From contig NZ_VUYS01000008.1 of assembly GCF_008389435.1 (NCBI RefSeq), positions 70,774-134,773 of the forward strand: 64,000 nt of DNA, given 5' to 3'. The DNA comes from Candidatus Nitrosocosmicus agrestis (GTDB taxonomy: Archaea > Thermoproteota > Nitrososphaeria > Nitrososphaerales > Nitrososphaeraceae). The notes beneath the pieces were generated by a model. The model did no database searches. It was not told the origin of the DNA and saw only the letters and a program-made list of their open reading frames with translations. This document shows positions 1-64,000 of the stretch, one piece after another. How positions within the stretch are numbered: position 1 is the stretch's first letter; each line of letters begins with the position of its first letter. The position numbers were made by a program, and so were the translations under genes.

Positions 1-71
1 ACCAACTTATTTTATTTTATTTATATTAAATAACAACACCAAATAATCGCATCAAGATTCCGTTGTGTGTT

Positions 72-404
72 TTATCTTTGTACCTTTACAGTTAGCATGT
101 CTTCAGTCAAACTGATTATTTTTATTATCATTAATTTTGGACTCTTGGAATTTTCCAGCATAACCTTGATAATATCTGGATTTTCAAGGGTAAAATTACC
201 TTCAGAATAAACGGGTCTGTCATCTGGCCCAACTTCTTGGATTATTACATGACCATTTTTTTTAAATTCCATGATCCTTTTGCCCCTAGTAATGGGTATC
301 TCGGCTTCTGACGATCGAAAAGTCATCTCTTCACTATCTGGAATATTTTTGTCGGCAGCAAATACCCACCTTTTAACGAGTTTATGTAGAATCTCAGACT
401 CCAT
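72..404 (-). CDS. hypothetical protein, lipocalin-like
   Basis: A 110-residue soluble protein with no signal peptide or membrane segment. The body alternates short beta-prone stretches with charged turns (an EFKKNGHVIIQEVG stretch in the middle, TVKVQR at the end), which resembles small lipocalin-like beta-barrel proteins; no catalytic residues can be assigned. It starts with ATG and ends near the window edge. The next gene to the left lies outside the window and the M43 relic to the right is on the same strand about 80 bases upstream. I do not recognise a specific family and the lipocalin idea is only an impression from the strand pattern. Confidence 0.6.
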   Translation of the reverse strand: MESEILHKLVKRWVFAADKNIPDSEEMTFRSSEAEIPITRGKRIMEFKKNGHVIIQEVGPDDRPVYSEGNFTLENPDIIKVMLENSKSPKLMIIKIISLTEDMLTVKVQR

Positions 405-487
405 GATTACTTTCTGATTATACTTGGTTAAAAGTGATTAAAATAAAAAAAGGTATTGTATATCTACAAAAGCCGGGAAGAACCAAA

Positions 488-1566
488 CTATAAAATCTCT
501 TCAACTGAAATCTTTTTGTCTCCTCCGCTAAAGACTTCGGAAGGTAGTAACATAACCTTTGATAACTGTTCTTCTTCAATAGGACAGATCAAAACATCTG
601 ACTGGAGTAATGATGACCTAGAAGTATTTAGAGTTGCATGCATTCTAACAGATTGACCAACTGTAAACATGTACATGGAATCATCATCGGTGTAGTCCAT
701 ATAGTTCATCCACATGGTCCCATGTTCTCCTGTATCATTGCACCTTTGCGTATTATCGGGAAAAGATGGCTTTCCTGTATTTTCGAATCGTTGGTTGGGG
801 GTATCAACTACATTATCAGTTCCGCTGCATGGATCTTCCATCATTCCTTCATCTCCCCACAAATGATAACAGTTAAGATAATGTCCTATTTCATGAGTGG
901 CTGTTCTTCCCAAATTAAAATTGTTTCCAAATGGACTGTTGGGGGATAATACTGAGCCCCTATCACCAAAGACCCAATGACTAATCGCGACTCCATCCGT
1001 AGAAGGGGGTCCGGCTGGAAACTGCGCATACCCTAATAGTCCACTTCTAAGATTGCATGTCCATAAATTCAAGTACCTGGTGGTATCCCACGCGTCTCTG
1101 CCACCCTCAGAAGTAAACTTTATTGGTTCGGGGTCATTAGGATTCTGCGGGATATCAAATACCGTCCTATTTGTTTTTGTTCGGGTTATCCCTCTGGTAG
1201 GTTTTCCCTCTGGGTCCTTGCAGGCAAGTTTGAACTCGATTCGGGTGTCTGCTGCTAAATTTCTCCACGGTTCAGGTACCTTTACAATATCTTCATTAGT
1301 TCTTCTAAAATCTTTGTTTAGTCGATTGATCTGGCTAAGAATCTGTTCTTCTGATATGTTTTCTATTTCGTTATATACACCACGTGAACGACCACAGGTA
1401 TTGTCATAATTGTAGATCTGCTAATGCTTCGCGCAGAACGACCTGTAAATTGTAAAATGTTCTTTTCATCAGATTCTCTGTTCTTTCTATATCGTTCACC
1501 GTTTTTTTCTAAATTTCTCTTGTGTAGTAAGGTGGTACCGCACAATCCGCGACCCTGTTCACTCAA
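488..1566 (-). pseudogene. M43 (pappalysin/cytophagalysin-type) zinc metallopeptidase, frameshifted
   Basis: Two reading frames join into one M43 peptidase of about 358 residues. The first 64 residues (from ATG at 1566) carry the family N-terminus and end in the strand PVVVHVVY. The frame then stops at 1363, but from 1372 downward the next frame continues without a break (NEIENISEEQ, then an open 100 codons) into the catalytic part. That part holds the zinc motif HEIGHYLNCYHLWGD (HExxHxxxxxH) near residue 224 of the joined protein and the Met-turn MNYMDY. The shift falls in TATATA at 1372-1377, consistent with two extra bases. Members of this family are normally secreted or envelope proteases; no clear signal peptide is visible here. 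It is either a pseudogene, a phase-variable gene or a sequencing error. Confidence 0.85.
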
Positions 1567-2392
1567 TTAGATATACCTCCTATATTTGGATATTTCATGT
1601 TCCTATCAATTTCAATAAAAACCATTGTATTAAAATTTATTGTAACTCAAATTAATGAAGGGGATTTTTCTTTTAATTGGAAGTTTCTCAAGAAAATTAT
1701 CGATTGCGGGAAAATTATACAAGATGATCAGATTCCAGAGAAATATCTCTTCCATTTTGATACTGACAAATATTAATTTAAATTGATTCAATTTAATTTA
1801 ACACTTTAGCTTTTATACCTTACAGTTTCATTTTCATTTTGCTTTTGAATTTTGTTATATGTAGTTAAGATTTCATTCACAGTTCAAAAGTTGTCTCTAC
1901 CCATGGCAAGTCCAATGCACACTAAGTATCCAGTTGTGTTGGATTGGCTAAAAAAATTCATAAATTAAATCAATATTTGTCCAATGTTTGTAATAAAAAA
2001 ATGAAATTGTATTTCCCATCCCAATCCCTTTTATTAGAATATGAATGTAGTGCATTTTTATTAATGTAATTAATTAGTGGTGATGCAAACCCTATAGGTG
2101 TTACAAAAACTTTATGTTTGACCTGATCTATTTTCTATTATTGTTATCTTTTGATGTATCACATTAATTTTTTTATTATTGTGATACTCTGGCACCATAA
2201 GTCAATCTACTACATGGTAAATCTGGACTTGTAAGTTATGTAATTAGGATAAATTAAGTAGTAGTTCAAATTAATGGGCTTCCTTATTTTCTCTGTCAAA
2301 TTACAAATAATTTTCTAAATTGTGTTTGACTAGAACAGATTTTGCAAATTTTTGTAAAATTCTTTAAATATGGCTGACAATGGATTTAAAAT
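1567..2392. other. non-coding stretch
   Basis: About 825 AT-rich bases between the divergent M43 relic and the M28 aminopeptidase. I see no open frame with coding character, no tRNA and no obvious hairpin; stops are frequent in all frames. It presumably holds the promoters of both flanking genes. Confidence 0.5.
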
Positions 2393-3370
2393 ATGTGTAT
2401 CTCTCATATAGAAAGGTATGGTCCTCCAGATAAGACCAAAAGTCCAAGAACTCTTCAGAGCCAGGATCTTTCTGATCTTAGAGCGAAAAAAGCACGTATA
2501 GCTACTGATGCAGCGGTACAGACTGTTTTAAACCTAGTGTCAGTCAATAATCTGGAAAAATCAATTCTGGAATTGTCAAATTTTCATAATAGACATAGCA
2601 AATCTGTCTACATCCACGAAGTAGCAGATTGGATTCAAAGACAGCTTTTGGATATCGGATTCAATGACGTCAGCTTTCATGATTACAATGAAGATGGATT
2701 TGATCTTAAGAATGTCATTTGCAACAAGGGCGTGGAAACTGAGGAAGGATGCATACTTTTGACTGCGCATTATGACACCGTGTTAAGTAAGGATCCTGAT
2801 GACGTCACCAGCAGAATGCCTGGTGCAAATGATAACGCCTCAGGTGTTTCTGCACTTTTGGAGATCGCTAGGGTTCTTTCGGGTATTCCATTACAAAGAA
2901 GGGTCAAGTTCGCCTTTTTTTCAGGCGAAGAACAGGGACTATGGGGTTCTACTCATTATGCTCATCATATCAAGGAGAGTGGAGAAAAGATCCATGTTGT
3001 TGTAAACATGGACATGTGTGGAGAGACCGGGTTTTTGGCAAATGATAATCTGTCGTATATTGATATAGATAACGGGGAAACCGGAACTGTTGACTCTAAT
3101 AATATTCCGTCAAAGAATTTTGGTTTAAAGATGCAGGGCTTGGCTGAAGTATATGCCCAAATCGATACTATATTTGATCCCATTGATGCCAGTGACTACA
3201 TGCCGTTTGAATCTCGAGGATATGTCTGCATCGGAGCTTATGATGGATCTGCCATTTCAGAAAATCCTCATTATCATGATAGTTCCGACGTAATTTCAAA
3301 CCTTAACATGAACTTTCTCAATGAAGTTACCAAAATGGTTTTGGCATTTGTGTTGAGTGAGACAAAGTAA
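2393..3370 (+). CDS. M28 family zinc aminopeptidase
   Basis: A 325-residue metallopeptidase of the M28 (aminopeptidase Y/S, DUF4910-like) fold, which removes N-terminal residues from peptides using two zinc ions. Metal ligands and the catalytic base can be placed: His126 in TAHYDT, Asp147 in GANDNASG, Glu179/Glu180 in SGEEQGLWGS, Asp207 in NMDM and a His in HYHDSSD near 293-295. All expected positions are present, so it is probably active. No signal peptide or membrane helix is visible, suggesting a cytoplasmic enzyme, unlike many secreted M28 members. It is followed 122 bases later on the same strand by an M4 endopeptidase, so the two could act in sequence on peptides. The ATG at 2393 is the first in frame. 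Confidence 0.9.
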   Translation: MCISHIERYGPPDKTKSPRTLQSQDLSDLRAKKARIATDAAVQTVLNLVSVNNLEKSILELSNFHNRHSKSVYIHEVADWIQRQLLDIGFNDVSFHDYNEDGFDLKNVICNKGVETEEGCILLTAHYDTVLSKDPDDVTSRMPGANDNASGVSALLEIARVLSGIPLQRRVKFAFFSGEEQGLWGSTHYAHHIKESGEKIHVVVNMDMCGETGFLANDNLSYIDIDNGETGTVDSNNIPSKNFGLKMQGLAEVYAQIDTIFDPIDASDYMPFESRGYVCIGAYDGSAISENPHYHDSSDVISNLNMNFLNEVTKMVLAFVLSETK

Positions 3371-3492
3371 CTTTTCTGCCTCTTTTATTCTCTAACCCAA
3401 TTTACTGGTTTCTTGACCAAATGTTACCACTATCTTATTTAAATTTAGTTAGTATTGGGCATAATTGACAATCTATCAATATTTTTATATTA

Positions 3493-4551
3493 GTGCCTTG
3501 CCTTAACTATATGAAATATCCTATTTTGTGTCAGATCATGCCTCCAGATTTGCTCAAGCAGTTACTGGGTCAAGTTCCTGAAGAAGAGAAAAATATAGTG
3601 CTGAGGACAATAATTATTGACAGCAAAATGCGTGAGAGGAGGGCTATAATGGGTTCAATGTCCTCGATGTTCCCACTTGCAGGCGAAAAAAGTATTTGCA
3701 TTTTTGATTCACATAACACAAAGGATGTTAGATCTTCTACTAAAGTGCGGTGCTTAAACGATGATAAAGCAGATGATCTCTCTGCCAATGAGGCCTTCCA
3801 CGGGTTAGACGTTACCTATAATTTTTATGAGAATATTTTTGGAAGGAAATCTATCGACAACAATAACATGTCCATAAAAGGATACGTACACTGGGGAGAC
3901 AAGTATATGAATGCGTTTTGGGATGGAGCTAAGATGTGTTACGGTGACGGCGATCCAAATCTTGGAATAAAAAGCTTTACCGCTTCGATCGACGTTATGG
4001 GACATGAGTTGACCCATGGGGTAACACAATATGAATCTGGACTTGAGTACTGGTGTGATGAATCTCATCACCCGGGTGCTCTAAATGAGAGCATATCGGA
4101 TGTCTTTGGATCTCTTATAAAACAATATGCCCTTAATCAGACTGCCGAACAGGCCGACTGGTTGATAGGACAAATCTTTACTGATCCAAATCTGGCCCTA
4201 CGTAATATGAGAGAGCCAGGAACAGCGCGACCAAATGATCCCCAGCCAGCGCATATGCGAGATTATGTTAATCTTCCTAATGATGAGGATCACGACAATG
4301 GTGGAGTGCACATCAACTCTAGTATCCCCAACAAGGCGTTTTGTTTGGCAGCTATTGATATAGGGGGCTATGCCTGGGAAAAGGCTGGGCAGATTTGGTA
4401 CAAAGCGTTGCATGGAGATATTCCCACCGACTGTGATTTTCATACATTCGCCCAATTAACGCTAGAAACTTCAAAGTTGCTGTTTGGCAATGAAAGCAGG
4501 GAGCATCGGGCTGTTAGAAAAGGGTGGGAGGCCGTAGGGATAAGGATTTAG
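3493..4551 (+). CDS. protealysin-like M4 zinc metallopeptidase
   Basis: A 352-residue thermolysin-family (M4) endopeptidase. HELTH (171-175) gives two zinc His and the catalytic Glu; Glu199 in ALNES is the third ligand; His273 in GGVHINS is the transition-state His. There is no signal peptide; instead the N-terminus carries the short-propeptide motif IMPPDLL (15-21) typical of protealysin-type M4 enzymes, which are often intracellular and have a propeptide of about 50 residues. The GTG at 3493 opens the frame, but ATG 3511 (MKYPILC) gives a start more like known protealysins. The emfourin-like inhibitor gene follows 58 bases downstream on the same strand, as in bacterial protealysin operons. 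Confidence 0.93.
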   Translation: MPCLNYMKYPILCQIMPPDLLKQLLGQVPEEEKNIVLRTIIIDSKMRERRAIMGSMSSMFPLAGEKSICIFDSHNTKDVRSSTKVRCLNDDKADDLSANEAFHGLDVTYNFYENIFGRKSIDNNNMSIKGYVHWGDKYMNAFWDGAKMCYGDGDPNLGIKSFTASIDVMGHELTHGVTQYESGLEYWCDESHHPGALNESISDVFGSLIKQYALNQTAEQADWLIGQIFTDPNLALRNMREPGTARPNDPQPAHMRDYVNLPNDEDHDNGGVHINSSIPNKAFCLAAIDIGGYAWEKAGQIWYKALHGDIPTDCDFHTFAQLTLETSKLLFGNESREHRAVRKGWEAVGIRI

Positions 4552-4609
4552 GCTCTCAAATTGGTTAAAAATAAAATATAAAAAATAGTCAAAGGATCAT
4601 TTTGTATTT

Positions 4610-4909
4610 ATGAAAATTTATTTTTCTACCAGCGGAGGTCTAATGGGCATTTTAAATAATCACGTTATGATTGATTCTGATACATTTTCTGAAAAAGAAA
4701 AATACCAGTTTGAAAACTTGATAAGACATTCTGATTTCTTTAACTTACAATCTGATAGACCTCCAACACATGGTGCCGCTGATTATATCAATTATTCAAT
4801 TTCAATTGAAGATGGCAAGCAAAAGCACACTGTAAAAACAAATGATGTTACTATGTCATCCCAATTAGAACCTGTTATTCGTTTCCTTCAAAACAAAATC
4901 AGAAAATAA
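4610..4909 (+). CDS. emfourin-like inhibitor of M4 peptidase
   Basis: A 99-residue soluble protein with the layout of emfourin (M4in), a slow tight-binding protein inhibitor of protealysin-like M4 peptidases: an N-terminal strand ending in a Gly-Gly-Leu turn (FSTSGGLMG), an Asp-rich helix start (DSDTFSEKEK), the DFFNL segment, then DYINYSISIEDG and a KTNDVTMSSQLEPVIRFL tail. Its position directly behind the M4 gene on the same strand is the strongest support, because the bacterial pairs are encoded this way. It probably keeps the intracellular peptidase in check. A short AT-rich leader with ATAAAATATAAAAA lies upstream, so it may also have its own promoter. The family assignment is by pattern and context only. 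Confidence 0.75.
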   Translation: MKIYFSTSGGLMGILNNHVMIDSDTFSEKEKYQFENLIRHSDFFNLQSDRPPTHGAADYINYSISIEDGKQKHTVKTNDVTMSSQLEPVIRFLQNKIRK

Positions 4910-5080
4910 ACACCTTATGATAGATTGGTAAGGTAAATTTTGACTACCCCATAGTATGTATTAAAGTGAAGGCATTATGTAAAAATATTTTTTAAAGTAC
5001 AGAGGTCAAAAACTAGATTAATATATTAGTAGAAATTCAATGAAATAAGTCGTATTTCTAAATTCTGAAAAAGTAAATCT

Positions 5081-5314
5081 TTGGGACGTAGAAATCTGTG
5101 TCAAAAGTATGATCAAACATTCCATTTAGAACAAGATGGTAACTATTATTTCATCTCAGATTTTATCAGGAGACCATGTAATAATCTACACCACAAGACT
5201 TTCAGAATTTTAATGCATCTTCTCCTCAAGAGAGGAGTTATTATGTTGTCAGAATTATACAAAGAGAAAACATTGATATCTGATTATGACAAAAAATTAT
5301 ATTATCTACTCTAG
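5081..5314 (+). CDS. hypothetical protein, doubtful
   Basis: A 77-codon frame opening with TTG. It encodes a basic, His/Leu-containing peptide with no recognised motif. It runs in the same direction as, and just upstream of, the C2H2 zinc-finger gene. The start codon is weak, there is no ribosome-binding site and the composition is not clearly coding, so this may be a chance frame or a remnant. Confidence 0.25.
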   Translation: MGRRNLCQKYDQTFHLEQDGNYYFISDFIRRPCNNLHHKTFRILMHLLLKRGVIMLSELYKEKTLISDYDKKLYYLL

Positions 5315-5315
5315 T

Positions 5316-5334
5316 GAGTGACTCAGAGTCACTC
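5316..5334. promoter_or_regulatory. 19-bp near-perfect palindrome upstream of the C2H2 gene
   Basis: GAGTGACTC-A-GAGTCACTC reads the same on both strands apart from the central base. It lies immediately upstream of a TATA-like element (5339-5345) and about 50 bases before the GTG start of the zinc-finger gene, where a dimeric archaeal activator or repressor would bind. It could instead be the tail of a terminator hairpin for the doubtful frame upstream, but no T-run follows. Confidence 0.55.
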
Positions 5335-5338
5335 ATAC

Positions 5339-5356
5339 TTATATAGTATGAATACT
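5339..5356 (+). promoter_or_regulatory. TATA box overlapped by a second palindrome
   Basis: TTATATA at 5339-5345 lies about 25 bases before the GTG at 5367, the distance expected for a leaderless archaeal transcript. It is followed at 5345-5356 by AGTAT-GA-ATACT, a 5-bp inverted repeat between the TATA box and the start, which is the classical place for a repressor to block polymerase. Confidence 0.45.
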
Positions 5357-5366
5357 AAAAGTAATT

Positions 5367-6038
5367 GTGCAGAATTATTATGAATGCAATTCATGCAATT
5401 ACAAATCAACGAGGAAAACTAATGCGAATAGACATATCAAATTGGTGCACAAAGGAAATGCTCATGCATTTAACTTTAAAACTGGTCAAGCTTCATCAAC
5501 ACATTCAGATAAAACCCTAACTCAAAGAACGAAAGCTGACATGTCTGTGGATGATGCCCTTTTCGTCCAATCCATTGGGAAAATGATGGAACCTTTTGAA
5601 AGTCTAGAAAGTTTATCGGCAGTACTTCCACCTAATATTAAAAATTATTATTTGTCACAAATTCTTCAAATCTCACTCTTGACCAATGATCCCGCAGCAT
5701 TCATCAACGAACAGGTTAAGCAAAACAGATCTTACTTTTTTCTAAGAAAACTTGCGACGTACCTTTCTAACACTGGTCCTCTTTCTGTCTCTAAAGCAGA
5801 AAATTTCATTAGAGTTGCAATCATATCTTGTTATCATTCAAAAAAGGCAATGGGAACCAATCAAACCATCAAGGCATCTTTAGATTCAAAGGATATGAAC
5901 TCGGAATTGTCCAATGCTGTCGCTGCTAGTTTATTTGACAAGGAGAAAGCAAAGGGGATTGTACGCCAAATTCTGGCTACTGATCCAGAAAACAAGATAG
6001 GAAAAACAATCATGAATTATATCGATTCAAACCATTAG
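5367..6038 (+). CDS. C2H2 zinc-finger protein
   Basis: A 223-residue protein with a single classical C2H2 finger at the N-terminus: Cys7, Cys10, His23 and His28 (C-x2-C-x12-H-x4-H, ending in HIKLVHKG). The remaining 190 residues are mostly alpha-helical with no recognised domain; a repeated Ser/Thr-Lys linker (about 35-60) separates the finger from the helical body. Single C2H2 fingers occur in archaeal DNA-binding proteins, so a regulatory role is likely but not shown. The start is GTG 5367, set by the TATA box 25 bases upstream. Two palindromes in the promoter suggest regulation, possibly by this protein itself. Confidence 0.75.
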   Translation: MQNYYECNSCNYKSTRKTNANRHIKLVHKGNAHAFNFKTGQASSTHSDKTLTQRTKADMSVDDALFVQSIGKMMEPFESLESLSAVLPPNIKNYYLSQILQISLLTNDPAAFINEQVKQNRSYFFLRKLATYLSNTGPLSVSKAENFIRVAIISCYHSKKAMGTNQTIKASLDSKDMNSELSNAVAASLFDKEKAKGIVRQILATDPENKIGKTIMNYIDSNH

Positions 6039-6152
6039 ATTCTATAAAATCTTTTCAAAGAAAATATTTAGTGTATAACGTCTTTCTAAATCTTAAAAAG
6101 TAGACTAGGGAGAATGGATATTCAAATTCTATAATATTTTTTTTGATGTTGA

Positions 6153-6344
6153 ATGATTAATGTGTTTAAGAATATTATGCATATGTTTGTCGATCATTAC
6201 TATAGAACTGATTTGAAAGAATTAATAACAAAGAGAATTAGTTCTGTTTTGGATAAGTTAAGAAATGAACATACTCCATATGTGATGGATTTGATTTTAA
6301 TTCTTAACAAGCCACAATCGCTGTTTAAAAAGGAAATGAGATAG
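6153..6344 (+). CDS. hypothetical small protein, doubtful
   Basis: A 63-codon ATG frame downstream of the C2H2 gene. It encodes a basic peptide of helical character with no recognisable motif. An equally long frame exists on the opposite strand, so coding status is uncertain; I keep it only because the composition (HYYRTDLKELITKRI) is plausible protein. Confidence 0.3.
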   Translation: MINVFKNIMHMFVDHYYRTDLKELITKRISSVLDKLRNEHTPYVMDLILILNKPQSLFKKEMR

Positions 6345-6715
6345 GTACTTTCATTCTGTTGCTTGACTTTGATGTGTGAAATCATTTGCTTTAATATGGC
6401 CTAACTTTATTAAGAACTGACTGTCCCGTAAATTTCTAAATGTAATAACCCACCTTGAAATTTCTATTACCAACAAAAAAATTTCTTTCATGAATAATGC
6501 ATATTTTTGGTGGTAACAGGGTGGCACAAATAGATTTCCATCTTATCAGAACCAGTTAAAATGAATTGAATTTAATTAGTTATGCATTACCCCCATACAA
6601 ATTATATACTTTGTTTTTATCTGCAGTTTATGAAAATCTAACTGGTTAACGCATCAACTAGAATTACATTTCATGAAAATCTGCTTTTTAGATGTCGATA
6701 AAAAGGGGAGAAACA
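6345..6715. other. non-coding stretch
   Basis: About 370 AT-rich bases before the DUF899 relic. No gene, RNA or clear repeat is visible. Confidence 0.4.
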
Positions 6716-7428
6716 ATGACTGAACACAGGATAGGAACAGGGGAAGAGTGGCTTGCAGCCATACTGGAGTTACTTAAGGCCGAGAAGGAGTTGACCCGGC
6801 GCAGTGACGAGCTGGCTCAATGGCGTTAAAAACTTCCATGGGTTAAAATTGACAAGGAGTATAGTTTTGAGACTGACAAGGGCATGACTGCTTTAACTGA
6901 TCTCTTTGGAGGGTGCTCACAAATTCTCGTTTATCATTTTATGTTTGGTCCAGAGTATTGGGGAGATTGTCCAGCATGTTCTGCAATTGCCGATGGTTTC
7001 AATGGCTTCACCGTTCATTTAGAGAATCACGATGTCTCAATGGTTGCAGTCTGACGTGTCCGACTCTCAACACTTTTGGCCTATAAACACCATATGGGTT
7101 GGACTTTCCATTGGGTTCGTCATGGGATAGTGACTTTAACTACTACTTCAATACGTCATTTACTGAATAACAACAACGCTCAGCCCGAGTCGACTACAAT
7201 TACCAAAAAATCAACTTGATTTCAAACTCGGAGTCAGGTTCAAATACTTTTGCAGCTATGAGTGGCACTGATTTACTAACATATAGACGTGAACTATCGG
7301 GTAAGCGCCTTCATTTTCTCTGATGGTGTTATTTATCACACATATTTTGCATATTCTCGAGGCCTTGATGCTCTCTGGAGGGATTGTATCAGTGGCTCGA
7401 CTAGGTACTTAATAGACGCAATGAAAAC
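6716..7428 (+). pseudogene. DUF899 (thioredoxin-like) family pseudogene
   Basis: Conceptual translation from ATG 6716 gives the family start (HRIGTGEEWLAA, AEKELTRRSDELA), an in-frame TAA, then LPWVKIDKEYSFET, LVYHFMFGPEYWGDCPACSAIADG and NHDVSMVAV, followed by TGA. Around 7110 the frame changes (WDSDFNYYFNTSF) and stops again. The end of the family is found at 7289-7380 (SDGVIYHTYFAYSRGLDALW) and, in another frame, GLYQWLD plus a stop plus VLNRRNE. At least four stops and two or more frameshifts show a decayed gene. DUF899 proteins are predicted thioredoxin-fold oxidoreductases; the CPAC pair typical of them is still visible. Its codon choice (GGAAGAGTGG, CGGCGCAGTG) is richer in GC than the neighbours, suggesting acquisition and later loss. 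Confidence 0.9.
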
Positions 7429-7562
7429 GATATATGATTTAAGAAACATGATGAATACACAAGATCCTAAATAATACTCATCATCCAAACTGGAATTTTT
7501 AATAAAGAGGATAAGATCGTTACTAGATCCTTTATTTAGGGAATTGACCTGTCTGAATTGTA

Positions 7563-7973
7563 TTACATTAGCTTGTATCCACTGCATACAAACGAATTAC
7601 TTTGTAAATCATGTTTTCCATCCAAAATACAAACTAAACCATTCATCCAAGCGAGTTCTTTAACATCTATGAAAAAAGTCCTCAACACATAGAACTTTTC
7701 ATTTTTACTCACATCTTTTCCAATAAAAGATATTTCTTGTCCCTTAGCAGTAGTAAATATCCCATACCAGTTCGAAATTGATATTCCATTTTTAAATATT
7801 TTTGAATTTCCTTGTCCCTTAGCATTGCCGCTTGGAAAGGGGTCTAATCCTGTAATCTTACCCGTCCAACTACTTTCCCTTTCTACTATTCCTTTTTCCT
7901 TATCCTCTGATGTTATTTTACTATCTTCTGGTTTATCCACTTCTTCAAATAGTTTGTTTTCTGTTGCGATCAT
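7563..7973 (-). CDS. hypothetical protein
   Basis: A 136-residue soluble protein. The first 40 residues are acidic and disordered-looking; the rest is beta-rich with conserved-looking aromatic and Gly turns (SNWYGIFTTAKG, FIGKDVSKNEKFYVLRTFF, LAWMNGLVCILDG, CSGYKL). This pattern suggests a small beta-barrel or DUF3224-like fold, but I cannot name it with confidence. There are no signal peptide or metal-binding motifs. It stands alone between the DUF899 relic and another orphan on the same strand. Confidence 0.6.
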   Translation of the reverse strand: MIATENKLFEEVDKPEDSKITSEDKEKGIVERESSWTGKITGLDPFPSGNAKGQGNSKIFKNGISISNWYGIFTTAKGQEISFIGKDVSKNEKFYVLRTFFIDVKELAWMNGLVCILDGKHDLQSNSFVCSGYKLM

Positions 7974-8178
7974 TCATTCATATTCAGATTTTAAGGATTA
8001 TTAAGAATATTGTTACCAACCCCTCCCCCCCTAAGAACATATAAATAATCCATTGGCTAGACAATATCGGCATAATTTCTATCTTTTTTAATTTCTTTGA
8101 ACTTTTAAAGTTGCTTTAGGGTTATAGTTTTTTTATCAAACATTGTTCAAGCCATTGACCATTGCTATTTTCGAACAT

Positions 8179-8451
8179 TTAATTACTTTTAGCAAGAAAC
8201 TCTATTTCATACCTTCTTTGTAAAATCATTACTAGTTTTGCGTAAAGAATTTCCAGTCTGCTACTGCTCCACAAATCAATAGGGTCAGAATGTAAACCAA
8301 GTATTTCTACTTTTTTGCCTCCTTTTACAATCTTAACCCCAAGGTCTCTAATAGTGTATTCATCATTCGCAGGTAATTTACCCAGCAAACTCTTGCACTC
8401 GTTAACCAAATACTCGTGTTGAGTGTTATTGACAATATGACCCTTTAACAC
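8179..8451 (-). CDS. hypothetical protein
   Basis: A 90-residue soluble protein with mixed alpha/beta composition (TIRDLGVKIVKGGKKVEILGLHSDP, then a helical tail of about 30 residues). It has no recognised motif. It is an isolated gene in a gene-poor stretch on the same strand as the preceding orphan. Confidence 0.5.
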   Translation of the reverse strand: MLKGHIVNNTQHEYLVNECKSLLGKLPANDEYTIRDLGVKIVKGGKKVEILGLHSDPIDLWSSSRLEILYAKLVMILQRRYEIEFLAKSN

Positions 8452-10013
8452 GTTTTCTATAGTAATGACAAAAATATTTACAGATTAAATATCATTAATA
8501 GATAAGAATGTTAGTGTAGATTTGCTAGGATTACGGCCTGGGCGAGTTGTAATTTAATTGGATGTTTATAATACCGCAATTTAACTAGAGTTATTGTCAG
8601 GAACTATATCATGCTATCGATAGTAAAACTATCTAATCCTCTTGCTGCGTCTTAAACTATTTCTATATCGGCATATCTTTTAAGCATCATCTTTTGACAC
8701 CATGGATGGATTAGAAAAATTCTCACTTACCTTTGTGAATGACAGGCATCCGAAGCATTTTTCAAATCTGCTTTTTAGTATATTGAATCATTATCGAATA
8801 AGGTTCTAAAATCAGGAACTGAAGTAAGGATATTTTTTTAAAAGAGTGTGTTACTACATCTATCAAAACAACTAATAAAATTAGTATTTCATGGTCTTAT
8901 AATATGATATTTGCTCTATATTTTTTTAAGTTCTCATAATGATTTCTTTACTATTCATAACAAATGAAAGATAGAGTGTTCTTAAACTTAACTTTATTTG
9001 ATCTTCAGGAAGATGGGTTAAATATGCGTACCTTTAGAATGTCATAACATGCCAAAGAATTATTACTAAGGCTACATTCTCGTTACCAGCATTTACATTG
9101 GTTTATAAAGTATTACTTTTAAAGCCATTTACCACGCCTTAACATAGCTAGTTTTACATTATGTGTAAATAATATAATTTCGACCTTGTTGACTCACAGA
9201 AATATGAGGATACTAAAACATGAGTATTGAAAATATACCCTCGAGCATTGATGCCTTGTTACTTCTCAAATAGAAATTATCTATTTATTTTCTGCTGACT
9301 TTGACCATGGCAATAATTTTAAAATATTTGAAATCTAAAAATAGTAAAAGATTTAAAATTAAAGCATTTGATCTATTATTAAATACTTTAATGTTAGTTT
9401 TAACAAACTACAAGACAAATACCATTGATTTGTAGTGGCACAGGTGATAAAGGAACACCTTGATCTCTGTTAACAACCTTTTTATCGGCTTGTTTTCAAT
9501 AGTCGTTTAAAATGATCATAGCTTTAATAGTTTGTTTTTTCTAAAATCGTACATTCAGGCGAGAAAATGCACCATGGACGAACAAAAAAAGCCAACAGCA
9601 TTCGGCTCCTAGGGATGACAAATAATTGATAAGTTAATGGGGACTGCAACTCTTCGTTATTCATATACCCTTCATCCCTGGGTTCTCTTTGGACTTCGCT
9701 CGCAACTATGTTGATTACTCTTTAAACATCATGTTAAATTATCTCTGGTGTTCAGAAATAAAATTAATCATTCATCCGATCGGCTCTGGGATTTTTTATG
9801 TAAAAATATTTCAAAAATGGATTAGTTATGGTATTCTAAAAAGAAGAAAATTTTGTAGAGCCGCAATTTCGCAAGTCACCTTCTGATTTTGTTATTTGTT
9901 GATATTCCATTACTTTCTTGGTAAAGGACAAAATAACAGTAAGAGACGAGTCAATTGTCTGTACTTTGCTATTTCAGAGAAATTAAATAGGTGAACAAGC
10001 TATTTAATAATAG
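8452..10013. other. long gene-poor stretch
   Basis: Roughly 1.5 kb with no convincing gene. Short frames exist (for example an ATG frame of about 35 codons at 8702 and a TTG frame at 9689-9886) but none shows a family motif or a supported start. No tRNA and no CRISPR-like repeat is visible. The local base composition is as AT-rich as its surroundings; it may be the residue of decayed genes. Confidence 0.5.
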
Positions 10014-10382
10014 ATGTCACATATTGACTATAGTGACAATCCGAATTTATTTCAACTGATAACCAATCAGGGTGGAAAACGAGCTTCATCAAATGAACTT
10101 AGGCGATTTGTATGGACGCATGTAGTTTGGTCCTTAATTTTAGATACGAACAGAAACTATTTTACTACTAAAGAATACCATAACAAAAGAAATAAGGTAT
10201 GTAAAGATTACAATATATCTCCTTCTAAGGTAGGTGGGGGGATAATGTCATTATTAAACAAGGGAATTTTGTATAGAGATAAAGATGTGTATTCAGTTCA
10301 TCCTAAATTACTTTTGTATGTTAGAAGAAAGATTAATCTTGAATATGGAACGGTGTTTAAAGAAATTAATTCTAACAAGTGA
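10014..10382 (+). CDS. hypothetical winged-helix-like protein
   Basis: A 122-residue basic protein. The centre (residues 50-85: NYFTTKEYHNKRNKVC, then ISPSKVGGGIMSLLNKGIL) reads like a helix-turn-helix followed by a short wing and the segment VYSVHPKLLLYV, the pattern of small winged-helix DNA-binding proteins. This is inferred from shape only. It starts with ATG 10014 a few bases after AAATAGG with an AT-rich element upstream. It has no partner gene nearby. Confidence 0.5.
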   Translation: MSHIDYSDNPNLFQLITNQGGKRASSNELRRFVWTHVVWSLILDTNRNYFTTKEYHNKRNKVCKDYNISPSKVGGGIMSLLNKGILYRDKDVYSVHPKLLLYVRRKINLEYGTVFKEINSNK

Positions 10383-10713
10383 GAGTAGTTAGGCTATTTG
10401 TCTGGTTTGTAAACATCCTATTATTTTTGCTATATTTAGGTCAAAAAACTCTCTATTCGCTAGCAATACTGATCGAATATTTGTGAAGAATTTTCTCATG
10501 TCCAAATTTTATAAAGCAATAAATTCAACATCTTTGTTATAGTGGTCCCAACTGATTAACAGATATAGCTCGCAGCTCAATGAATCAAATGGAACACCTT
10601 CTTTGATGATGAAGGTTTTAGACCACTTCAGTGCTCGATACTCATGAAATGATAAATAGATATCTCCTTACATAGTATGCTTTTGAAACAAGTACCTCTC
10701 AATTTTAATGCGA
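10383..10713. other. non-coding stretch
   Basis: About 330 bases between the winged-helix-like gene and tRNA-Ala. No open frame or RNA structure that I can support. Confidence 0.4.
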
Positions 10714-10788
10714 TGGACTGGGCGGGATTTGAACCCGCGATCTTTCGATTGCGAATCGAACGTTCGTACCACGCTGAACCACCAGCCC
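10714..10788 (-). tRNA. tRNA-Ala (anticodon CGC)
   Basis: A complete 75-base cloverleaf reads on the minus strand. Acceptor GGGCTGG pairs with CCAGTCC and includes the G3-U70 wobble that marks alanine tRNAs; D-stem GTTC/GAAC; anticodon stem TTCGA/TCGAA around loop TTCGCAA (anticodon CGC); T-arm GCGGG-TTCAAAT-CCCGC; discriminator A. CCA is not encoded. There is no intron. It sits 11 bases downstream of the K+ channel gene on the same strand. Confidence 0.95.
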
Positions 10789-10799
10789 AATAATACCTT

Positions 10800-11714
10800 T
10801 TATGGGTTGCCAGTGGTTAGTTTATTTCCGCACCTATAACAGTAGACTGCAGTAACGGGATTTATATTATTGCATTGTGTACAAACTAGTCCATTTTTCT
10901 TCGACTGGTCACTCTTTAATTCTCCATGAAGATTAGATATAAGATTCAACAAAGTGACAATTTCTTCATTCTGTAATCCTTCTATTTCATCTATTTTGTT
11001 CTTAATAAGAGCCTTTATGTTGTTTTCTTCTTTTCTTCTCTGGGACCTAATACTTGATTCGATAAACTGAGCCCCAAGTGTAGATATCAAAATACCTAAT
11101 ATGGCTACTCCAATTATCATTACAACTATAGCAATGGCTCTTCCTTCAAAAGTAACCGGGTAAATGTCACCGTATCCTACAGTAGTTACAGTTACTACCG
11201 CCCACCAAAATGCATCACCTAAATTAGTGATAGTTGAATTAGGTGCATTGTGTTCAACAACGTAAATACCCAAAGCACCTGCAGTTACAGTTGATGCTGA
11301 GAGAAGAATGATGTAAATAAGACGGTTTTTTATCTCGTCAAAAATAATTAAAGTCCTCGAAAGAACATGAATAACTCTAAAAAGTTGAATAATGCGAAGG
11401 CTCTTGAGTCCAGCGCCAATAATTGTCTGCCCTGACAAAATCATGATAAAAAGCATTGGAATCAAGGCCGGTACTTCATAAACATGTGTTGCTAAATATT
11501 TCATTGGATGTTTGGATTCTTTGGCCCTCCAAAGAAGATCAAATCCTAATATTATGGAAACTATGAGATCAAAGACAAGAACTGCTATCAAAGCATCTCC
11601 AACAGGATTATAAAAGTACTGAACAAGAACTAGGAAAATAGAAAAACAAGTAATCGTAACTATGAAAAACTCGGAATTAGCCTTTCTTCTCATGTATATA
11701 TACACTATTGTCAT
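10800..11714 (-). CDS. voltage-gated-type K+ channel with C-terminal zinc ribbon
   Basis: A 304-residue membrane protein with six predicted helices. S1-S3 lie within residues 15-95, an S4-like segment with spaced Arg (LKSLRIIQLFRVIHVLSR) at 103-120, S5 at 130-152, the pore with selectivity filter TTVGYGD at 177-183, and S6 at 190-217. This is the layout of Kv/KvAP-like potassium channels. A charged coiled region (220-270) leads to a zinc ribbon with Cys278, Cys281, Cys292 and Cys295 in the cytoplasm, which is not part of the classical channel and may serve redox or metal sensing or assembly. It starts with ATG 11714. The tRNA-Ala gene follows 11 bases after the stop. Confidence 0.92.
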   Translation of the reverse strand: MTIVYIYMRRKANSEFFIVTITCFSIFLVLVQYFYNPVGDALIAVLVFDLIVSIILGFDLLWRAKESKHPMKYLATHVYEVPALIPMLFIMILSGQTIIGAGLKSLRIIQLFRVIHVLSRTLIIFDEIKNRLIYIILLSASTVTAGALGIYVVEHNAPNSTITNLGDAFWWAVVTVTTVGYGDIYPVTFEGRAIAIVVMIIGVAILGILISTLGAQFIESSIRSQRRKEENNIKALIKNKIDEIEGLQNEEIVTLLNLISNLHGELKSDQSKKNGLVCTQCNNINPVTAVYCYRCGNKLTTGNP

Positions 11715-11957
11715 TTGGTTTGATCAATTTAGACTTCTGAAACTTTTATAGTGACAATTATATCCATTAAATTTTGTCTGTAATACTACTTTTAGTTTCG
11801 TCTATTATCAAATAACGGAAAATTGGCTATTATTATAATTACTATTATTTACCTCTTTGTTTTTCTACACCGTTAGGTAGTTTAAAATACAAAATACCTC
11901 TCCCTTCAAAAAAATAGTAAATATTAATTCAAATTAAGTGGATTAATTCCTTAAATT

Positions 11958-12389
11958 ATGAGAGATTCTGTTACGCTAGACTTTAAAGTGCTCAAGGAAT
12001 TCTGGGATACTTATACCTTAAACGATGGAACTAGGCTCAAAAGTAGGGTTGTATTGACAGGAGTAAAAAAATCAAAGATTAATCCAGAGAAAGAATATGA
12101 ATTTGATTTTCAATCCATACAATCTTTTGTTTTCTCTGACAAATCAGGTGGCTCGCCTCATAATAGGGCCTACACCAAAGAAGAGTTAGAATCTTCATAC
12201 AATAAAGGAATAACATTTACAACTGATTCTGAAAAATGGAATGAGTATTTACTTGATGATGGAACCAAAGTGAGATTAAAAAATTCTGTGACCGAGATAG
12301 CAAAGTCTGATTTATTTCTGCAGAATGGTGATCCTATTTACAATGTCAAAATAAGAGTGTTATCCAAGGTTAAACGAGTCAGGAATTGA
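11958..12389 (+). CDS. hypothetical protein with internal duplication
   Basis: A 143-residue soluble protein made of two similar halves. Each begins with Trp plus acidic and aromatic residues followed by LxDGTxxR/K (FWDTYTLNDGTRLKSR at 15-30 and KWNEYLLDDGTKVRLK in the second half) and ends in a charged beta stretch (KEYEFDFQ, PIYNVKIRV). The repeat suggests a duplicated small beta domain. The family is not recognised. It is a single gene with ATG at 11958, preceded by an AT-rich promoter region (AAATATTAATTCAAATTAAG). Confidence 0.6.
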   Translation: MRDSVTLDFKVLKEFWDTYTLNDGTRLKSRVVLTGVKKSKINPEKEYEFDFQSIQSFVFSDKSGGSPHNRAYTKEELESSYNKGITFTTDSEKWNEYLLDDGTKVRLKNSVTEIAKSDLFLQNGDPIYNVKIRVLSKVKRVRN

Positions 12390-12481
12390 CAAAAAAATAA
12401 TTATTACTATTTGTGAAATTCATATTATTCATCTTAGATTTTCTACTCTTGACAATTATGACTCCTTTCACATTATCTTTA

Positions 12482-12525
12482 CAAGCAAGCAAGCACGTAT
12501 AAGCAAGTAAGCAAATAAGCAAGCA
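12482..12525. repeat. AAGC-type tetranucleotide microsatellite
   Basis: An imperfect tandem array of AAGC units with AAGT and AAAT variants spans about 44 bases in the intergenic space between two convergent genes. Such tracts are prone to slippage. No function is evident. Confidence 0.75.
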
Positions 12526-12607
12526 GACAGACCCATGTACTCATTTTTTATTAAATTAATTTCTCTTTTTTTATTATTGTGTAATGTTCCTATAATAAGT
12601 ACTCAAA

Positions 12608-13435
12608 CTATAATCTGAATAATCTTTTTGAGTTCTCATACATTAACAAATTCCTTTCCTGATCATTAAGATCCAGTTTTGAAACAAAGTTCAAATAAGA
12701 CTTCATGCTCGATATGGGCCAATCAGTGCCATAAAGCAGGTATTTTGGTTCGCCCGCATAATTTAAGAAGTCAGTGATCTTACCAACCAGATATTTTTCA
12801 TAAAATTCAGTAAAGTCTCCAAGTACCAATCCAGATATATCGGCATAGACATTCTTATTCTTATAGATAACTTCTTGACAATCCAAAAACCACGGATTGC
12901 CCAAGTGACATATTATTATTTTCAAATCAGGATTATCCACAGCCACATCATCAACGTTCATCGGATGAGCAAACCTAATCTTTCCAGTAGGTGTATAAGT
13001 ATCGCCTGTATGGATCATCAAAGGAACATCAAATTCAGTGCACAGGTCTATTATCTTCTTGTAGCCAGGGTCATAAGGATAATAATGTTCATAACCTGGG
13101 TAAATCTTGAGACCTTTTAATTTCCCAATTTTAAGATACTCTTTGTATTCTTTAATAAAAGCCTCGTTATGATTCGTGATAGAGTATCCAGCCACGACCT
13201 TAATGTTCTCATATTTTTCAACAGCCTCAAGAATATGTTTGGTTGATGGTCTCTCTTCATTAATCTTGTAAGACGAAATTATAATAGCTTGGTCAACATT
13301 GTTAACCTGCATCGCATTATTTAGAGATTCGATTCGCTCCTTTAGTGATAAATTTGTCAAACTTTCATAGGCGTTTATATGCACATGGCAGTCAATGATA
13401 GTCTGAGTCAATTTTGATAATATGGATTCAACCAT
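12608..13435 (-). CDS. metal-dependent hydrolase of the amidohydrolase-2 family
   Basis: A 275-residue TIM-barrel hydrolase. The metal-site signature is intact: His17-x-His19 in DCHVHI, Lys110 in GLKIYPGY, His142 in MIHTGD, His177 in ICHLGN and Asp238 in YGTDWP. Members include decarboxylases and lactonases (ACMSD-like) acting on small carboxylic substrates, so the substrate cannot be predicted. The gene overlaps the end of the upstream GNAT gene by 28 bases on the same strand, implying cotranscription and possibly a shared pathway, for example modifying a small molecule. Confidence 0.88.
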   Translation of the reverse strand: MVESILSKLTQTIIDCHVHINAYESLTNLSLKERIESLNNAMQVNNVDQAIIISSYKINEERPSTKHILEAVEKYENIKVVAGYSITNHNEAFIKEYKEYLKIGKLKGLKIYPGYEHYYPYDPGYKKIIDLCTEFDVPLMIHTGDTYTPTGKIRFAHPMNVDDVAVDNPDLKIIICHLGNPWFLDCQEVIYKNKNVYADISGLVLGDFTEFYEKYLVGKITDFLNYAGEPKYLLYGTDWPISSMKSYLNFVSKLDLNDQERNLLMYENSKRLFRL

Positions 13436-14043
13436 TCAATAAATGTTGCATAATTTAACGACCTTGAATCCTTGATGTAATTAGGCAATATTTTTATGTA
13501 CTTGAATCCATTCGCAAGTTGAAAAGTGAGCACTTGATCTGCAATATTTTGTTTAATCACTTCTTCAACATATTGTTCAGGGGTGAATGTGGTTGCATAT
13601 TTGTAATAGTTGACCAGTCTTCCACCGGCTATAATTCGCCTGAGATTGTATTTTTTTGCAATTTCTTTTCTAGCATCATAAAACTTTGTGGCAATCCCCA
13701 ACCGTCTAAACGACGGATGAACTGAAACATCGGCACCGTATAATGTGTCGCCATAATTTGTGTGGTTTGTAAACATGCTATTTCCCGTTGCCTCACTAAA
13801 AGTATGCTCTCTATAGGGGGGATCTAATTTAACTATCAAACTACTTGATGAACCTATTATTTTATCACCATATTGTGCGCATAACTGGCCATCTGAAAAT
13901 ATTTCAATGTGACTTTTCAGATGGTAATCTCTCCAAACACTACCCTCTTCCAACATGGATGGAAAGGATTCTTTTTGTAGTTCTATTACATTTTTAATAT
14001 CTTGTATGGTTAGCTTTCTGATTAATACCTCATTGTTTGACAT
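13408..14043 (-). CDS. GNAT-family N-acetyltransferase
   Basis: A 211-residue acetyltransferase. The acetyl-CoA-binding motif A is visible as VSVHPSFRRLGIATKFYDARKEIA (about residues 105-128; core RRLGIA, compare R/Q-x-x-G-x-G/A), preceded by the central beta strand LYGADVSV and followed by the IIAGGRL strand. It should transfer an acetyl group from acetyl-CoA to an amine of a small molecule or protein. It is first in a two-gene unit, overlapping the amidohydrolase by 28 bases. It starts with ATG 14043. Confidence 0.85.
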   Translation of the reverse strand: MSNNEVLIRKLTIQDIKNVIELQKESFPSMLEEGSVWRDYHLKSHIEIFSDGQLCAQYGDKIIGSSSSLIVKLDPPYREHTFSEATGNSMFTNHTNYGDTLYGADVSVHPSFRRLGIATKFYDARKEIAKKYNLRRIIAGGRLVNYYKYATTFTPEQYVEEVIKQNIADQVLTFQLANGFKYIKILPNYIKDSRSLNYATFIEWLNPYYQN

Positions 14044-14346
14044 TTGATTTCAGATCCTTGGGGTTACATATGGTTGATTTATTTACAATATTAAGATTGG
14101 GGAAGTACTTGCCATGTTATAATTTATCGGCGGAAACGCCGCTGGATGTATTGACCCTGGATTTGTTAAAATTATTTCCACACATAAATCATACTCCTCC
14201 CCCAGCCATCTTTCTTTGTATTTGAGAAGTACAATCGTCTGGCCAGTAATACCGATAAAAAGATAAAAAGATAAAAAAAGGGTAAATACGATAAATGCCA
14301 AATGCTGGATGTAAATTATTTAAATTAACAAACACTATAAGAAATA
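14044..14346. other. divergent intergenic region
   Basis: About 300 bases between the GNAT gene and a rightward hypothetical gene. Overlapping short frames on both strands (14037-14225 and 14083-14301) have no protein-like features. The region contains a GC-rich tetraloop hairpin (see 14128-14141) in otherwise AT-rich sequence and a polypurine AGATAAAAAG direct repeat near 14260. Confidence 0.4.
14128..14141. other. GC-rich hairpin with GAAA tetraloop
   Basis: CGGCG-GAAA-CGCCG forms a perfect 5-bp all-GC stem capped by a GNRA tetraloop when read on the plus strand. In this AT-rich window such a structure is conspicuous and could belong to a small RNA or an untranslated leader. No terminator T-run follows. 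Confidence 0.4.
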
Positions 14347-14742
14347 TTGGATAGTCCTATCTTTTTTGACGAGGAATCTGCTCGCCTTCATAAAGAAGTT
14401 CCTAACAGTAGGTATTGTAGGGTAAAGCTGGCATTTGACCTTGATTTTGATATTGGTCAAAGCTATGTAACATCAAAAATCCAAGACCGACAAGGCAATA
14501 TTAAAAAACTAAATATTCAAGCAGGTACTAGAGGAATCAAATTACAAGGTGATCTAATAAGAGCAAAATCTGAGAGTGACTTTCCTCCATTTGTTTTTAT
14601 AATCACAAGGGTGGAAAATTCAAAGACCTTTATTAGAAAGCTCCCTGTTTTAGGATTAAGTGACTGGTTATTAATTTTTGAAGAAGATTTATTCCTTTTA
14701 GCAGTGAAGGATAAGTACGAAGAAATAGAGATTTTGGGATGA
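14347..14742 (+). CDS. hypothetical protein
   Basis: A 131-residue soluble protein beginning with TTG, mostly beta (RVKLAFDLDFDIGQSYVTSKIQD, FVFIITRVENSKTF) with an acidic end. It has no recognisable family motif, signal peptide or metal site. The TTG start is preceded by TATAAGAAATA. It lies alone between divergent and convergent neighbours. Confidence 0.55.
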   Translation: MDSPIFFDEESARLHKEVPNSRYCRVKLAFDLDFDIGQSYVTSKIQDRQGNIKKLNIQAGTRGIKLQGDLIRAKSESDFPPFVFIITRVENSKTFIRKLPVLGLSDWLLIFEEDLFLLAVKDKYEEIEILG

Positions 14743-14909
14743 ATATTTCTCTCTTTCTTGCTTTTGATTGTTTACATTTACCTGTGTAGATAAAGTTTGA
14801 GCTCACAAAATATTGTCATGTACCCCAATCTATACCACTTTCAAACGCTTATCTGAGATACTCTTAATGATATGTTCTTCGTTTAAATGTTAGTTGATCA
14901 CCTCCTTGA

Positions 14910-15353
14910 TCAATAACCTGATTCCTGCCTCTTTGTATTTTCTCTATTCTTTTGCATATACTTGGTAACAAGCAAATCCGGGTCTATGCCAGCTTCAATA
15001 GATAACTGTATCAAAAAATGCCACAAATCTATAATTTCTTCAACAATTTTTTGGTGGTCTACTCCTTTATCTGATTTCCACCATTTCCAATCAGTTTCCC
15101 TTTGAAGCTCCACAGTTTCATGCAAGAGTGCGGAAGACAACATGAAAATTCTATAACCTTGAAAGGGTTCTTTAACTTGATAGAGCCTTTTCATCTTGTT
15201 TTCTACTTTTTTGTTATTATCTCTGTTAGAAGAATCCAATTCCTGACTTATCAATGCTTTTTGCTTTTGAAACAAAAGGTCCAACTTGTCATCACTTGGT
15301 TTTTTCTCTCTATCATCAGTATGGACATCATCAGAATTTAATTCCCTTGCCAT
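14910..15353 (-). CDS. dimeric dUTPase-like all-alpha NTP pyrophosphatase
   Basis: A 147-residue all-helical protein of the MazG/dimeric dUTPase superfamily, which hydrolyses dUTP or related NTPs to the monophosphate and pyrophosphate. The magnesium-binding acidic motifs are visible: HETVEL (Glu79, Glu82) in one helix and EEIIDLWHF (Glu105/106, Asp109) in the next, each with the usual Trp/Leu pattern. The family C-terminal motif KYMQKNRENTKRQESGY is present. The first 50 residues are charged and probably flexible. It likely protects DNA from uracil incorporation. Confidence 0.82.
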   Translation of the reverse strand: MARELNSDDVHTDDREKKPSDDKLDLLFQKQKALISQELDSSNRDNNKKVENKMKRLYQVKEPFQGYRIFMLSSALLHETVELQRETDWKWWKSDKGVDHQKIVEEIIDLWHFLIQLSIEAGIDPDLLVTKYMQKNRENTKRQESGY

Positions 15354-15482
15354 ATGAAAAAGGATTTAAAACTCACTATTATTGCTTTATTATTAGAAAA
15401 CGTACTATTTTTTTTGAAGTATTCTGAGAAATTGACAATGAATTATTTTTTGCAATTATGTCAAAATAAAAAAAATTAATTG

Positions 15483-16031
15483 TTAAAGCTCGTCAATAAT
15501 TGAAATATAGTTGTCTATACTTCTATCAAGTAGTGTCTTGTTATTTTCAGCTATTAATTTTTTAACCAGGTCTTTGTTGTACAGAAAAAACAGAGATACA
15601 TTTTCACCTCTTTTTCTGCCAACTATTTTTGAATCCATCAATCTTTTTAGGTTCCACGACGTTGTTGAAGGAGCTTTGTGAATATGTTCTACTATCTCTC
15701 CAAAAGTTGCCTCCTCTGCATCTTGTAACATTTGAATTATACTCTTGGTGGTCTTTATTTTCAAAAAATTAAGTATCAGCGTTTCATCTGAGGGAGTTGA
15801 CGCAGGATAATACCTAGTAATATTGCTGTTTTCAGTTCTACTGATTTTTATTACGGAGCATTTTTCAAGAGCCGACAAATGATGTGATATAGTCCCGTTG
15901 TTGAGATTTGTGAGTCTCAAAATGTCTCTATACCTTATCCCTGGAAATGAATTAATTATCTTTAAAATTGTTACTCTGTTACTAGACCCGGATTCTATTT
16001 CCTTACCTTCTGTAAGAATGTTTGATTTCAT
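15483..16031 (-). CDS. tandem winged-helix transcriptional regulator
   Basis: A 182-residue DNA-binding protein with two winged-helix domains. The first (about 20-80) has the recognition region YRDILRLTNLNNGTISHHLSALEK and wing segment RTENSNITRYYPA; the second (about 98-150) has FGEIVEHIHKAPSTTSWNLKRLMDSKIV followed by a second wing. This double ArsR/MarR-like layout is common in archaea. Its start ATGA overlaps the stop of the upstream membrane-protein gene by 4 bases, so both are translated together. The regulator may respond to the membrane protein or to a membrane signal. Confidence 0.85.
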   Translation of the reverse strand: MKSNILTEGKEIESGSSNRVTILKIINSFPGIRYRDILRLTNLNNGTISHHLSALEKCSVIKISRTENSNITRYYPASTPSDETLILNFLKIKTTKSIIQMLQDAEEATFGEIVEHIHKAPSTTSWNLKRLMDSKIVGRKRGENVSLFFLYNKDLVKKLIAENNKTLLDRSIDNYISIIDEL

Positions 16032-16453
16032 TTCTTTTCTAACCTCAAAACTCCTGCAGCGAATAAACCCAACATAACAAGTAATAGTAAATGTGGAAAT
16101 TCTACTTCTATTAAAGGTATGTAAAACATTCCAAGCAAATTACTTGATTGAAGTAGATATAAAAACTCTGTAATAAGCAAAAAACCAAAGCTTAGGGCAG
16201 TTAAAAGTATTTTTTTACTTTTCGTCTTATTATAAGAAATAGCTGAAATTGTGGTTAAAAATAATGCCACATCTAAACTGATCATATGTAGTATGATATG
16301 GTAAATCATGGACGGATGAGCGATATGAGGAATAACAAGTGGATAAACCGCAATGCTGATAACAGCAATAGATAATATCAGAAATAAACTGGATTTGTTG
16401 CTCAAAAGATTCATAAAATTTTCTTTTGATATGGTGATCTCTCTTTTAAGCAA
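16028..16453 (-). CDS. four-helix membrane protein coupled to the regulator
   Basis: A 141-residue integral membrane protein with four hydrophobic helices (about 23-40, 52-73, 83-103, 112-137) and short loops, and a basic N-terminus and C-terminus (LRLEKK) suggesting both ends are cytoplasmic. There is no known transport motif. Conserved-looking His residues lie in the second helix region (HIAHPSMIYHIILHM), which could bind metal or sense redox state. Overlap by ATGA with the downstream regulator indicates a sensor-regulator unit. Confidence 0.75.
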   Translation of the reverse strand: MLKREITISKENFMNLLSNKSSLFLILSIAVISIAVYPLVIPHIAHPSMIYHIILHMISLDVALFLTTISAISYNKTKSKKILLTALSFGFLLITEFLYLLQSSNLLGMFYIPLIEVEFPHLLLLVMLGLFAAGVLRLEKK

Positions 16454-16773
16454 TTTACTTTTATATTCTCTTTTCTACTTTAAAAATAAATTGGTACAAA
16501 GGTAAAACTGTGAATATAATTGAAATATTAAATTTTTTTTTACCCCTATGTGTAACGAGTTAATATGATATTTGACATTATGTGTTTCTAATATCTTCTT
16601 TGACAGGTTTTGGTCGTCAAAAACATGCATAAAGTCTAATCTTTTCCAAGCCTGGTGTTTGGGAGTCATTCACCAGACTTTGATATTTACTTTAGCCCCA
16701 ATAATAAAATAATTCTAATTTTTCTACTTCTTTTTTTTAACTTAGTTTTCCATGCTGGACTTGTAGTATCTCC

Positions 16774-17436
16774 TCATTTCTTGTCGTTGGTTCCATGAAT
16801 TATCTTTTCTTTCATTTTCTTAAATTCTTCTTCTGAAATCACACCTTTATCTCTTAAATTAGCAAGTTTTTTTATCTCATCAGCTTGGGAAATAGTCGAT
16901 TGACCATTGAAATGAGGTTGGTTGTTTTGATTTCCCCACCCTGTAAATGCTGAGGACGGTACTGATCCTGGTGCCCTTATTTGTGATATTCCATTTCTGA
17001 TAACTTCAACGAGATCTTCGGCTTTTTTCTTTGGAATGGCATCGATAACTCCGTTTTCTCCATGTTCATCAGTTTCTAGTCTTTTCACCCATGGAATTCT
17101 ACTGGGGATGTTTGGATTAAACAAGCCAGGGGCGTTAAATATCACTGATGCAGAAAAAACACCCTTTTCAATTTTGGCATTTGTTATTACATTATAGGGT
17201 ATATCGATGATTTCTTGTTTTAGACCTAGCATACTTGGGTCTCTAATTATAATTCTCCTATCTGTGGCATAGACTACATTTGGAGATAATTGTGATCCTC
17301 CTGGTAGAATCCTTGATTGTTTTGCTACCACAATGACCCTTTCATCGGGATTTAACATCTCTGCTATTTTTTTAATCTCATCTAATTCATCTTCATCCGT
17401 GATGTCGGTGTGAATACTATTCTCTTTCTCTGACAT
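16774..17436 (-). CDS. PH-domain protein with C-terminal SHOCT domain
   Basis: A 220-residue protein. Residues 15-150 form a bacterial-type PH domain (pattern DERVIVVAKQSR, VVYATDRRIIIRDP, YNVITNAKIEKG), a flexible Gly/Asn/Gln linker follows, and the end has a SHOCT (short C-terminal) domain, IKKLANLRDKGVISEEEFKKMKEKI, typical of oligomerisation. The frame extends upstream to 17487, but ATG 17436 follows GGAGAA at a good distance and gives a normal N-terminus, so I prefer it. Such proteins are thought to sit at membranes; function is unknown. The gene diverges from the exported PsbP-related gene with only about 100 bases between starts. Confidence 0.78.
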   Translation of the reverse strand: MSEKENSIHTDITDEDELDEIKKIAEMLNPDERVIVVAKQSRILPGGSQLSPNVVYATDRRIIIRDPSMLGLKQEIIDIPYNVITNAKIEKGVFSASVIFNAPGLFNPNIPSRIPWVKRLETDEHGENGVIDAIPKKKAEDLVEVIRNGISQIRAPGSVPSSAFTGWGNQNNQPHFNGQSTISQADEIKKLANLRDKGVISEEEFKKMKEKIIHGTNDKK

Positions 17437-17538
17437 TTCTCCTACTATAACATATACAATCAATTTAAAAAAGATATAATTTTTCAAAGCGTGAAATTTA
17501 ATGTAAATATTTTATATTCGATAAATAATATACCACTG

Positions 17539-19053
17539 ATGAAAATAAAAGGGCATAAATTAATATCCAAGTCATCGCTAATATTTGCAATTTCTTTCGC
17601 AACCGTATTTATGGGATTTGTTCTCGGCACCAATTTTAGTCCATTCACAAATGACTTTTTAGACACAAAATCAGCTCTAGCTCAAGGGACCGTTGCGGAT
17701 TTGGCCAGCGCAACTTCTGATAATTCTAATAACAGTAACACTATGATCTTTAATAAATATGAAAACAGTGAAATGGGTATTTCCATTAAATATCCGTCTA
17801 ATTTCTTAATTGATGAAAGCAATTCAAATGAAACGGTAAAACAGGTTAGTTTTTTCCCTGCATATGATGATTCAGACGATTACCCTCCAACTTATATTTC
17901 ATGGTTTAACGTATATGTAGAGGAATTATATCCACCAATCTCTGATAATCCAATAAACATTAGCACTTATTTAAAGAACGAGGCAAACTCTATCCAAGAA
18001 GAAAATGCCGATGTTACCATTTTGGATACATCAACTAATTACTTGCTATCAGGAGAAAATGCTTACAAACTAGTAACTAGGAGTTATTCAGGAAATTCTA
18101 CGGTAGATGATGTGGAGGTTGGCACAATAGTGGGAAATAAACTCTACATCCTTAATTATGAAGTTGATAGTCATGATTCCGAAAATGCACTGCCCATAGC
18201 AAATAGGATGATCTACTCATTCGAAATTACACCAAATAAATTGATGGATTCAATCCAGCAAATGGTCAATTCCACCAGTCTAAATACTATCAAGCAGAAA
18301 GTTCCTGGACTTGCGGGTATCTTGTCTTCTTTTAGCTTGAAGAATCTAACCGAAAATCCATATGGTCTGTTAAGCAACTTGGGATCGGATAATTCAACCA
18401 AAAATGCAATTGAAGGGTTGATAATGAATGCAACTCAAAGTACAAATGGCACTTCACCGATCTCACACCTACCATTAAATTTGAGCTCTTTATTGCAGAA
18501 GGGGCTGTCTTTATTTGATCCTCAAAAGCTTTGCAGTAATGAGATGGTGTCAGATATGTGTCGGGGTCTTTTGTTTTCACAATCCCAAATGTCTCCATTT
18601 TCAGGTAACGAATCTTCTTTTGGAGGCTTGAACAACCTGCTTGCAATGTCTGACAAATCAACCCCTAATGGGTTTAATTTCTCAGGATTGAAAAACTTGC
18701 TTGGTCCTTTCGCAATGCTTGCGGCTCCTGGTGACTCTTTCTCGGGATTTCCCTCCTCCTCCTCCTCCTCTTTTCCATCATTTTTTTCCAATGACTCTAA
18801 CCAAAATTCATTATTTGGTAACACTAGTGACTCAAAGTCCCAATTTTTAGAGCAGATGTTTACTGAAAACCGCAGTATATTTAACTCCAATGAATCTAGC
18901 TTTAACCCATTTAAATCATTGTTTGGTAGCAACGAGCCAGGCCTTGATATGTTTGACAGCAATTCCACAAATGGTACATTGAGTCCATTGTTTCAGGATA
19001 ACGGTACTATGGATATTTTACGTATGCTAGAGTTTTTCCAGAGTGGGCAATAA
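17539..19053 (+). CDS. exported PsbP-related protein with Asn/Ser-rich tail
   Basis: About 504 residues from ATG 17539 (the frame opens at GTG 17491). A signal peptide is evident: basic MKIKGHK, hydrophobic IFAISFATVFMGFVLG and a cleavage-like ALAQ around 45. The mature N-terminal third (YENSEMGISIKYPSNFLI ... VGTIVGNKLYILNYEVDS ... ANRMIYSFEI) resembles the PsbP/MOG1 fold found in many thaumarchaeal surface proteins. The rest is low-complexity, rich in Asn, Ser, Gly, Phe and NxS/T sites, with a run of Ser from a TCC repeat at about 18750-18770, and probably lies outside the cell as a glycosylated spacer. No enzymatic motif is seen. Confidence 0.75.
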   Translation: MKIKGHKLISKSSLIFAISFATVFMGFVLGTNFSPFTNDFLDTKSALAQGTVADLASATSDNSNNSNTMIFNKYENSEMGISIKYPSNFLIDESNSNETVKQVSFFPAYDDSDDYPPTYISWFNVYVEELYPPISDNPINISTYLKNEANSIQEENADVTILDTSTNYLLSGENAYKLVTRSYSGNSTVDDVEVGTIVGNKLYILNYEVDSHDSENALPIANRMIYSFEITPNKLMDSIQQMVNSTSLNTIKQKVPGLAGILSSFSLKNLTENPYGLLSNLGSDNSTKNAIEGLIMNATQSTNGTSPISHLPLNLSSLLQKGLSLFDPQKLCSNEMVSDMCRGLLFSQSQMSPFSGNESSFGGLNNLLAMSDKSTPNGFNFSGLKNLLGPFAMLAAPGDSFSGFPSSSSSSFPSFFSNDSNQNSLFGNTSDSKSQFLEQMFTENRSIFNSNESSFNPFKSLFGSNEPGLDMFDSNSTNGTLSPLFQDNGTMDILRMLEFFQSGQ

Positions 19054-19135
19054 ATTAGACAGACATATCTAGCAAGAACAAGAAAAAAATCTTTTTAAAA
19101 AAATGAAGAGGATAGCCTTCCTAATTTTTATTTAA

Positions 19136-20827
19136 TTAGTGCTTACCTATTGCTTTCTTCTTATTGGATAAATAATCCGTAATCAGTATTTTGTCAATTT
19201 CACCCGGGTTTATGTAGATTGATCTGCCATTTACTGATTTTGCAAGTTCGTTTACAAAGTCAAGTAATGTGTCTTCTTCGCTTACCATTATGGTATCTAT
19301 TTCAATGCCGTCTTTCCGTAACTTTTGAGCCTCCCTAATCGTATGGTCACCTATATATTGATCAATTTGCCTGTATCTGTAGCACAAATATACTGTCTGT
19401 CTATCATTTATGTCAAACTTTACTCTGTTATTTTTATTTTGGGATCCTATAATGTTTTTATTTGGATTGTAAAAATGTGAATATGGTCTTTGTTTTAAAA
19501 TTTTTTCTTTTTCATTGCTATTGTCTAAAAAACAAGCACTTGGATGTCCGTCAGTGATCATAACAATCCTTTTATTTTTTACTACATCTTTTTTAAGGAT
19601 TTTTTCCGCTAGTCTGTAAGCTGACTGATAATTTGTATAATGCAAAAAATCCGCATTTGGTTCAAATGTCTTTAAGAAAGGAATATCAATCGAATCTATT
19701 TTTGTTGCAATTGAACCGAATCCAATAGTATGTATAATATCCATTGGAAAGAATTTTTTATTTAAAATGTAAAGGCTCCAAAGTGCCCGTTTTGAAGCTT
19801 CAATTCGATTCAATTCGCTATACATCGAAGCGTATTTCATTGTAGAGCTCAAGTCAATGCAATAAACAGTTGATACTCTTGCCTCCTCAAGAGTGTCATA
19901 CACTTCAATATCTTCATATGAAATATCTAGGGGAAATTCTAATTTAGCCTGAAGTCCTTTTTTACTTCCTCCTTTAGAGTCATAAAATCTTTCAGTAAAA
20001 TTTCTAATTGTCGAGCTGATATTGATGTTTGAAATTTCGTTGCCATGTTCATACCTACTTGATGATTCTTGAATCACGCTACCGTAACCTGAATGTCTTG
20101 TTTCATGCATTCCATGCTTGTCTTTCTTGAGTGATCTTATAATTTCAGCTAAAATTTGTTCACCCATTTTCAAGAATCCCTTTTTGTTTAACCACCTTTC
20201 AGAATCAACTAAATAACCTTTAGACATAAGTTCAGTAACGATGGGTAGGTTATTTTGGTCCCTTACGGCATTTCTGAAGTCAATGTTGAACCGTTGTCCT
20301 TCTGGACCAAGAGAGATAGATGAGTTTTGATTGGATTCGATTCCCTTTGGGGTAAAATTCTTTATTGTGTCTTTAATAGTTTTTTTGGATTTGGGGCTAT
20401 TTCTGTTTGTTTGAGAGTCATTTTCAACTGGATTTGATTTACTTTTATAAAGGTCAATTATATATTCTTGCAAATAGGATTCCAATTCATGCAATGAGGG
20501 GGGTGAATCTTTTATTGCCTTGTTACCGATTGCCCTTAAAATTTCTGGTAAAAATCTCTTCAACAGATCGCTTCCATCATTTTTCTTATGCGATCCATTA
20601 TTTGCGTTAGGAAATTGGTTTAAGTCTGGTGGTCTAATTTCATTTTCTGAATTTAAGAAATTATTTTCATTCAGAATCTTTTCTGCTCGGTCCTCAGATG
20701 AGGAAGTTAGGTTGGAGAGGGGTTGATAAGTTATTAATTTCTTGTAGTTGTAAATTTTTATTCTTTTAGGGATACGCTTATCTTCCGAGTTAGATTCATT
20801 TTCAGTCTTTTTATCTTGTTTACTCAT
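19136..20827 (-). CDS. VWA-domain protein, partner of the AAA+ ATPase
   Basis: A 563-residue cytoplasmic protein. The N-terminal 260 residues are charged and low-complexity. The C-terminal half is a von Willebrand factor A domain with a MIDAS-type metal site: CIDLSSTM (DxSxS-like, around residue 312), a later Thr/Ser and the Asp in MITDGHPS. It is encoded 29 bases downstream of an AAA+ ATPase on the same strand; such pairs (MoxR-VWA, ChlI-ChlD, BchD, CobT) form ATP-driven complexes that insert metals or remodel partner proteins. The substrate complex is unknown here, as no Mg-chelatase or cobaltochelatase large subunit is nearby. Confidence 0.85.
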   Translation of the reverse strand: MSKQDKKTENESNSEDKRIPKRIKIYNYKKLITYQPLSNLTSSSEDRAEKILNENNFLNSENEIRPPDLNQFPNANNGSHKKNDGSDLLKRFLPEILRAIGNKAIKDSPPSLHELESYLQEYIIDLYKSKSNPVENDSQTNRNSPKSKKTIKDTIKNFTPKGIESNQNSSISLGPEGQRFNIDFRNAVRDQNNLPIVTELMSKGYLVDSERWLNKKGFLKMGEQILAEIIRSLKKDKHGMHETRHSGYGSVIQESSSRYEHGNEISNINISSTIRNFTERFYDSKGGSKKGLQAKLEFPLDISYEDIEVYDTLEEARVSTVYCIDLSSTMKYASMYSELNRIEASKRALWSLYILNKKFFPMDIIHTIGFGSIATKIDSIDIPFLKTFEPNADFLHYTNYQSAYRLAEKILKKDVVKNKRIVMITDGHPSACFLDNSNEKEKILKQRPYSHFYNPNKNIIGSQNKNNRVKFDINDRQTVYLCYRYRQIDQYIGDHTIREAQKLRKDGIEIDTIMVSEEDTLLDFVNELAKSVNGRSIYINPGEIDKILITDYLSNKKKAIGKH

Positions 20828-20856
20828 TTACATAAACTTACTTTAAGCAAACTTGA

Positions 20857-22656
20857 CTATGCTTCTAAAAATGTAGATTCCAAATGACTTTCTCTCTTTT
20901 CTAAAATAGGTGGTGAAGTAAACCTTAGATATTCTAAGAACATTTCAATTATTGCAGCACAAAGTTCCTCTTCGTTAGAGCTACTCGAGTTATCTTTAGA
21001 TTTTTTCATACTTTTATCAAAGTCTAAATATTTTAAATTGACATGAATATTGTACTTTGCCGCTAAACTTACCAATTCCTTCTGTTCTATTTCTAGCCTT
21101 TCTACCATTTTGTTTAAGCTCTTTGAAATCATGGGAAAATTCTTTAGTTGTTCTGTGTAAACTAGGGGGAATTTAGATTTAGACAACGAGGAAGATGCAT
21201 TTTTCTTTGGGTTTTGAAAATTTGTATTCTTCTCTTTCCCAAAAATTTGATATTGATTCTGCAATACGGTAAATGACTTTCCTCTAAATTCATTCTTAAT
21301 TGATAATAGCTCTGTAGAATTAAATAACCCATTAAAGAAATTTAGAGTTGTTTCTTGAATTACCTCTTTCATTATGGTATTGAGAAATTGAATCCTGTTT
21401 TCAGAGGTATCCTCAATTTCTTCCAGTTCGAATTTTGAGGATTGAAAAATACAATACAAGTCAGAGAATCTTGGGATTGTGATGAGATTGTAAAGGATTG
21501 ACCTACTGCTTTCAACTTCGCCTAAAACCGCCTCAAGTGAGTGGATTGTTGACCTCACACTAACACCTCTGTCGTTATTTATATCTGGATGATTTCTAAT
21601 TTTTTGAAATATCCTAACTAATGATTTGAGCATAAATGCTGGCAAAAAGGCGTTGGTCCTTCCCATCATATCCATTTCCTGTATTAATATCAATGTTTCA
21701 TCATCAATCGTATTTGGATAATGCGTTTCGATATGACTTTTCAATCTATCTGCCAGTGGCTCAATTATTTTTCCAGAATGGGTATAATCCATAGGATTAG
21801 CAGTTGCTATGATTTTTACATCCGGTTTAAAAAAGACTGGATATGCCCCAGTAGTAAACCTTCCTTCTTGCAAAACGCTTAATAAAGTTACTTGTTTCCT
21901 AGGATCTAAAACTGGTAGTTCATCAAGACATAAAATTCCATATCTGGCCTGCAATAAATATCCTGGAGAATAAGAATCGATATTGTATAGTTCGATTCCC
22001 TTTTTGATTATTTTGACAACATCAATCTGACCTACCAGGTCTTTTACCGAAATGTCAGGCGTGGCAAGTACGTATCTATACCTTTGTTTGCCATCCACCC
22101 ATCTGATTTTGGTGTCAAGTCCATTGTTCTTAATAATTTCTTCACAATCCTTAGATACGAAAAATTGGGGAAGATTTCGTTCAACATCTTTACCATTTAT
22201 GAGATTAACAAGATGATTATAAGGCATTTCTGTAGGGATATCGTTTGTTAAAGTACCGTCAACGATAGGTATGGGGGAGAGCAAATTCTCTGAAATTAAC
22301 TCTGACAGTTTTGTCTTGCCTTGGCCTATGTGACCCACGAACAATATGTCATGCCCTGCAAGGAGTGCTCTTTTAATGGAAGGAATGACTGTTTCGTCAA
22401 AACCTATTATACTTTGGAATGGATTGTCAAAACTTTTTATCCTATATATAATATTTTCCCTCAGCTGCGTTTTAGTAGGTTGATACCTGTATTTAATTTC
22501 CAAAAGGTCCCTCAAAGTTTTAACTTCTTTATAATTTTCGGGTACTCCATAGTAACTAGAATAGGAGAACGACGGTTGAGAAGTATATGATGATTTGACC
22601 AGTTCTGATATGGTGTCTGCTCCGGACAATCTGTGTCTGGGGGAAATAGGTTTCAT
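20857..22656 (-). CDS. MoxR/ChlI-type AAA+ ATPase
   Basis: A 599-residue AAA+ ATPase. Walker A GHIGQGKT at 108-115, Walker B LCLDEL at 242-247, sensor 1 ATANP at 284-288 and the RSTIHSLEA region consistent with sensor 2/lid. The family is the MoxR/magnesium-chelatase ChlI group. The ATPase core covers about 80-400; the last 200 residues are charged and helical, an extension not found in short MoxR proteins. It is the first gene of a unit with the VWA gene; a small membrane protein gene lies 37 bases upstream on the same strand, perhaps the membrane anchor of the complex. ATG 22656 opens the frame. Confidence 0.9.
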   Translation of the reverse strand: MKPISPRHRLSGADTISELVKSSYTSQPSFSYSSYYGVPENYKEVKTLRDLLEIKYRYQPTKTQLRENIIYRIKSFDNPFQSIIGFDETVIPSIKRALLAGHDILFVGHIGQGKTKLSELISENLLSPIPIVDGTLTNDIPTEMPYNHLVNLINGKDVERNLPQFFVSKDCEEIIKNNGLDTKIRWVDGKQRYRYVLATPDISVKDLVGQIDVVKIIKKGIELYNIDSYSPGYLLQARYGILCLDELPVLDPRKQVTLLSVLQEGRFTTGAYPVFFKPDVKIIATANPMDYTHSGKIIEPLADRLKSHIETHYPNTIDDETLILIQEMDMMGRTNAFLPAFMLKSLVRIFQKIRNHPDINNDRGVSVRSTIHSLEAVLGEVESSRSILYNLITIPRFSDLYCIFQSSKFELEEIEDTSENRIQFLNTIMKEVIQETTLNFFNGLFNSTELLSIKNEFRGKSFTVLQNQYQIFGKEKNTNFQNPKKNASSSLSKSKFPLVYTEQLKNFPMISKSLNKMVERLEIEQKELVSLAAKYNIHVNLKYLDFDKSMKKSKDNSSSSNEEELCAAIIEMFLEYLRFTSPPILEKRESHLESTFLEA

Positions 22657-22693
22657 TTATTTAAAAATCTATGTGATCCACTATTGTTTGAAT

Positions 22694-23149
22694 TCATCGG
22701 AATCCCATTTGATTATCCCTATCATCTCTGCTATTTCTTTTTCTAAAAGTCCATATTCGTTTATATCTTGTGTACCAAATAATTAGCACAATAAATCCTA
22801 TGATAACTCCAAAAAGAGAATAAACGTAAAGATTTGTAACTAAAAAACAGTGTTTGCGCAATTCGTATGATTGCTGTAACATTGCATCTTGCTGTTGTCT
22901 ATTCTGTTCTTGTTGCAGCTGATCCAGCCTAGAAAAACCTGTATTATTTCTCTGGCTATTTGCATTATTGGTATTATCATCCTCACCTAAACTTGTGTAC
23001 TGAAGTGATAGAGAATTTATCTCCCTTATGCAGTTGGTTCCTTCAATGTTTAGGTAAACAGCAAGAATGGAGCATATACAAATTAATAAAGTTGAAATCT
23101 TGAGATAATTATCTTTTTTAATCAGATAATATAGCGCTTTTCCAACCAA
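22694..23149 (-). CDS. small membrane protein with two helices
   Basis: A 151-residue protein with a helix at about 18-37, an extracytoplasmic stretch of about 70 residues rich in Asn, Gln and Ser (LDQLQQEQNRQQQDAMLQQ, likely a coiled coil), a second helix at 105-126 and a strongly basic/acidic tail (RNSRDDRDNQ). No family recognised. It precedes the AAA+/VWA pair by 37 bases on the same strand, so it is probably cotranscribed with them. Confidence 0.6.
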   Translation of the reverse strand: MVGKALYYLIKKDNYLKISTLLICICSILAVYLNIEGTNCIREINSLSLQYTSLGEDDNTNNANSQRNNTGFSRLDQLQQEQNRQQQDAMLQQSYELRKHCFLVTNLYVYSLFGVIIGFIVLIIWYTRYKRIWTFRKRNSRDDRDNQMGFR

Positions 23150-23434
23150 TATCTTAACTCGAATCCTTTCCTATAAAAATCAAAATGTCGACCGAATGTT
23201 AAAAGTCTCTATATTGTTTTTTAAAATCATTGAAATATGGTACTGATATTAACTTCATCCAACCATTGATCAGATCTATAAAAGAAAAATGTTTTAGAAT
23301 TTCTTTTTATGCCTAGTACAATTTAAACAAGTCTTTTTAGACTATGAAGTTATAAATCAATGATTCATATTATTGCTAAAGTAATTCGCAACTGTACGAT
23401 AAAAATATCTGACTAATCCTACCTTTACCATTTT

Positions 23435-24034
23435 TTAGGTGTTGATAAATACCTTTGCAACAGTTGTGTTAGGGGTGCTTGAAATGTCTACTTTTACTTT
23501 CCCAAGGTTCTCAAAAATTAGAATCAAAAATTCTTTGATGAATAGTGACCAAATCTCTCCCAGTTTATGCTGGATAACGTATACATGCTTTCCATCCTCT
23601 TCAATCCTGTGATCAGAGTTAATTCCTATCACCTTCATATATTGCTCCAAAACTTCCAAGACTGTATATAAACTATAATTTTTCTTGATTAATAATACCG
23701 AATCTTTCAAAAAATTAAATGCAATGAGAGAAAGTTCTTTGACTAGCGATTCTTTAAATTTAGCAATGTCTTCTATTCCATTTTCTGAACCAGACTTTAT
23801 TACTTGGTCCATTACGCTAGATAGGATAATCTTTGGAATCGGAATCATACCTATTTTGTTTTCATACCTTTCCCAGTTTGAATACCTTCGTAGAATTTGA
23901 TTTATTAATACATTTAGGGAAGTCTCCCTGTAATCGGCCTCAAACTGCAATTCTTCAATGACCGAACTTTCCAACCTAAAAGTAATACTTCTTGTCTTGC
24001 TCGGTTTGTTATCAAATGATTCATTAATTTTCAA
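23435..24034 (-). CDS. ribbon-helix-helix-like protein with helical effector part
   Basis: A 199-residue protein. Residues 13-50 (RSITFRLESSVIEELQFEADYRETSLNVLINQILRRY; strand then two helices) fit a ribbon-helix-helix DNA-binding motif. Residues 60-199 form a mixed helical domain ending in a beta stretch that may bind a ligand or mediate dimerisation. RHH proteins act as dimers, usually as repressors. It stands alone with about 285 non-coding bases on its downstream side. Target genes are not known; both neighbours are transcribed in the same direction. Confidence 0.62.
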   Translation of the reverse strand: MKINESFDNKPSKTRSITFRLESSVIEELQFEADYRETSLNVLINQILRRYSNWERYENKIGMIPIPKIILSSVMDQVIKSGSENGIEDIAKFKESLVKELSLIAFNFLKDSVLLIKKNYSLYTVLEVLEQYMKVIGINSDHRIEEDGKHVYVIQHKLGEIWSLFIKEFLILIFENLGKVKVDISSTPNTTVAKVFINT

Positions 24035-24251
24035 TCTATCTTGGACCTTTGAGTATTATGAATAATCAGTTATTATGCTTTTTATTTTAAACATGGATCT
24101 TTCGATGATTTTGAATCTTCGCTTTACTTCAATATTTTTTAACTACTTACAGTTATTCAAATTTTCCGAAAGCGATATAAAAATAGTCCGGATTGATTTT
24201 TTTTGATTGTTTGGTGATGGGTTTATAGTTTGGCTCGGGCTATTCCTTTAA

Positions 24252-25016
24252 TTAATGAGAGTGCGTTTTTATATGTATATGCATCGTGGATTCGATGAAT
24301 GTTTTTAGGTTGTTCTCATTAGTAAAAAACTCTTCAGACACGCCATGGAAATACAATCTCCGATGCAAACAAGCCACTTTATTAGAAAGCATATTTACTG
24401 CGTCCAGATCGTGTGATGACCAAATTATGGTGATATTTTTTTCCTTGTTTAGTTTAGTAAGTAAATTGTAGAATAGTTTCAGAACATTGGCATCAATTGC
24501 TGTGGCCGGTTCATCTAGGATCAATATATCAGGATTGTGTATCAATGCCTTTGCAATCATCACCCTCTGTTGTTGTCCTCCTGATAAATCACCTATTCTT
24601 TTATCTAACAGGTCACTAATGCCAGTTAGGTCGGTCAATTCTTTAATCTTAGATTTACTCTCGCTATTCTTTTTTCCAAATGACCCTAATTGTATAATTT
24701 CTCTTACGGTAGCAGGAAATCTAGGATCAAAACTATTTGATTGAGGAATATAACCGATATGTTTGTAAATTTCTTTTGCTCTCGTCCGTATGTCATTGCC
24801 CAGAATTTTAATGCTTCCAGTAAAATCTTTGTTTAATCCAAGCATACATTTGAACAGTGTTGTTTTTCCTGCTCCATTTGGTCCAATTATGCCAAGGAAA
24901 TCCCCTTTTCTGATTTCAAATGATATGTCGTCAAGGATGGTATCAGAATTATTCTTGAAAGTTACGTTTTTTAATGTAATTATAGGTTCAGAATCAGGTT
25001 GCACATGTTGAGACAT
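24252..25016 (-). CDS. metal ABC transporter ATP-binding protein (ZnuC-like)
   Basis: A 254-residue ABC ATPase. Walker A GPNGAGKT (45-52), Q-loop in GYIPQSNSFDPRFPATV, signature LSGGQQQR, Walker B ILILDEP and the H-loop in SSHDLD are all present. The FDPRFPATV motif and the His-rich C-terminal tail HIHIKTHSH match zinc/manganese (ZnuC/MntB) ATPases, which power import of divalent metal with a permease and a periplasmic-type binding protein. Neither partner gene is in the window, so it is an orphan here. The tail may buffer metal. It starts at ATG 25016. Confidence 0.9.
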   Translation of the reverse strand: MSQHVQPDSEPIITLKNVTFKNNSDTILDDISFEIRKGDFLGIIGPNGAGKTTLFKCMLGLNKDFTGSIKILGNDIRTRAKEIYKHIGYIPQSNSFDPRFPATVREIIQLGSFGKKNSESKSKIKELTDLTGISDLLDKRIGDLSGGQQQRVMIAKALIHNPDILILDEPATAIDANVLKLFYNLLTKLNKEKNITIIWSSHDLDAVNMLSNKVACLHRRLYFHGVSEEFFTNENNLKTFIESTMHIHIKTHSH

Positions 25017-25154
25017 AGATCATTAAACTTTGCATATTAATATATTTAAGATTTGTCAGATTAATTCATTTGAGCTTGACTGCTCGGAAGATAAATAATT
25101 AATCAATTGAATTATCTAAATGCCATCATATAACCTCAACTTGCGATACATTAT

Positions 25155-26477
25155 TCAATTTTCATTTAAATTCTGGTTTGGAATATCTATTGCTAGACCT
25201 GGCAATTTGAAATCAGGAAGCTTGAAATCTGGTAATTGTGGTAGTTTGAAATTTGGAAATGGTGTATTAGGCTGTATATTATTATTATTGTCTGGTTCTG
25301 ACTGTGATTGAATTTCTTGAAGTGGTAGATCTGGTCTGGCTTCCAAACTGGCCACCAGATTTATTATTTGTCCGTTACGATTAACAGATAGGTTTATTTT
25401 ATCTCCAACTTTTTTATTTATATCCAAGTATGAAATTATATCATCTATTCTAGAAACGGGATGATTATCGATCGCTATAATTATGTCCTTATCTAAAATC
25501 TGTTGTTCTCCAAATCTGTTACCTTGAATTAGCATTCCCTGTAAACCAGCCTTGTCTGCTGGGCCGTTTGGTACTACATCTTCTATTAAAACACCTTTGT
25601 AATTGTGAGGAAGTCCAAAGGCCTCAGCAAATGTGGGTGAAAGTTTTGAACCTGAAATACCTAGCCATGGATGTTGATATGTTCCAGATTTTAGGAGAGA
25701 TGGTATAATCCTCATTATGTCGTTTGAAGGGATGGCAAAACCCACTCCAGTGTACGCACCTGTATTTGAAAAAATTGCGGTATTCATTCCTACTACTTTT
25801 CCATCCAAGTCTATGAGTGGTCCACCCGAATTACCTGGATTGATGGCCGCATCTGTTTGTATGACATTCGGTATTGAATATCCCAAGTCCGAATTAGGCA
25901 AGAGCCTGCCGATCTGACTTACTATACCAAAAGTCAATGTATTGTCTAGCCCATATGGATTCCCTATCGCCAAAACTGGGTCTCCTACTTTAAGTAGTGA
26001 AGAATTTGAAAAGGCGACCGGTACCAATTTTTCGTCCATTGGATTATCTATTTTAAGTATGGATATATCTCCATAAGGGTCTACGCCAACTACTTTTGCG
26101 GTGTAGCTATTACCATTGTTGAATGTGACGATTATGTTTGAAGCTGAGCTTATCACGTGATAGTTTGTAATTATAATTCCTGAATCGTCGTAAATAAAGC
26201 CTGAACCAAATTTCATAACAAAGGGACTAGCGCCTGATGAATCATAAATACTGTTTAGGGAATTAGGGTCTTGGTATTCCGTACTTATTTGAACGACCGA
26301 GTCTTTGACTTTATCAAACACATCATTTAACAATGATGTATTTCCATTCGCAAATAACCCTAGATGCTCTTCCAAAGATTGTTCGTTACTTTGAGCATAA
26401 GCAAATCCTGCCAGTTGAAATAAAATTACACAAACAGAAAAAAATATTATAAAACAAAATAATCTTATTCTATACAA
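25155..26477 (-). CDS. exported HtrA/DegP-like serine protease with PDZ domain
   Basis: A 440-residue trypsin-like protease of the HtrA family. A signal peptide (hydrophobic 8-25, AYAQ at 26-29) precedes the protease domain with His107 (TNYHV), Asp137 (GDISI) and Ser217 (GNSGGP), a complete catalytic triad. A PDZ domain follows at about 285-375 (VVPNGPADKAGL). After a Pro/Gln/Asn linker the C-terminus has tandem (P)DFKLP units. Such enzymes degrade misfolded proteins in the extracytoplasmic space. The start is TTG 26477, supported by a TATA element about 35 bases upstream. Confidence 0.93.
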   Translation of the reverse strand: MYRIRLFCFIIFFSVCVILFQLAGFAYAQSNEQSLEEHLGLFANGNTSLLNDVFDKVKDSVVQISTEYQDPNSLNSIYDSSGASPFVMKFGSGFIYDDSGIIITNYHVISSASNIIVTFNNGNSYTAKVVGVDPYGDISILKIDNPMDEKLVPVAFSNSSLLKVGDPVLAIGNPYGLDNTLTFGIVSQIGRLLPNSDLGYSIPNVIQTDAAINPGNSGGPLIDLDGKVVGMNTAIFSNTGAYTGVGFAIPSNDIMRIIPSLLKSGTYQHPWLGISGSKLSPTFAEAFGLPHNYKGVLIEDVVPNGPADKAGLQGMLIQGNRFGEQQILDKDIIIAIDNHPVSRIDDIISYLDINKKVGDKINLSVNRNGQIINLVASLEARPDLPLQEIQSQSEPDNNNNIQPNTPFPNFKLPQLPDFKLPDFKLPGLAIDIPNQNLNEN

Positions 26478-26508
26478 AAAGATCTAATTAAATAAGACAG
26501 TAATTGTA

Positions 26509-26518
26509 TTTATATCTT
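26509..26518 (-). promoter_or_regulatory. TATA-like promoter of the HtrA gene
   Basis: Read on the minus strand the element is AAGATATAAA, centred about 36 bases upstream of the TTG start at 26477, giving a very short or leaderless transcript. Confidence 0.4.
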
Positions 26519-27034
26519 AAATATGAGCAAAGACGGAAGGTATTTGGAATAGTTGTATATAACTATGATATAAGACCAAAAGGACCTTGTAGTACTTGAA
26601 CTGCTTTTAAGATATGTGATAAATTGATAATACACAGAGAATTCTAGGCAAATTTTCTATATTGAAAATACAATTTAAGTAAATAATGTCTGTGGTTGAA
26701 CTTACAAGGAAATTAACTTTTTACAGATTAAAAGTCTAAACTGTGCTGCTATGTACTCTTTTGTCAAAAAAAACCTAAAAGATCAGAGATTACAATCCGG
26801 CGTATCATCCATATCTAGTTCTCCAAAAAGCTAACATATCAACACTAATTGAGAATCCTATACACATTGAAGCAATCCAAAATTGTTCCTTAACTTTCTT
26901 CATGTGAATTTTGAAGCATGGGTTAAATATTTTATCAAAGATTTTTCTGTACAATGAAATATCTTTTGATACATTCATTAGCCTTGTCCGTAATTGACAT
27001 CATTAGGTTTAGTACCATTAGAAACTCACCAGGT
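26519..27034. other. non-coding stretch
   Basis: About 500 AT-rich bases between divergent genes. No gene, RNA or repeat that I can support. Confidence 0.4.
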
Positions 27035-27041
27035 AAGGAGG
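27035..27041 (+). promoter_or_regulatory. Shine-Dalgarno site
   Basis: AAGGAGG lies 9 bases before ATG 27051, an unusually strong ribosome-binding site for this window. It decides the start of the small exported protein, in preference to the earlier in-frame codon at 26994 and an out-of-frame ATG at 27046. Confidence 0.65.
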
Positions 27042-27050
27042 ATAAATGAA

Positions 27051-27290
27051 ATGGATCTTCGAATAAATCTAAAAACCACGTTACAAATCACTTGCGTAGT
27101 ATTCTCGCTTTTGATACTGGCTCAGATTTCAATTATTGACCCAGCCAATGCGCTAACCCGATACTTTAATTGTGTAACTCGATCTGCAAATCATAACGGT
27201 ACATTCTCCATGGATAATGCTGAAGCATGTTACGACAAAGTATTTAAAGGAGCAGCAGATAACGATGAATTTGGAAGAGTAATAAAGTAG
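27051..27290 (+). CDS. small exported Cys-containing protein
   Basis: A 79-residue precursor. Residues 8-33 form a signal peptide or anchor (hydrophobic LQITCVVFSLLILAQISII followed by PANA). The mature part of about 45 residues has two Cys (FNCVTRSANHNG and AEACYDKVFKG) that may form a disulfide. Function unknown; such small exported Cys pairs recur in thaumarchaeal genomes. Start chosen at ATG 27051 because of the strong upstream AAGGAGG. Confidence 0.7.
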   Translation: MDLRINLKTTLQITCVVFSLLILAQISIIDPANALTRYFNCVTRSANHNGTFSMDNAEACYDKVFKGAADNDEFGRVIK

Positions 27291-27902
27291 TTTAAAAATT
27301 GTATTATTACATTGATTGTTTATTTGAGTCAGACAAAAATTTCAGTGTAGGAATTTTTAATTAGTGTTGAACCAAACTCGGCTACAATTCATTTTAAAGG
27401 TTCTGACTTAAATCAAATAACAATCAATGATTTGTATATTACTTTCTATTTTAACAATTAAATTCAAATGATAGAGACATAATGCAGGAATTAAATCTGA
27501 TTCCACAAATAATCGATAGTTGGTAAATGATTATCTATACTCAAATGAATTAAAAATAAAGTAGTTTTATGATTGTAGTTTATAAAAGTCCGATCTTAAT
27601 TCTTTTTGGTTTAACTATTTGAGTGCTACTCCAATGCCTTCTATACCCCCAAATGTCAATATCATCATTCCCAATTTCGTAACATAATGCATTCCAAGTA
27701 GATTTAGATATGTATCCACTTGATTATTCTTGCAGGCGTGTTTCTCTCACCCTAACTTTCAATACTTTTTGAACCTCAATTTAGCTCACAACACCTTCAA
27801 CAAGAGAACATGAATGAGGAATTTTAGTTTTGGCTTAAATTTCATTTCCTGGTTTGAACTGAAGTATCAGAAGTTACCTTTTTATCTATTTGGGTTTGGA
27901 AG
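27291..27902. other. non-coding stretch
   Basis: About 600 AT-rich bases upstream of the pentose-phosphate operon. No gene or RNA recognised. Confidence 0.4.
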
Positions 27903-27912
27903 TTTAAATGTA
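27903..27912 (+). promoter_or_regulatory. TATA-like element before the pentose-phosphate operon
   Basis: TTTAAATGTA lies 17 bases before the 22-codon leader frame and about 80 bases before the TktN-Rpe start; it is the best TATA candidate for the operon. Confidence 0.35.
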
Positions 27913-27919
27913 TAGGAAA

Positions 27920-27988
27920 ATGCGTTTATTGGAGAGGATTAAATACAATGCTTACGACATTAGAAAGCATCCTAGTGAGGTCGATTAA
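27920..27988 (+). CDS. 22-codon upstream frame before the TktN-Rpe gene
   Basis: ATG 27920 opens a 22-residue peptide rich in basic residues (sequence ends in RKHPSEVD) whose TAA stop at 27986-27988 directly abuts the ATG of the fusion gene at 27989, in the same frame. It could be a leader peptide, a translated upstream frame that controls re-initiation, or an accident. Only its position and plausible composition support it. Confidence 0.35.
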   Translation: MRLLERIKYNAYDIRKHPSEVD

Positions 27989-29614
27989 ATGTATAGTATC
28001 AATAGATATCTAAGACTAAAAGAAAAAATCAAAGAAATTAGAAAGATTGCCTTAACTGGTATTGCAGAGGCGGGATCAGGGCATCCAGGAGCCTCTTTTT
28101 CGGCTGCCGAAATTATGGGTTCGCTATATTTTCAAATTATGAATATCGACCTTAAGAACTACTCATTAGCAAATAGAGATTACTTTATCAATTCCAAAGC
28201 ACACTCTGCACCAGGTTACTACGCAACATTAGCCTTGTCCGGTTCCTTTCCCAAAGATGAAATAAAAACACTAAGAAAACTACACTCTAGACTCCAGGGC
28301 CATCCTGTTAGATATAGTGAACATCAAAAGAATCATAGCGTTCCTGGAATTGAATACTCGGGAGGGTCTGAGGGAATTGGATTGTCTGTCTCCATAGGAA
28401 TAAGCCTCGCAAACAGATTAGATGGGTATGACAATATGGTGTATTGCCTGTTAGGAGACGGAGAAACAAATGAAGGGCAAGTTTGGGAAGCGTCTATGGC
28501 TGCTTCCAAATTCAGGTTAAATAATTTAATAGCAATATTAGATAGGAACAAAATACAACAAGATGGCTTTACAGAGGATATCATGCCAATTGATCCAGTA
28601 AAGGAGAAATGGAGTTCCTTTAATTGGGATGTGGTTGAGGTTGATGGTCACCGAATAGAACAGTTAATAACTGAGCTTTTGAGAAAACCTAAAGATAAAC
28701 CAAAGATAATTATTGCAAATACTGTTAAAGGTAACGGGATCAAACATATGGCAAACAACCCTCAATGGCATGGTAAGGCACCTTCAAAGAAGCATATGCC
28801 AATATTGTTAGAAGAGCTGGAGGGCGAGTATATGATTTCACCTTCTATTATCGCAGGTCCTACGGGCATCGATGAGAAAAGCTTAATTGAAAAAATTGAG
28901 ACAGCAGAAAAGTACCGCTCAGAAATGATTCATCTAGATGTTATGGATGGAATTTTTGTGCCCAATACCACCTTCTCTCATAAAACTATTAAAAATATAA
29001 GAAGTGTGACGAATGTTCCATTTGATACGCATCTTATGATACAAAGTCCAGCAGATGAACTAGATGACTTCATTGATGCTGGCTGTGACATACTTACGAT
29101 ACATTCTGAGGTTTGTAAAAGCGAGAAAGATTTTGAAACTATGAATACTAAACTGATATCTAATGGTGTAAGTCCAGGTTTGGCAATTAATCCAAATACT
29201 GAATTTCCTCAATGGGCAATTCCATTTTTGGATCAATTGGATGTAATTATCATCATGTCGGTTAATCCTGGCTTTGCAGGTCAAAAGTTTATTCCTGAAG
29301 TGTCATCAAAAATGACCAAATTAATTCCATTGCTGCGTAAATCCGGCTTTACGGGATACTTTGAGGCCGATGGTGGTATCGATTTATCTACGATTTTGAA
29401 CGCGTATAATGCTGGCTGCAGAATATTCGTAATGGGTAACGCAATTTTTGGGTCAGATGACATACAATCTAGGCTAAAAGAGACGAGACTCAAGATTGAT
29501 ACAAATTTGGAACAGCAATTGCTTCAAAAGTCACAATCATTAGATATTAAAGATGACTGGGTAAAGGGGAGAAAAACAGTTTTAGAACGCTTTCAATTAG
29601 GAGTATTGCCTTGA
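27989..29614 (+). CDS. transketolase N-terminal subunit fused to ribulose-phosphate 3-epimerase
   Basis: A 541-residue fusion. Residues 1-275 are the transketolase pyrophosphate-binding half (GSGHPG with His31, HSAPG with His72, TPP motif GDGETN at 156-161, His261 in QWHGK). Residues 282-505 are a full ribulose-5-phosphate 3-epimerase barrel: Ser284 (SPS), His315 and Asp317 (HLDVMDG), His348 (THLM), phosphate loop NPGFAGQ and Asp461 (ADGGI), all catalytic residues kept. A 36-residue tail follows. The C-terminal transketolase half is the next gene. The fusion would place xylulose-5-phosphate production next to the enzyme that uses it. Cytoplasmic, non-oxidative pentose phosphate pathway. Confidence 0.95.
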   Translation: MYSINRYLRLKEKIKEIRKIALTGIAEAGSGHPGASFSAAEIMGSLYFQIMNIDLKNYSLANRDYFINSKAHSAPGYYATLALSGSFPKDEIKTLRKLHSRLQGHPVRYSEHQKNHSVPGIEYSGGSEGIGLSVSIGISLANRLDGYDNMVYCLLGDGETNEGQVWEASMAASKFRLNNLIAILDRNKIQQDGFTEDIMPIDPVKEKWSSFNWDVVEVDGHRIEQLITELLRKPKDKPKIIIANTVKGNGIKHMANNPQWHGKAPSKKHMPILLEELEGEYMISPSIIAGPTGIDEKSLIEKIETAEKYRSEMIHLDVMDGIFVPNTTFSHKTIKNIRSVTNVPFDTHLMIQSPADELDDFIDAGCDILTIHSEVCKSEKDFETMNTKLISNGVSPGLAINPNTEFPQWAIPFLDQLDVIIIMSVNPGFAGQKFIPEVSSKMTKLIPLLRKSGFTGYFEADGGIDLSTILNAYNAGCRIFVMGNAIFGSDDIQSRLKETRLKIDTNLEQQLLQKSQSLDIKDDWVKGRKTVLERFQLGVLP

Positions 29615-29700
29615 GTTACTGTGATCACAAAAAGAATAGCTTTTTCTTTTGCAATTTTGGTATAAATGAAAAAAATATAATGTATTTGGTGAGATAAGAT

Positions 29701-30693
29701 TTGTATTCATTGAACTCCTTGAACACTGATGAGGTAAAATTTTCCGATATGAGGTCTGCTTATGGTGAAGCCCTAGTAGACCTGGGGACAGAAAATAAGA
29801 ATATAGTGTGCGTAGGCGGTGATACCACAGACTCTTTAAAAACAAAAAAGTTTGGTGAAAAATTTCCAGATCGGTTGTTTAACGTTGGAATTGCAGAGGC
29901 AAATTTGGTGTCGATTGCCGCGGGACTAGCTATCGCGGGTAAGATCTCCTTCGCAAGCACCTATGCTGCATTTATTCCAGGCCGATGTTTGGATCAAATT
30001 AGAAACGCAATATGCTATCCCAAATTGAATGTAAAAATAGTTGTTTCTCATGCTGGCTTGTCAGTTGGTCCTGATGGTGCATCACATCAACAAATTGAAG
30101 ATATTTCCATAATGAGATCGCTTCCAAATATGAATGTCTTGATTCCTTCAGATGCACTTTCAGTAAAAAAATTGTTGCAAAAGGCGGTCAAGACTTCAGG
30201 TCCGTTTTACATGAGATTGGCGCGGCCCTCTACTGAGGAAATATATGGCTCTAACCCCGAAACCAATTTTGATATAGGTGTAGGAAATATATTGGTAGAC
30301 GGTAGTGATATTAGTATCATTGCCTGTGGAACTATGGTTGCTACCTCGCTAAAAGCAAGTAATATTCTCAAAACTGAGTATGGAATTTCTTGTAGAGTTG
30401 TCGATATGTATTCAATTAAACCTATTGATTCAGACCTCGTTTGTAAGTGCGCCAAGGAAACCCGTGGAATTCTTACTGTAGAAGAACATAATATTATAGG
30501 TGGTCTCGGATCTGCAGTTTCAGAGGTCACAGCCGAAATGTATCCTACAATAGTTAAAAAATTAGGAGTCAGAGATAAATTTGGTGAATCTGCTAGGGAC
30601 GAGGAAATTGACACTCTTTTGGATAACTATGGTTTGTCTCCTAGGGAAATAGTAAAAAATGCCTTGGCCTTAATTAAAAGTGAGAAAAGATGA
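29701..30693 (+). CDS. transketolase C-terminal subunit
   Basis: A 330-residue protein covering the pyrimidine-binding and C-terminal domains of transketolase (RSAYGEALVDLG, the NVGIAEANLVSIAAGLA helix with the TPP-activating Glu, SHAGLSVGPDGASHQ, then the C-terminal domain EEHNIIGGLGSAVSE). It must pair with the N-terminal half carried by the upstream fusion to make an active enzyme that moves two-carbon units between sugar phosphates. It starts with TTG 29701, 86 bases after the fusion gene, and its stop overlaps the transaldolase start by 4 bases. Confidence 0.95.
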   Translation: MYSLNSLNTDEVKFSDMRSAYGEALVDLGTENKNIVCVGGDTTDSLKTKKFGEKFPDRLFNVGIAEANLVSIAAGLAIAGKISFASTYAAFIPGRCLDQIRNAICYPKLNVKIVVSHAGLSVGPDGASHQQIEDISIMRSLPNMNVLIPSDALSVKKLLQKAVKTSGPFYMRLARPSTEEIYGSNPETNFDIGVGNILVDGSDISIIACGTMVATSLKASNILKTEYGISCRVVDMYSIKPIDSDLVCKCAKETRGILTVEEHNIIGGLGSAVSEVTAEMYPTIVKKLGVRDKFGESARDEEIDTLLDNYGLSPREIVKNALALIKSEKR

Positions 30694-31355
30694 AAATTTT
30701 TCTGGACACAGCAAATGTGGATTCAATTCAAAAATACAGTGAAATGGGCGTTATAGATGGAATAACAACCAACCCGACCTTGCTTTCAAAAGAAACGGGT
30801 AATCCCATTAAAACAATGAAAAAAATCGTTGAAATTGTTCGAGGCCCTGTTAGCCTTGAAATTGTTGCAACCACATTTGACAGAATGATGGAGGAGTCTC
30901 TAAAATTGGCAGAGTATGGTGAAAATGTAGTGGTAAAAGTACCTATGACGGTTGATGGCCTTAAGGTAGTAAAGGCTCTAACCAACAAAGGAATAAAAAC
31001 AAATGTTACCCTTATTTTCTCAGCAAACCAAGCTTTGCTTGCTGCCAAAGCAGGAGCCACGTATGTCAGTCCTTTTATAGGTCGACTGGATGATATTGGC
31101 AGCGAAGGATTGAATCTCGTAAGTGAAATAATCCAGATTTTTGTAGGTTACGAATATACAACTCAGGTATTGGTAGCAAGTGTCAGACATCCTCTTCACG
31201 TTATTGAATCAGCTAAAATGGGTGCTGATGTAGTAACACTTCCTCCAGAAATTTTGGACAAGATGATAAAGCATCCACTATCTGATAAAGGATTAGATTT
31301 GTTTCTGTCTGACTGGAAGAAAATAGAAAAAGATAATCCTAACCTTTCATTCTAA
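30690..31355 (+). CDS. tal: transaldolase (TalC/fructose-6-phosphate aldolase type)
   Basis: A 221-residue short transaldolase-family barrel. Family signatures MKIFLDTANVD at the start, GITTNPTLLSK (24-34) and the Schiff-base Lys83 in VVKVPMT are present, followed by NVTLIFSANQALLAAKAGATYVSPFIGR. It transfers a dihydroxyacetone unit from fructose 6-phosphate to erythrose 4-phosphate; some members act as fructose-6-phosphate aldolase. The ATG overlaps the stop of the transketolase gene (ATGA), so it is translationally coupled. It completes a non-oxidative pentose-phosphate operon: TktN-Rpe, TktC, Tal. Confidence 0.95.
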   Translation: MKIFLDTANVDSIQKYSEMGVIDGITTNPTLLSKETGNPIKTMKKIVEIVRGPVSLEIVATTFDRMMEESLKLAEYGENVVVKVPMTVDGLKVVKALTNKGIKTNVTLIFSANQALLAAKAGATYVSPFIGRLDDIGSEGLNLVSEIIQIFVGYEYTTQVLVASVRHPLHVIESAKMGADVVTLPPEILDKMIKHPLSDKGLDLFLSDWKKIEKDNPNLSF

Positions 31356-31357
31356 TC

Positions 31358-31364
31358 TTTTTTT
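31358..31364 (+). terminator. T-run after the pentose-phosphate operon
   Basis: CTTTTTTTA begins 3 bases after the transaldolase stop. Archaeal RNA polymerase commonly terminates at such T-runs without a hairpin. Confidence 0.4.
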
Positions 31365-31437
31365 ATGTAATAATTAAAGTTAATTAATTTTCAATAAATT
31401 AAATACAATCAAAATGATCACTCAATCGTAGTTAGCC

Positions 31438-33237
31438 TTATTCGGTGGCTAACAAATTGAGAACTTTCTTTGGTAGGTCTTTTAACCTCTTTTTAGATAA
31501 TGTCAATGTTTTTTGATAGTTGAGGTATCTCAAATTATGACCGATGCTAAGGGCGTCTCCAATGTCCGCTCCTAATCCGATTGCTATCATCCTGATTCCG
31601 CTCCTCTTATATGACAAAACCACTGATCGGACTGCATCCATATCAGATGGCTCACCATCTGTTAAGGTTACAAAGATATCGGGTTTAAATGCGCTAATAC
31701 TTGGGTTCAATATTTTATAAACTTCTGCCAATGGCGTTCCTCCAAGTGGTTTTACTTGCATCAGTCTTCTGGCATAAAGTGACCCCCATTTGATAGTAGG
31801 AGGTTTTATGATCCAACACTTTACCGAACGGGATTCTGTATTAAAAGCATAGACTGAAAATTTTATCCCGAGGTAATCTAAACCCTCACAAAGGGCTACA
31901 GCTGCTTTTTTGTACTCTATTTCATTGTCCTCGATACTACTAGAGAGGTCCAACAAGATTGCAATTTTTATGCTTATCGATATTTTCTTATCTCTGATAA
32001 ACACTTTTGACTGCCTTTCTACATAATTTTCAATTTCAATCTCCTCTCCGGTATAATCATACCTTTCCTTCCATCCGCTCTTCCATTCCTTTAGTGCCGT
32101 TTTTACCTTGTTTATTAAATTTAAATCATATATGGCAGCTTCATCTATGCCAATATTATCTGGAATAACTATTGCCAGATTTTCAGTAGATTCAAAACCC
32201 TTGTTGTCGTTTCGCTTACTTTCTTTGACAATGATTTTGAACTCCTCTTGTATTTCATAACCTTGAAGTATCTCTTTTTTCAATTTTTCAACTTCCATTT
32301 CCCTGGTTTTGATTTTCACGAGTTTTTCAATTTGAGAGATTATTTCTTCTTGCTTCATAGACAATCCCACTTTACTCTTGGGCATGCGAAGGGGGATTGG
32401 TGGAACTGTCATCAAAGAATCAACTTGCAATATTTTTATTATCTGCCTTGTTTCTTTCTCTAACCATTTCTGATCTTCAAGGGGATCGTAAGTTTTGTTT
32501 CTCAAGTGAAAGTTTTTCAAATAATGTTTAATAACCCCATGGGCATATTCTGATGCTCTGATCACTCTTTCGTTTTCCCCGCCAAATAACTCGCCTTTGA
32601 TGTAGCCAGTCAGAAAGAATTGCGAAAAGGCTTCTAATACTTTGTTACGACCGTGCAATGAATTAAGCAATGGTTTGTTATGCCATGATAAACCTTCGTA
32701 AAATATTATCTCCTTTATCATTCCCCTCCACTCTTCTAAACCTAGAATTTCGATTCTTTTTGTTTCCAAAATGTTGAATATGAATCCGAAAACAACGTCT
32801 GTATCGAAAATTTTAAAAGAATATTTTAATCTAATAGATTCATACCAGAGTAACGTTCGCCATTGTCTGTATTTTTGAAATATATTTCCATAAAAATATT
32901 CCAAATCAGGTAACGTTATTCTCTTCTTTTCCAAATTTGTTGATATTTTTCCTTCCCTGGAAATGTGAATAGATGATTCTGAATTATCCGACCATCTACG
33001 AGATAAAAAGGTGGCAATCTCTAACAAAACATCATTTCTAATGTGGACGTTTTCAAGTTCTTTTTCATCAATTGTACCTGAAGGAGTTAGCTTATATTTA
33101 ACATGACCATCGTTTGAAGCACTTTTTGAAATTAAGTTGGAGATAGGAGATCTAGATTTAGAATTTATTGATGACGAGGAAGATGTATGTGATCCCTCTT
33201 TTTCTTCAGAATCGTCAGGTTTCCAAAATATGGACAT
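31438..33237 (-). CDS. VWA-domain protein (CoxE/CbbO-like), partner of MoxR ATPase
   Basis: A 599-residue cytoplasmic protein. The C-terminal third is a VWA domain with an intact metal site: LLDLSSSI (DxSxS near residue 430), a Thr in GGTPLA, and the Asp of LTDGEPSD. The N-terminal part is helical and charged, with patches of Trp and Arg. It lies 6 bases downstream of a MoxR-type ATPase on the same strand, which indicates a functional pair. Such modules activate or load metal into partner enzymes, for example CO dehydrogenase or Rubisco in bacteria; no such partner is next to it here. Confidence 0.87.
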   Translation of the reverse strand: MSIFWKPDDSEEKEGSHTSSSSSINSKSRSPISNLISKSASNDGHVKYKLTPSGTIDEKELENVHIRNDVLLEIATFLSRRWSDNSESSIHISREGKISTNLEKKRITLPDLEYFYGNIFQKYRQWRTLLWYESIRLKYSFKIFDTDVVFGFIFNILETKRIEILGLEEWRGMIKEIIFYEGLSWHNKPLLNSLHGRNKVLEAFSQFFLTGYIKGELFGGENERVIRASEYAHGVIKHYLKNFHLRNKTYDPLEDQKWLEKETRQIIKILQVDSLMTVPPIPLRMPKSKVGLSMKQEEIISQIEKLVKIKTREMEVEKLKKEILQGYEIQEEFKIIVKESKRNDNKGFESTENLAIVIPDNIGIDEAAIYDLNLINKVKTALKEWKSGWKERYDYTGEEIEIENYVERQSKVFIRDKKISISIKIAILLDLSSSIEDNEIEYKKAAVALCEGLDYLGIKFSVYAFNTESRSVKCWIIKPPTIKWGSLYARRLMQVKPLGGTPLAEVYKILNPSISAFKPDIFVTLTDGEPSDMDAVRSVVLSYKRSGIRMIAIGLGADIGDALSIGHNLRYLNYQKTLTLSKKRLKDLPKKVLNLLATE

Positions 33238-33243
33238 TTTGAT

Positions 33244-34065
33244 TCAAATAAAAATTGAAGCAATAATATCCATAACTTTTCTGTACTCTACCTCTCCCCA
33301 TTGATGGTAAACATTTGCAAAAACAATCTCGGCTGCTACTTTTGCATTGGTACCTGTTGCTACCAACTTTGAATAAGCTATCGTTTCTCTTAAACTCGGA
33401 CTATAAAAAATCTCCTCTAGAGACGCAGCCCTTCGGAGATTGCTAGCTAACTTTATTGCACTCCTTATACTATCTTCTACGGAAGCGCTACCGAGGTTTA
33501 CATGTTTTCTTATGATCTCTAGTTCTGTTTCCTCTGGGGGATAATCTAACATTATCCGGATTGGAAATCTGCTCAATATTTGTGGGGGTAATTCCTTTGT
33601 TCCTACGTGTGAAAGTGGGTTTATTGTTCCTATCACAAACCAATCCTGATTTGCTTTGATAGTTTGTCCATGAAATTCCTTAAGAACAATTTGCCTTCTG
33701 TCGTCAAGGGCTTCATCTAGCCTCAACAACACGTCAGGTTCAGCTGCATTGAGTTCGTCCAAGTAAAGCATATCTCCTTGTGTCATCGAATGGACCAATA
33801 TTCCATTTACAAAGTTTATTTGACCATTATCAATTGTATTTGTACCTATTAAATGCGATTCTCTTGTCCTTAAACTAAAATTAACAGAAGATAATTGTTT
33901 ATTAATTTCACTGGCAAATTTTCTTACAAGAGTTGTCTTACCAGTACCTTTGGGACCTATAATGAGAACAAAAATCCCTAGTTGATATGCCTTTCTTAAA
34001 GTTTCAAAAGCATTATTCCAATCAATATATTCTATATTTGACTCATTAGCGGCTGCAGACATCAA
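33244..34065 (-). CDS. MoxR-family AAA+ ATPase
   Basis: A 273-residue compact AAA+ ATPase. Walker A IGPKGTGKT (37-44 core), Walker B LYLDEL (Asp103, Glu104), sensor 1 IGTINP and an arginine finger region LSRFPIRIMLDYPPEE are visible; the latter (sRFP/DYP) is typical of the MoxR/CbbQ group. It is encoded directly before the VWA gene and should drive it with ATP. This is a smaller and different subtype from the 599-residue ATPase at 20857-22656. ATG 34065 or the next codon can start. Confidence 0.9.
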   Translation of the reverse strand: MMSAAANESNIEYIDWNNAFETLRKAYQLGIFVLIIGPKGTGKTTLVRKFASEINKQLSSVNFSLRTRESHLIGTNTIDNGQINFVNGILVHSMTQGDMLYLDELNAAEPDVLLRLDEALDDRRQIVLKEFHGQTIKANQDWFVIGTINPLSHVGTKELPPQILSRFPIRIMLDYPPEETELEIIRKHVNLGSASVEDSIRSAIKLASNLRRAASLEEIFYSPSLRETIAYSKLVATGTNAKVAAEIVFANVYHQWGEVEYRKVMDIIASIFI

Positions 34066-34276
34066 TTTAAATTTTCTCCCTATTCTATCTAATTAAAATA
34101 TATCGCACCACCTAGACTAATGAATGAGAATGATATCTTGGACACAGGGTCAAAGACCTATTTTCATAAAAACTCGTTGGGATCAATTTTTTTGAAATCA
34201 TCAAATATAACATAGATAGACATGGTTCTTATAGTTGAAAAAGTATGTAAGCAAATAAACGATAAAAAATATATAT

Positions 34277-34894
34277 TTATAATCTTAGTCGACCATCAGA
34301 ATTGATTATCGAAAAGAATTCTTGTTTGGTATTATGATTTTCTTTAAAAATTCCATCTACAGCCGATGTTGTAAATTCTGCAGAGCTTGATTGGGTACCC
34401 CTAGCAAATACACATGTGTGTATAGCCTTAATTACTACCCCCACCCCTTTGGGCTCGAGTCTATTTTTTATCTCTTCTAAAATTTGATAAGTTAATCTTT
34501 CCTGAAGTTGAGGTCGAGATGATACTTTGTCAACCAATCTCTGGAATTTTGAAAGTCCAAATATTTTACTATTTGGTATGTAACCTATTGCCACTTCTCC
34601 AAAAAATGGAAGAAGATGATGTTCACAGAATGAAAATAATCTCAAATGATTTCCTATTATCATATCATCATGATCGGCTTTGAAGGCGGTGAACTTTTCA
34701 TAAGATCTCTTTCTAAGTAGTTCTTCACCAAAAGCTCTTAGTCTTCTACTAGTCTCCTTATTGTAATTTTTATCGTTGCCCCCAATTAACCGATAATATC
34801 CATTAACTGTATTATCAAATTCATCCCTGTTTTTATCCAAAAAAACTTCGCTTAATTCAGTCCTTTTCAAATTCATTCTTTCCTTTTCAATCAT
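34277..34894 (-). CDS. folE: GTP cyclohydrolase I (FolE)
   Basis: A 205-residue type I GTP cyclohydrolase, which converts GTP to 7,8-dihydroneopterin triphosphate, the first step to tetrahydropterins and related cofactors. The zinc ligands Cys90 and His93 (FCEHHLLPF) and Cys161 (HTCVFARG) are present, along with GLSKFQRLVDK, RPQLQERLT and the final TTSAVDG motif. Type I FolE rather than the archaeal MptA is typical of thaumarchaea. A monocistronic gene with ATG 34894; it lies between the MoxR gene and the cyclase gene, both on the same strand. Confidence 0.95.
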   Translation of the reverse strand: MIEKERMNLKRTELSEVFLDKNRDEFDNTVNGYYRLIGGNDKNYNKETSRRLRAFGEELLRKRSYEKFTAFKADHDDMIIGNHLRLFSFCEHHLLPFFGEVAIGYIPNSKIFGLSKFQRLVDKVSSRPQLQERLTYQILEEIKNRLEPKGVGVVIKAIHTCVFARGTQSSSAEFTTSAVDGIFKENHNTKQEFFSIINSDGRLRL

Positions 34895-34988
34895 TTTGAT
34901 CTATAGTTTACTATTATGTATGAGAAGAAATCAAATAAAAATCCTTTTATCCTTCTCGGATCGGTAAAGACGAGGAGAGAATTTCGTG

Positions 34989-35708
34989 TCAAGACCTACT
35001 AATCTCAAAACATATCCTTATATCCTCAAATGATTTTATAGGACAATTAGTGTCTATCAGGATTACACAAAGATCATACTTTTTTAATTGTAACTTTTGC
35101 TTTGTAGTATCTGAAATGATAATTTGATTTGACTTGGCATATTGCTGGAGTCGACTAGCTAGGTTAACACTTGTTCCCATTACTGTACATTGGTTATATA
35201 GTATGCACACTTTAGCTATGCCAGTATTAATCCCACATTTTAGACCAAATTCAGGAATCTGGATCTTAAAAATGTCCCATTTTTTTCTGAACTGTCTTTG
35301 CAATTCTTCAAAACATGTACGCAATTCGATTGCAGCATTAATTGCATCGTTTGCTCCGTCATCAAAAGTTGTATCTTTAATTGCTCCAAACCAAGACATA
35401 ATTCCATCACCGATCGCCTTATCCAACATGCCATTATTTTTTGAAATTGTTTTCCGTGCAATCAGATAGTACTGATTTAAAAAATCCAGCATGTATATTT
35501 CCTTATCAACCATACTGAAAGTCCTATAAAGACGAGAAAATCCACTTATATCCCAAAATACTATGCTAATTGGGATTGTCATGTTTTCGAATGATAAGAG
35601 AGGATCAACCTGATCCTCTATGTTTCGGAAGATATTTGTATCCCTTGAGTCTCCTCCATTATTCGTCCCCCCTTTAATCAATACATCGATATTGTATTGC
35701 ATTGACAA
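34989..35708 (-). CDS. class III nucleotidyl cyclase-domain protein
   Basis: A 239-residue protein made essentially of a cyclase homology domain. Metal-binding aspartates are visible in VFWDISGFSRLY (first) and AIGDGIMSWFG (second), followed by the GINTG strand, and the TVMGTSVNLASRLQQYA helix typical of adenylate cyclases. If active it makes cAMP or cGMP. There is no membrane segment or sensor domain, so input is unknown. A second, similar gene lies at 60556-61308. It starts with ATG 35708. Confidence 0.85.
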   Translation of the reverse strand: MSMQYNIDVLIKGGTNNGGDSRDTNIFRNIEDQVDPLLSFENMTIPISIVFWDISGFSRLYRTFSMVDKEIYMLDFLNQYYLIARKTISKNNGMLDKAIGDGIMSWFGAIKDTTFDDGANDAINAAIELRTCFEELQRQFRKKWDIFKIQIPEFGLKCGINTGIAKVCILYNQCTVMGTSVNLASRLQQYAKSNQIIISDTTKQKLQLKKYDLCVILIDTNCPIKSFEDIRICFEISRS

Positions 35709-35854
35709 TAATAAACAAAGCGACTATTTATATCTTACTAATAGTTTTGAATAATTAAAACGAAATTTTAATTTTTTAAATGCACTTTTGATTTTTAAAA
35801 ATATAATGTTACCTGCATATATAAAATAAATTACTACTAGTATTTTCACTTCAG

Positions 35855-36499
35855 GTGGTACATACCTTCCATTGCGAATGTTTGAAAAGCTTAAGAGATT
35901 TTTCAAAAGTAGTAGATGATGGTGGAGTTGTAATTTATCCCACTGATACAGTCTACGGAATAGGATGCGATGCCACCAATGAAAACTCAATTATTCGTTT
36001 GTACCGAATAAAAAATAGGGAATTAAATAAATCACTACCTGTATTGACACATTCGGTTGAGGAAGTTGATAAAATAGCTTTTATCACTCCCTTAGCTGAA
36101 AAGCTTTGCAAGTTATTTTGGCCCGGCCAATTAACCATTATTTTGAAGGCTAAAACTTTATCAACCATATCTAGGTATGCGACCAATATAAAAAATAGGT
36201 CAATTGCAATAAGAATTCCTGATGATAACTGTATCCGCGAGCTGATTCAAATGACTAATTCTAAACTGTTAATAGGCACAAGTGCTAACTTTTCGCAGAG
36301 TCCTTCCTCTAAACAATTTATCGATATTGACCCTAAATTGGTTACAAAATGTGATGCAGTTTTAAGGAAAAGAACCTTAACAGAATCTAAGGGAGAATCT
36401 ACAATACTTGACATATCCGATGAAGTCAATCCTAAAATAGTTCGACTAGGATCTCTGCCAAAGAATAAAATTATTGAGGCAATTAACATTAACTTATAG
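35855..36499 (+). CDS. tsaC: threonylcarbamoyl-AMP synthase (TsaC/YrdC)
   Basis: A 214-residue YrdC-domain enzyme that makes threonylcarbamoyl-AMP from threonine, bicarbonate and ATP for the t6A37 modification of ANN-decoding tRNAs. Family signatures GGVVIYPTDTVYGIGCDA, KNRELNKSLPVL (the K-x-R-x(2)-K basic patch), FWPGQLTIIL, SIAIRIPDD and LIGTSANFSQSP are all visible. It lacks the extra Sua5 domain. It starts with GTG 35855, reads rightward and is followed 9 bases later by the THUMP gene; a Cgi121-like gene of the same pathway lies just beyond. Confidence 0.95.
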   Translation: MVHTFHCECLKSLRDFSKVVDDGGVVIYPTDTVYGIGCDATNENSIIRLYRIKNRELNKSLPVLTHSVEEVDKIAFITPLAEKLCKLFWPGQLTIILKAKTLSTISRYATNIKNRSIAIRIPDDNCIRELIQMTNSKLLIGTSANFSQSPSSKQFIDIDPKLVTKCDAVLRKRTLTESKGESTILDISDEVNPKIVRLGSLPKNKIIEAININL

Positions 36500-36508
36500 A
36501 CAAAGGTT

Positions 36509-37036
36509 ATGGAATTTAATTTTGTTGCAACTACTCATAGGTTCGCGGAAGAAGATTTGATGGATGAATTAGAAAATTTGTTTTATGAATTTGGTGAAAA
36601 GGAGGCCGAGGTCGATGCAACCAATGTCTCTGGGCTTATAGTCGGAAAATCGTCGAGAGATCCAAAAGAATTCATCTCTTTTCTAAGGATGAAATTGCAG
36701 GATTCTTCATGGGAAATTAGATATCTACTTAGATTTATTCCTATCCAAAAGGTGGTTACTACAGATATTGAAAATATTAAAAAAAGCGTACTAGAACTTG
36801 CGAGTACAGCTCCAATACAAGAAGATCAAACAATAAAGATTGCAGTAGAAAAAAGACATACTAAATTACAGAAAATGGAAATTATTGATTATATAGGTCC
36901 TGATTTAAATTATCGAGTAGATTTGACCAATCCTGATTGGATTTTTTTGATAGAGATTATCGGAAAGTTTACCGGCATTTCCATTTTGCCTATTAATGCC
37001 ATTTTCTCTTCTATGATTGAAAAACGGGTTATTTGA
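36509..37036 (+). CDS. THUMP-domain protein (Tan1-like)
   Basis: A 175-residue protein with an N-terminal ferredoxin-like part and a THUMP domain at about 80-170 (KIAVEKRHTKLQK, IGPDLNYRVDLTNPDWIFLIEIIGKFTGISIL). THUMP domains bind the acceptor end of tRNA; stand-alone Tan1-type proteins assist N4-acetylation of cytidine 12 in yeast. It is encoded 9 bases after TsaC and probably cotranscribed with it. No catalytic domain is attached, so it should be an adaptor. Confidence 0.85.
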   Translation: MEFNFVATTHRFAEEDLMDELENLFYEFGEKEAEVDATNVSGLIVGKSSRDPKEFISFLRMKLQDSSWEIRYLLRFIPIQKVVTTDIENIKKSVLELASTAPIQEDQTIKIAVEKRHTKLQKMEIIDYIGPDLNYRVDLTNPDWIFLIEIIGKFTGISILPINAIFSSMIEKRVI

Positions 37037-37115
37037 TCCTAGATTTTTGACTAAATAAATTCAAATGTGATATAGTGTCCAAAAATTCGATTTATTGAAA
37101 AAACTATTCAGCTAT

Positions 37116-37682
37116 TCATTTTAATGCTATTGCCCCTCTTTCTACCACAAATTCCAAAAATTTTCTTTCATCTTTGAAGATGGACGAATCCCATTCCTTG
37201 ATATGTTTTTTAAAAAACTTGTCTATTATATACTCTTTATTTGATGTGTCTTTTTCCAAAATTTCTTCATTTAACTTTCCCTTATCTAATACGCATCGTT
37301 CAACTTCACAAAATATTCTATCATGATTAGAAATTACAATAACAATAAAGTTCCTATTAAAAGGATCGCCAAAATTTATTTTCAAGGCTTCACTTATCTG
37401 ATCTGTATAGCAAAACCTCATCAGAATTTCTATTTCAATATTTTTTATACTACTGGTATTGTTTCTTTTTTTCTTTTCATCGATGATCCGAAGTATGCCA
37501 ATGATGTGTTTGATACTTAATATCAACCGATAATCTATAATTGAAATATCTATTTCTTTATCAATTAATTTTAGCTTATCATAGATGTCTTTTAAATTGG
37601 TATTAGTAAATGTGGTAGGTATCAAACCGACTTTCAAACTTCCAACTTTGAGAATGTATTTACTTTTCACTATTAACCCCAA
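37116..37682 (-). CDS. cgi121: Cgi121-like KEOPS subunit
   Basis: A 188-residue protein that fits Cgi121, the tRNA-binding subunit of the KEOPS complex (Kae1-Bud32-Pcc1-Cgi121) that transfers threonylcarbamoyl to A37 of tRNA. Supporting features are the middle block NIEIEILMRFCYTDQISEAL (the family pattern E-I-L-x-x-x-S/C-x-x-x-Q-I-x-x-A-L), followed by FIVIVI and a helical C-terminus. It runs opposite to the TsaC-THUMP pair and its gene ends 80 bases from the THUMP stop. Identification is by pattern and context, so moderate certainty. Confidence 0.68.
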   Translation of the reverse strand: MGLIVKSKYILKVGSLKVGLIPTTFTNTNLKDIYDKLKLIDKEIDISIIDYRLILSIKHIIGILRIIDEKKKRNNTSSIKNIEIEILMRFCYTDQISEALKINFGDPFNRNFIVIVISNHDRIFCEVERCVLDKGKLNEEILEKDTSNKEYIIDKFFKKHIKEWDSSIFKDERKFLEFVVERGAIALK

Positions 37683-37852
37683 ACTATTTGTAAACCTTTA
37701 ATCTTTGATCTTTTATAATAATTATCTTTATTCTAGAGGTCTTTATTTTCATTAATCTTTGTAGACAGAAAAAATTTGCGACTACATATTCTCTATTATT
37801 ATTAAAGAATCAAAACAAAAATTCATTATCCCCATGAACCAGTAATTTTGCA

Positions 37853-38563
37853 TTGAAAAGTACTGGTTTGGGGACTGCATACTGGAATGAAGTTATTAAT
37901 GTCCTCAGAAATATCATTCCAGTCTACGACAGAGTCAACAGCGCCATATCTATAGGAAGGGATAATGAATTTAGGATTGAGGGGATAAAGAAATCCGTAT
38001 TTCCAGGCAATACTATTCTGGATGCCGGCTCAGGGTATGGCAATATGTCAAAGATCGTGATAGAAATGGTATCAAAAGACGTCTATATTCATTTTTATGA
38101 TCCAATACCTGAGATGCTTAAAGGACTCTCTGAGAATTTTAAAGGTTATGACATTACATATTCTAAGTGTAGTGGTGTTTTCGAAAAAATCCCTTTCAGA
38201 TCTAACACCTTTGATGCCGTAATATGCGGATATTCCATTAGGGACTCGATAAATTTTCAAGATGCTTTTGAAGAAATCCATAGAATTCTTAAAGATGGAG
38301 GCAGATTTCTTATAGTTGACTTAGGAAAACCGGACAACTGGTTCCTGAGAAACCTCGTAAGCATTTATCTCAGATACCTTTTAGTAGTCATTGCCTTTAT
38401 TACTGCAGGTAAAAGGGGATTGCCATTTGGCACATTATATGGAACATTCCTTAGGTGGCCAAAAAACAATGATTTGAAGCTACTATTATCCAAATATTTC
38501 TCTAAAGTAGAAATGGACAAAAAGTTGTTTGGCGGTGCCGTTATTGTAGTGGCGCATAAATAA
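37853..38563 (+). CDS. class I SAM-dependent methyltransferase (UbiE/MenG-like)
   Basis: A 236-residue methyltransferase. Motif I ILDAGSGYGNM (SAM-binding loop near 55), the acidic strand YIHFYDP, motif AVICGYSIRDSINFQDAFEEIHRILKDGGRFLIVDLGKP and the C-terminal region resemble UbiE/COQ5 proteins that methylate quinone rings. In thaumarchaea a menaquinone or plastoquinone-like pathway is possible, but the substrate is not shown by the sequence. It starts with TTG 37853 in the absence of an ATG. A hydrophobic stretch (LVSIYLRYLLVVIAFITAG) may associate with the membrane. Confidence 0.82.
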   Translation: MKSTGLGTAYWNEVINVLRNIIPVYDRVNSAISIGRDNEFRIEGIKKSVFPGNTILDAGSGYGNMSKIVIEMVSKDVYIHFYDPIPEMLKGLSENFKGYDITYSKCSGVFEKIPFRSNTFDAVICGYSIRDSINFQDAFEEIHRILKDGGRFLIVDLGKPDNWFLRNLVSIYLRYLLVVIAFITAGKRGLPFGTLYGTFLRWPKNNDLKLLLSKYFSKVEMDKKLFGGAVIVVAHK

Positions 38564-38569
38564 TTGACA

Positions 38570-38576
38570 TTTTTTT
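38570..38576 (+). terminator. T-run after the methyltransferase gene
   Basis: TTTTTTT begins 6 bases past the stop, a typical archaeal termination signal. Confidence 0.35.
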
Positions 38577-38713
38577 CTCATTTTCTTGAGTAGCCAAATT
38601 AAATGCATAGAATGTACGTTAGCATTTCAGAAAAGTGCATTTTGTAATAAATGGACTTGATTATGAATAATGATTATAAGGAAAATTTTTAAATCCAATA
38701 GAATATTGTTTTT

Positions 38714-40831
38714 TTGTTGACAGATCAGAATAAAATCAAAGCCATTTTTGAAGATTCATTTAAAAACCAAACAAAGGTAATTACTGAGGAAACCGCGAAA
38801 GGAATACTATCAGAATACCAGATTTCAGTACCTGGTTTCACACTAGTAAAGGATGTCGAAAGTGCGGTTGCAGAAGCAAAAAAACTAGGATTTCCTCTTG
38901 TTGCAAAAATTGTTTCTCCTCAGATACTTCACAAAACGGATGTAGGTGGTGTGAAAATTGATTTGGGAGATGAGGAGGCTGTAAGATCTGCATTTCTTGA
39001 TATGTACGAACGCTTGTCAAAAGAATATGACGTTAAGGGTGTTCTTCTCGAAAGAATGGTTCCAAAAGGAGTCGAAATGATTGTTGGTCTGCAAAATGAT
39101 CCTCAATTCGGACCAGTTATGATGGTTGGTCTAGGTGGAATTTTTACTGAATTATTCAAAGATGTTTCATTCAGGGTTTTACCAATCCAAAAACAAGATG
39201 CAATGGAAATGATAGAAGAACTACAAGGAAAAATGTTGCTTAAGGGATATAGGGGCTCTGAGCCTGTCAATATGGATATGCTTGCAGAAGCCTTACTAAA
39301 TATTGGAAAGCTTGGATTTGATATTTCTCCATATTTTGAAAGCATCGACTTTAATCCTGTTATAGTCTATCCGGATAGTTACTATGTGGCAGACGCAAAG
39401 ATATTGTTGTCTGAAAAACCGCAATATAACATAGTGTCTGATATTAGTCCAAATTCTGATAATATGGATTTGTTCTTTAATGCGAAATCGGTGGCATTAA
39501 TTGGTGCCTCTCCAGAAACTGGCAAAGTGGGTAACTCAGTTCTGGAGACTCTTGTAAAACATGATTACAAAGGAAAAGTCTATCCGGTCAATGCTAAAGG
39601 TTATCCTGAAATCATGGGAATTCCAGCTTACAAGAGTTTGGCTGACATAGCTGAACCCGTAGACGTGGTTGTGGTTACTGTGGATCTCAAGTTTGTACCT
39701 GATCTCTTAAAGACTTGTGGAGAAAAATCAATACACAATGTTGTAATTATATCAGGCGGTGGAAAGGAACTGGGAGGCGAAAGGGCAAATATTGAACAAC
39801 AAATCAAGGAACTCTCGTCCCAGCTAGGTATAAGGATCATTGGTCCAAATTGTATTGGAATGTTTAACGGAGAAAATAGGTTGGACTGTGCATTTCAGGG
39901 TCATGAACGTATGTTAAGACCAAAGAATGGTAATGTTTCATTTCTCTCACAAAGTGGCACAATTGGAATTGCTTTTATGGAACATTCATTTCCCTTTGGA
40001 ATGAGTAAAATGGTTTCCTATGGAAATCGTTCTGATGTAGACGAGGCAGATATGATATGGTATTTGGCAGAAGACCCGCAAACAAAAGTAATTGGATTGT
40101 ATGTTGAGGGTTTGGGAGATGGGCGCAAATTTGTAAATACTGCAAAGCGAGTAATTATGGAGAGGAGGAAGCCCATTGTAGTGTTTAAGAACGGTCGTAC
40201 TTCCCGAGGTGCAAAACAAGCAGCTTCACATACTGGATCACTTGGTGGGACTTATAATGTGGTGAAGGGTGCATTTGCTCAGAACGGAATAATTTCTGTA
40301 GATAGCTACGACGAACTAACTGCCTCACTTAAAGCTCTTTCTTGGCAACCTATTCCTTCCGGTAATAGAGTTGCAATGGTGACAAACGGTGCAGGCCCTA
40401 TTATCGCTGCGATTGACCAGTTTGAAAGGCTTGGATTGCAGGTAGCAAACCTTAGCGAAGAGAGTATGAAATCATTTAAAGAACATTATCCCGCAACTTA
40501 TGTAATAGGAAATCCATGTGATGTCACCGGATCGGCAAACGCAGATGATTACAAATTTGCAATTCAAACCTTTATGGATGATCCCAATGTGGACATAATA
40601 ATGCCGTGGTTTGTTTTTCAAGACGATCCGCTTGAAGAAAAAATTGTAGACATCTTGGCAGACTTTAACCGACAAAATAAGAAACCTATCCTGGTGGGTG
40701 CTCTGGGTGGGCCTTTTACTCAGAAGATGGCAAATAAATTAGAAGAAAACAATGTGCCTGTTTATCAATCTGTGTTGACTTGGAGCACTGCAGCTAGTTC
40801 ATTGGCAAAGTGGGGAAACCTGTCCAAGTGA
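38714..40831 (+). CDS. ADP-forming acyl-CoA synthetase (3-hydroxypropionyl/4-hydroxybutyryl-CoA synthetase type)
   Basis: A 705-residue single-chain ADP-forming acyl-CoA synthetase with ATP-grasp domain first (about 15-230; [22 protein letters not shown]), then the CoA-binding Rossmann domain (about 255-350; [18 protein letters not shown]), then ligase domains with the phosphohistidine loop ASHTGSLGG near 500. In thaumarchaea enzymes of this design activate 3-hydroxypropionate and 4-hydroxybutyrate in the energy-efficient carbon fixation cycle; the sequence does not decide which. The start is TTG 38714 (TTG TTG). It stands alone with a 3' space before the Fe-S carrier gene. Confidence 0.92.
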
Positions 40832-40924
40832 GCAAAAATATAAATTTTTACATAGTTTTTCTCTTTTCTTTGGTTTATTTATAGGAAAACCTTATTAAAT
40901 TTGTATGCCAAATTATAATATATC

Positions 40925-41275
40925 ATGGCAAGTGTTCAACAAAATAAAATAATCGATGTTACTCCAAAGGCTGCCGAGAAGGTTACAGAGTTTATGAAAC
41001 AGGAGGGGAAAGATAACCTTTATCTTAGAGTATATGTGACAGGTGGAGGATGCTCTGGATTATCATATGGAATGGGATTTGAAGAAAATCCTGATGAAGA
41101 TGATGTAGTATTAGAGCAAAATAATGTTAAGGTTTTAATAGATAACTATAGTCAAAAGTATTTGAAAGGTGCAGTTGTAGATTATATTGAAAGCTTGATG
41201 GGATCAGGATTCAAAATTACTAATCCAAATGTAACCAAGAGCTGCTCCTGTGGACACTCTTTCTCTACAGAATAA
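40925..41275 (+). CDS. A-type iron-sulfur cluster carrier (IscA/ErpA-like)
   Basis: A 116-residue A-type carrier that hands Fe-S clusters to apo-proteins. The three ligand cysteines are in place: Cys43 in GGCSGLSYG and Cys107 and Cys109 in SCSCGHSF. The length and pattern (VTPKAAEKVTEFM, VYVTGGGCSG, GAVVDYIESLMGSGFKI) match the family. SufU and SufS are encoded about 4-6 kb away, so it probably works in that system. It starts with ATG 40925. Confidence 0.96.
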   Translation: MASVQQNKIIDVTPKAAEKVTEFMKQEGKDNLYLRVYVTGGGCSGLSYGMGFEENPDEDDVVLEQNNVKVLIDNYSQKYLKGAVVDYIESLMGSGFKITNPNVTKSCSCGHSFSTE

Positions 41276-41281
41276 ATTTCC

Positions 41282-41288
41282 TTTTTTT
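41282..41288 (+). terminator. T-run after the A-type carrier gene
   Basis: CTTTTTTTAG starts 6 bases after the stop codon, a likely archaeal terminator. Confidence 0.35.
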
Positions 41289-41462
41289 AGTAATATTTCT
41301 GGCTATTATTTTTCTATATCTGTTCTATAGTCGTAAATTAGGCGGTCCCATCTTAAATTCTAACCTCATATATTGCATGAATTATATTTTCAATTCTTAA
41401 ATGTTTTATTTAAATAAAAATGAAGAAATTAATAGATTTGTTTAAAAATTTTCCAAATTTTC

Positions 41463-42722
41463 TTATGGCCAGATACCTCTTAATTGAATAGCTTCAGCGA
41501 CTCTGTTAACAGCCAAAGCAATACTAGCAGTGCGCATATTAGTGTTATAACTTTCGTGAGCCTGATAAACTTCTTCAAAAGCTCGAGTCATAATAGTATC
41601 TAATCTGTCGTTGACCTCCTTTTCGGTCCAGTATTCTCTTCGCAGATTCTGTAGCCATTCAAAATATGAGACTGTTACACCCCCGCTATTTGCCAAAACA
41701 TCTGGAATCACTAATATTTTGTTGTCATAAAGGATCTGATCAGCTTCTGGGGTTGTAGGCCCGTTTGCAGCCTCAGCTACTATCTCGGCACTAATCCTAG
41801 AAGCATTTTCTTTGGTTATCTGGTTCTCTAATGCCGCTGGGATTAGAATAGTACAATCCGTGGTCAAAAGTTCGTCATTGCTAACTTCCGTAGAGCCTGG
41901 AAAATTTTTAATCGTCTTATTTTCTTTCTTGAATTTAATCAGGTCATTTACGCTGAATCCGTTCTTGTTTAAAATCGCACCTTGAGTATCTGAGACGGCA
42001 ATTATCTTTGCACCTTGTTCTTCAACCAATTGTGCTGCAAACTGACCTGCATTACCAAAGCCTTGAACTACTACCGTTGCCGTATTCATTGAGATATTTT
42101 GTTTCTTCGCAGCTTCTCTCACTGTAAATGATAATCCCCTTCCTGTGGCTTCTGTCCGTCCAAGAGATCCACCTATGGGAATAGGTTTGCCTGTTATAAC
42201 TCCAGGTTGTCCATGATCACCTTTGAGCGTCGAATATGTATCCATAATCCATGACATTTCTTGACCACCCGTATATACATCCGGAGCCGGGACGTCAGTG
42301 TATGGTCCTATTATGTCAGATATTGAATAGGCATATCTTCTTGTTAATCTTTCGAGCTCTGTTATTGACATCTTTTTTGGATCACATATAATGCCTCCCT
42401 TACCACCTCCAAGTGGAATTCCTACGATAGCACATTTCCAAGTCATCCACATTGATAGGGCCATTACCTCTTCAATAGTAACTTGAGGGTGATACCTTAT
42501 CCCACCTTTAAAAGGACCTCTTGCGTCGTTATGTTGTGATCGGTATCCGGTAAATACTTCGATACTTCCGTCATCCATCTTTACAGGTAGAGATACTGTT
42601 AGTACTCGCTTAGGTTTAGCTAATATTTTGTGAATACCTTTATCTAGGTTCAGTATGCGGGCCGTTTCGTCTAGTTGCTTAAGTGCCATTTGATAGGGAT
42701 TATCATTAACTTCATTAGTCAT
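41463..42722 (-). CDS. gdhA: glutamate dehydrogenase
   Basis: A 419-residue Glu/Leu/Phe/Val dehydrogenase-family enzyme, oxidatively deaminating glutamate to 2-oxoglutarate or running in reverse to assimilate ammonium, the natural entry point for ammonium in an ammonia oxidiser. The substrate lysines lie in GPFKGGIRYHP (Lys72), WKCAI (Lys96) and GGGKGG (Lys108); the active-site Asp is in PAPDVYTGG; the Rossmann motif VVQGFGNAGQ follows. Length and motifs are complete. It starts with ATG 42722, and a CTTAAATATATC box lies about 25 bases upstream, suggesting a leaderless transcript. Confidence 0.95.
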   Translation of the reverse strand: MTNEVNDNPYQMALKQLDETARILNLDKGIHKILAKPKRVLTVSLPVKMDDGSIEVFTGYRSQHNDARGPFKGGIRYHPQVTIEEVMALSMWMTWKCAIVGIPLGGGKGGIICDPKKMSITELERLTRRYAYSISDIIGPYTDVPAPDVYTGGQEMSWIMDTYSTLKGDHGQPGVITGKPIPIGGSLGRTEATGRGLSFTVREAAKKQNISMNTATVVVQGFGNAGQFAAQLVEEQGAKIIAVSDTQGAILNKNGFSVNDLIKFKKENKTIKNFPGSTEVSNDELLTTDCTILIPAALENQITKENASRISAEIVAEAANGPTTPEADQILYDNKILVIPDVLANSGGVTVSYFEWLQNLRREYWTEKEVNDRLDTIMTRAFEEVYQAHESYNTNMRTASIALAVNRVAEAIQLRGIWP

Positions 42723-43045
42723 TATACTATCAGGGAAAAATTCTGATATATTTAAGTTTAATTATAAACGGTAACTATGTTGACTTAAGATAATATATCT
42801 TGAAGATGCCATATCTCGATTATCATTATCAAAAGAAACAGAACATCTTCGTTAGGTGTTTATCTTGTTTTGTATTTTGTACTTTTTTGGTCTATCAACT
42901 AGAAGGATTGCCCAAGCAGTATTGTCTACGCAAGATTGGAAGGTCATGTTGCAATCTGGAAGTAGATTCAGAAATACCTTTCCAGAAATATTTTCTCAAA
43001 CAAAAGAAAGATTTTAGATTACTTAATTGATGAATCATTGCTTTT
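42723..43045. other. gene-free stretch
   Basis: About 320 bases. An ATG frame at 42800-43030 codes for a Cys/Lys-rich peptide with no family motif and is probably chance. It may include the 5' remains of the adjacent transposase relic. Confidence 0.4.
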
Positions 43046-43450
43046 CAAGGTTGGATCCGATTGCACATGATTGTGGAGTGGGATTGAGCCAGAAAACGGG
43101 CAGTTTCTTGTACTCTGTTTGCTAATAATATCCGGAAAAGGAATATGCTTATCGCAGAGAAATTCATATCAAGGATGGTAGAGATCTATGGGACACGTCC
43201 AATTTCTACTGATAACAGTACGTGGTACCCAATGGCATTTAAATTCCTAAAACTAAAAAAACCACTACATCCATTTTTTTTGCAAAAAAAGAGAAATGTC
43301 TGATTGAATGATAGTCATGAAGTATATAAAGGACAGAACAATGTTTTGATGACTACTTTCCATGTAGAAAAAAGATATGCTATAAACTAGAACATGTACG
43401 TAACTGGTCAAATCTATTCGGATTTAGACATATCTTGAGATATTTATCGC
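43046..43450 (+). mobile_element. decayed DDE transposase relic, IS6-like
   Basis: Fragments of an IS6/IS240-type transposase are readable across frames: WSGIEPENGQFL near 43076-43110, the segment FISRMVEIYGTRPISTDNSTWYPMAFKFLKLK in one frame at about 43163-43258 (the second DDE Asp is in STDNSTWYP), then KYIKDRT at 43320-43340 and FDDYFPCRKK with LEHVRNWSNLF in a shifted frame. Stops and frameshifts separate them. No terminal inverted repeats or target duplication are recognisable. It is an old insertion between the glutamate dehydrogenase gene and a small ORF. Confidence 0.75.
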
Positions 43451-43777
43451 TAAGTTATTAGAGCCCAAATGGTGATTCAAAATCTATTAATATGGCAGAA
43501 ATTTGACATGACGAAATTTTAGGCACCATAATTTGAGTTTTTTTTACTAAATATCTTTTTAATTTAATAAATACACGTAATTAAGTTCTTGAAAATAAAT
43601 ATTATTAGATGGATTGTGGATGGGAATAAGCAATTCCAGAAATAATTTAGGTTATTGATAGAGTTATTATTGTTATTGTAATAATAATACTGTACATTAA
43701 ACAATGGTTTTTGTAACTTTCAATTCACTTGATAAATTATACGTGCGTTATTTATCAGATCAAGTAGAGACTTAGTC
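43451..43777. other. non-coding stretch
   Basis: About 330 AT-rich bases between the transposase relic and the small basic protein gene; T-rich and with TTATTA repeats, no gene visible. Confidence 0.4.
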
Positions 43778-43939
43778 ATGAATTCAAAAAAGTCAAAAAA
43801 AGGTAACTCTCACATTAAGAAAAATGAATCAGCATTAAACGAGATAAACAAAATCGAATCATCTATGAGGTCCCTGTCCAAAAATCTAATAAAACTTAAG
43901 TCATTGTTTAAGAAGGCAGAGGCCAAAAAGACCCAGTAA
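43778..43939 (+). CDS. small basic protein (53 residues)
   Basis: An ATG frame of 53 codons encodes a Lys/Ser/Asn-rich peptide that starts MNSKKSKKGN and continues as one amphipathic helix (SALNEINKIESSMRSLSKNLIKLK-like pattern). Composition is protein-like and different from the surrounding non-coding sequence. It could be a coiled-coil or nucleic-acid-binding peptide. Function unknown. Confidence 0.5.
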   Translation: MNSKKSKKGNSHIKKNESALNEINKIESSMRSLSKNLIKLKSLFKKAEAKKTQ

Positions 43940-44061
43940 TCCTTTTGATAGTTGGTACCGTTACTTTCGTAAAATCTATTTTATTTGTTGATATTATTAG
44001 ACTCCTCTTTTAATTGAAATTTTTGTTAAATCTATAAGGCCTTACAAATTTATAATATAAA

Positions 44062-44403
44062 TTGGTTAATACTCAGCAATTACGTAACTTTAAAACTGAT
44101 TTTACAATTTCGCTCTCAACCTTCAACGACATTCCTTCCATATCAAAAAAAATAATTGAACATTATTCAAAATGTTATTCAAAACATAATTTTGCAGTCA
44201 GAGTATTACTTCCAAGGGAAAAAAATTCAGATAATGTGAATCTAAAGTCTAAGAAACTTGGTCATCAACTTCAAAGTGAGTTGCTCTTTGGAATTCGAAA
44301 AGCCAAGCAAAGGCCTAATCTCAAAGAATTTCGTTACATACATGATGAGGAGCATTTTGGCTGGATACTCTTCGATCCTTCTTTATCTGATTTATTGGAG
44401 TAA
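44062..44403 (+). CDS. hypothetical protein
   Basis: A 113-residue basic soluble protein starting with TTG. It contains a helix-rich N-terminus and a C-terminal stretch (EFRYIHDEEHFGWILFDPSLSDLL) with conserved-looking aromatic residues, but I do not recognise the family. It runs toward the PAP2 gene on the opposite strand. Confidence 0.5.
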   Translation: MVNTQQLRNFKTDFTISLSTFNDIPSISKKIIEHYSKCYSKHNFAVRVLLPREKNSDNVNLKSKKLGHQLQSELLFGIRKAKQRPNLKEFRYIHDEEHFGWILFDPSLSDLLE

Positions 44404-44451
44404 TATAAAAAGTCAGGAAGTATTGATTTGACCATTGCCTTTTTCTCTTGG

Positions 44452-45153
44452 TTATTCATTTACCTGTGACTTTTGTATTTTTGTATTGGCCTTTAGACCT
44501 CTTACGATAAGACTTGTTACTATTAATCCAAGTAAATAACCGCCAACAAGGTCTATTAGGTTGTGTTGCATAAGGTATAATTTAGAAAGTCCAATAATGG
44601 CTGGAAATAAGATTAAAAAAGTAATTGAAAACTTTTTTGAATATTTAAGTGCCAGACCCCCTATAATAAAACCAAAAGCAGTAGCTGAAGCAATATGATT
44701 TGAAGGATAAGAATAGTCCATTGCAAACGGCATAAAACTATCTCTTTCCAAAGTAAACTTGTCTGGAAGTGTAATTAGCGGGGTAAAGATATGTTCTGGA
44801 TGTTCGATCCCAAATAAGGGCTTAACATAAGTGACCAAAATTGTAATCGCTACTAGAGAAATCAAAAGAATCATACCGAATTTCCTGGTTCTCTTGATTA
44901 TTGTTAAAATAAAACCTGCAATCATAAGATTAATTGTATCGGCGGTCGTTGTAATGACTATAAATGTTAAATCCGTTACCTTGCTTTGGTGAATAGAGAG
45001 GAAATTAGTTGTCGGAATGTCGAAAAAACTTGTTGTAATTCTAAATTCGGCCAGTATGCTAATAGCAATGAATGCCACTATCAAAATCACTATGTAGTTA
45101 ATTTTTATGTTCCAATAGGGATTACTGAGATCTTTATCAGTTTCTTGGTTCAT
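44452..45153 (-). CDS. PAP2-family membrane phosphatase
   Basis: A 233-residue membrane protein with about six helices. The PAP2 superfamily motifs are recognisable: the first as VKPLFGIEHPE (Lys then a basic/His cluster), the second as YPSNH (PSGH-like, with the catalytic His) and the third as SKLYLMQHNLIDLVGGYL (S-x-x-x-x-x-x-H-x-x-x-D with catalytic His). It probably dephosphorylates lipid or isoprenoid phosphates at the membrane. It starts at ATG 45153. The Lys in place of the usual Arg in motif 3 (SK rather than SR) is slightly unusual. Confidence 0.8.
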   Translation of the reverse strand: MNQETDKDLSNPYWNIKINYIVILIVAFIAISILAEFRITTSFFDIPTTNFLSIHQSKVTDLTFIVITTTADTINLMIAGFILTIIKRTRKFGMILLISLVAITILVTYVKPLFGIEHPEHIFTPLITLPDKFTLERDSFMPFAMDYSYPSNHIASATAFGFIIGGLALKYSKKFSITFLILFPAIIGLSKLYLMQHNLIDLVGGYLLGLIVTSLIVRGLKANTKIQKSQVNE

Positions 45154-45234
45154 TTAGTTGTTTTGTGTTCTCAATCCTGAAAGAGATCTTAGTTAATGCT
45201 TTTTGAGCACAATAAATGTTCTGTGAATAACGCT

Positions 45235-45663
45235 TTAGTAAACTTTTGATTGATCTTTCATTTCGTCAGCAGATGATGGATCTTTATCTACATAGTACTT
45301 TACCATACCAAGTTTCAATACTTTGAGAGATAAAAGTGCACATTTGATTCTAGCAGGTCCAAGATTAGTTAATCCAATATTTTCTAGAATGTCATCTTTA
45401 GTAAGGTCTTTGATCGTGGTAAGTGGTTTGTTTGAAACCATTTCTGTTAACATTGATGCACTTGCCTGACTTATAGCACAACCTCTTCCATCAAATTTTA
45501 TATCTTTTATTACGTCATTTTCAACCTTCAAATCAATAGAAATTTCGTCTCCACATAAGGGATTACTATCATTTATTCTTATATCGGGTTCTTCTATCTT
45601 ACCTTTATTCCTCGGATTTCGATAATGATCCAAGATCATTTCTCTGTATATATCTTCACTCAT
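45235..45663 (-). CDS. sufU: Fe-S scaffold SufU (NifU/IscU N-terminal family)
   Basis: A 142-residue scaffold protein. The three zinc/cluster cysteines are present in NPLCGDE, GRGCAIS and RIKCALLS, with Asp in CGD. It receives sulfur from SufS and assembles Fe-S clusters, or acts as a sulfur-transfer partner of SufS. It is the second gene of the sufS-sufU operon; its ATG overlaps the sufS stop by 4 bases, so translation is coupled. It should cooperate with the A-type carrier encoded about 4 kb away. Confidence 0.95.
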   Translation of the reverse strand: MSEDIYREMILDHYRNPRNKGKIEEPDIRINDSNPLCGDEISIDLKVENDVIKDIKFDGRGCAISQASASMLTEMVSNKPLTTIKDLTKDDILENIGLTNLGPARIKCALLSLKVLKLGMVKYYVDKDPSSADEMKDQSKVY

Positions 45664-46910
45664 GTTTTGAATATTCTCCTAGCATGATTTAAAGCATCTA
45701 TCAATATATCAATTTCTTCTTTCGTATTATAGATATATAGACTTGCTCTCGAAGAAGCTACAATGTCAAGTTTCTCCATAAGTACTTGAGCACAATGGTG
45801 ACCAGATCTTATGGCTACACCAAAATCATTCAATATTGTTGCACAATCATGAGGATGAATACCTTCAATATTAAATGAAACCAGTCCACCTCTATCTTCA
45901 GACCTTTTTGGGCCGTAAATTTTAATTGACTTTATTTCGGTCAATTTGCTCATCAAATATTCTGTCATTTTTACCTCATGTTCCCTGACATTTTTCATAC
46001 CGATCTCGTTCAAATAATCAATTGCGGCACCAAAACCTATGACATCTGCTATATTGGGAGTCCCGCCCTCAAATTTGTATGGTATCTCATTAAAAATTGT
46101 ATTTTCTTTATGAACCTCTTTAATCATATCTCCGCCGGAAATAAAAGGGTTCATTTTTTCTAAGATCTCTTTTTTAACATACAAAACTCCTACACCGGTG
46201 GGGCCAAGCATTTTGTGAGCCGAAAAAGCTAGGAAATCACAATCTGTATCTTGTACATCCGTAGGCATATGAGGTACCGATTGCGCCCCATCTAGAAGGA
46301 CGGGTATTTTTTTATCATGGGCTAGCTTGATAAGCTCTTTAACCGGAAAAATGGTTCCTAAAACATTCGACATTTCACTTAAGGTAATCAATTTAGTTTT
46401 TCCTTCTCCTGTTATTGAAATTATTTTGTCAAGTTCTTCTAGACTGATGTATCCTTCGTTATCAACTTGCAAATAATTTAATTTCGCTCCTTTAGTTCTT
46501 CCAAGGACCTGCCAAGGTACGAGATTACTGTGGTGCTCGTATTCAGTTAGTATTATTTTGTTTCCTTTCTTAACATTTGAACCACCCCAAGCATAAGCTA
46601 CCAAGTTTATTGATTCTGTAGTATTACGGGTGAAAATTATTTCTTCAGAATGTCTTGCGTTTATGAACTTTCTGATTTTTTCTCTTGTCTTCTCATACTC
46701 CTCGGTTGCTTCCTCTGCTATCTGGTAAACTGCCCGATGAATGTTGGCGTTGTACTCTGAGTAGTACCTACTTATAGCATCTATGACTTCCTTTGGTTTT
46801 TGAGTGGTTGCAGCGTTATCTAAGTATACTAGATTCTTCCCATCAAATAATTTCCTGCTTAATATGGGAAAGTCTTGACGAATCTTGTATACATCAAGGA
46901 GGGCTTGCAT
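45660..46910 (-). CDS. sufS: cysteine desulfurase SufS
   Basis: A 416-residue PLP-dependent enzyme that takes sulfur from cysteine and delivers it to Fe-S assembly. The PLP lysine lies in SAHKMLGPTG (about residue 233) and the persulfide Cys in RSGHHCAQ (about 368), the type II (SufS) pattern. Motifs VYLDNAATTQKP, RNTTESINLVA and LLDGAQSVPH are also present. It starts with ATG 46910 and is translationally coupled to sufU downstream. Confidence 0.96.
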   Translation of the reverse strand: MQALLDVYKIRQDFPILSRKLFDGKNLVYLDNAATTQKPKEVIDAISRYYSEYNANIHRAVYQIAEEATEEYEKTREKIRKFINARHSEEIIFTRNTTESINLVAYAWGGSNVKKGNKIILTEYEHHSNLVPWQVLGRTKGAKLNYLQVDNEGYISLEELDKIISITGEGKTKLITLSEMSNVLGTIFPVKELIKLAHDKKIPVLLDGAQSVPHMPTDVQDTDCDFLAFSAHKMLGPTGVGVLYVKKEILEKMNPFISGGDMIKEVHKENTIFNEIPYKFEGGTPNIADVIGFGAAIDYLNEIGMKNVREHEVKMTEYLMSKLTEIKSIKIYGPKRSEDRGGLVSFNIEGIHPHDCATILNDFGVAIRSGHHCAQVLMEKLDIVASSRASLYIYNTKEEIDILIDALNHARRIFKT

Positions 46911-47025
46911 TAATACCTATACTTCTGTAATTTAAGATATAAACTTAATATTGAGATTTGTTTATGATTGACAGGATAATTAGGTCGTGAGTAGCCTATT
47001 TTGATGCTTTCGAAAGATGCTATTT

Positions 47026-48024
47026 TTATTGATAAAGCCAACATTTGACATAGTTTCCATTTACCTGAATAATAGGAGGGTCATTCTCACAATCTGCAAA
47101 TGCTTTAGGACATCTATTCTTAAATCTGCAACCAGGAATTATGTTGGCTAAATTAGGAGGATTACCTTTAATGTAGCGAATATTTTTCTCAGATGAATTG
47201 ATCCTGGGTATAGATTGTATTAATGCTTGAGTATACGGATGTAATGGGTTTTCAAAGACCGTTTTGACATCTGAAATTTCTACAGCTTGTCCAGCATACA
47301 TAATAATAACTTTGTCCACAAGATTCGGAATCAGGGAAATATCGTGAGTTATTATGATTATTCGCATTTTGGTATCCTTCTTTAGCCTATTTAGCAGCTG
47401 AATTATTTGTGACTGTGTAACAACATCTAGAGCTGTAGTAGGTTCGTCAGCTATTAATAGGTCTGGTTGTGCCAATAAGGCATTTGCGATTCCGACCCGT
47501 TGCTTCATACCGCCACTCAATTCATGCGGGTATTTCTTAATGACTAGATCAGCATTTAAACCTACGTCAAGTAACGCATCTTTAATTATAGTAACAAACT
47601 TTTTCTTTGGCAAATCTTTCCGATGAGTTTTTAGAATTTCTTTCATTTGATCTTCTATAGTAAAAACTGGATCTAGACTATTCATCGATCCTTGAAACAC
47701 CATGGAAAACCTCTTCCATCTAAATTTGGTATCAAATTCCTTCCGAGATATTCTTAGTATATCTTTACCGTCAAATAATATACTACCGGATTGTATTTCC
47801 CCATTTTCAGGAAGTGATCTCATAATTCCATAACCAACTGTGCTTTTTCCAGAGCCGGACTCCCCTATTATGCCGACCCCCTCTGAAATATCAACATCAA
47901 AAGACAAATTATCAACAGCAATCACTTGACCATTCGTTATCGAATAACATACACTTAAATTGTAAATTCGTATTTCAGTTTCGATTTTTTTCCTTGATTT
48001 GTCAGGGATGTTATTACCTTTCAC
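47026..48024 (-). CDS. oligopeptide/dipeptide ABC transporter ATP-binding protein (DppD/OppD-like)
   Basis: A 332-residue ABC ATPase. Walker A GESGSGKST (about 55-63), signature LSGGMKQRVGIANAL and Walker B LLIADEPTTALD match the OppD/DppD group. The C-terminal oligo_HPY domain has four Cys (CRFKNRCPKAFADC and VKCW), which can bind an iron-sulfur cluster in this family. No permease or binding-protein gene is next to it, so the transport partner is unknown. It starts with ATG 48024. Confidence 0.9.
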   Translation of the reverse strand: MKGNNIPDKSRKKIETEIRIYNLSVCYSITNGQVIAVDNLSFDVDISEGVGIIGESGSGKSTVGYGIMRSLPENGEIQSGSILFDGKDILRISRKEFDTKFRWKRFSMVFQGSMNSLDPVFTIEDQMKEILKTHRKDLPKKKFVTIIKDALLDVGLNADLVIKKYPHELSGGMKQRVGIANALLAQPDLLIADEPTTALDVVTQSQIIQLLNRLKKDTKMRIIIITHDISLIPNLVDKVIIMYAGQAVEISDVKTVFENPLHPYTQALIQSIPRINSSEKNIRYIKGNPPNLANIIPGCRFKNRCPKAFADCENDPPIIQVNGNYVKCWLYQ

Positions 48025-48210
48025 TGTGATGTATCTATAATTTCTCCATTAATGCTTTTATGAATTTGTGTAGATGTTGATACAAACACAAGAATTGACT
48101 TCGCCTCCTAACAGTAAGATTTCAATTATCAGTTTAGTAGCATTGAATTTCTGTAAGTTCAAACTAAGAAATTTATTTGTCTAAGTAATAGTGATAATAA
48201 TTTTGCCACT

Positions 48211-48474
48211 ATGATTGCCGAGTATATCATAAATTGCATAAAAAAGGATTCTAAGGGAACCATTACACATGTAGGAGTTGATCAGGAAATAGTTGATATT
48301 CAAACAATCGCTGAAAGGATCTGGTCCAAACAAGCAATTTATTACATCAACGCTATGGGGATAAGGGTCAGGGTTCTTGCAATGAAAAGAACTGACAGCG
48401 GTGAACCATATCTTACAACAGCAGCAAACAAAAACCTACCTAATAATATGAAGTTTTTACCTAGATGTGGATAA
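48211..48474 (+). CDS. DUF3892-like small protein
   Basis: An 87-residue protein with the DUF3892 outline: an opening strand IINCIKKDSKGTITHVGVD, a middle helix or strand with Trp (RIWSKQAIYYINAMG), and the end YLTTAANKNLPNNMKFLPRCG, where the family has a similar Asn/Leu/Pro/Cys ending. Function unknown. It starts at ATG 48211. Confidence 0.65.
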   Translation: MIAEYIINCIKKDSKGTITHVGVDQEIVDIQTIAERIWSKQAIYYINAMGIRVRVLAMKRTDSGEPYLTTAANKNLPNNMKFLPRCG

Positions 48475-48593
48475 ATTAATTGAATGATTCAGATTAACTT
48501 GATTATCATTCTTTCGTTGCGGTCCTCATTAAAGAACACGATGTTTTGCATGTATTAGTTTTTCAGAGTTAAATCTTAGTTAATTAAATCAAA

Positions 48594-48603
48594 GATATTT
48601 AAG
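48594..48603 (+). promoter_or_regulatory. TATA box of the KH-domain gene
   Basis: GATATTTAAG lies 24-33 bases before the GTG start at 48627, the spacing for a leaderless archaeal transcript. Confidence 0.45.
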
Positions 48604-48626
48604 TCCATATACTTAATAATTAATAA

Positions 48627-49142
48627 GTGGTGCTAAAAACTCCTATTTGCACATTTGATGCAAAAACAGGAATTCTGTGCAATTTATGCGAAAACAAATT
48701 GGAAACAGGTCAAATTACCCAGGCCGATGTTGAGGCCGCTATCATTCTAAGCAAACTAGCTCAAAAAAATTCTGAAATAAATAAAATGACTTTATTTTCT
48801 GCTAATGTAATAGGTAATGAGCAGATATTAATTATGAAGAATTCTGACGTGAGATCAATACGTTCCAATTCTAATCTTTCAAGTGCAATAAACAAGGCAT
48901 TTGGTCGAAATGTATGGATAGTCGAATCTGACTCAAATGATAGGAGATTTCTGGAGAGTCTTTTTCATCCTATCCATTTAGAGTCTGTAAATTTAGTTTG
49001 GTTACCAGATGGAAGTAAACTTACACGGGTGGTTATAGGTAAATCCGATATCGAGAGTATAAAAGAATCTAGACTCGAAACCATAAAAAAAATCTCAATG
49101 ACTGTAAGACACATTGATTTGATTGTAGAAACGGATAGTTAA
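48627..49142 (+). CDS. KH-domain RNA-binding protein, archaeal NusA-like
   Basis: A 171-residue protein of an archaeal family that joins a short Cys-rich N-terminal piece (Cys8, Cys18 and Cys21: CTFDAKTGILCNLCENK) to a NusA-like type 2 KH domain in the second half (LFHPIHLESVNLVWLPDG and a GKSDIESI stretch in the GxxG position). The first Cys pair of the ribbon is incomplete here (only one Cys, with Asp at the second position). It sits directly upstream of aspS on the same strand and may belong to transcription elongation or translation. The start is GTG. Confidence 0.6.
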   Translation: MVLKTPICTFDAKTGILCNLCENKLETGQITQADVEAAIILSKLAQKNSEINKMTLFSANVIGNEQILIMKNSDVRSIRSNSNLSSAINKAFGRNVWIVESDSNDRRFLESLFHPIHLESVNLVWLPDGSKLTRVVIGKSDIESIKESRLETIKKISMTVRHIDLIVETDS

Positions 49143-49216
49143 TTATTTTTGGACAAAGTATATTAAAAATATTTCAGTTAATTTAATTAGATGGATCTTA
49201 ATTCCCTTCCTATGGG

Positions 49217-50545
49217 ATGACTGGAATAAATGAATCTATTAAATCTGTATTAAAGAGGTCTCATTTGGCAGCACAGCTATCTAAGAAAAACATAGGGCAA
49301 GAAATACGTATTATTGGCTGGGTAGAAGATTTTAGGGACATTGGTAAACTCGGATTCATTATGCTTAGAGACACTTCCGGTTTGGTTCAATGTGTTCTAT
49401 TAGGTAAAATTTTACTCGATGCTCGAAATATCCCCAGACAGAGTAATGTTTCAATCTCCGGAATAGTTCAAGATACAAAGTCAAAGAACTTTGAGGTGGA
49501 ACTAAAAGTTGATGGGATGACTGTACTTTCTGCGGCTACCCTTTCTCTTCCAATTGATCCTACCGGAAGAGTGGAATCTAATTTGGATACCCGACTAGAT
49601 AATAGGGCACTTGACCTGCGAAATTCCAGAGTCCTTAACATTTTTTTGATGAGATCAGGTATTTTGAGGACTATTCGAGAATTCTTTTTTCAGAATGGAT
49701 TTACTGAAGTAAATACACCGAAAATTATTGGCAGTGCAAGTGAAGGGGGATCAAACCTTTTTTCTTTTGAGTACTTCAAAAGAAAGGGATATCTTGCTCA
49801 GAGTCCTCAACTTTACAAGGAGCAATTAGTACTATCTTTAGAAAGAGTCTTTGAAATTGGGCCCTACTTTAGAGCCGAGAATTCTCACACTCTACGTCAT
49901 TTAAATGAATTTCAGAGTGTAGATTTGGAAGCAGCATACCTGGATTATTCTGAAGTTATGGATCTGATTGAGGAGCTGGTCAAAAAAATTCTCACATTTG
50001 CAGGTCATTCGGGTAAAACAAATAATGACAATAATCATATCTATAATTCAACGATATTTGACAATCTAGTTCACCAGCCGTTTCGTCGTATAACCTATGA
50101 GGAATGTATTGATGAACTTAACAATTTGGGAGAAAGAGTTGAATTCGGAGATGATTTAACTGATCTTTCGTTAAAGAAATTAGGTGAAAAATTTGATAAA
50201 TTTTACTTTATTACGGATTGGCCCCTTGCGTTGAAGCCTTTTTACATCCACGAGAATGATGATAACCCTCTTTTATCTAAATCATTTGACCTTCAGTTTG
50301 GTTACCTTGAACTTGTTTCGGGTGGAACAAGACAACATGATGTTTCAAAACTTAAGGCTAGGCTAAAGGATCAAGGTTTATCGTTAGAGGGGTTTAGTAA
50401 CCATTTAAAAGCTTTTGAATGGGGTATGCCACCTCACTCTGGGTGTGGCCTCGGACTTGATAGACTCCTCATGGTGTTGATGGGTGAAAATAATATACGT
50501 GAAACCGTTCTATATCCAAGAGATACCGTGAGGATTAGTCCTTAA
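49217..50545 (+). CDS. aspS: aspartyl-tRNA synthetase
   Basis: A 442-residue class IIb aminoacyl-tRNA synthetase. An N-terminal OB-fold anticodon-binding domain (residues 18-115; GQEIRIIGWVEDFRDIGKLGFIMLRD) is followed by the catalytic domain with motif 2 FRAENSHTLRHLNEF and motif 3 GLGLDRLLMV. It charges tRNA-Asp with aspartate; archaeal forms may also charge tRNA-Asn for the transamidation route. Start ATG 49217 lies just beyond an out-of-frame ATG at 49212. Its stop is 9 bases inside the end of the convergent JAMM gene, so the two overlap slightly. Confidence 0.97.
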   Translation: MTGINESIKSVLKRSHLAAQLSKKNIGQEIRIIGWVEDFRDIGKLGFIMLRDTSGLVQCVLLGKILLDARNIPRQSNVSISGIVQDTKSKNFEVELKVDGMTVLSAATLSLPIDPTGRVESNLDTRLDNRALDLRNSRVLNIFLMRSGILRTIREFFFQNGFTEVNTPKIIGSASEGGSNLFSFEYFKRKGYLAQSPQLYKEQLVLSLERVFEIGPYFRAENSHTLRHLNEFQSVDLEAAYLDYSEVMDLIEELVKKILTFAGHSGKTNNDNNHIYNSTIFDNLVHQPFRRITYEECIDELNNLGERVEFGDDLTDLSLKKLGEKFDKFYFITDWPLALKPFYIHENDDNPLLSKSFDLQFGYLELVSGGTRQHDVSKLKARLKDQGLSLEGFSNHLKAFEWGMPPHSGCGLGLDRLLMVLMGENNIRETVLYPRDTVRISP

Positions 50546-50969
50546 TTTTTATTTCTAATTCTGTAAATTCGGATTTTGTATTATTTACATAATCGTTTAG
50601 AATAAAACAACGTGTTTCATTTGTTGTAGTTGATTTTATTATCCAAGGTACAGGATTTAACTCCATATAGAATTTGTCAGTCTTAGATGGAAATGCCTCC
50701 GAAGGATGAGAGTGAAAAATTCCAATTACCGGAAGATTGATACTCTCTGAATAGGTGTAGATTTGTAAGAGCTTTTCATCTTCTATGGAGAACCTGACAT
50801 TCGACGAGTCTACATTTTCAACTGGTACTATTTCTTTGACAATGAACATATCGTCTAATTTTTTTCCCAATAAAAAGGCACAAGTTTCAAAAGGTTTATT
50901 TTCTTTAACTAGATTATTAAGGAAACTATTTTGAGCAGGTTCTAATTTAATGGAAGAAGGAGTAGACAT
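50535..50969 (-). CDS. JAMM/MPN+ metalloprotease-like protein
   Basis: A 144-residue JAB1/MPN (JAMM) domain protein. The motif GIFHSHPSEAFPSKTD supplies two His and an Asp, and Glu28 in PFETCAFLLG fits the catalytic Glu. Members cut isopeptide or C-terminal bonds in ubiquitin-like systems or act in cofactor maturation. Between HSH and the SxxD serine there are six residues instead of the seven in the AfJAMM pattern. It overlaps the end of aspS by 11 bases, convergently. It starts at ATG 50969. Confidence 0.82.
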   Translation of the reverse strand: MSTPSSIKLEPAQNSFLNNLVKENKPFETCAFLLGKKLDDMFIVKEIVPVENVDSSNVRFSIEDEKLLQIYTYSESINLPVIGIFHSHPSEAFPSKTDKFYMELNPVPWIIKSTTTNETRCFILNDYVNNTKSEFTELEIKIKD

Positions 50970-51057
50970 GGAGTTCTAAAATAAAACTTGCTTTATAACT
51001 CATACAGATACCAATAAAAAAAGTATTAATTATGCTATCTCCACCTCTATCATATTC

Positions 51058-51873
51058 ATGACAGACTGGGACTTGTTAATGCCTGGAGCTGGATTAACAA
51101 CCGTGGGTGCGGTTGGAGTAGCCATAGCGTTGTCTGGAATTGCAAAGACTTTCATGGACGGAATGCATGCCGTGTCCATTCTTTGTATGTTTTTTGGTTT
51201 AATTTTTCTAACTGCTGGCTTGTTTAAGGATGGATTTCCAACATCAAAAAAGGCAAAGATGGCAGTTGGAATTATTCTAGTATTATTTATCTCAGCTGGG
51301 ATAATTGGAGCGATTCAAGTTAGTACCAAAGTCCCATCTATTTTTTCATTTATTGCAATTGTGGCAACTATAAGCATACCGTCAATTATAATCATTATTG
51401 CTTCTTACAAGAAAATGGCACAGTTTGTAAAAATCTCTGCTGCATGTGTAGTAATTATGGTTGTTGGTTCTTCAGTGCTCATTGGCAGTATCTGGATGTC
51501 TGCTCCTGCTACTGCAAGTACTGGAGGAGAAAATAACTCGACTTCTTCATCTGGGACGGAGACCGCAATGCCAAAAGTTGTTAATACTACTATCGTCCCA
51601 GCCACAATCCCTGCTGGTGCATCTGGTCAAGGAAATCCTAGCTACGAGCCAGCCATTATAAAGGCCAAAAAGGGTGAGGCCATTGAATGGACAAATCACG
51701 ATAACGTGCCTCACACCGTTACAAGTTTTGCTGATGACGGTAAATCATTTGACTCGTCATTGATAATGACAGAAAAAAAATATGTACTTGACACTTCTAC
51801 TTTGACTGAAGCGAAATATGACTACTTTTGTACTGTACATCCCTTTATGAAAGGATCCTTTGAGCTGAGCTAA
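51058..51873 (+). CDS. membrane-anchored blue-copper (plastocyanin-like) protein
   Basis: A 271-residue protein with an N-terminal membrane part of about four to five helices (residues 10-155, ending near LIGSIWMSAP), a Ser/Thr/Gly-rich spacer, and a C-terminal cupredoxin domain on the outside. Copper ligands are His219 (NVPHTV), Cys258, His261 and Met264 (FCTVHPFM). Thaumarchaea use many such proteins as copper electron carriers in place of cytochrome c. A multi-helix rather than single-helix anchor is notable. The start is ATG 51058; a TTTATAA element lies about 65 bases upstream. Confidence 0.93.
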   Translation: MTDWDLLMPGAGLTTVGAVGVAIALSGIAKTFMDGMHAVSILCMFFGLIFLTAGLFKDGFPTSKKAKMAVGIILVLFISAGIIGAIQVSTKVPSIFSFIAIVATISIPSIIIIIASYKKMAQFVKISAACVVIMVVGSSVLIGSIWMSAPATASTGGENNSTSSSGTETAMPKVVNTTIVPATIPAGASGQGNPSYEPAIIKAKKGEAIEWTNHDNVPHTVTSFADDGKSFDSSLIMTEKKYVLDTSTLTEAKYDYFCTVHPFMKGSFELS

Positions 51874-51972
51874 GCTGAGCTTGCCTGAGTTATTCTTATT
51901 TTTTTAAAAAAACTTTAATGCAGTTATATTTATCTAAGTTTATTCATTTCTAAAATGAATTAAAACAAAAAA

Positions 51973-52269
51973 TTATGATTTTGTAAATATCTTTTTAAAA
52001 GAGGATAACATGGTTCCATTATCATTACTAGGAGCTTTATCTTCATAACACTCTGGACATAATACCCTCAAATTTTCAGGTCTGTTGTCTTTTTTAGAGC
52101 CATTAATGCGAACAAAGTTAGGGGAGATGGTTCCAGATAATTTTTTTGAGCAGTCTTGGCATCTATGCTTTGCTCTTTCAAGTACTATTTGCTTTATAGC
52201 AAGAGTCAGTTCTTTATATTTATCTCGTTTTTTACTATTATTGCCTGCTGCATTTCCGAAGAAAGACAT
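51973..52269 (-). CDS. HNH-like zinc-binding protein, catalytic residues altered
   Basis: A 98-residue protein from ATG 52269 (a GTG frame start exists at 52308). The core HRCQDCSKKLSGTISPNF ... NRPENLRVLCPEC has the two CxxC pairs and the Asn-x-x-x-Asn-Leu-Arg/x-x-L-C pattern of HNH/zinc-ribbon endonucleases. The first catalytic His region is replaced (FVRINGSKK) and the last His (expected after CPEC) is replaced by Tyr-Glu-Asp-Lys. It probably binds zinc and nucleic acid without cutting. Isolated, on the opposite strand to the cupredoxin gene. Confidence 0.6.
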   Translation of the reverse strand: MSFFGNAAGNNSKKRDKYKELTLAIKQIVLERAKHRCQDCSKKLSGTISPNFVRINGSKKDNRPENLRVLCPECYEDKAPSNDNGTMLSSFKKIFTKS

Positions 52270-52347
52270 TAGTTCAACTACTACTTTACCATAAATAAAT
52301 CCTTTCACTAATTTTACATTAAATATGGCTTTAGGCTAAGGCTACTT

Positions 52348-52527
52348 GTGAACAATTATGAACCCAATGATACCACCGATGAAGTTAATGTTTTTTGTAT
52401 ATTTTGTGGTAAGATTGTAGATGAAAATCAAGCATGGTCTCATATAGATGGGGATGCAAATATGGGTGTAAAAAAAATTGAATATTTTTGTAGTGAAGAA
52501 CATAAAGCAGAATATTTTCAATCGTGA
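52348..52527 (+). CDS. small zinc-finger-like protein
   Basis: A 59-codon frame with a GTG start that encodes an acidic peptide with a Cys pair FCIFCGKIVD, a middle Trp/His (AWSHIDGDA), and YFCSEEHKAEYFQS, so CxxC plus C-x3-H, the outline of a small TRASH/MYM-like zinc knuckle. An upstream in-frame stop rules out a longer form. It sits between two other tiny Cys/His proteins. Metal binding is inferred from spacing only. Confidence 0.6.
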   Translation: MNNYEPNDTTDEVNVFCIFCGKIVDENQAWSHIDGDANMGVKKIEYFCSEEHKAEYFQS

Positions 52528-52691
52528 ATTTTTTTTCTTATACTCGTGTTGTTATCTAACTATTTTATCTGATCATTCGATGGCTCCGAGGGATAACATT
52601 TTTTAATCATCAATATCATAAAAAATTTTCTTCATTGCCATAGGTTTTTGGAATTTTTCATTATTAAACCTAATGTTAATTAGTCTCGCAA

Positions 52692-52910
52692 TTATGAAAA
52701 TTTTTCTACTAGTTCTATATGGCATTCATGGCCTCTATGTTCCTTGTCTATCATTTTTGCTTCCTCACTAGTAATAGGGAATTTCTCCTCCTCAAGATAA
52801 ACTGAATCCTTTTCCAAAAGAACTATCTTGCATTTGTCGCAGATTAGTTGTTGTACTTTCATATGATCCAACTGGAGTTTTAATTTTTTAAACTTTGTTG
52901 ATATCAGCAA
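52692..52910 (-). CDS. small CxxC/CH protein
   Basis: A 72-residue protein; a shorter form starts at ATG 52862 (MKVQQLICDKC), which I find more likely because the first 16 residues are basic and unusual. It has CDKC near the start and HRGHECHIELVEK near the end, giving two Cys and several His/Cys that could hold zinc. Function unknown. Confidence 0.5.
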   Translation of the reverse strand: MLISTKFKKLKLQLDHMKVQQLICDKCKIVLLEKDSVYLEEEKFPITSEEAKMIDKEHRGHECHIELVEKFS

Positions 52911-53105
52911 CTATAAAAGATATCATCCTTTCTCGTCATTTTTTTATGAGGTAAAATGTTTTCCAACAAAACAAATAGATTAAAATTGTAGTTAACTGCA
53001 AGTCCTTCTACTCTAATTTCGACTTGTATACATTGGCATCAACGGTTTTGATAGACTGCCGCATAATTGAACCCTTAGTTTAGTTTGATTTATCCACTAA
53101 AACTG

Positions 53106-53459
53106 TTAGTATGGATTTAGCAATTCAAATGGTCCCTCATATTGAATCAAACATAGGGATTTTTCTTCACAAACAAAAATATTTGAAACCGATTCATTTA
53201 TGCAGTTTGCGCTATCTTGACAGTGATTGTTCTGATTGTTTAATTGTTCTAGGGATTGATTTTCGCACTTTGCGCTATCTTGACAGTGATTGTTCTGATA
53301 ATTATCTTGGTTTACATCCGAGGTTTCTTGGTCCTTCATATCGTCAAAGGTATTAGCATAATTATCCTTATCCATCTTATTAGCAAAAGAGTAATTTGTA
53401 TTTATACCTATAAATAATGCAACCATAGTAATTAAAGTAATCATAATAATATTTTTCAT
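53106..53459 (-). CDS. exported Cys-rich protein with duplicated motif
   Basis: A 117-residue precursor. Signal peptide at 1-27 (hydrophobic ITLITMVALFIGI, then SFAN). The mature part is acidic and contains two copies of NNHCQDSAxCxNxS (Cys pairs) spaced 21 residues apart, encoded by a 31-base exact DNA repeat. A third Cys pair near the end (VCEEKSLC). It may form disulfides or bind metal outside the cell. It starts at ATG 53459. Confidence 0.7.
   Translation of the reverse strand: MKNIIMITLITMVALFIGINTNYSFANKMDKDNYANTFDDMKDQETSDVNQDNYQNNHCQDSAKCENQSLEQLNNQNNHCQDSANCINESVSNIFVCEEKSLCLIQYEGPFELLNPY
53206..53299. repeat. 31-bp direct repeat, two copies, 63-bp period
   Basis: An identical 31-base unit beginning TTTGCGCTATC and ending TTCTGAT occurs at 53206-53236 and 53269-53299. 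The 63-base period is an exact multiple of three, so it duplicates 21 codons of the exported protein. Confidence 0.85.
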
Positions 53460-53886
53460 AACTAAAGTTATACAGATTTTTTGATTTATTTAAAATTCTT
53501 AAAAAATTTTCGTACTTTTAAAACCGATTGTTGTAATACAATGATCTTCTATTAAATAGTAATTAAATAATTCTTTTATAGGATATTTACACAAATGGAG
53601 TTTATTAATAAATCTGAAAAATGATTTATAGATAGTTTTAACATGCTATTACTTGTTTTTAAAAAATTGCTAACGCATATAGATAAAAAAATCTTGTTAA
53701 AATTACCTAGGGAAAAATTTTATGATAATTTATCAACAATTCAAAGTTTATCATATAAATTAACTTAATTCTTTCAAAGGCAAAGTAAGGCATCGCTTAT
53801 CATCGTAAAACCTGTTGTCTTATCGAATGTCTTTCATATTATCGAAATCTGTTTTGTATTTTTTGTATATGCATCAATGAAATAGT
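53460..53886. other. non-coding stretch
   Basis: About 430 AT-rich bases with poly-T/A runs; no gene or RNA recognised. Confidence 0.4.
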
Positions 53887-53896
53887 ATTAAATATA
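53887..53896 (+). promoter_or_regulatory. TATA box of the small zinc-finger gene
   Basis: ATTAAATATA lies about 40 bases before ATG 53935; a GAGG ribosome-binding site at 53927-53930 follows, so this gene probably has a short leader. Confidence 0.4.
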
Positions 53897-53934
53897 GATG
53901 ACTAGGAATTATTACTTGAGGTAACTGAGGAAAA

Positions 53935-54207
53935 ATGCCACAAGCAAAAAAGATCTGTATTGTCTGTGAAAAAAATATTGATGTGGCAAGGGGAAATGAA
54001 ATTAAACGTTGTACCCACTGCAATAATACAGTTTGTAATAAGCACTTTGACATTTGTAGGATTTGCGAAAAAGTGATCTGTGACAACGAATTGAGAAGTT
54101 GTGGTTCATGTTTGAAGGACCAATGTAAGAATTGTACTATAAAAACAAGAGATCCTAAAACCAACTCTATTTCTTTGTACTGTTTACACTGTTCAGCAGA
54201 AAAGTAA
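53935..54207 (+). CDS. small multi-cysteine zinc-finger protein
   Basis: A 90-residue protein with about 15 Cys and two His arranged in CxxC pairs (CIVCEK, CTHCNN, CNKHFD, CRICEK, CGSCLK, CKNC, CLHC), the outline of RING/B-box or treble-clef zinc fingers. Probably cytoplasmic and involved in protein or nucleic-acid binding. No partner is evident; the convergent neighbour is the exported beta-propeller. It starts at ATG 53935 with GAGG upstream. Confidence 0.75.
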   Translation: MPQAKKICIVCEKNIDVARGNEIKRCTHCNNTVCNKHFDICRICEKVICDNELRSCGSCLKDQCKNCTIKTRDPKTNSISLYCLHCSAEK

Positions 54208-54229
54208 TTTGGATTAGTTTTCAATATAA

Positions 54230-55975
54230 CTATTTTAATCCAAAGGCCACTATTGAACCTCCAACATCATCATCATTACCCGGCAAGTTTACTTTGTCGG
54301 TGGGAACAAATAGCATCCCATTGCCTATTGAAATACCGACTGGAGAGATGGCAGCACTAACATCATATTCCCACAATTTGGCACCTGAGGTTTTGTCAAG
54401 GGCTAAAACTATGCCTGATCTTTTGTTTCCATCAAATTCTATGTATCCTGTATAAACCACTCCATTGGATACTGTAGGTGATACTCTGGGAGGGAATTTA
54501 GTATCTATCTTCCATTTTATGTCTCCATTTTTCAGGCTGATGGCATAAATAGTGCCATTTACAAGGCCCTGTTCGATTGAATCGTGTGGAGCTTCTTTAT
54601 GTCCGCTTAATCCATCAGTAAAGAAATTTAGACCCCGATTTGTAGCTGTGATGTACAAAGTATCATTATCAACCGCATGATAATTGTATACACCGTAAGA
54701 CCAGGTCATTCCTGTTCCATCGGGTGAGGGAATCTTATCAATATCAATTTGTTTTCCTAACGTAGTCCACCAAATTTCTTTTCCAGTCTTTGCGTCCATA
54801 GCAATTAAATTTCCGCCTTTATCGTGACCTATCACTAATTTTCTTTGAGTTCCATTATCAAATTTCACATTGCTAACACTGCTGCCCCAAGATGTATCCC
54901 AATCATGTGTATCAGGCACTGCAATTTCCAGTACTGTCTCATGTGCAATGAATGGAGTTGACCAAATAATTTTGCCATTCTTTATGTCTATAGCAACCAT
55001 ATGATTTGAATACAGATTAGGTGTCATCCTTGTACTTGCATTAAAATTCGGCGATGCACTGCCTAAGGGAATATAGGCAATTCCATTATCGCTATCTATG
55101 GACCCACCAGACCAAGCAGTAGCCCCTCCATTTGGCGGATTTTTATCAGGATCAACCCAGTCACCTGAAGTGGTATCTATATTCCAGATAATTTCTCCAT
55201 TGGTTCTATTCAAAGCTGTTACGTTTCCCTTTACATAGCCTTCACCTGGAGGTAATCCGCTTCCTCCGGAACCAGCCAAAACGTAATCATTCCAAATAAG
55301 AGGTGGAGAGTTAATAGCATAACCTAAACTGGTATCACCCAATTTGGGAGATTCCCATAGTATATCTCCGTTTGAAGCATCAATTGCAACTATTTTTGCC
55401 TCTGTACCCACCGTTGAGTAAATAATGCCGTCCGAGAAATACAGCCCCATTGTTGGTCCACCGTTAGTTTCAGTTTTCCATTTTAATTTACCTGTAGAAA
55501 GATCTATAGCAAATACATTGCCAAGATAGTCTTGAAAGTAGCCCTCATCGTTAATTATAAGTGGAGGCTCTTGAATTTCAACCGTATTATTAAATCTCCA
55601 TTTTATAACCAGCTCATCAACATTGGATTTACCTATATCGGTTTGATTACTATTCCTTGTTCCAAAAATGTCATGATTAATAAAAATCCAATTATTCTTG
55701 TTAATTTGCTCCATCCCAGTCTCAAAAGTCTGAGGAGATCTTTGTTGATTACTTGAGGAAGTTACTGATGACTTTTTCTCGTTTGGATTGTCATTATCAA
55801 CTTCAGAACCAATAGTGACGAATCCTGGGATGTGTTGCAAGTTGTTTTGAGCATATCCAGAAGAAAAAAATGATGATCCCAAGACCAAAAAGGCTGATGT
55901 CATGACAAAAAATAATATTATAGTGTTACGCGTATTATGTACAAAATACTTTTTCACTAAACTTTTAACGACCAC
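54230..55975 (-). CDS. exported PQQ-type beta-propeller protein (quinoprotein dehydrogenase-like)
   Basis: A 581-residue exported protein. Signal peptide at 13-42 (FFVMTSAFLVLGSSFF, then GYAQ). The rest consists of repeated beta-propeller blades with PQQ-repeat signatures (NVFAIDLSTGKLKWKTET, IVAIDASNGDILWES, LIAMDAKTGKEIWW, ALDKTSGAKLWEYDV). HDWDTSWGSS resembles the catalytic Asp region of PQQ alcohol dehydrogenases. PQQ synthesis genes are not seen here, so it may use another cofactor or serve binding only. It starts with ATG 55975 and converges with the small zinc-finger gene. Confidence 0.85.
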   Translation of the reverse strand: MVVKSLVKKYFVHNTRNTIILFFVMTSAFLVLGSSFFSSGYAQNNLQHIPGFVTIGSEVDNDNPNEKKSSVTSSSNQQRSPQTFETGMEQINKNNWIFINHDIFGTRNSNQTDIGKSNVDELVIKWRFNNTVEIQEPPLIINDEGYFQDYLGNVFAIDLSTGKLKWKTETNGGPTMGLYFSDGIIYSTVGTEAKIVAIDASNGDILWESPKLGDTSLGYAINSPPLIWNDYVLAGSGGSGLPPGEGYVKGNVTALNRTNGEIIWNIDTTSGDWVDPDKNPPNGGATAWSGGSIDSDNGIAYIPLGSASPNFNASTRMTPNLYSNHMVAIDIKNGKIIWSTPFIAHETVLEIAVPDTHDWDTSWGSSVSNVKFDNGTQRKLVIGHDKGGNLIAMDAKTGKEIWWTTLGKQIDIDKIPSPDGTGMTWSYGVYNYHAVDNDTLYITATNRGLNFFTDGLSGHKEAPHDSIEQGLVNGTIYAISLKNGDIKWKIDTKFPPRVSPTVSNGVVYTGYIEFDGNKRSGIVLALDKTSGAKLWEYDVSAAISPVGISIGNGMLFVPTDKVNLPGNDDDVGGSIVAFGLK

Positions 55976-57043
55976 CTTTGATAAAATTCTTATTTTTTTA
56001 ATTTTGATATGTCAAAGTAATTGCTTTTCTATGTAGAATTTTTGTCGATAAATTTACTTAATTTTAATTCATACGTATTTGTAGTAGATCTATTTAGTAT
56101 TCATAAAGATTTTGAGTGAAAAGGTTGCCGTTTTTACTATTGAATGCATTGGAATCTATAGATGTCCACTCGATCCATCACTGTCAATAGGTAACTTATT
56201 GATATTTGGAATTTGGAGTTAAATAATCATTATTGCGTTGCGTTTTTTTAAATACTTCAATTTCCCAAAAGCCGCCAACTAGTATTACTTCCTTTATTTT
56301 GGGAATCTTTTCATCATGGCTTTTTCTCAGATGTTTGTTTATTACACTGACTCGAAAATGAAATTTCACTTCTTAGACACCTGAGCCTCTTTTCTGGGTT
56401 AAAAATATGAGCAGATAGAATTAACTCAAGATCCAAAAATAGGATTTCTTGCAAAACCTTGAAATAATGCGGTAATCAAGTTCTCGCAATTATTTTCAGA
56501 TACATGTTGTCAAGTTAATTTGAGTCAATCGAAACCATGGCCAAAGAAGATTCTAAATTGAAAATTAATTGCTGGACTATTATGACCCTAAACAAATAAA
56601 AAAACAACTGTAGAAGTATACAAACATAATATATCCATTTGATGGCTTATTTATCTAAAGTCGTCCAAATTTATATAGAGAAACTCATTACAATTCCAAT
56701 TCAAAATGCGGTTGCAATATGAATTAGTGTGGCTGCCAAAACAGTATAATGTGAATACAAACCATGACCTGACCAAATATAATCCACACTGATGATAATT
56801 ACCTTAGGAAATTATACTGTATTTTGTGTCAGGTAGTGTCATTAGTGCATCACCAACTATTATGACATTATAACAAAGATACTTCTCTGCGAAAGGTAAA
56901 ACCCATCCTAAGTTTTTCCATGGGATTTGCCATGAGGATTTATTGATAAAAAAATTATGAATTACTTAAATAATTAGCTAATAGAATGGAAAAACAAACA
57001 AAAAGTATTGGCCAATGTTGGAATTCTTCCTTCAAAGGCCGAT
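55976..57043. other. long gene-free stretch
   Basis: About 1.07 kb between the beta-propeller and DoxX genes. No convincing gene is visible. It contains an imperfect inverted repeat (56731-56832), annotated separately. Base composition is AT-rich as elsewhere. Confidence 0.45.
56731..56832. repeat. imperfect inverted repeat flanking about 60 bp
   Basis: ACAGTATAAT at 56741-56750 is the exact complement of ATTATACTGT at 56811-56820, with similarity continuing outward on both sides (CTGCCAAAA versus CTGACACAAAAT on the reverse strand), giving arms of about 20 bases. It may be a small hairpin-forming element or a relic of a miniature transposon. Confidence 0.4.
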
Positions 57044-57053
57044 CTATAAAAAG
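57044..57053 (+). promoter_or_regulatory. TATA box of the DoxX gene
   Basis: CTATAAAAAG is centred about 25 bases before ATG 57074, predicting a leaderless transcript. Confidence 0.5.
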
Positions 57054-57073
57054 GATGATTTTCCTTTTTTATT

Positions 57074-57499
57074 ATGCAGATCGAAAAGATTTCAGCTTTC
57101 TCACCATTACCTATAAGAATAATGGCAGGAGTGGCCTTCATACTTCATGGTATGCCAAAATTTAATGATTTATTGGGAACTCAGGGTTTTTTTGCCTCTG
57201 TTGGCATCCCGGCTGATTTGGCACTTTTAATAGGATTATTAGAAGTAATCGGTGGAATTTTGCTAATAGTTGGTTTAGTTACTAGGGTAGTGGCAATATT
57301 GTTCGCAGTTGAAATGATGTGCGCTATCTTGATAGTAAAAGCAGGGAATAGCTTTATGGGACAAGGGGGTTTTGAAGTTGATTTGTTGTTAATGTCCATT
57401 TCGATTAGTCTTGCGATCTCCGGGCCTGGGAGATTATCGATAGAAAAGGAGATAATCAAGCGGGAAATATTTCCTAAAATTTCGTATAAAAAAAGATAA
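57074..57499 (+). CDS. DoxX-family membrane protein
   Basis: A 141-residue membrane protein with four helices: PLPIRIMAGVAFILHG-PKF (15-30) at the start, LALLIGLLEVIGGILLIVGL, VVAILFAVEMMCAILIV and LLLMSISISLAISGPG. The pattern R-x-x-x-G-x-x-F-x-x-H-G, G-x-P, E-x-x-G-G, and GFEVD is that of the DoxX group, named after the Acidianus thiosulfate:quinone oxidoreductase subunit but present in many unrelated roles. It starts with ATG 57074. Single-gene unit. Confidence 0.87.
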   Translation: MQIEKISAFSPLPIRIMAGVAFILHGMPKFNDLLGTQGFFASVGIPADLALLIGLLEVIGGILLIVGLVTRVVAILFAVEMMCAILIVKAGNSFMGQGGFEVDLLLMSISISLAISGPGRLSIEKEIIKREIFPKISYKKR

Positions 57500-58045
57500 T
57501 ATATAGCACATAAAGAATCGTTAACAAAATGTTCAGCGAAAAAAATCGCGATAATTCATCAGCCTTTTGACAACTTAATATCCTCCCAAAAAAGAGATAA
57601 AATAAAGTAAATGATACGGCCGGAAAAAACCATCTATCTATTTTTTCTTTCTAAAGTATTAGTGGTTTTTTCAAATTTATTTGTCAGATCTTGAGTAGTT
57701 GTTAAAATGTCTATCGTATTTGCTGTGAGCAAAATAAAAATCTGTATTTTTCCACACGACTATATCATTTTTTGGTATCGATCTAGAGGTGTGAATCATA
57801 ATTCTGCAAAGCAAAATGGTGTTTATTTATGTCTGATTAATAGGGCATAATGCTCGATGGAATACATCTGTAATGACTTTTACATATCTCCTCAAAAATG
57901 GAACTCAGCGTCGATTTTTTGGTTCTCCAACTATGATTACACTTCGTTCAGCGAAAGAACTGTGAACTTGTTTATCTAATGATGAACTCTGAAATTCTGA
58001 TATCATTGTAACAGAGAGGGAACTGAAAATCAAAAAGAAATAAGG
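57500..58045. other. non-coding stretch
   Basis: About 550 bases between DoxX and tRNA-Ala. It includes a short run with RTGATGA- and CTGA-like boxes near 57980-58026, not enough to call a C/D RNA. No gene is visible. Confidence 0.4.
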
Positions 58046-58137
58046 TGGACCGGGTGGGATTTGAACCCACGACCACCTACGTTTCCTCTGCCTTTAGCAT
58101 GCAAGGCAGGTATTCTACCAGTCTAAACTACCGGCCC
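58046..58137 (-). tRNA. tRNA-Ala (anticodon TGC) with probable intron
   Basis: On the minus strand: acceptor GGGCCGG pairing with CCGGTCC (G3-U70 wobble of alanine), D-arm GTTT-AGACTGGTA-GAAT, then CCTGC-CTTGCA with anticodon TGC, T-arm GTGGG-TTCAAAT-CCCAC and discriminator A. The total of 92 bases is 18 longer than normal. The excess lies directly after the anticodon. Removing the 18 bases after position 37 leaves stem CCTGC/GTAGG with one G-U pair; removing 18 bases after position 40 leaves the perfect stem CCTGC/GCAGG. I cannot fold a standard bulge-helix-bulge, so the exact splice sites are unsure. Confidence 0.88.
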
Positions 58138-58251
58138 ATCTATAATGATTTATTCAAGAGTGTTATTGGTTCTATTTTATTGTTTTTATAATATGGAGAA
58201 TTGATCTAGCTTTTCCAAATCTATTAAATATTCAAACGCTGTAAATAAAGT

Positions 58252-59100
58252 ATGGGTAAAGATTATGCCAACAAGGACGTACTTTGCGAGACTGATTGGG
58301 TTAACGATAATCTGAATAATCCAGACATAAAAATATTGGAAGTGGATTACGATGTTGAAAATGCCTATAAAGAGGGTCATATTCCGAACGCATACATGGT
58401 TTGGTGGAGAAAAGATATCAATGATGATTCCACTAGAGATATTATAAATAAGCAACAATTTGAGCAACTCATGTCCCGTTTGGGTGTTAAGAAAAGTGAT
58501 GAGTTATTACTTTATGGTGATTTTAACAATTGGTTTGCTGCCTTTGCTTTTTGGGTATTCAAATATTTTGGTCATGAGAAAATCAAAATAATTAACGGTG
58601 GGAGAAAAAAGTGGGAAAGTGAAAATAGACCGTACACAAAAGATGAACCACCTCAAAATCAAAGTGTTTACAAGGCGTCTGCACCAGACGAGGGTGTTCG
58701 CGCATATTTGGAGGATGTAAAACGCGCGCTTCGAAAACAGGAAGTCGGGTTAGTAGACGTGAGATCCCCAAAGGAATTCAAAGGTGAGATTACTGCACCT
58801 CCTGAATATCCAATGGAACATGCCCAACGAGGGGGTCATATCCCAGGAGCGAAAAACATACCTTGGGTTCAAGCGTTAAACGATGATGGCACTTTTAAAT
58901 CTGCTGAAGAACTTGAAAAATTATACCAAGGACATGAATTAAACCCTGATCAGCATATAATAACATATTGCAGAATAGGAGAACGTTCCTCACATACTTG
59001 GTTTGTATTAAAGTATTTGCTGGGATATCCCTCTGTAAAAAATTATGATGGTTCATGGACGGAATGGGGAAATATGATTGGCAATCCAATAGAAAAATAG
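58252..59100 (+). CDS. two-domain rhodanese (thiosulfate or 3-mercaptopyruvate sulfurtransferase)
   Basis: A 282-residue protein with two rhodanese domains. The N-terminal domain (10-140) is non-catalytic with Asp in the loop YGDFNN; the C-terminal domain (155-280) has the catalytic Cys240 in YCRIGERSSHTW. The loop CRIGER resembles thiosulfate sulfurtransferases (CRxGxR). It moves sulfane sulfur from thiosulfate or mercaptopyruvate to cyanide or thiols. It is the first of three rightward genes (sulfurtransferase, hypothetical, ferredoxin fusion) that may be expressed together. Start ATG 58252. Confidence 0.93.
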   Translation: MGKDYANKDVLCETDWVNDNLNNPDIKILEVDYDVENAYKEGHIPNAYMVWWRKDINDDSTRDIINKQQFEQLMSRLGVKKSDELLLYGDFNNWFAAFAFWVFKYFGHEKIKIINGGRKKWESENRPYTKDEPPQNQSVYKASAPDEGVRAYLEDVKRALRKQEVGLVDVRSPKEFKGEITAPPEYPMEHAQRGGHIPGAKNIPWVQALNDDGTFKSAEELEKLYQGHELNPDQHIITYCRIGERSSHTWFVLKYLLGYPSVKNYDGSWTEWGNMIGNPIEK

Positions 59101-59119
59101 GATTGATTATAGACTAAAA

Positions 59120-59449
59120 ATGAGTGACAACTCCAGCACTTCATTTTCAATGGATGATCCTATTAGAAAAGGAAGGTTCTATTTTATATTCGAAGACAAT
59201 CACTCTTATATTTTGTATGATAAAACAAAAAGAGGCCTGGAAATAAAAGATACTTTTACTGAAGAGCAGACAGGAATCACGTTAGAAAAAGGTATTATTT
59301 ATGATATGGATGGAAGGGGTCATAAGGTACCCATAAGGTGGCTATATCCAAAGTCAAAATATGATCTTGATCATGTCTTAGAAGCTGCCGAAAGAATGGA
59401 AAAAAAATATCGTGAAATAAGGGAATTGACATGTCCTGATAGCGACTAG
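59120..59449 (+). CDS. hypothetical protein
   Basis: A 109-residue acidic soluble protein. The middle reads as a compact beta-rich domain (GRFYFIFEDNHSYILYD, GLEIKDTFTEEQTG, YDMDGRGHKVPIRWLYP), and the end is a helix with KKYREIREL. No family recognised. Located 19 bases after the rhodanese and 57 bases before the ferredoxin fusion on the same strand. Confidence 0.6.
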   Translation: MSDNSSTSFSMDDPIRKGRFYFIFEDNHSYILYDKTKRGLEIKDTFTEEQTGITLEKGIIYDMDGRGHKVPIRWLYPKSKYDLDHVLEAAERMEKKYREIRELTCPDSD

Positions 59450-59506
59450 AGAACTTTTTTAAAACAAATAACTTTTAATATCCTTATTGGGGAGTACTGG
59501 TATTCA

Positions 59507-60541
59507 ATGTCTCTGTTGCTATCAGACAAGGTCTGGGTAATGCTATCTGAAGTTGCAAAAAGAGGTATTTATCCAACTCACGGGGCAAAATTAGGAATTT
59601 ACCGTTTGCCTGTTGATCTTTATGGACAGTCGGAAATGAGTGGGATTATGAATGAACTCAAATCTTTTGGATATACTTTGGACACATTCGCAGATCGAGT
59701 TTTTGTCACAAAAAAGTGGGTAGAAAAAGAATTCGATATCTTTACAAATCAAGAGCAATCTGCAGAACTCTATGTAACCGTTGAAATTGTTACTGGAGAA
59801 GTCTTGGATTTAATATATCAAATTAGACCGATAGAGGCATTTGGAGACTTTTACTGGGTTAAGAATTATAGGCAAAAAGCCGATATTAATGCTAAAATTA
59901 TAATCGATAATATCTTGAGAAATACAAAAATTGGCCAGAAACTGATTGGATATTATCAAAAGATTCAGAAATTATCTCAAGAAGAAGCCATTAAAAAATT
60001 GGAACAAATTACACCCCTGGCCAATTCATCGAAGAATCTTGCAGATGATAAAAAACCTTTGACTGCATCGTCACCTCCTCCTCAAAATGCATCGCAAAAG
60101 CTGGAAACACCTGTCGCAGAAGTGTCGCCTCCTCAACCACAAGCGGAAACTCCAGTAACCGTTCCTTTATCGGAAAATACGACGCTTCAATTGACCGGTA
60201 CTGGAACTAATCATACCGCCGCTGAAGGTCCTATAGATGTAGGGTTTAAATCCTCCAGACAGCCTGCCGGAAAGTTTCAGGGAATTCAAGTATGGGGACC
60301 GTACGATGCTCCGGGTCAGTTAGGTATTTGGGGAACAGATGTTTGTGTAGATTTTGATATTTGTGTATCAGATGGTGCTTGTATTGACGCATGTCCTGTT
60401 AACGTATATGAATGGTTGGATACGCCAGGTCATCCTGCATCAGAAAGAAAGCCATTTATGATTAGAGAAAAAGACTGCATATTTTGTCTGGCTTGTGAAA
60501 ACGTGTGCCCTCCTCAGGCAATAAAAATATTTAAAAAGTAA
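59507..60541 (+). CDS. dicluster ferredoxin (Sulfolobus zinc-ferredoxin type) with N-terminal extra domain
   Basis: A 344-residue fusion. Residues 1-165 are an unrecognised alpha/beta domain; 165-235 is a Pro/Gln/Thr-rich linker; 236-344 is a Sulfolobus-type dicluster ferredoxin: CVSDGACIDACP (Cys286, 292, 296; Asp289 at the position that favours a 3Fe-4S cluster) and CIFCLACENVCP (Cys324, 327, 330, 334). Compared with the Sulfolobus protein, all three zinc-binding His of the N-terminal loop are replaced (GKFQGIQVWGP and GIWGTD where HSGH and GVHGT occur), so zinc is probably not bound. It should carry electrons in the cytoplasm. Start ATG 59507 follows TATA-like TTTTAATATCC at 59472. Confidence 0.9.
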   Translation: MSLLLSDKVWVMLSEVAKRGIYPTHGAKLGIYRLPVDLYGQSEMSGIMNELKSFGYTLDTFADRVFVTKKWVEKEFDIFTNQEQSAELYVTVEIVTGEVLDLIYQIRPIEAFGDFYWVKNYRQKADINAKIIIDNILRNTKIGQKLIGYYQKIQKLSQEEAIKKLEQITPLANSSKNLADDKKPLTASSPPPQNASQKLETPVAEVSPPQPQAETPVTVPLSENTTLQLTGTGTNHTAAEGPIDVGFKSSRQPAGKFQGIQVWGPYDAPGQLGIWGTDVCVDFDICVSDGACIDACPVNVYEWLDTPGHPASERKPFMIREKDCIFCLACENVCPPQAIKIFKK

Positions 60542-60555
60542 AATCACATCTGGAA

Positions 60556-61308
60556 TTAATTATTTTTTTTATTTTGCTCTTTTGTGTATTTGTAGATGCG
60601 ATATGAAAGGTTGTTATTAAATTTCATAGTCGATGTCCACTTTGAATTGTTATCATAAAGTGTAACTAAAGATTTCTTTAATGAACTGTCTATGTTATTA
60701 TAGGCGTTTTCACCCACTACTATTTCGTTTGGGTAGGCCACCGAGGTTATTTTAGCTGCGATACTGATGCTAAACCCGATCAAATCTATATGTGCATGGT
60801 TGATGTTCTTACCATATAGTATAACCAAGGCTGAACCATATTCGATGCCTATTTTTATGGCAATTTCACCTAAAGAATGCTGGCGAAAGATGGGATTAAC
60901 TCCTTTAGTTATTGTTTCCTGTATGTGCGTTGCGCATTCCAATGAATGTTGGATTGCTTGGTTGGGATTGAAATCCGAAGGAAACAAAGCAATTACTGCA
61001 TCGCCAACAAATTTTAATACATATCCGCCAAACTTAACTACCGCAAGACTAATCTCTTGGGAAAAAATCTGAATTATTAAAGATAGGTTCGCCGGTGATA
61101 TGTCCCGTGACATTTGAGTGGAACCTGCAATATCTACATACATTACGACTATATTAGCGTTAGAGTTTACTTTTCGTTGTAAAAATTTTCTACAAGAGTC
61201 TGTAGATAAATCGATGAACAAACCATTATTTTCAATGCTAAGTGCAACCCTTTGCTGTATGCCTTTCAAAAAGGTAGAATCATCATCTTCTTGGTTTGGC
61301 AATTGCAA
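60556..61308 (-). CDS. class III nucleotidyl cyclase-domain protein
   Basis: A 250-residue cyclase-homology protein. The two metal aspartates appear in VMYVDIAGSTQMS (first) and KFVGDAVIALFP (second), with the strand GIEYGSALVILYG and the helix IGFSISIAAKITSVA; the transition-state Asn/Arg positions of adenylate cyclases are less clear. If active it would make cyclic nucleotide. There is no sensor domain. It converges on the ferredoxin gene with 14 bases between stops. A relative is at 34989-35708. Confidence 0.82.
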   Translation of the reverse strand: MQLPNQEDDDSTFLKGIQQRVALSIENNGLFIDLSTDSCRKFLQRKVNSNANIVVMYVDIAGSTQMSRDISPANLSLIIQIFSQEISLAVVKFGGYVLKFVGDAVIALFPSDFNPNQAIQHSLECATHIQETITKGVNPIFRQHSLGEIAIKIGIEYGSALVILYGKNINHAHIDLIGFSISIAAKITSVAYPNEIVVGENAYNNIDSSLKKSLVTLYDNNSKWTSTMKFNNNLSYRIYKYTKEQNKKNN

Positions 61309-61348
61309 TACAAATTATTGTGTCAAGTGATTTATAGTTTGATGTATC

Positions 61349-61558
61349 TTGATTAACCATACTGTTCGCTTTGATAAAAAGTTGGTTATGTACCGCAATC
61401 AAAAGTTATTTTCATTTCGCCATGTTTATATCAATCCAGAATTTGAATTAACAGGAAAGTTTGTTAATTTAAACATTATGAAATATTTGCTACATGACAA
61501 GAGGAATATTTGTTCCAAAATACCATATAATTATCAAATTTTGGAAAAAGTAAAGTAG
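61349..61558 (+). CDS. hypothetical small protein, doubtful
   Basis: A 69-codon frame with basic and aromatic residues (FDKKLVMYRNQKLFSFRHVYINPEF) between two leftward genes. No motif and no clear start signal; may be chance. Confidence 0.3.
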   Translation: MINHTVRFDKKLVMYRNQKLFSFRHVYINPEFELTGKFVNLNIMKYLLHDKRNICSKIPYNYQILEKVK

Positions 61559-61630
61559 TTGCCTAGCCTCATTTAGTATCGATGATTGTTTTAACGCTAT
61601 TTCTCTGACTTAGGCCATAAATAGGGGATA

Positions 61631-62005
61631 CTACCAAGGAGCCTTTCCATTATTTAGTAAATAGGTGTTAAAATATTTAGCTTTGATATTTACATCGTAA
61701 GCTTGCCAGATCCAAAATATTAGATAAACGATTCCAAATGGTATGAAAAAAAATGTCAATGCAACAAATATCCACCCTATAATGAGTAGCGAAACTCCTC
61801 TTGCTAGCCTCCCTATATATAAATGTCCTATGCCATTAAAACCTATTATCCCCGCAATCAAAGCAATTGCCACTGCTGCCTTGGTACTTTTGGTTCTGGT
61901 CGCAATAGCAACGGCATTGGCATTGTTTTGAGGTTTTCCACATGAGGGACAAAATGAGGCATTTTCTGAGGGAAGATCTCCACCGCAGTTTCTGCAGAAA
62001 ACCAT
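61631..62005 (-). CDS. TM2-domain membrane protein with zinc ribbon
   Basis: A 124-residue protein. The N-terminus has a zinc ribbon FCRNCGG ... FCPSCGK (two CxxC pairs); after a short linker come two membrane helices (44-66, 71-98) with the TM2 signature (GIGHLYIGRLARGVSLLIIGWI and FWIWQAYDVN) typical of small TM2 proteins. The ribbon probably sits in the cytoplasm. Function unknown; such ribbon-TM2 proteins are common in archaea. Confidence 0.85.
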   Translation of the reverse strand: MVFCRNCGGDLPSENASFCPSCGKPQNNANAVAIATRTKSTKAAVAIALIAGIIGFNGIGHLYIGRLARGVSLLIIGWIFVALTFFFIPFGIVYLIFWIWQAYDVNIKAKYFNTYLLNNGKAPW

Positions 62006-62477
62006 TGTCTTATTTTAATTATATCAATATAAAGAGATTATTGACAAATCCTTGTTACAATACAAGTGTAAAAGAAAAAAGACTAGTGGGGGTTTAGAAA
62101 CATGTCATATTGCAGAGATTATATAGTTTTTATCAATATTTTTTTAATCCCTTATTCAGGTATGAACTAAGGCGTGATGAAAAAAAACGATGGATTTACG
62201 ATCTGGTTTAATAGGGTTATATTTGCCCTGTGCCCTGCAGCATTACCGTTCTGCTACAACTATATACATCTTTTTTTGAAATTTTTCTCTGTTACAGGAT
62301 CGAGTTGTATATTTTGTTATTTTTTACTCTCAAAAGAATTGATGGGCTGTTTTACTTGTTTAAATCAACTGAAAAATGGAATTTGTCGATATATTAAACA
62401 TATATCCAAAACAATAGGAATTATTTTAACTATATAGTATATTTAATAGCTAGCAATTGCCATATAATCCAGTAAGG
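62006..62477. other. gene-free stretch before the integrase
   Basis: About 470 bases. A 87-codon frame at 62174-62437 is Cys/Phe-rich and lacks support, so I leave it out. A TATATAGTATATTTAA block at 62431-62446 probably forms the integrase promoter. Confidence 0.45.
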
Positions 62478-63734
62478 ATGGCAAAAAAACATATCAATAA
62501 TGGCGTGACCGTATCGGATAGTGAACAAAATGATTTTTCTTTAAATCAGGGGCAAGAGCCTAAAGAGCTAGAACAATATGAAAGATATTTACAAAAATAC
62601 CTCAGACATCCTGCTTATAGAAATTTCATAGGTTCGCTAAAATCATACTCCACCAAAAATAACTATTCATTTAATCTAGCCAAATACCTAAACACAGAAG
62701 TAAACAGAAATCTTTCTCTTGATGATATTATATCAAAAAATCCTAAAGTTATTGAATCTGAAATAATACAAGAGATAATAAAACAACAAGAAGGCGATAA
62801 ACTTGGTTATTCATCATCTCACATATTCTTATCATCTTTGACACATTTCTTTGCGATAAATGATATTGTAATAAATAGACGAAAAATAAAAAAATTCCTT
62901 GGAGAAAATACACTAAAATTTGAATATAGATCTTACACCATGGAAGAAATTTCCAGAATTTTGGAAATCTGTGATAAAAGAGATCGAGTTGTTGTTTTAA
63001 TTCTTGCATCTACAGGTATGAGGGTTGGCGGACTGGCCGAAATAAAACTACAAAATCTTAAAAAATGGATCATAGATACAAAGGGAACTCATGTTTACCA
63101 AATTACAGTATATGCAAATTCTCAAAAATCCAAATATCAAACATTCTGTACACCCGAAACAGCAAAAGCAATAGATGAATATCTTGAATTGAGGAAAAGA
63201 TGTGGTGAAAACTTGAAACAAGATCCCAATACTGGTAATTGGATACCGAGAGAAACTCATCTTATAATAAAGCAATTTGATAAAACAGGCTATATTCACT
63301 CTACTGAACCTATCACACCTCTAAATATTAATATTAAAATCATGCTTCCCAAACTCCATCAGCTCGGTATTAGGAAAAAAACACTAATGACTGAATCATC
63401 AATTCCATTACAAAGGGGAAAAACTGCCAGAATTAGACATGAATTGCATCCCTGTCATTCTCTGCGCATTTTCGCAATAACTCAGATGCAGAGAGCCAAT
63501 CTTGATAAAACGATACGAGAGATGTTGGTAGGGCATGACACAGGCTTAGATAAAGTCTATTACAAGCCGCAGGATGAGGAAATACTGCAAGAATATCTAA
63601 AAGCTGTAGATTTGCTAACAATCTCAAACGAAAACAGACTACAAAAACAGGTAGACTATTACAAAGAAAGGGAAAGCGATCTATCTAGAATGAGTCTTGA
63701 ATTAGCAGAGATAAGGGAGAAGTTGGGAATATGA
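62478..63734 (+). CDS. tyrosine recombinase/integrase
   Basis: A 418-residue tyrosine recombinase (counted from ATG 62478; a TTG at 62457 would add seven). The N-terminal part (about 30-150) is a core-binding helical domain. Catalytic residues are recognisable: Arg in STGMRVGGL, His and Arg in HPCHSLRIF, His in LVGHDTGLD and the nucleophile Tyr in KVYYKP. The final 50 residues form a coiled coil. The type resembles archaeal/phage-like integrases rather than XerA. The last part of the window beyond it carries another gene on the opposite strand, so this could be one end of an integrated element. Confidence 0.92.
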   Translation: MAKKHINNGVTVSDSEQNDFSLNQGQEPKELEQYERYLQKYLRHPAYRNFIGSLKSYSTKNNYSFNLAKYLNTEVNRNLSLDDIISKNPKVIESEIIQEIIKQQEGDKLGYSSSHIFLSSLTHFFAINDIVINRRKIKKFLGENTLKFEYRSYTMEEISRILEICDKRDRVVVLILASTGMRVGGLAEIKLQNLKKWIIDTKGTHVYQITVYANSQKSKYQTFCTPETAKAIDEYLELRKRCGENLKQDPNTGNWIPRETHLIIKQFDKTGYIHSTEPITPLNINIKIMLPKLHQLGIRKKTLMTESSIPLQRGKTARIRHELHPCHSLRIFAITQMQRANLDKTIREMLVGHDTGLDKVYYKPQDEEILQEYLKAVDLLTISNENRLQKQVDYYKERESDLSRMSLELAEIREKLGI

Positions 63735-63751
63735 ATTAACATTTTAGTATT

Positions 63752-64000
63752 TTATTTTCTCTTAGTCCCAATTGAAGCTATATTAACAGACATTCCAAGG
63801 GAATTAGTTTTGCTTTCAAATAACTTTGCATTATTTGTAACCTGTGCATGATAGATTGTTCTTAAAAATACCTCCCAAATCTTTTGCCAAAGATCCGAAT
63901 CTTTATCTAATTCATCAACATTGAGTTTTAATTTTTCTTTTGCTTCTTTGAAATCAATAGGTTTTCCATGTGATCGATAAGTTGTACCATCAGAAAGCCA
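63752..64000 (-). CDS. partial hypothetical protein running out of the window
   Basis: The last 82 codons of a leftward gene are visible, continuous to the window edge, and end in TAA at 63752-63754 (final residues GTKRK). The sequence is helix-rich and acidic/basic mixed (DFKEAKEKLKLNVDELDKDSDLWQKIWEVF). The start lies beyond the window. It converges with the integrase gene with 17 bases between stops. Family not recognised. Confidence 0.65.
   Translation of the reverse strand, partial: WLSDGTTYRSHGKPIDFKEAKEKLKLNVDELDKDSDLWQKIWEVFLRTIYHAQVTNNAKLFESKTNSLGMSVNIASIGTKRK

What the first reader, a model, noticed from the sequence alone, without database searches (positions are those of the whole stretch)
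3493..4909. Protealysin-like M4 peptidase with an emfourin-like inhibitor gene in an archaeon
Seen: an M4 peptidase lacking a signal peptide, with a PPDLL short-propeptide motif and complete active site, is followed 58 bases later by a 99-residue protein with the emfourin pattern. Known: in Serratia and relatives emfourin is encoded in the protealysin operon and inhibits it. Inferred: the archaeal peptidase is intracellular and kept in check by the neighbouring inhibitor, a toxin-antitoxin-like balance.
Basis: partly seen in the sequence, partly recalled or inferred. Interest (0 to 1): 0.6.

Follow-up and report, generated by a model that had tools for sequence, protein, structure and literature searches.

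The report
Archaeal protease with adjacent inhibitor gene
An ammonia-oxidising soil archaeon carries a protein-cutting enzyme next to the gene for its probable built-in inhibitor, an archaeal example of a pair already known from bacteria; the same gene cluster holds a second, less familiar enzyme-plus-small-protein pair that may be new.

Summary
Window 3493/3511-4551 (+) encodes an M4 peptidase whose best solved relative is protealysin (E 1.6e-74), with an intact active site, a PPDLL propeptide motif and no signal peptide. 58 bases on, 4610-4909 (+) encodes a 99-residue protein that matches Pfam Emfourin at E 7.8e-16. The genome carries archaeal AmoA, so the host is an ammonia-oxidising archaeon.

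The pairing is not chance. All 11 M4 genes in 70 family genomes, and all 3 in 349 phylum genomes, have an emfourin beside them. At least 73 of 80 protealysin-like loci, nearly all bacterial, carry one. Four actinobacterial proteins hold both domains in one chain. The best reading is a cytosolic zymogen held in check by its dedicated inhibitor. "Toxin-antitoxin-like" is not shown, and predicted docking was inconclusive.

Protealysin-like proteases in "certain archaea" are already published, so this is a new member of a known kind. The less expected part is next door. In another genus the M4-emfourin pair again borders an M28-M43 module, and its M43 gene is followed by a small protein without a Pfam family. 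All ten members found of that family abut an M43 gene, so it is a candidate M43 inhibitor.

The parts
3493..4551 (+). Protealysin-like M4 metallopeptidase (352 aa from GTG 3493; 346 aa from ATG 3511), short propeptide with PPDLL motif, intact zinc site, no signal peptide
   Evidence: Pfam; PDB 2vqx; alignment of 11 archaeal relatives; hydropathy and start-codon context
4610..4909 (+). Emfourin-family protein, 99 aa, candidate inhibitor of the M4 peptidase
   Evidence: Pfam PF20242 E 7.8e-16; alignments with bacterial and archaeal emfourins incl. invariant G9 G10 G13 Y62; the family profile finds the solved emfourin 6zyg
4552..4609 (+). 58-base intergenic stretch, 21% GC, with a TATAAA 33 bases before the emfourin start: emfourin may be co-transcribed or have its own near-leaderless promoter (suggestive only, AT-rich DNA)
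   Evidence: Direct sequence
2393..3370 (+). M28 aminopeptidase-family gene, member of the same conserved cluster, no signal peptide
   Evidence: Pfam PF04389 E 5.2e-35; same neighbourhood in G062 = L121
488..1566 (-). M43 (pappalysin-type, no signal peptide) metallopeptidase gene, broken by a single frame change where two frames overlap (about 1366-1420)
   Evidence: Pfam PF05572; three-frame reading; intact 340-aa counterpart in L121, 54% identical over the C-terminal 188 aa
72..404 (-). 110-aa protein without a Pfam family, directly downstream of M43; candidate M43 partner or inhibitor
   Evidence: No Pfam hit; all 10 family members found abut an M43 gene

Best explanation
The two genes are an archaeal protealysin-emfourin pair. 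The M4 enzyme is made in the cytosol as a zymogen whose short propeptide covers the active-site cleft. Enzyme that matures prematurely is bound 1:1 and blocked by the neighbouring emfourin, so proteolysis is released only when the enzyme outlasts or escapes the inhibitor, for example on lysis. Shown here: family membership of both proteins, intact catalytic residues, absence of a signal peptide, near-obligate co-localisation across archaea and bacteria, and natural fusions. Inferred: binding, inhibition, autoprocessing and the biological trigger, all taken from the Serratia system. The neighbouring M28-M43-small-protein genes suggest an intracellular protease island in which each endopeptidase has its own small partner.
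For: Emfourin family E 7.8e-16. M4 closest to protealysin, not thermolysin. In 70 family genomes 11 of 11 M4 genes have an emfourin beside them; on my count 8 of 8 M4 genomes against 1 of 62 without M4 hold a full emfourin, Fisher p 1e-9. In 349 phylum genomes M4 occurs in three, and those three are the ones with a full-length emfourin at E below 1e-8 outside larger exported proteins. At least 73 of 80 PLP loci, picked only by the M4 sequence, carry an emfourin, nearly always directly downstream. Four natural M4-emfourin fusions; the model of one matches 2vqx strongly and emfourin 6zyg weakly (E 3e-3, TM 0.40). M4 and emfourin divergences correlate, Mantel r 0.41, p 6e-4. In Serratia emfourin is in the protealysin operon, binds 1:1 at the active-site region and inhibits; its deletion lowers FtsZ and brings earlier culture decline (PMC9505478).
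Against: No direct evidence of binding: AlphaFold gave confident folds but no confident relative placement (pTM 0.76 for both fused constructs), and the window's own pair could not be modelled as a complex. The window M4 is a long, fast-evolving branch (1.52 changes per column) with a four-residue insertion before the catalytic Glu, and its propeptide is too diverged for PLN_propep. Emfourin sits upstream, not downstream, in one genus, and one genome carries an emfourin without any M4 (G042).
Confidence: 0.8

Rival explanations
1. Effector and immunity pair: the M4 enzyme is delivered into competing cells and emfourin protects the producer and its kin.
For: Proposed for Serratia protealysin, which cleaves FtsZ and RecA (PMC9505478). 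Patchy distribution (1 of 15 genomes of the genus) and GC raised about 2.6 SD for the M4 gene (0.432 against 0.366 +/- 0.025) suit a mobile cassette.
Against: No contractile-injection sheath or baseplate gene in the genome; no signal peptide; no secretion or effector-delivery gene recognised among the neighbours examined; no PADLOC hit.
Confidence: 0.13
2. Decaying acquisition: the cassette arrived by transfer and the pair, like the frame-broken M43 gene beside it, is losing function.
For: Very long M4 branch; M43 frame break two genes away; no other genome of the genus has the M4.
Against: Both ORFs are full length with every catalytic residue kept and a full-length Emfourin match; a decaying enzyme would be expected to lose some of these.
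Confidence: 0.06
3. Chance neighbours: an M4 enzyme and an unrelated small protein.
For: Genes of any kind can be adjacent.
Against: Co-localisation in 11 of 11 and 3 of 3 archaeal cases and at least 73 of 80 loci of the wider survey, plus fusions.
Confidence: 0.01

Closest known systems
Protealysin-emfourin (M4in) operon of Serratia proteamaculans
   Same: M4 enzyme with short PPL-type propeptide and no signal peptide, followed by an emfourin-family gene on the same strand
   Different: Host is an ammonia-oxidising archaeon; M4 at most about half identical to any relative found; propeptide below Pfam detection; a possible separate promoter for emfourin; neighbours are M28 and M43 peptidases
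Protealysin-like proteases of other archaea (Methanoperedens L031; Nitrososphaeraceae G003, G004, G059, G062, G065, G067, G068; G335 of the same order)
   Same: M4 plus emfourin pairing in all those examined
   Different: About 33-48% identity to the window M4; gene order reversed in G065, G068 and two of three G067 copies. One common archaeal origin is neither shown nor rejected (p-AU 0.19)
Actinobacterial M4-emfourin fusion proteins (L063, L079, L102, L105)
   Same: Same two domains in the same order
   Different: One polypeptide with a disordered linker instead of two genes
Potempins of Tannerella forsythia (from memory: small inhibitors encoded beside secreted proteases, including the M43 enzyme mirolysin)
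   Same: Small protein encoded beside an M43 protease, as the 72-404 gene is
   Different: Potempins are lipoproteins; the window protein has no signal segment and its family profile finds no solved relative

Membership tests
Emfourin (Pfam PF20242) | Curated profile match above the gathering score over the whole domain | tested here: met
   58.7 bits against 27, positions 1-91 of 91
Emfourin (Pfam PF20242) | Fold of solved emfourin 6zyg | tested here: inconclusive
   Sequence profile including the window protein finds 6zyg at 2.5e-4; models of an archaeal relative and of a bacterial fusion match it weakly (E 4e-3 and 3e-3, TM 0.48 and 0.40). The window protein itself was not modelled.
Emfourin (Pfam PF20242) | Inhibits the cognate M4 peptidase by binding the active-site region | not testable with these tools
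   Docking confidence insufficient; needs an assay
Protealysin-like proteases (M4 subgroup) | M4 catalytic domain with complete zinc site | tested here: met
Protealysin-like proteases (M4 subgroup) | Closest to protealysin rather than to secreted thermolysins | tested here: met
   2vqx 254 bits against 149 for thermolysin
Protealysin-like proteases (M4 subgroup) | Short propeptide with PPL motif | tested here: met
   MPPDLLKQLL aligns with IPPYMLRRII of 2vqx
Protealysin-like proteases (M4 subgroup) | Pfam PLN_propep (PF16485) match | tested here: not met
   No hit at E 1 for the window protein; 6 of 11 members of the archaeal alignment hit. The published definition is the PPL motif, so membership rests on the motif and whole-length similarity.
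Protealysin-like proteases (M4 subgroup) | No signal peptide; intracellular precursor | tested here: met
   No hydrophobic segment in the first 45 residues; location itself not testable
Toxin-antitoxin system | Toxin harms its own cell unless neutralised by a labile antitoxin | not testable with these tools
   No toxicity or turnover data; the enzyme also has its own propeptide brake

The most novel reading that the evidence does not exclude
The locus joins two independent protease-inhibitor pairs: M4 with emfourin, and M43 with a new family of 105-115-residue cytosolic proteins (window 72-404) that inhibit M43 peptidases. All ten members found (six in Nitrososphaeraceae, four on proteobacterial plasmids) abut an M43 gene on the same strand, several with an M28 gene alongside.
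Probability: 0.45. Interest if true: 0.55.

Novelty: new member of a known kind. Interest (0 to 1): 0.33.

Why it matters
It shows that the protealysin-emfourin partnership is near-obligate wherever the enzyme occurs, archaea included, and that some bacteria have fused the two genes. That makes dedicated inhibition a near-constant trait of this protease group and gives ready-made pairs for testing specificity. The M43 gene next door has its own faithful small partner, which points to a possible second, unstudied inhibitor family and to a general rule that cytosolic metallopeptidases of this kind travel with a guard.

Tried and rejected
Modelled instead: natural fusion L105 and the in-frame archaeal pair L030 without propeptide. 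Both gave pTM 0.76, so domain placement is unresolved; Foldseek then only confirmed the parts. Separate transfers of PLPs into archaea: the tree scatters them, but one archaeal clade is not rejected (p-AU 0.193), so no claim is made. Delivery by a contractile injection system: no sheath or baseplate gene. Defence-system membership: no PADLOC hit. Nucleotide relatives on plasmids: only short M4 matches. Small M43-partner family in 50 PLP-bearing genomes of the survey: none. The Rhizobium plasmid pRLa11 also has an M4 near M43 and the small gene, but that M4 has a long propeptide and no emfourin was found beside it, so it is not the same cluster. (whole genome as file) and searches failed for technical reasons.

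Full report
OBSERVATION. Window 3493-4551 (+) and 4610-4909 (+) are open reading frames as described. The first is an M4 peptidase by two Pfam domains (E 1.7e-28 and 3.5e-45), the second an Emfourin by PF20242 (E 7.8e-16, full profile). Among solved structures the peptidase is by far closest to protealysin 2vqx (254 bits, over residues 14-350), with thermolysin at 149 bits. The zinc site HELTH 171-175 with Glu199, and the catalytic Tyr186, Arg237 and His273, are present and conserved (roles from established thermolysin knowledge). The short N-terminus carries MPPDLLKQLL, aligned with IPPYMLRRII of protealysin, and has no signal-like segment. The genome has archaeal AmoA (E 4.8e-118), so the host is an ammonia-oxidising archaeon. 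The genus is probably Nitrosocosmicus (my inference from GC 34% and the sizes of sister genomes, not tested).

IS THE PAIR MORE THAN CHANCE? In 70 genomes of the family, PF02868 finds 11 M4 genes in 8 genomes, and each has an emfourin within about 1.3 kb (ORFs). Counting full emfourins, 8 of 8 M4 genomes have one against 1 of 62 others, Fisher p about 1e-9. In 349 genomes across the phylum M4 occurs in three, and these are the ones with a stand-alone full-length emfourin. A scan of named bacterial and archaeal genomes with the M4 alignment alone returned 80 protealysin-like loci, nearly all bacterial. By my profile plus Pfam on the rest, 73 carry an emfourin, three more are marginal, and four have none seen, two of them close to a contig end. 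The emfourin lies directly downstream on the same strand in almost all; L055 has it on the opposite strand.

FUSIONS. Four actinobacterial proteins (Propionibacteriaceae L063, Knoellia L079 and L102, Nostocoides L105) are single chains with M4 followed by Emfourin, all above the Pfam cut-offs. The model of L105 (pLDDT 88) matches protealysin 2vqx at E 6.7e-39 and, more weakly, emfourin 6zyg at E 3e-3. Fusion of two genes that are elsewhere adjacent is good evidence of a functional partnership.

MECHANISM. In Serratia, emfourin is encoded in the protealysin operon, forms a 1:1 complex, binds the active-site region and inhibits; deleting it lowers FtsZ and brings earlier culture decline (PMC9505478). 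[quoted passage not shown] The window pair has the parts for the same scheme: propeptide brake plus inhibitor. Binding itself is inferred. I modelled an archaeal relative's pair read through its stop (L030, mature enzyme): each domain folds with high confidence, but pTM 0.76 does not fix their relative position. A toxin-antitoxin reading needs evidence of self-toxicity and antitoxin turnover, which sequence cannot give. An exported-effector reading is weakened by the lack of injection-system genes.

HISTORY. The tree of 93 PLPs scatters the archaeal ones, with the window on a long branch (1.52) and no near relative, but a single archaeal clade is not rejected (p-AU 0.193). M4, M43 and M28 genes have raised GC (0.43, 0.41, 0.40 against 0.366 +/- 0.025 for long ORFs of the window), the emfourin gene lower (0.31). 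With presence in 1 of 15 genomes of the genus this suits acquisition by transfer, without naming a donor. M4 and emfourin distances correlate over 25 thinned pairs (r 0.41, p 6e-4), as expected for partners that travel together; shared descent alone can also give such a correlation.

THE WIDER LOCUS. Upstream lie an M28 gene (2393-3370 +), an M43 gene (488-1566 -, one frame break), and a 110-aa gene (72-404 -). The same five families stand together in G062, another genus: M4, emfourin, then on the other strand the small protein, an intact M43 and M28 (L121). The small protein has no Pfam family and no solved relative. Searching with it found four plasmids, all with an M43 within 0.3 kb. Three of the four have M28 sequence nearby, two of these only as remnants, and the Azospirillum one has the order M28-M43-small. 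In the archaeal family it occurs six times, each time beside an M43 gene. Of 11 clear archaeal M43 genes six have it; a different M43 subtype instead has a conserved 160-185-aa protein upstream (L143, L145, L156). I read the small protein as a probable M43 inhibitor by analogy with emfourin; that is inference from gene order only.

NOVELTY. The pair is a new member of a known kind. Archaeal protealysin-like proteases are on record (PMC6778150), and Methanosarcina acetivorans matches both families. I found no paper in the held library that treats emfourin in archaea, but subscription papers are not held. The M43-small protein pair and the M4-emfourin fusions are the points a specialist would probably not expect.

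Noticed in passing
window 72-404 (-), 488-1566 (-); L121 8599-10048; L139-L142; L130-L133: Small 105-115-aa protein family without Pfam entry, always directly beside an M43 metallopeptidase gene: candidate M43 inhibitor.
   Followed up: partly
window 488-1566 (-): M43 metallopeptidase gene interrupted by one frame change (frames overlap at about 1366-1420); either a pseudogene or an assembly error. An intact counterpart exists in G062.
   Followed up: partly
L063, L079, L102, L105: Natural M4 peptidase-emfourin fusion proteins in Actinomycetota.
   Followed up: yes
L010, L012, L015, L112, L116, L124:7642-8175: Larger proteins of Thermoproteota with an N-terminal hydrophobic segment and an emfourin-like domain (several above the Pfam cut-off), mostly in genomes without M4: possible inhibitors of external proteases.
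   Followed up: partly
L118 7789-8106 (-), genome G042: Orphan full-length emfourin in a complete genome without any M4 gene.
   Followed up: partly
L122, L127, L129 (G065, G068, G067): Emfourin lies upstream of the M4 gene with about 0.6 kb between, the reverse of the usual order.
   Followed up: partly
L143 2495-3052, L145 2489-2974, L156 505-1005: A different conserved 160-185-aa protein without a clear Pfam family sits just upstream of a second M43 subtype in three archaeal loci.
   Followed up: no
L131 (Rhizobium leguminosarum plasmid pRLa11): M43, the small partner, an M28 remnant and a long-propeptide M4 peptidase lie together on a conjugative plasmid, resembling the archaeal island with a different M4.
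   Followed up: partly
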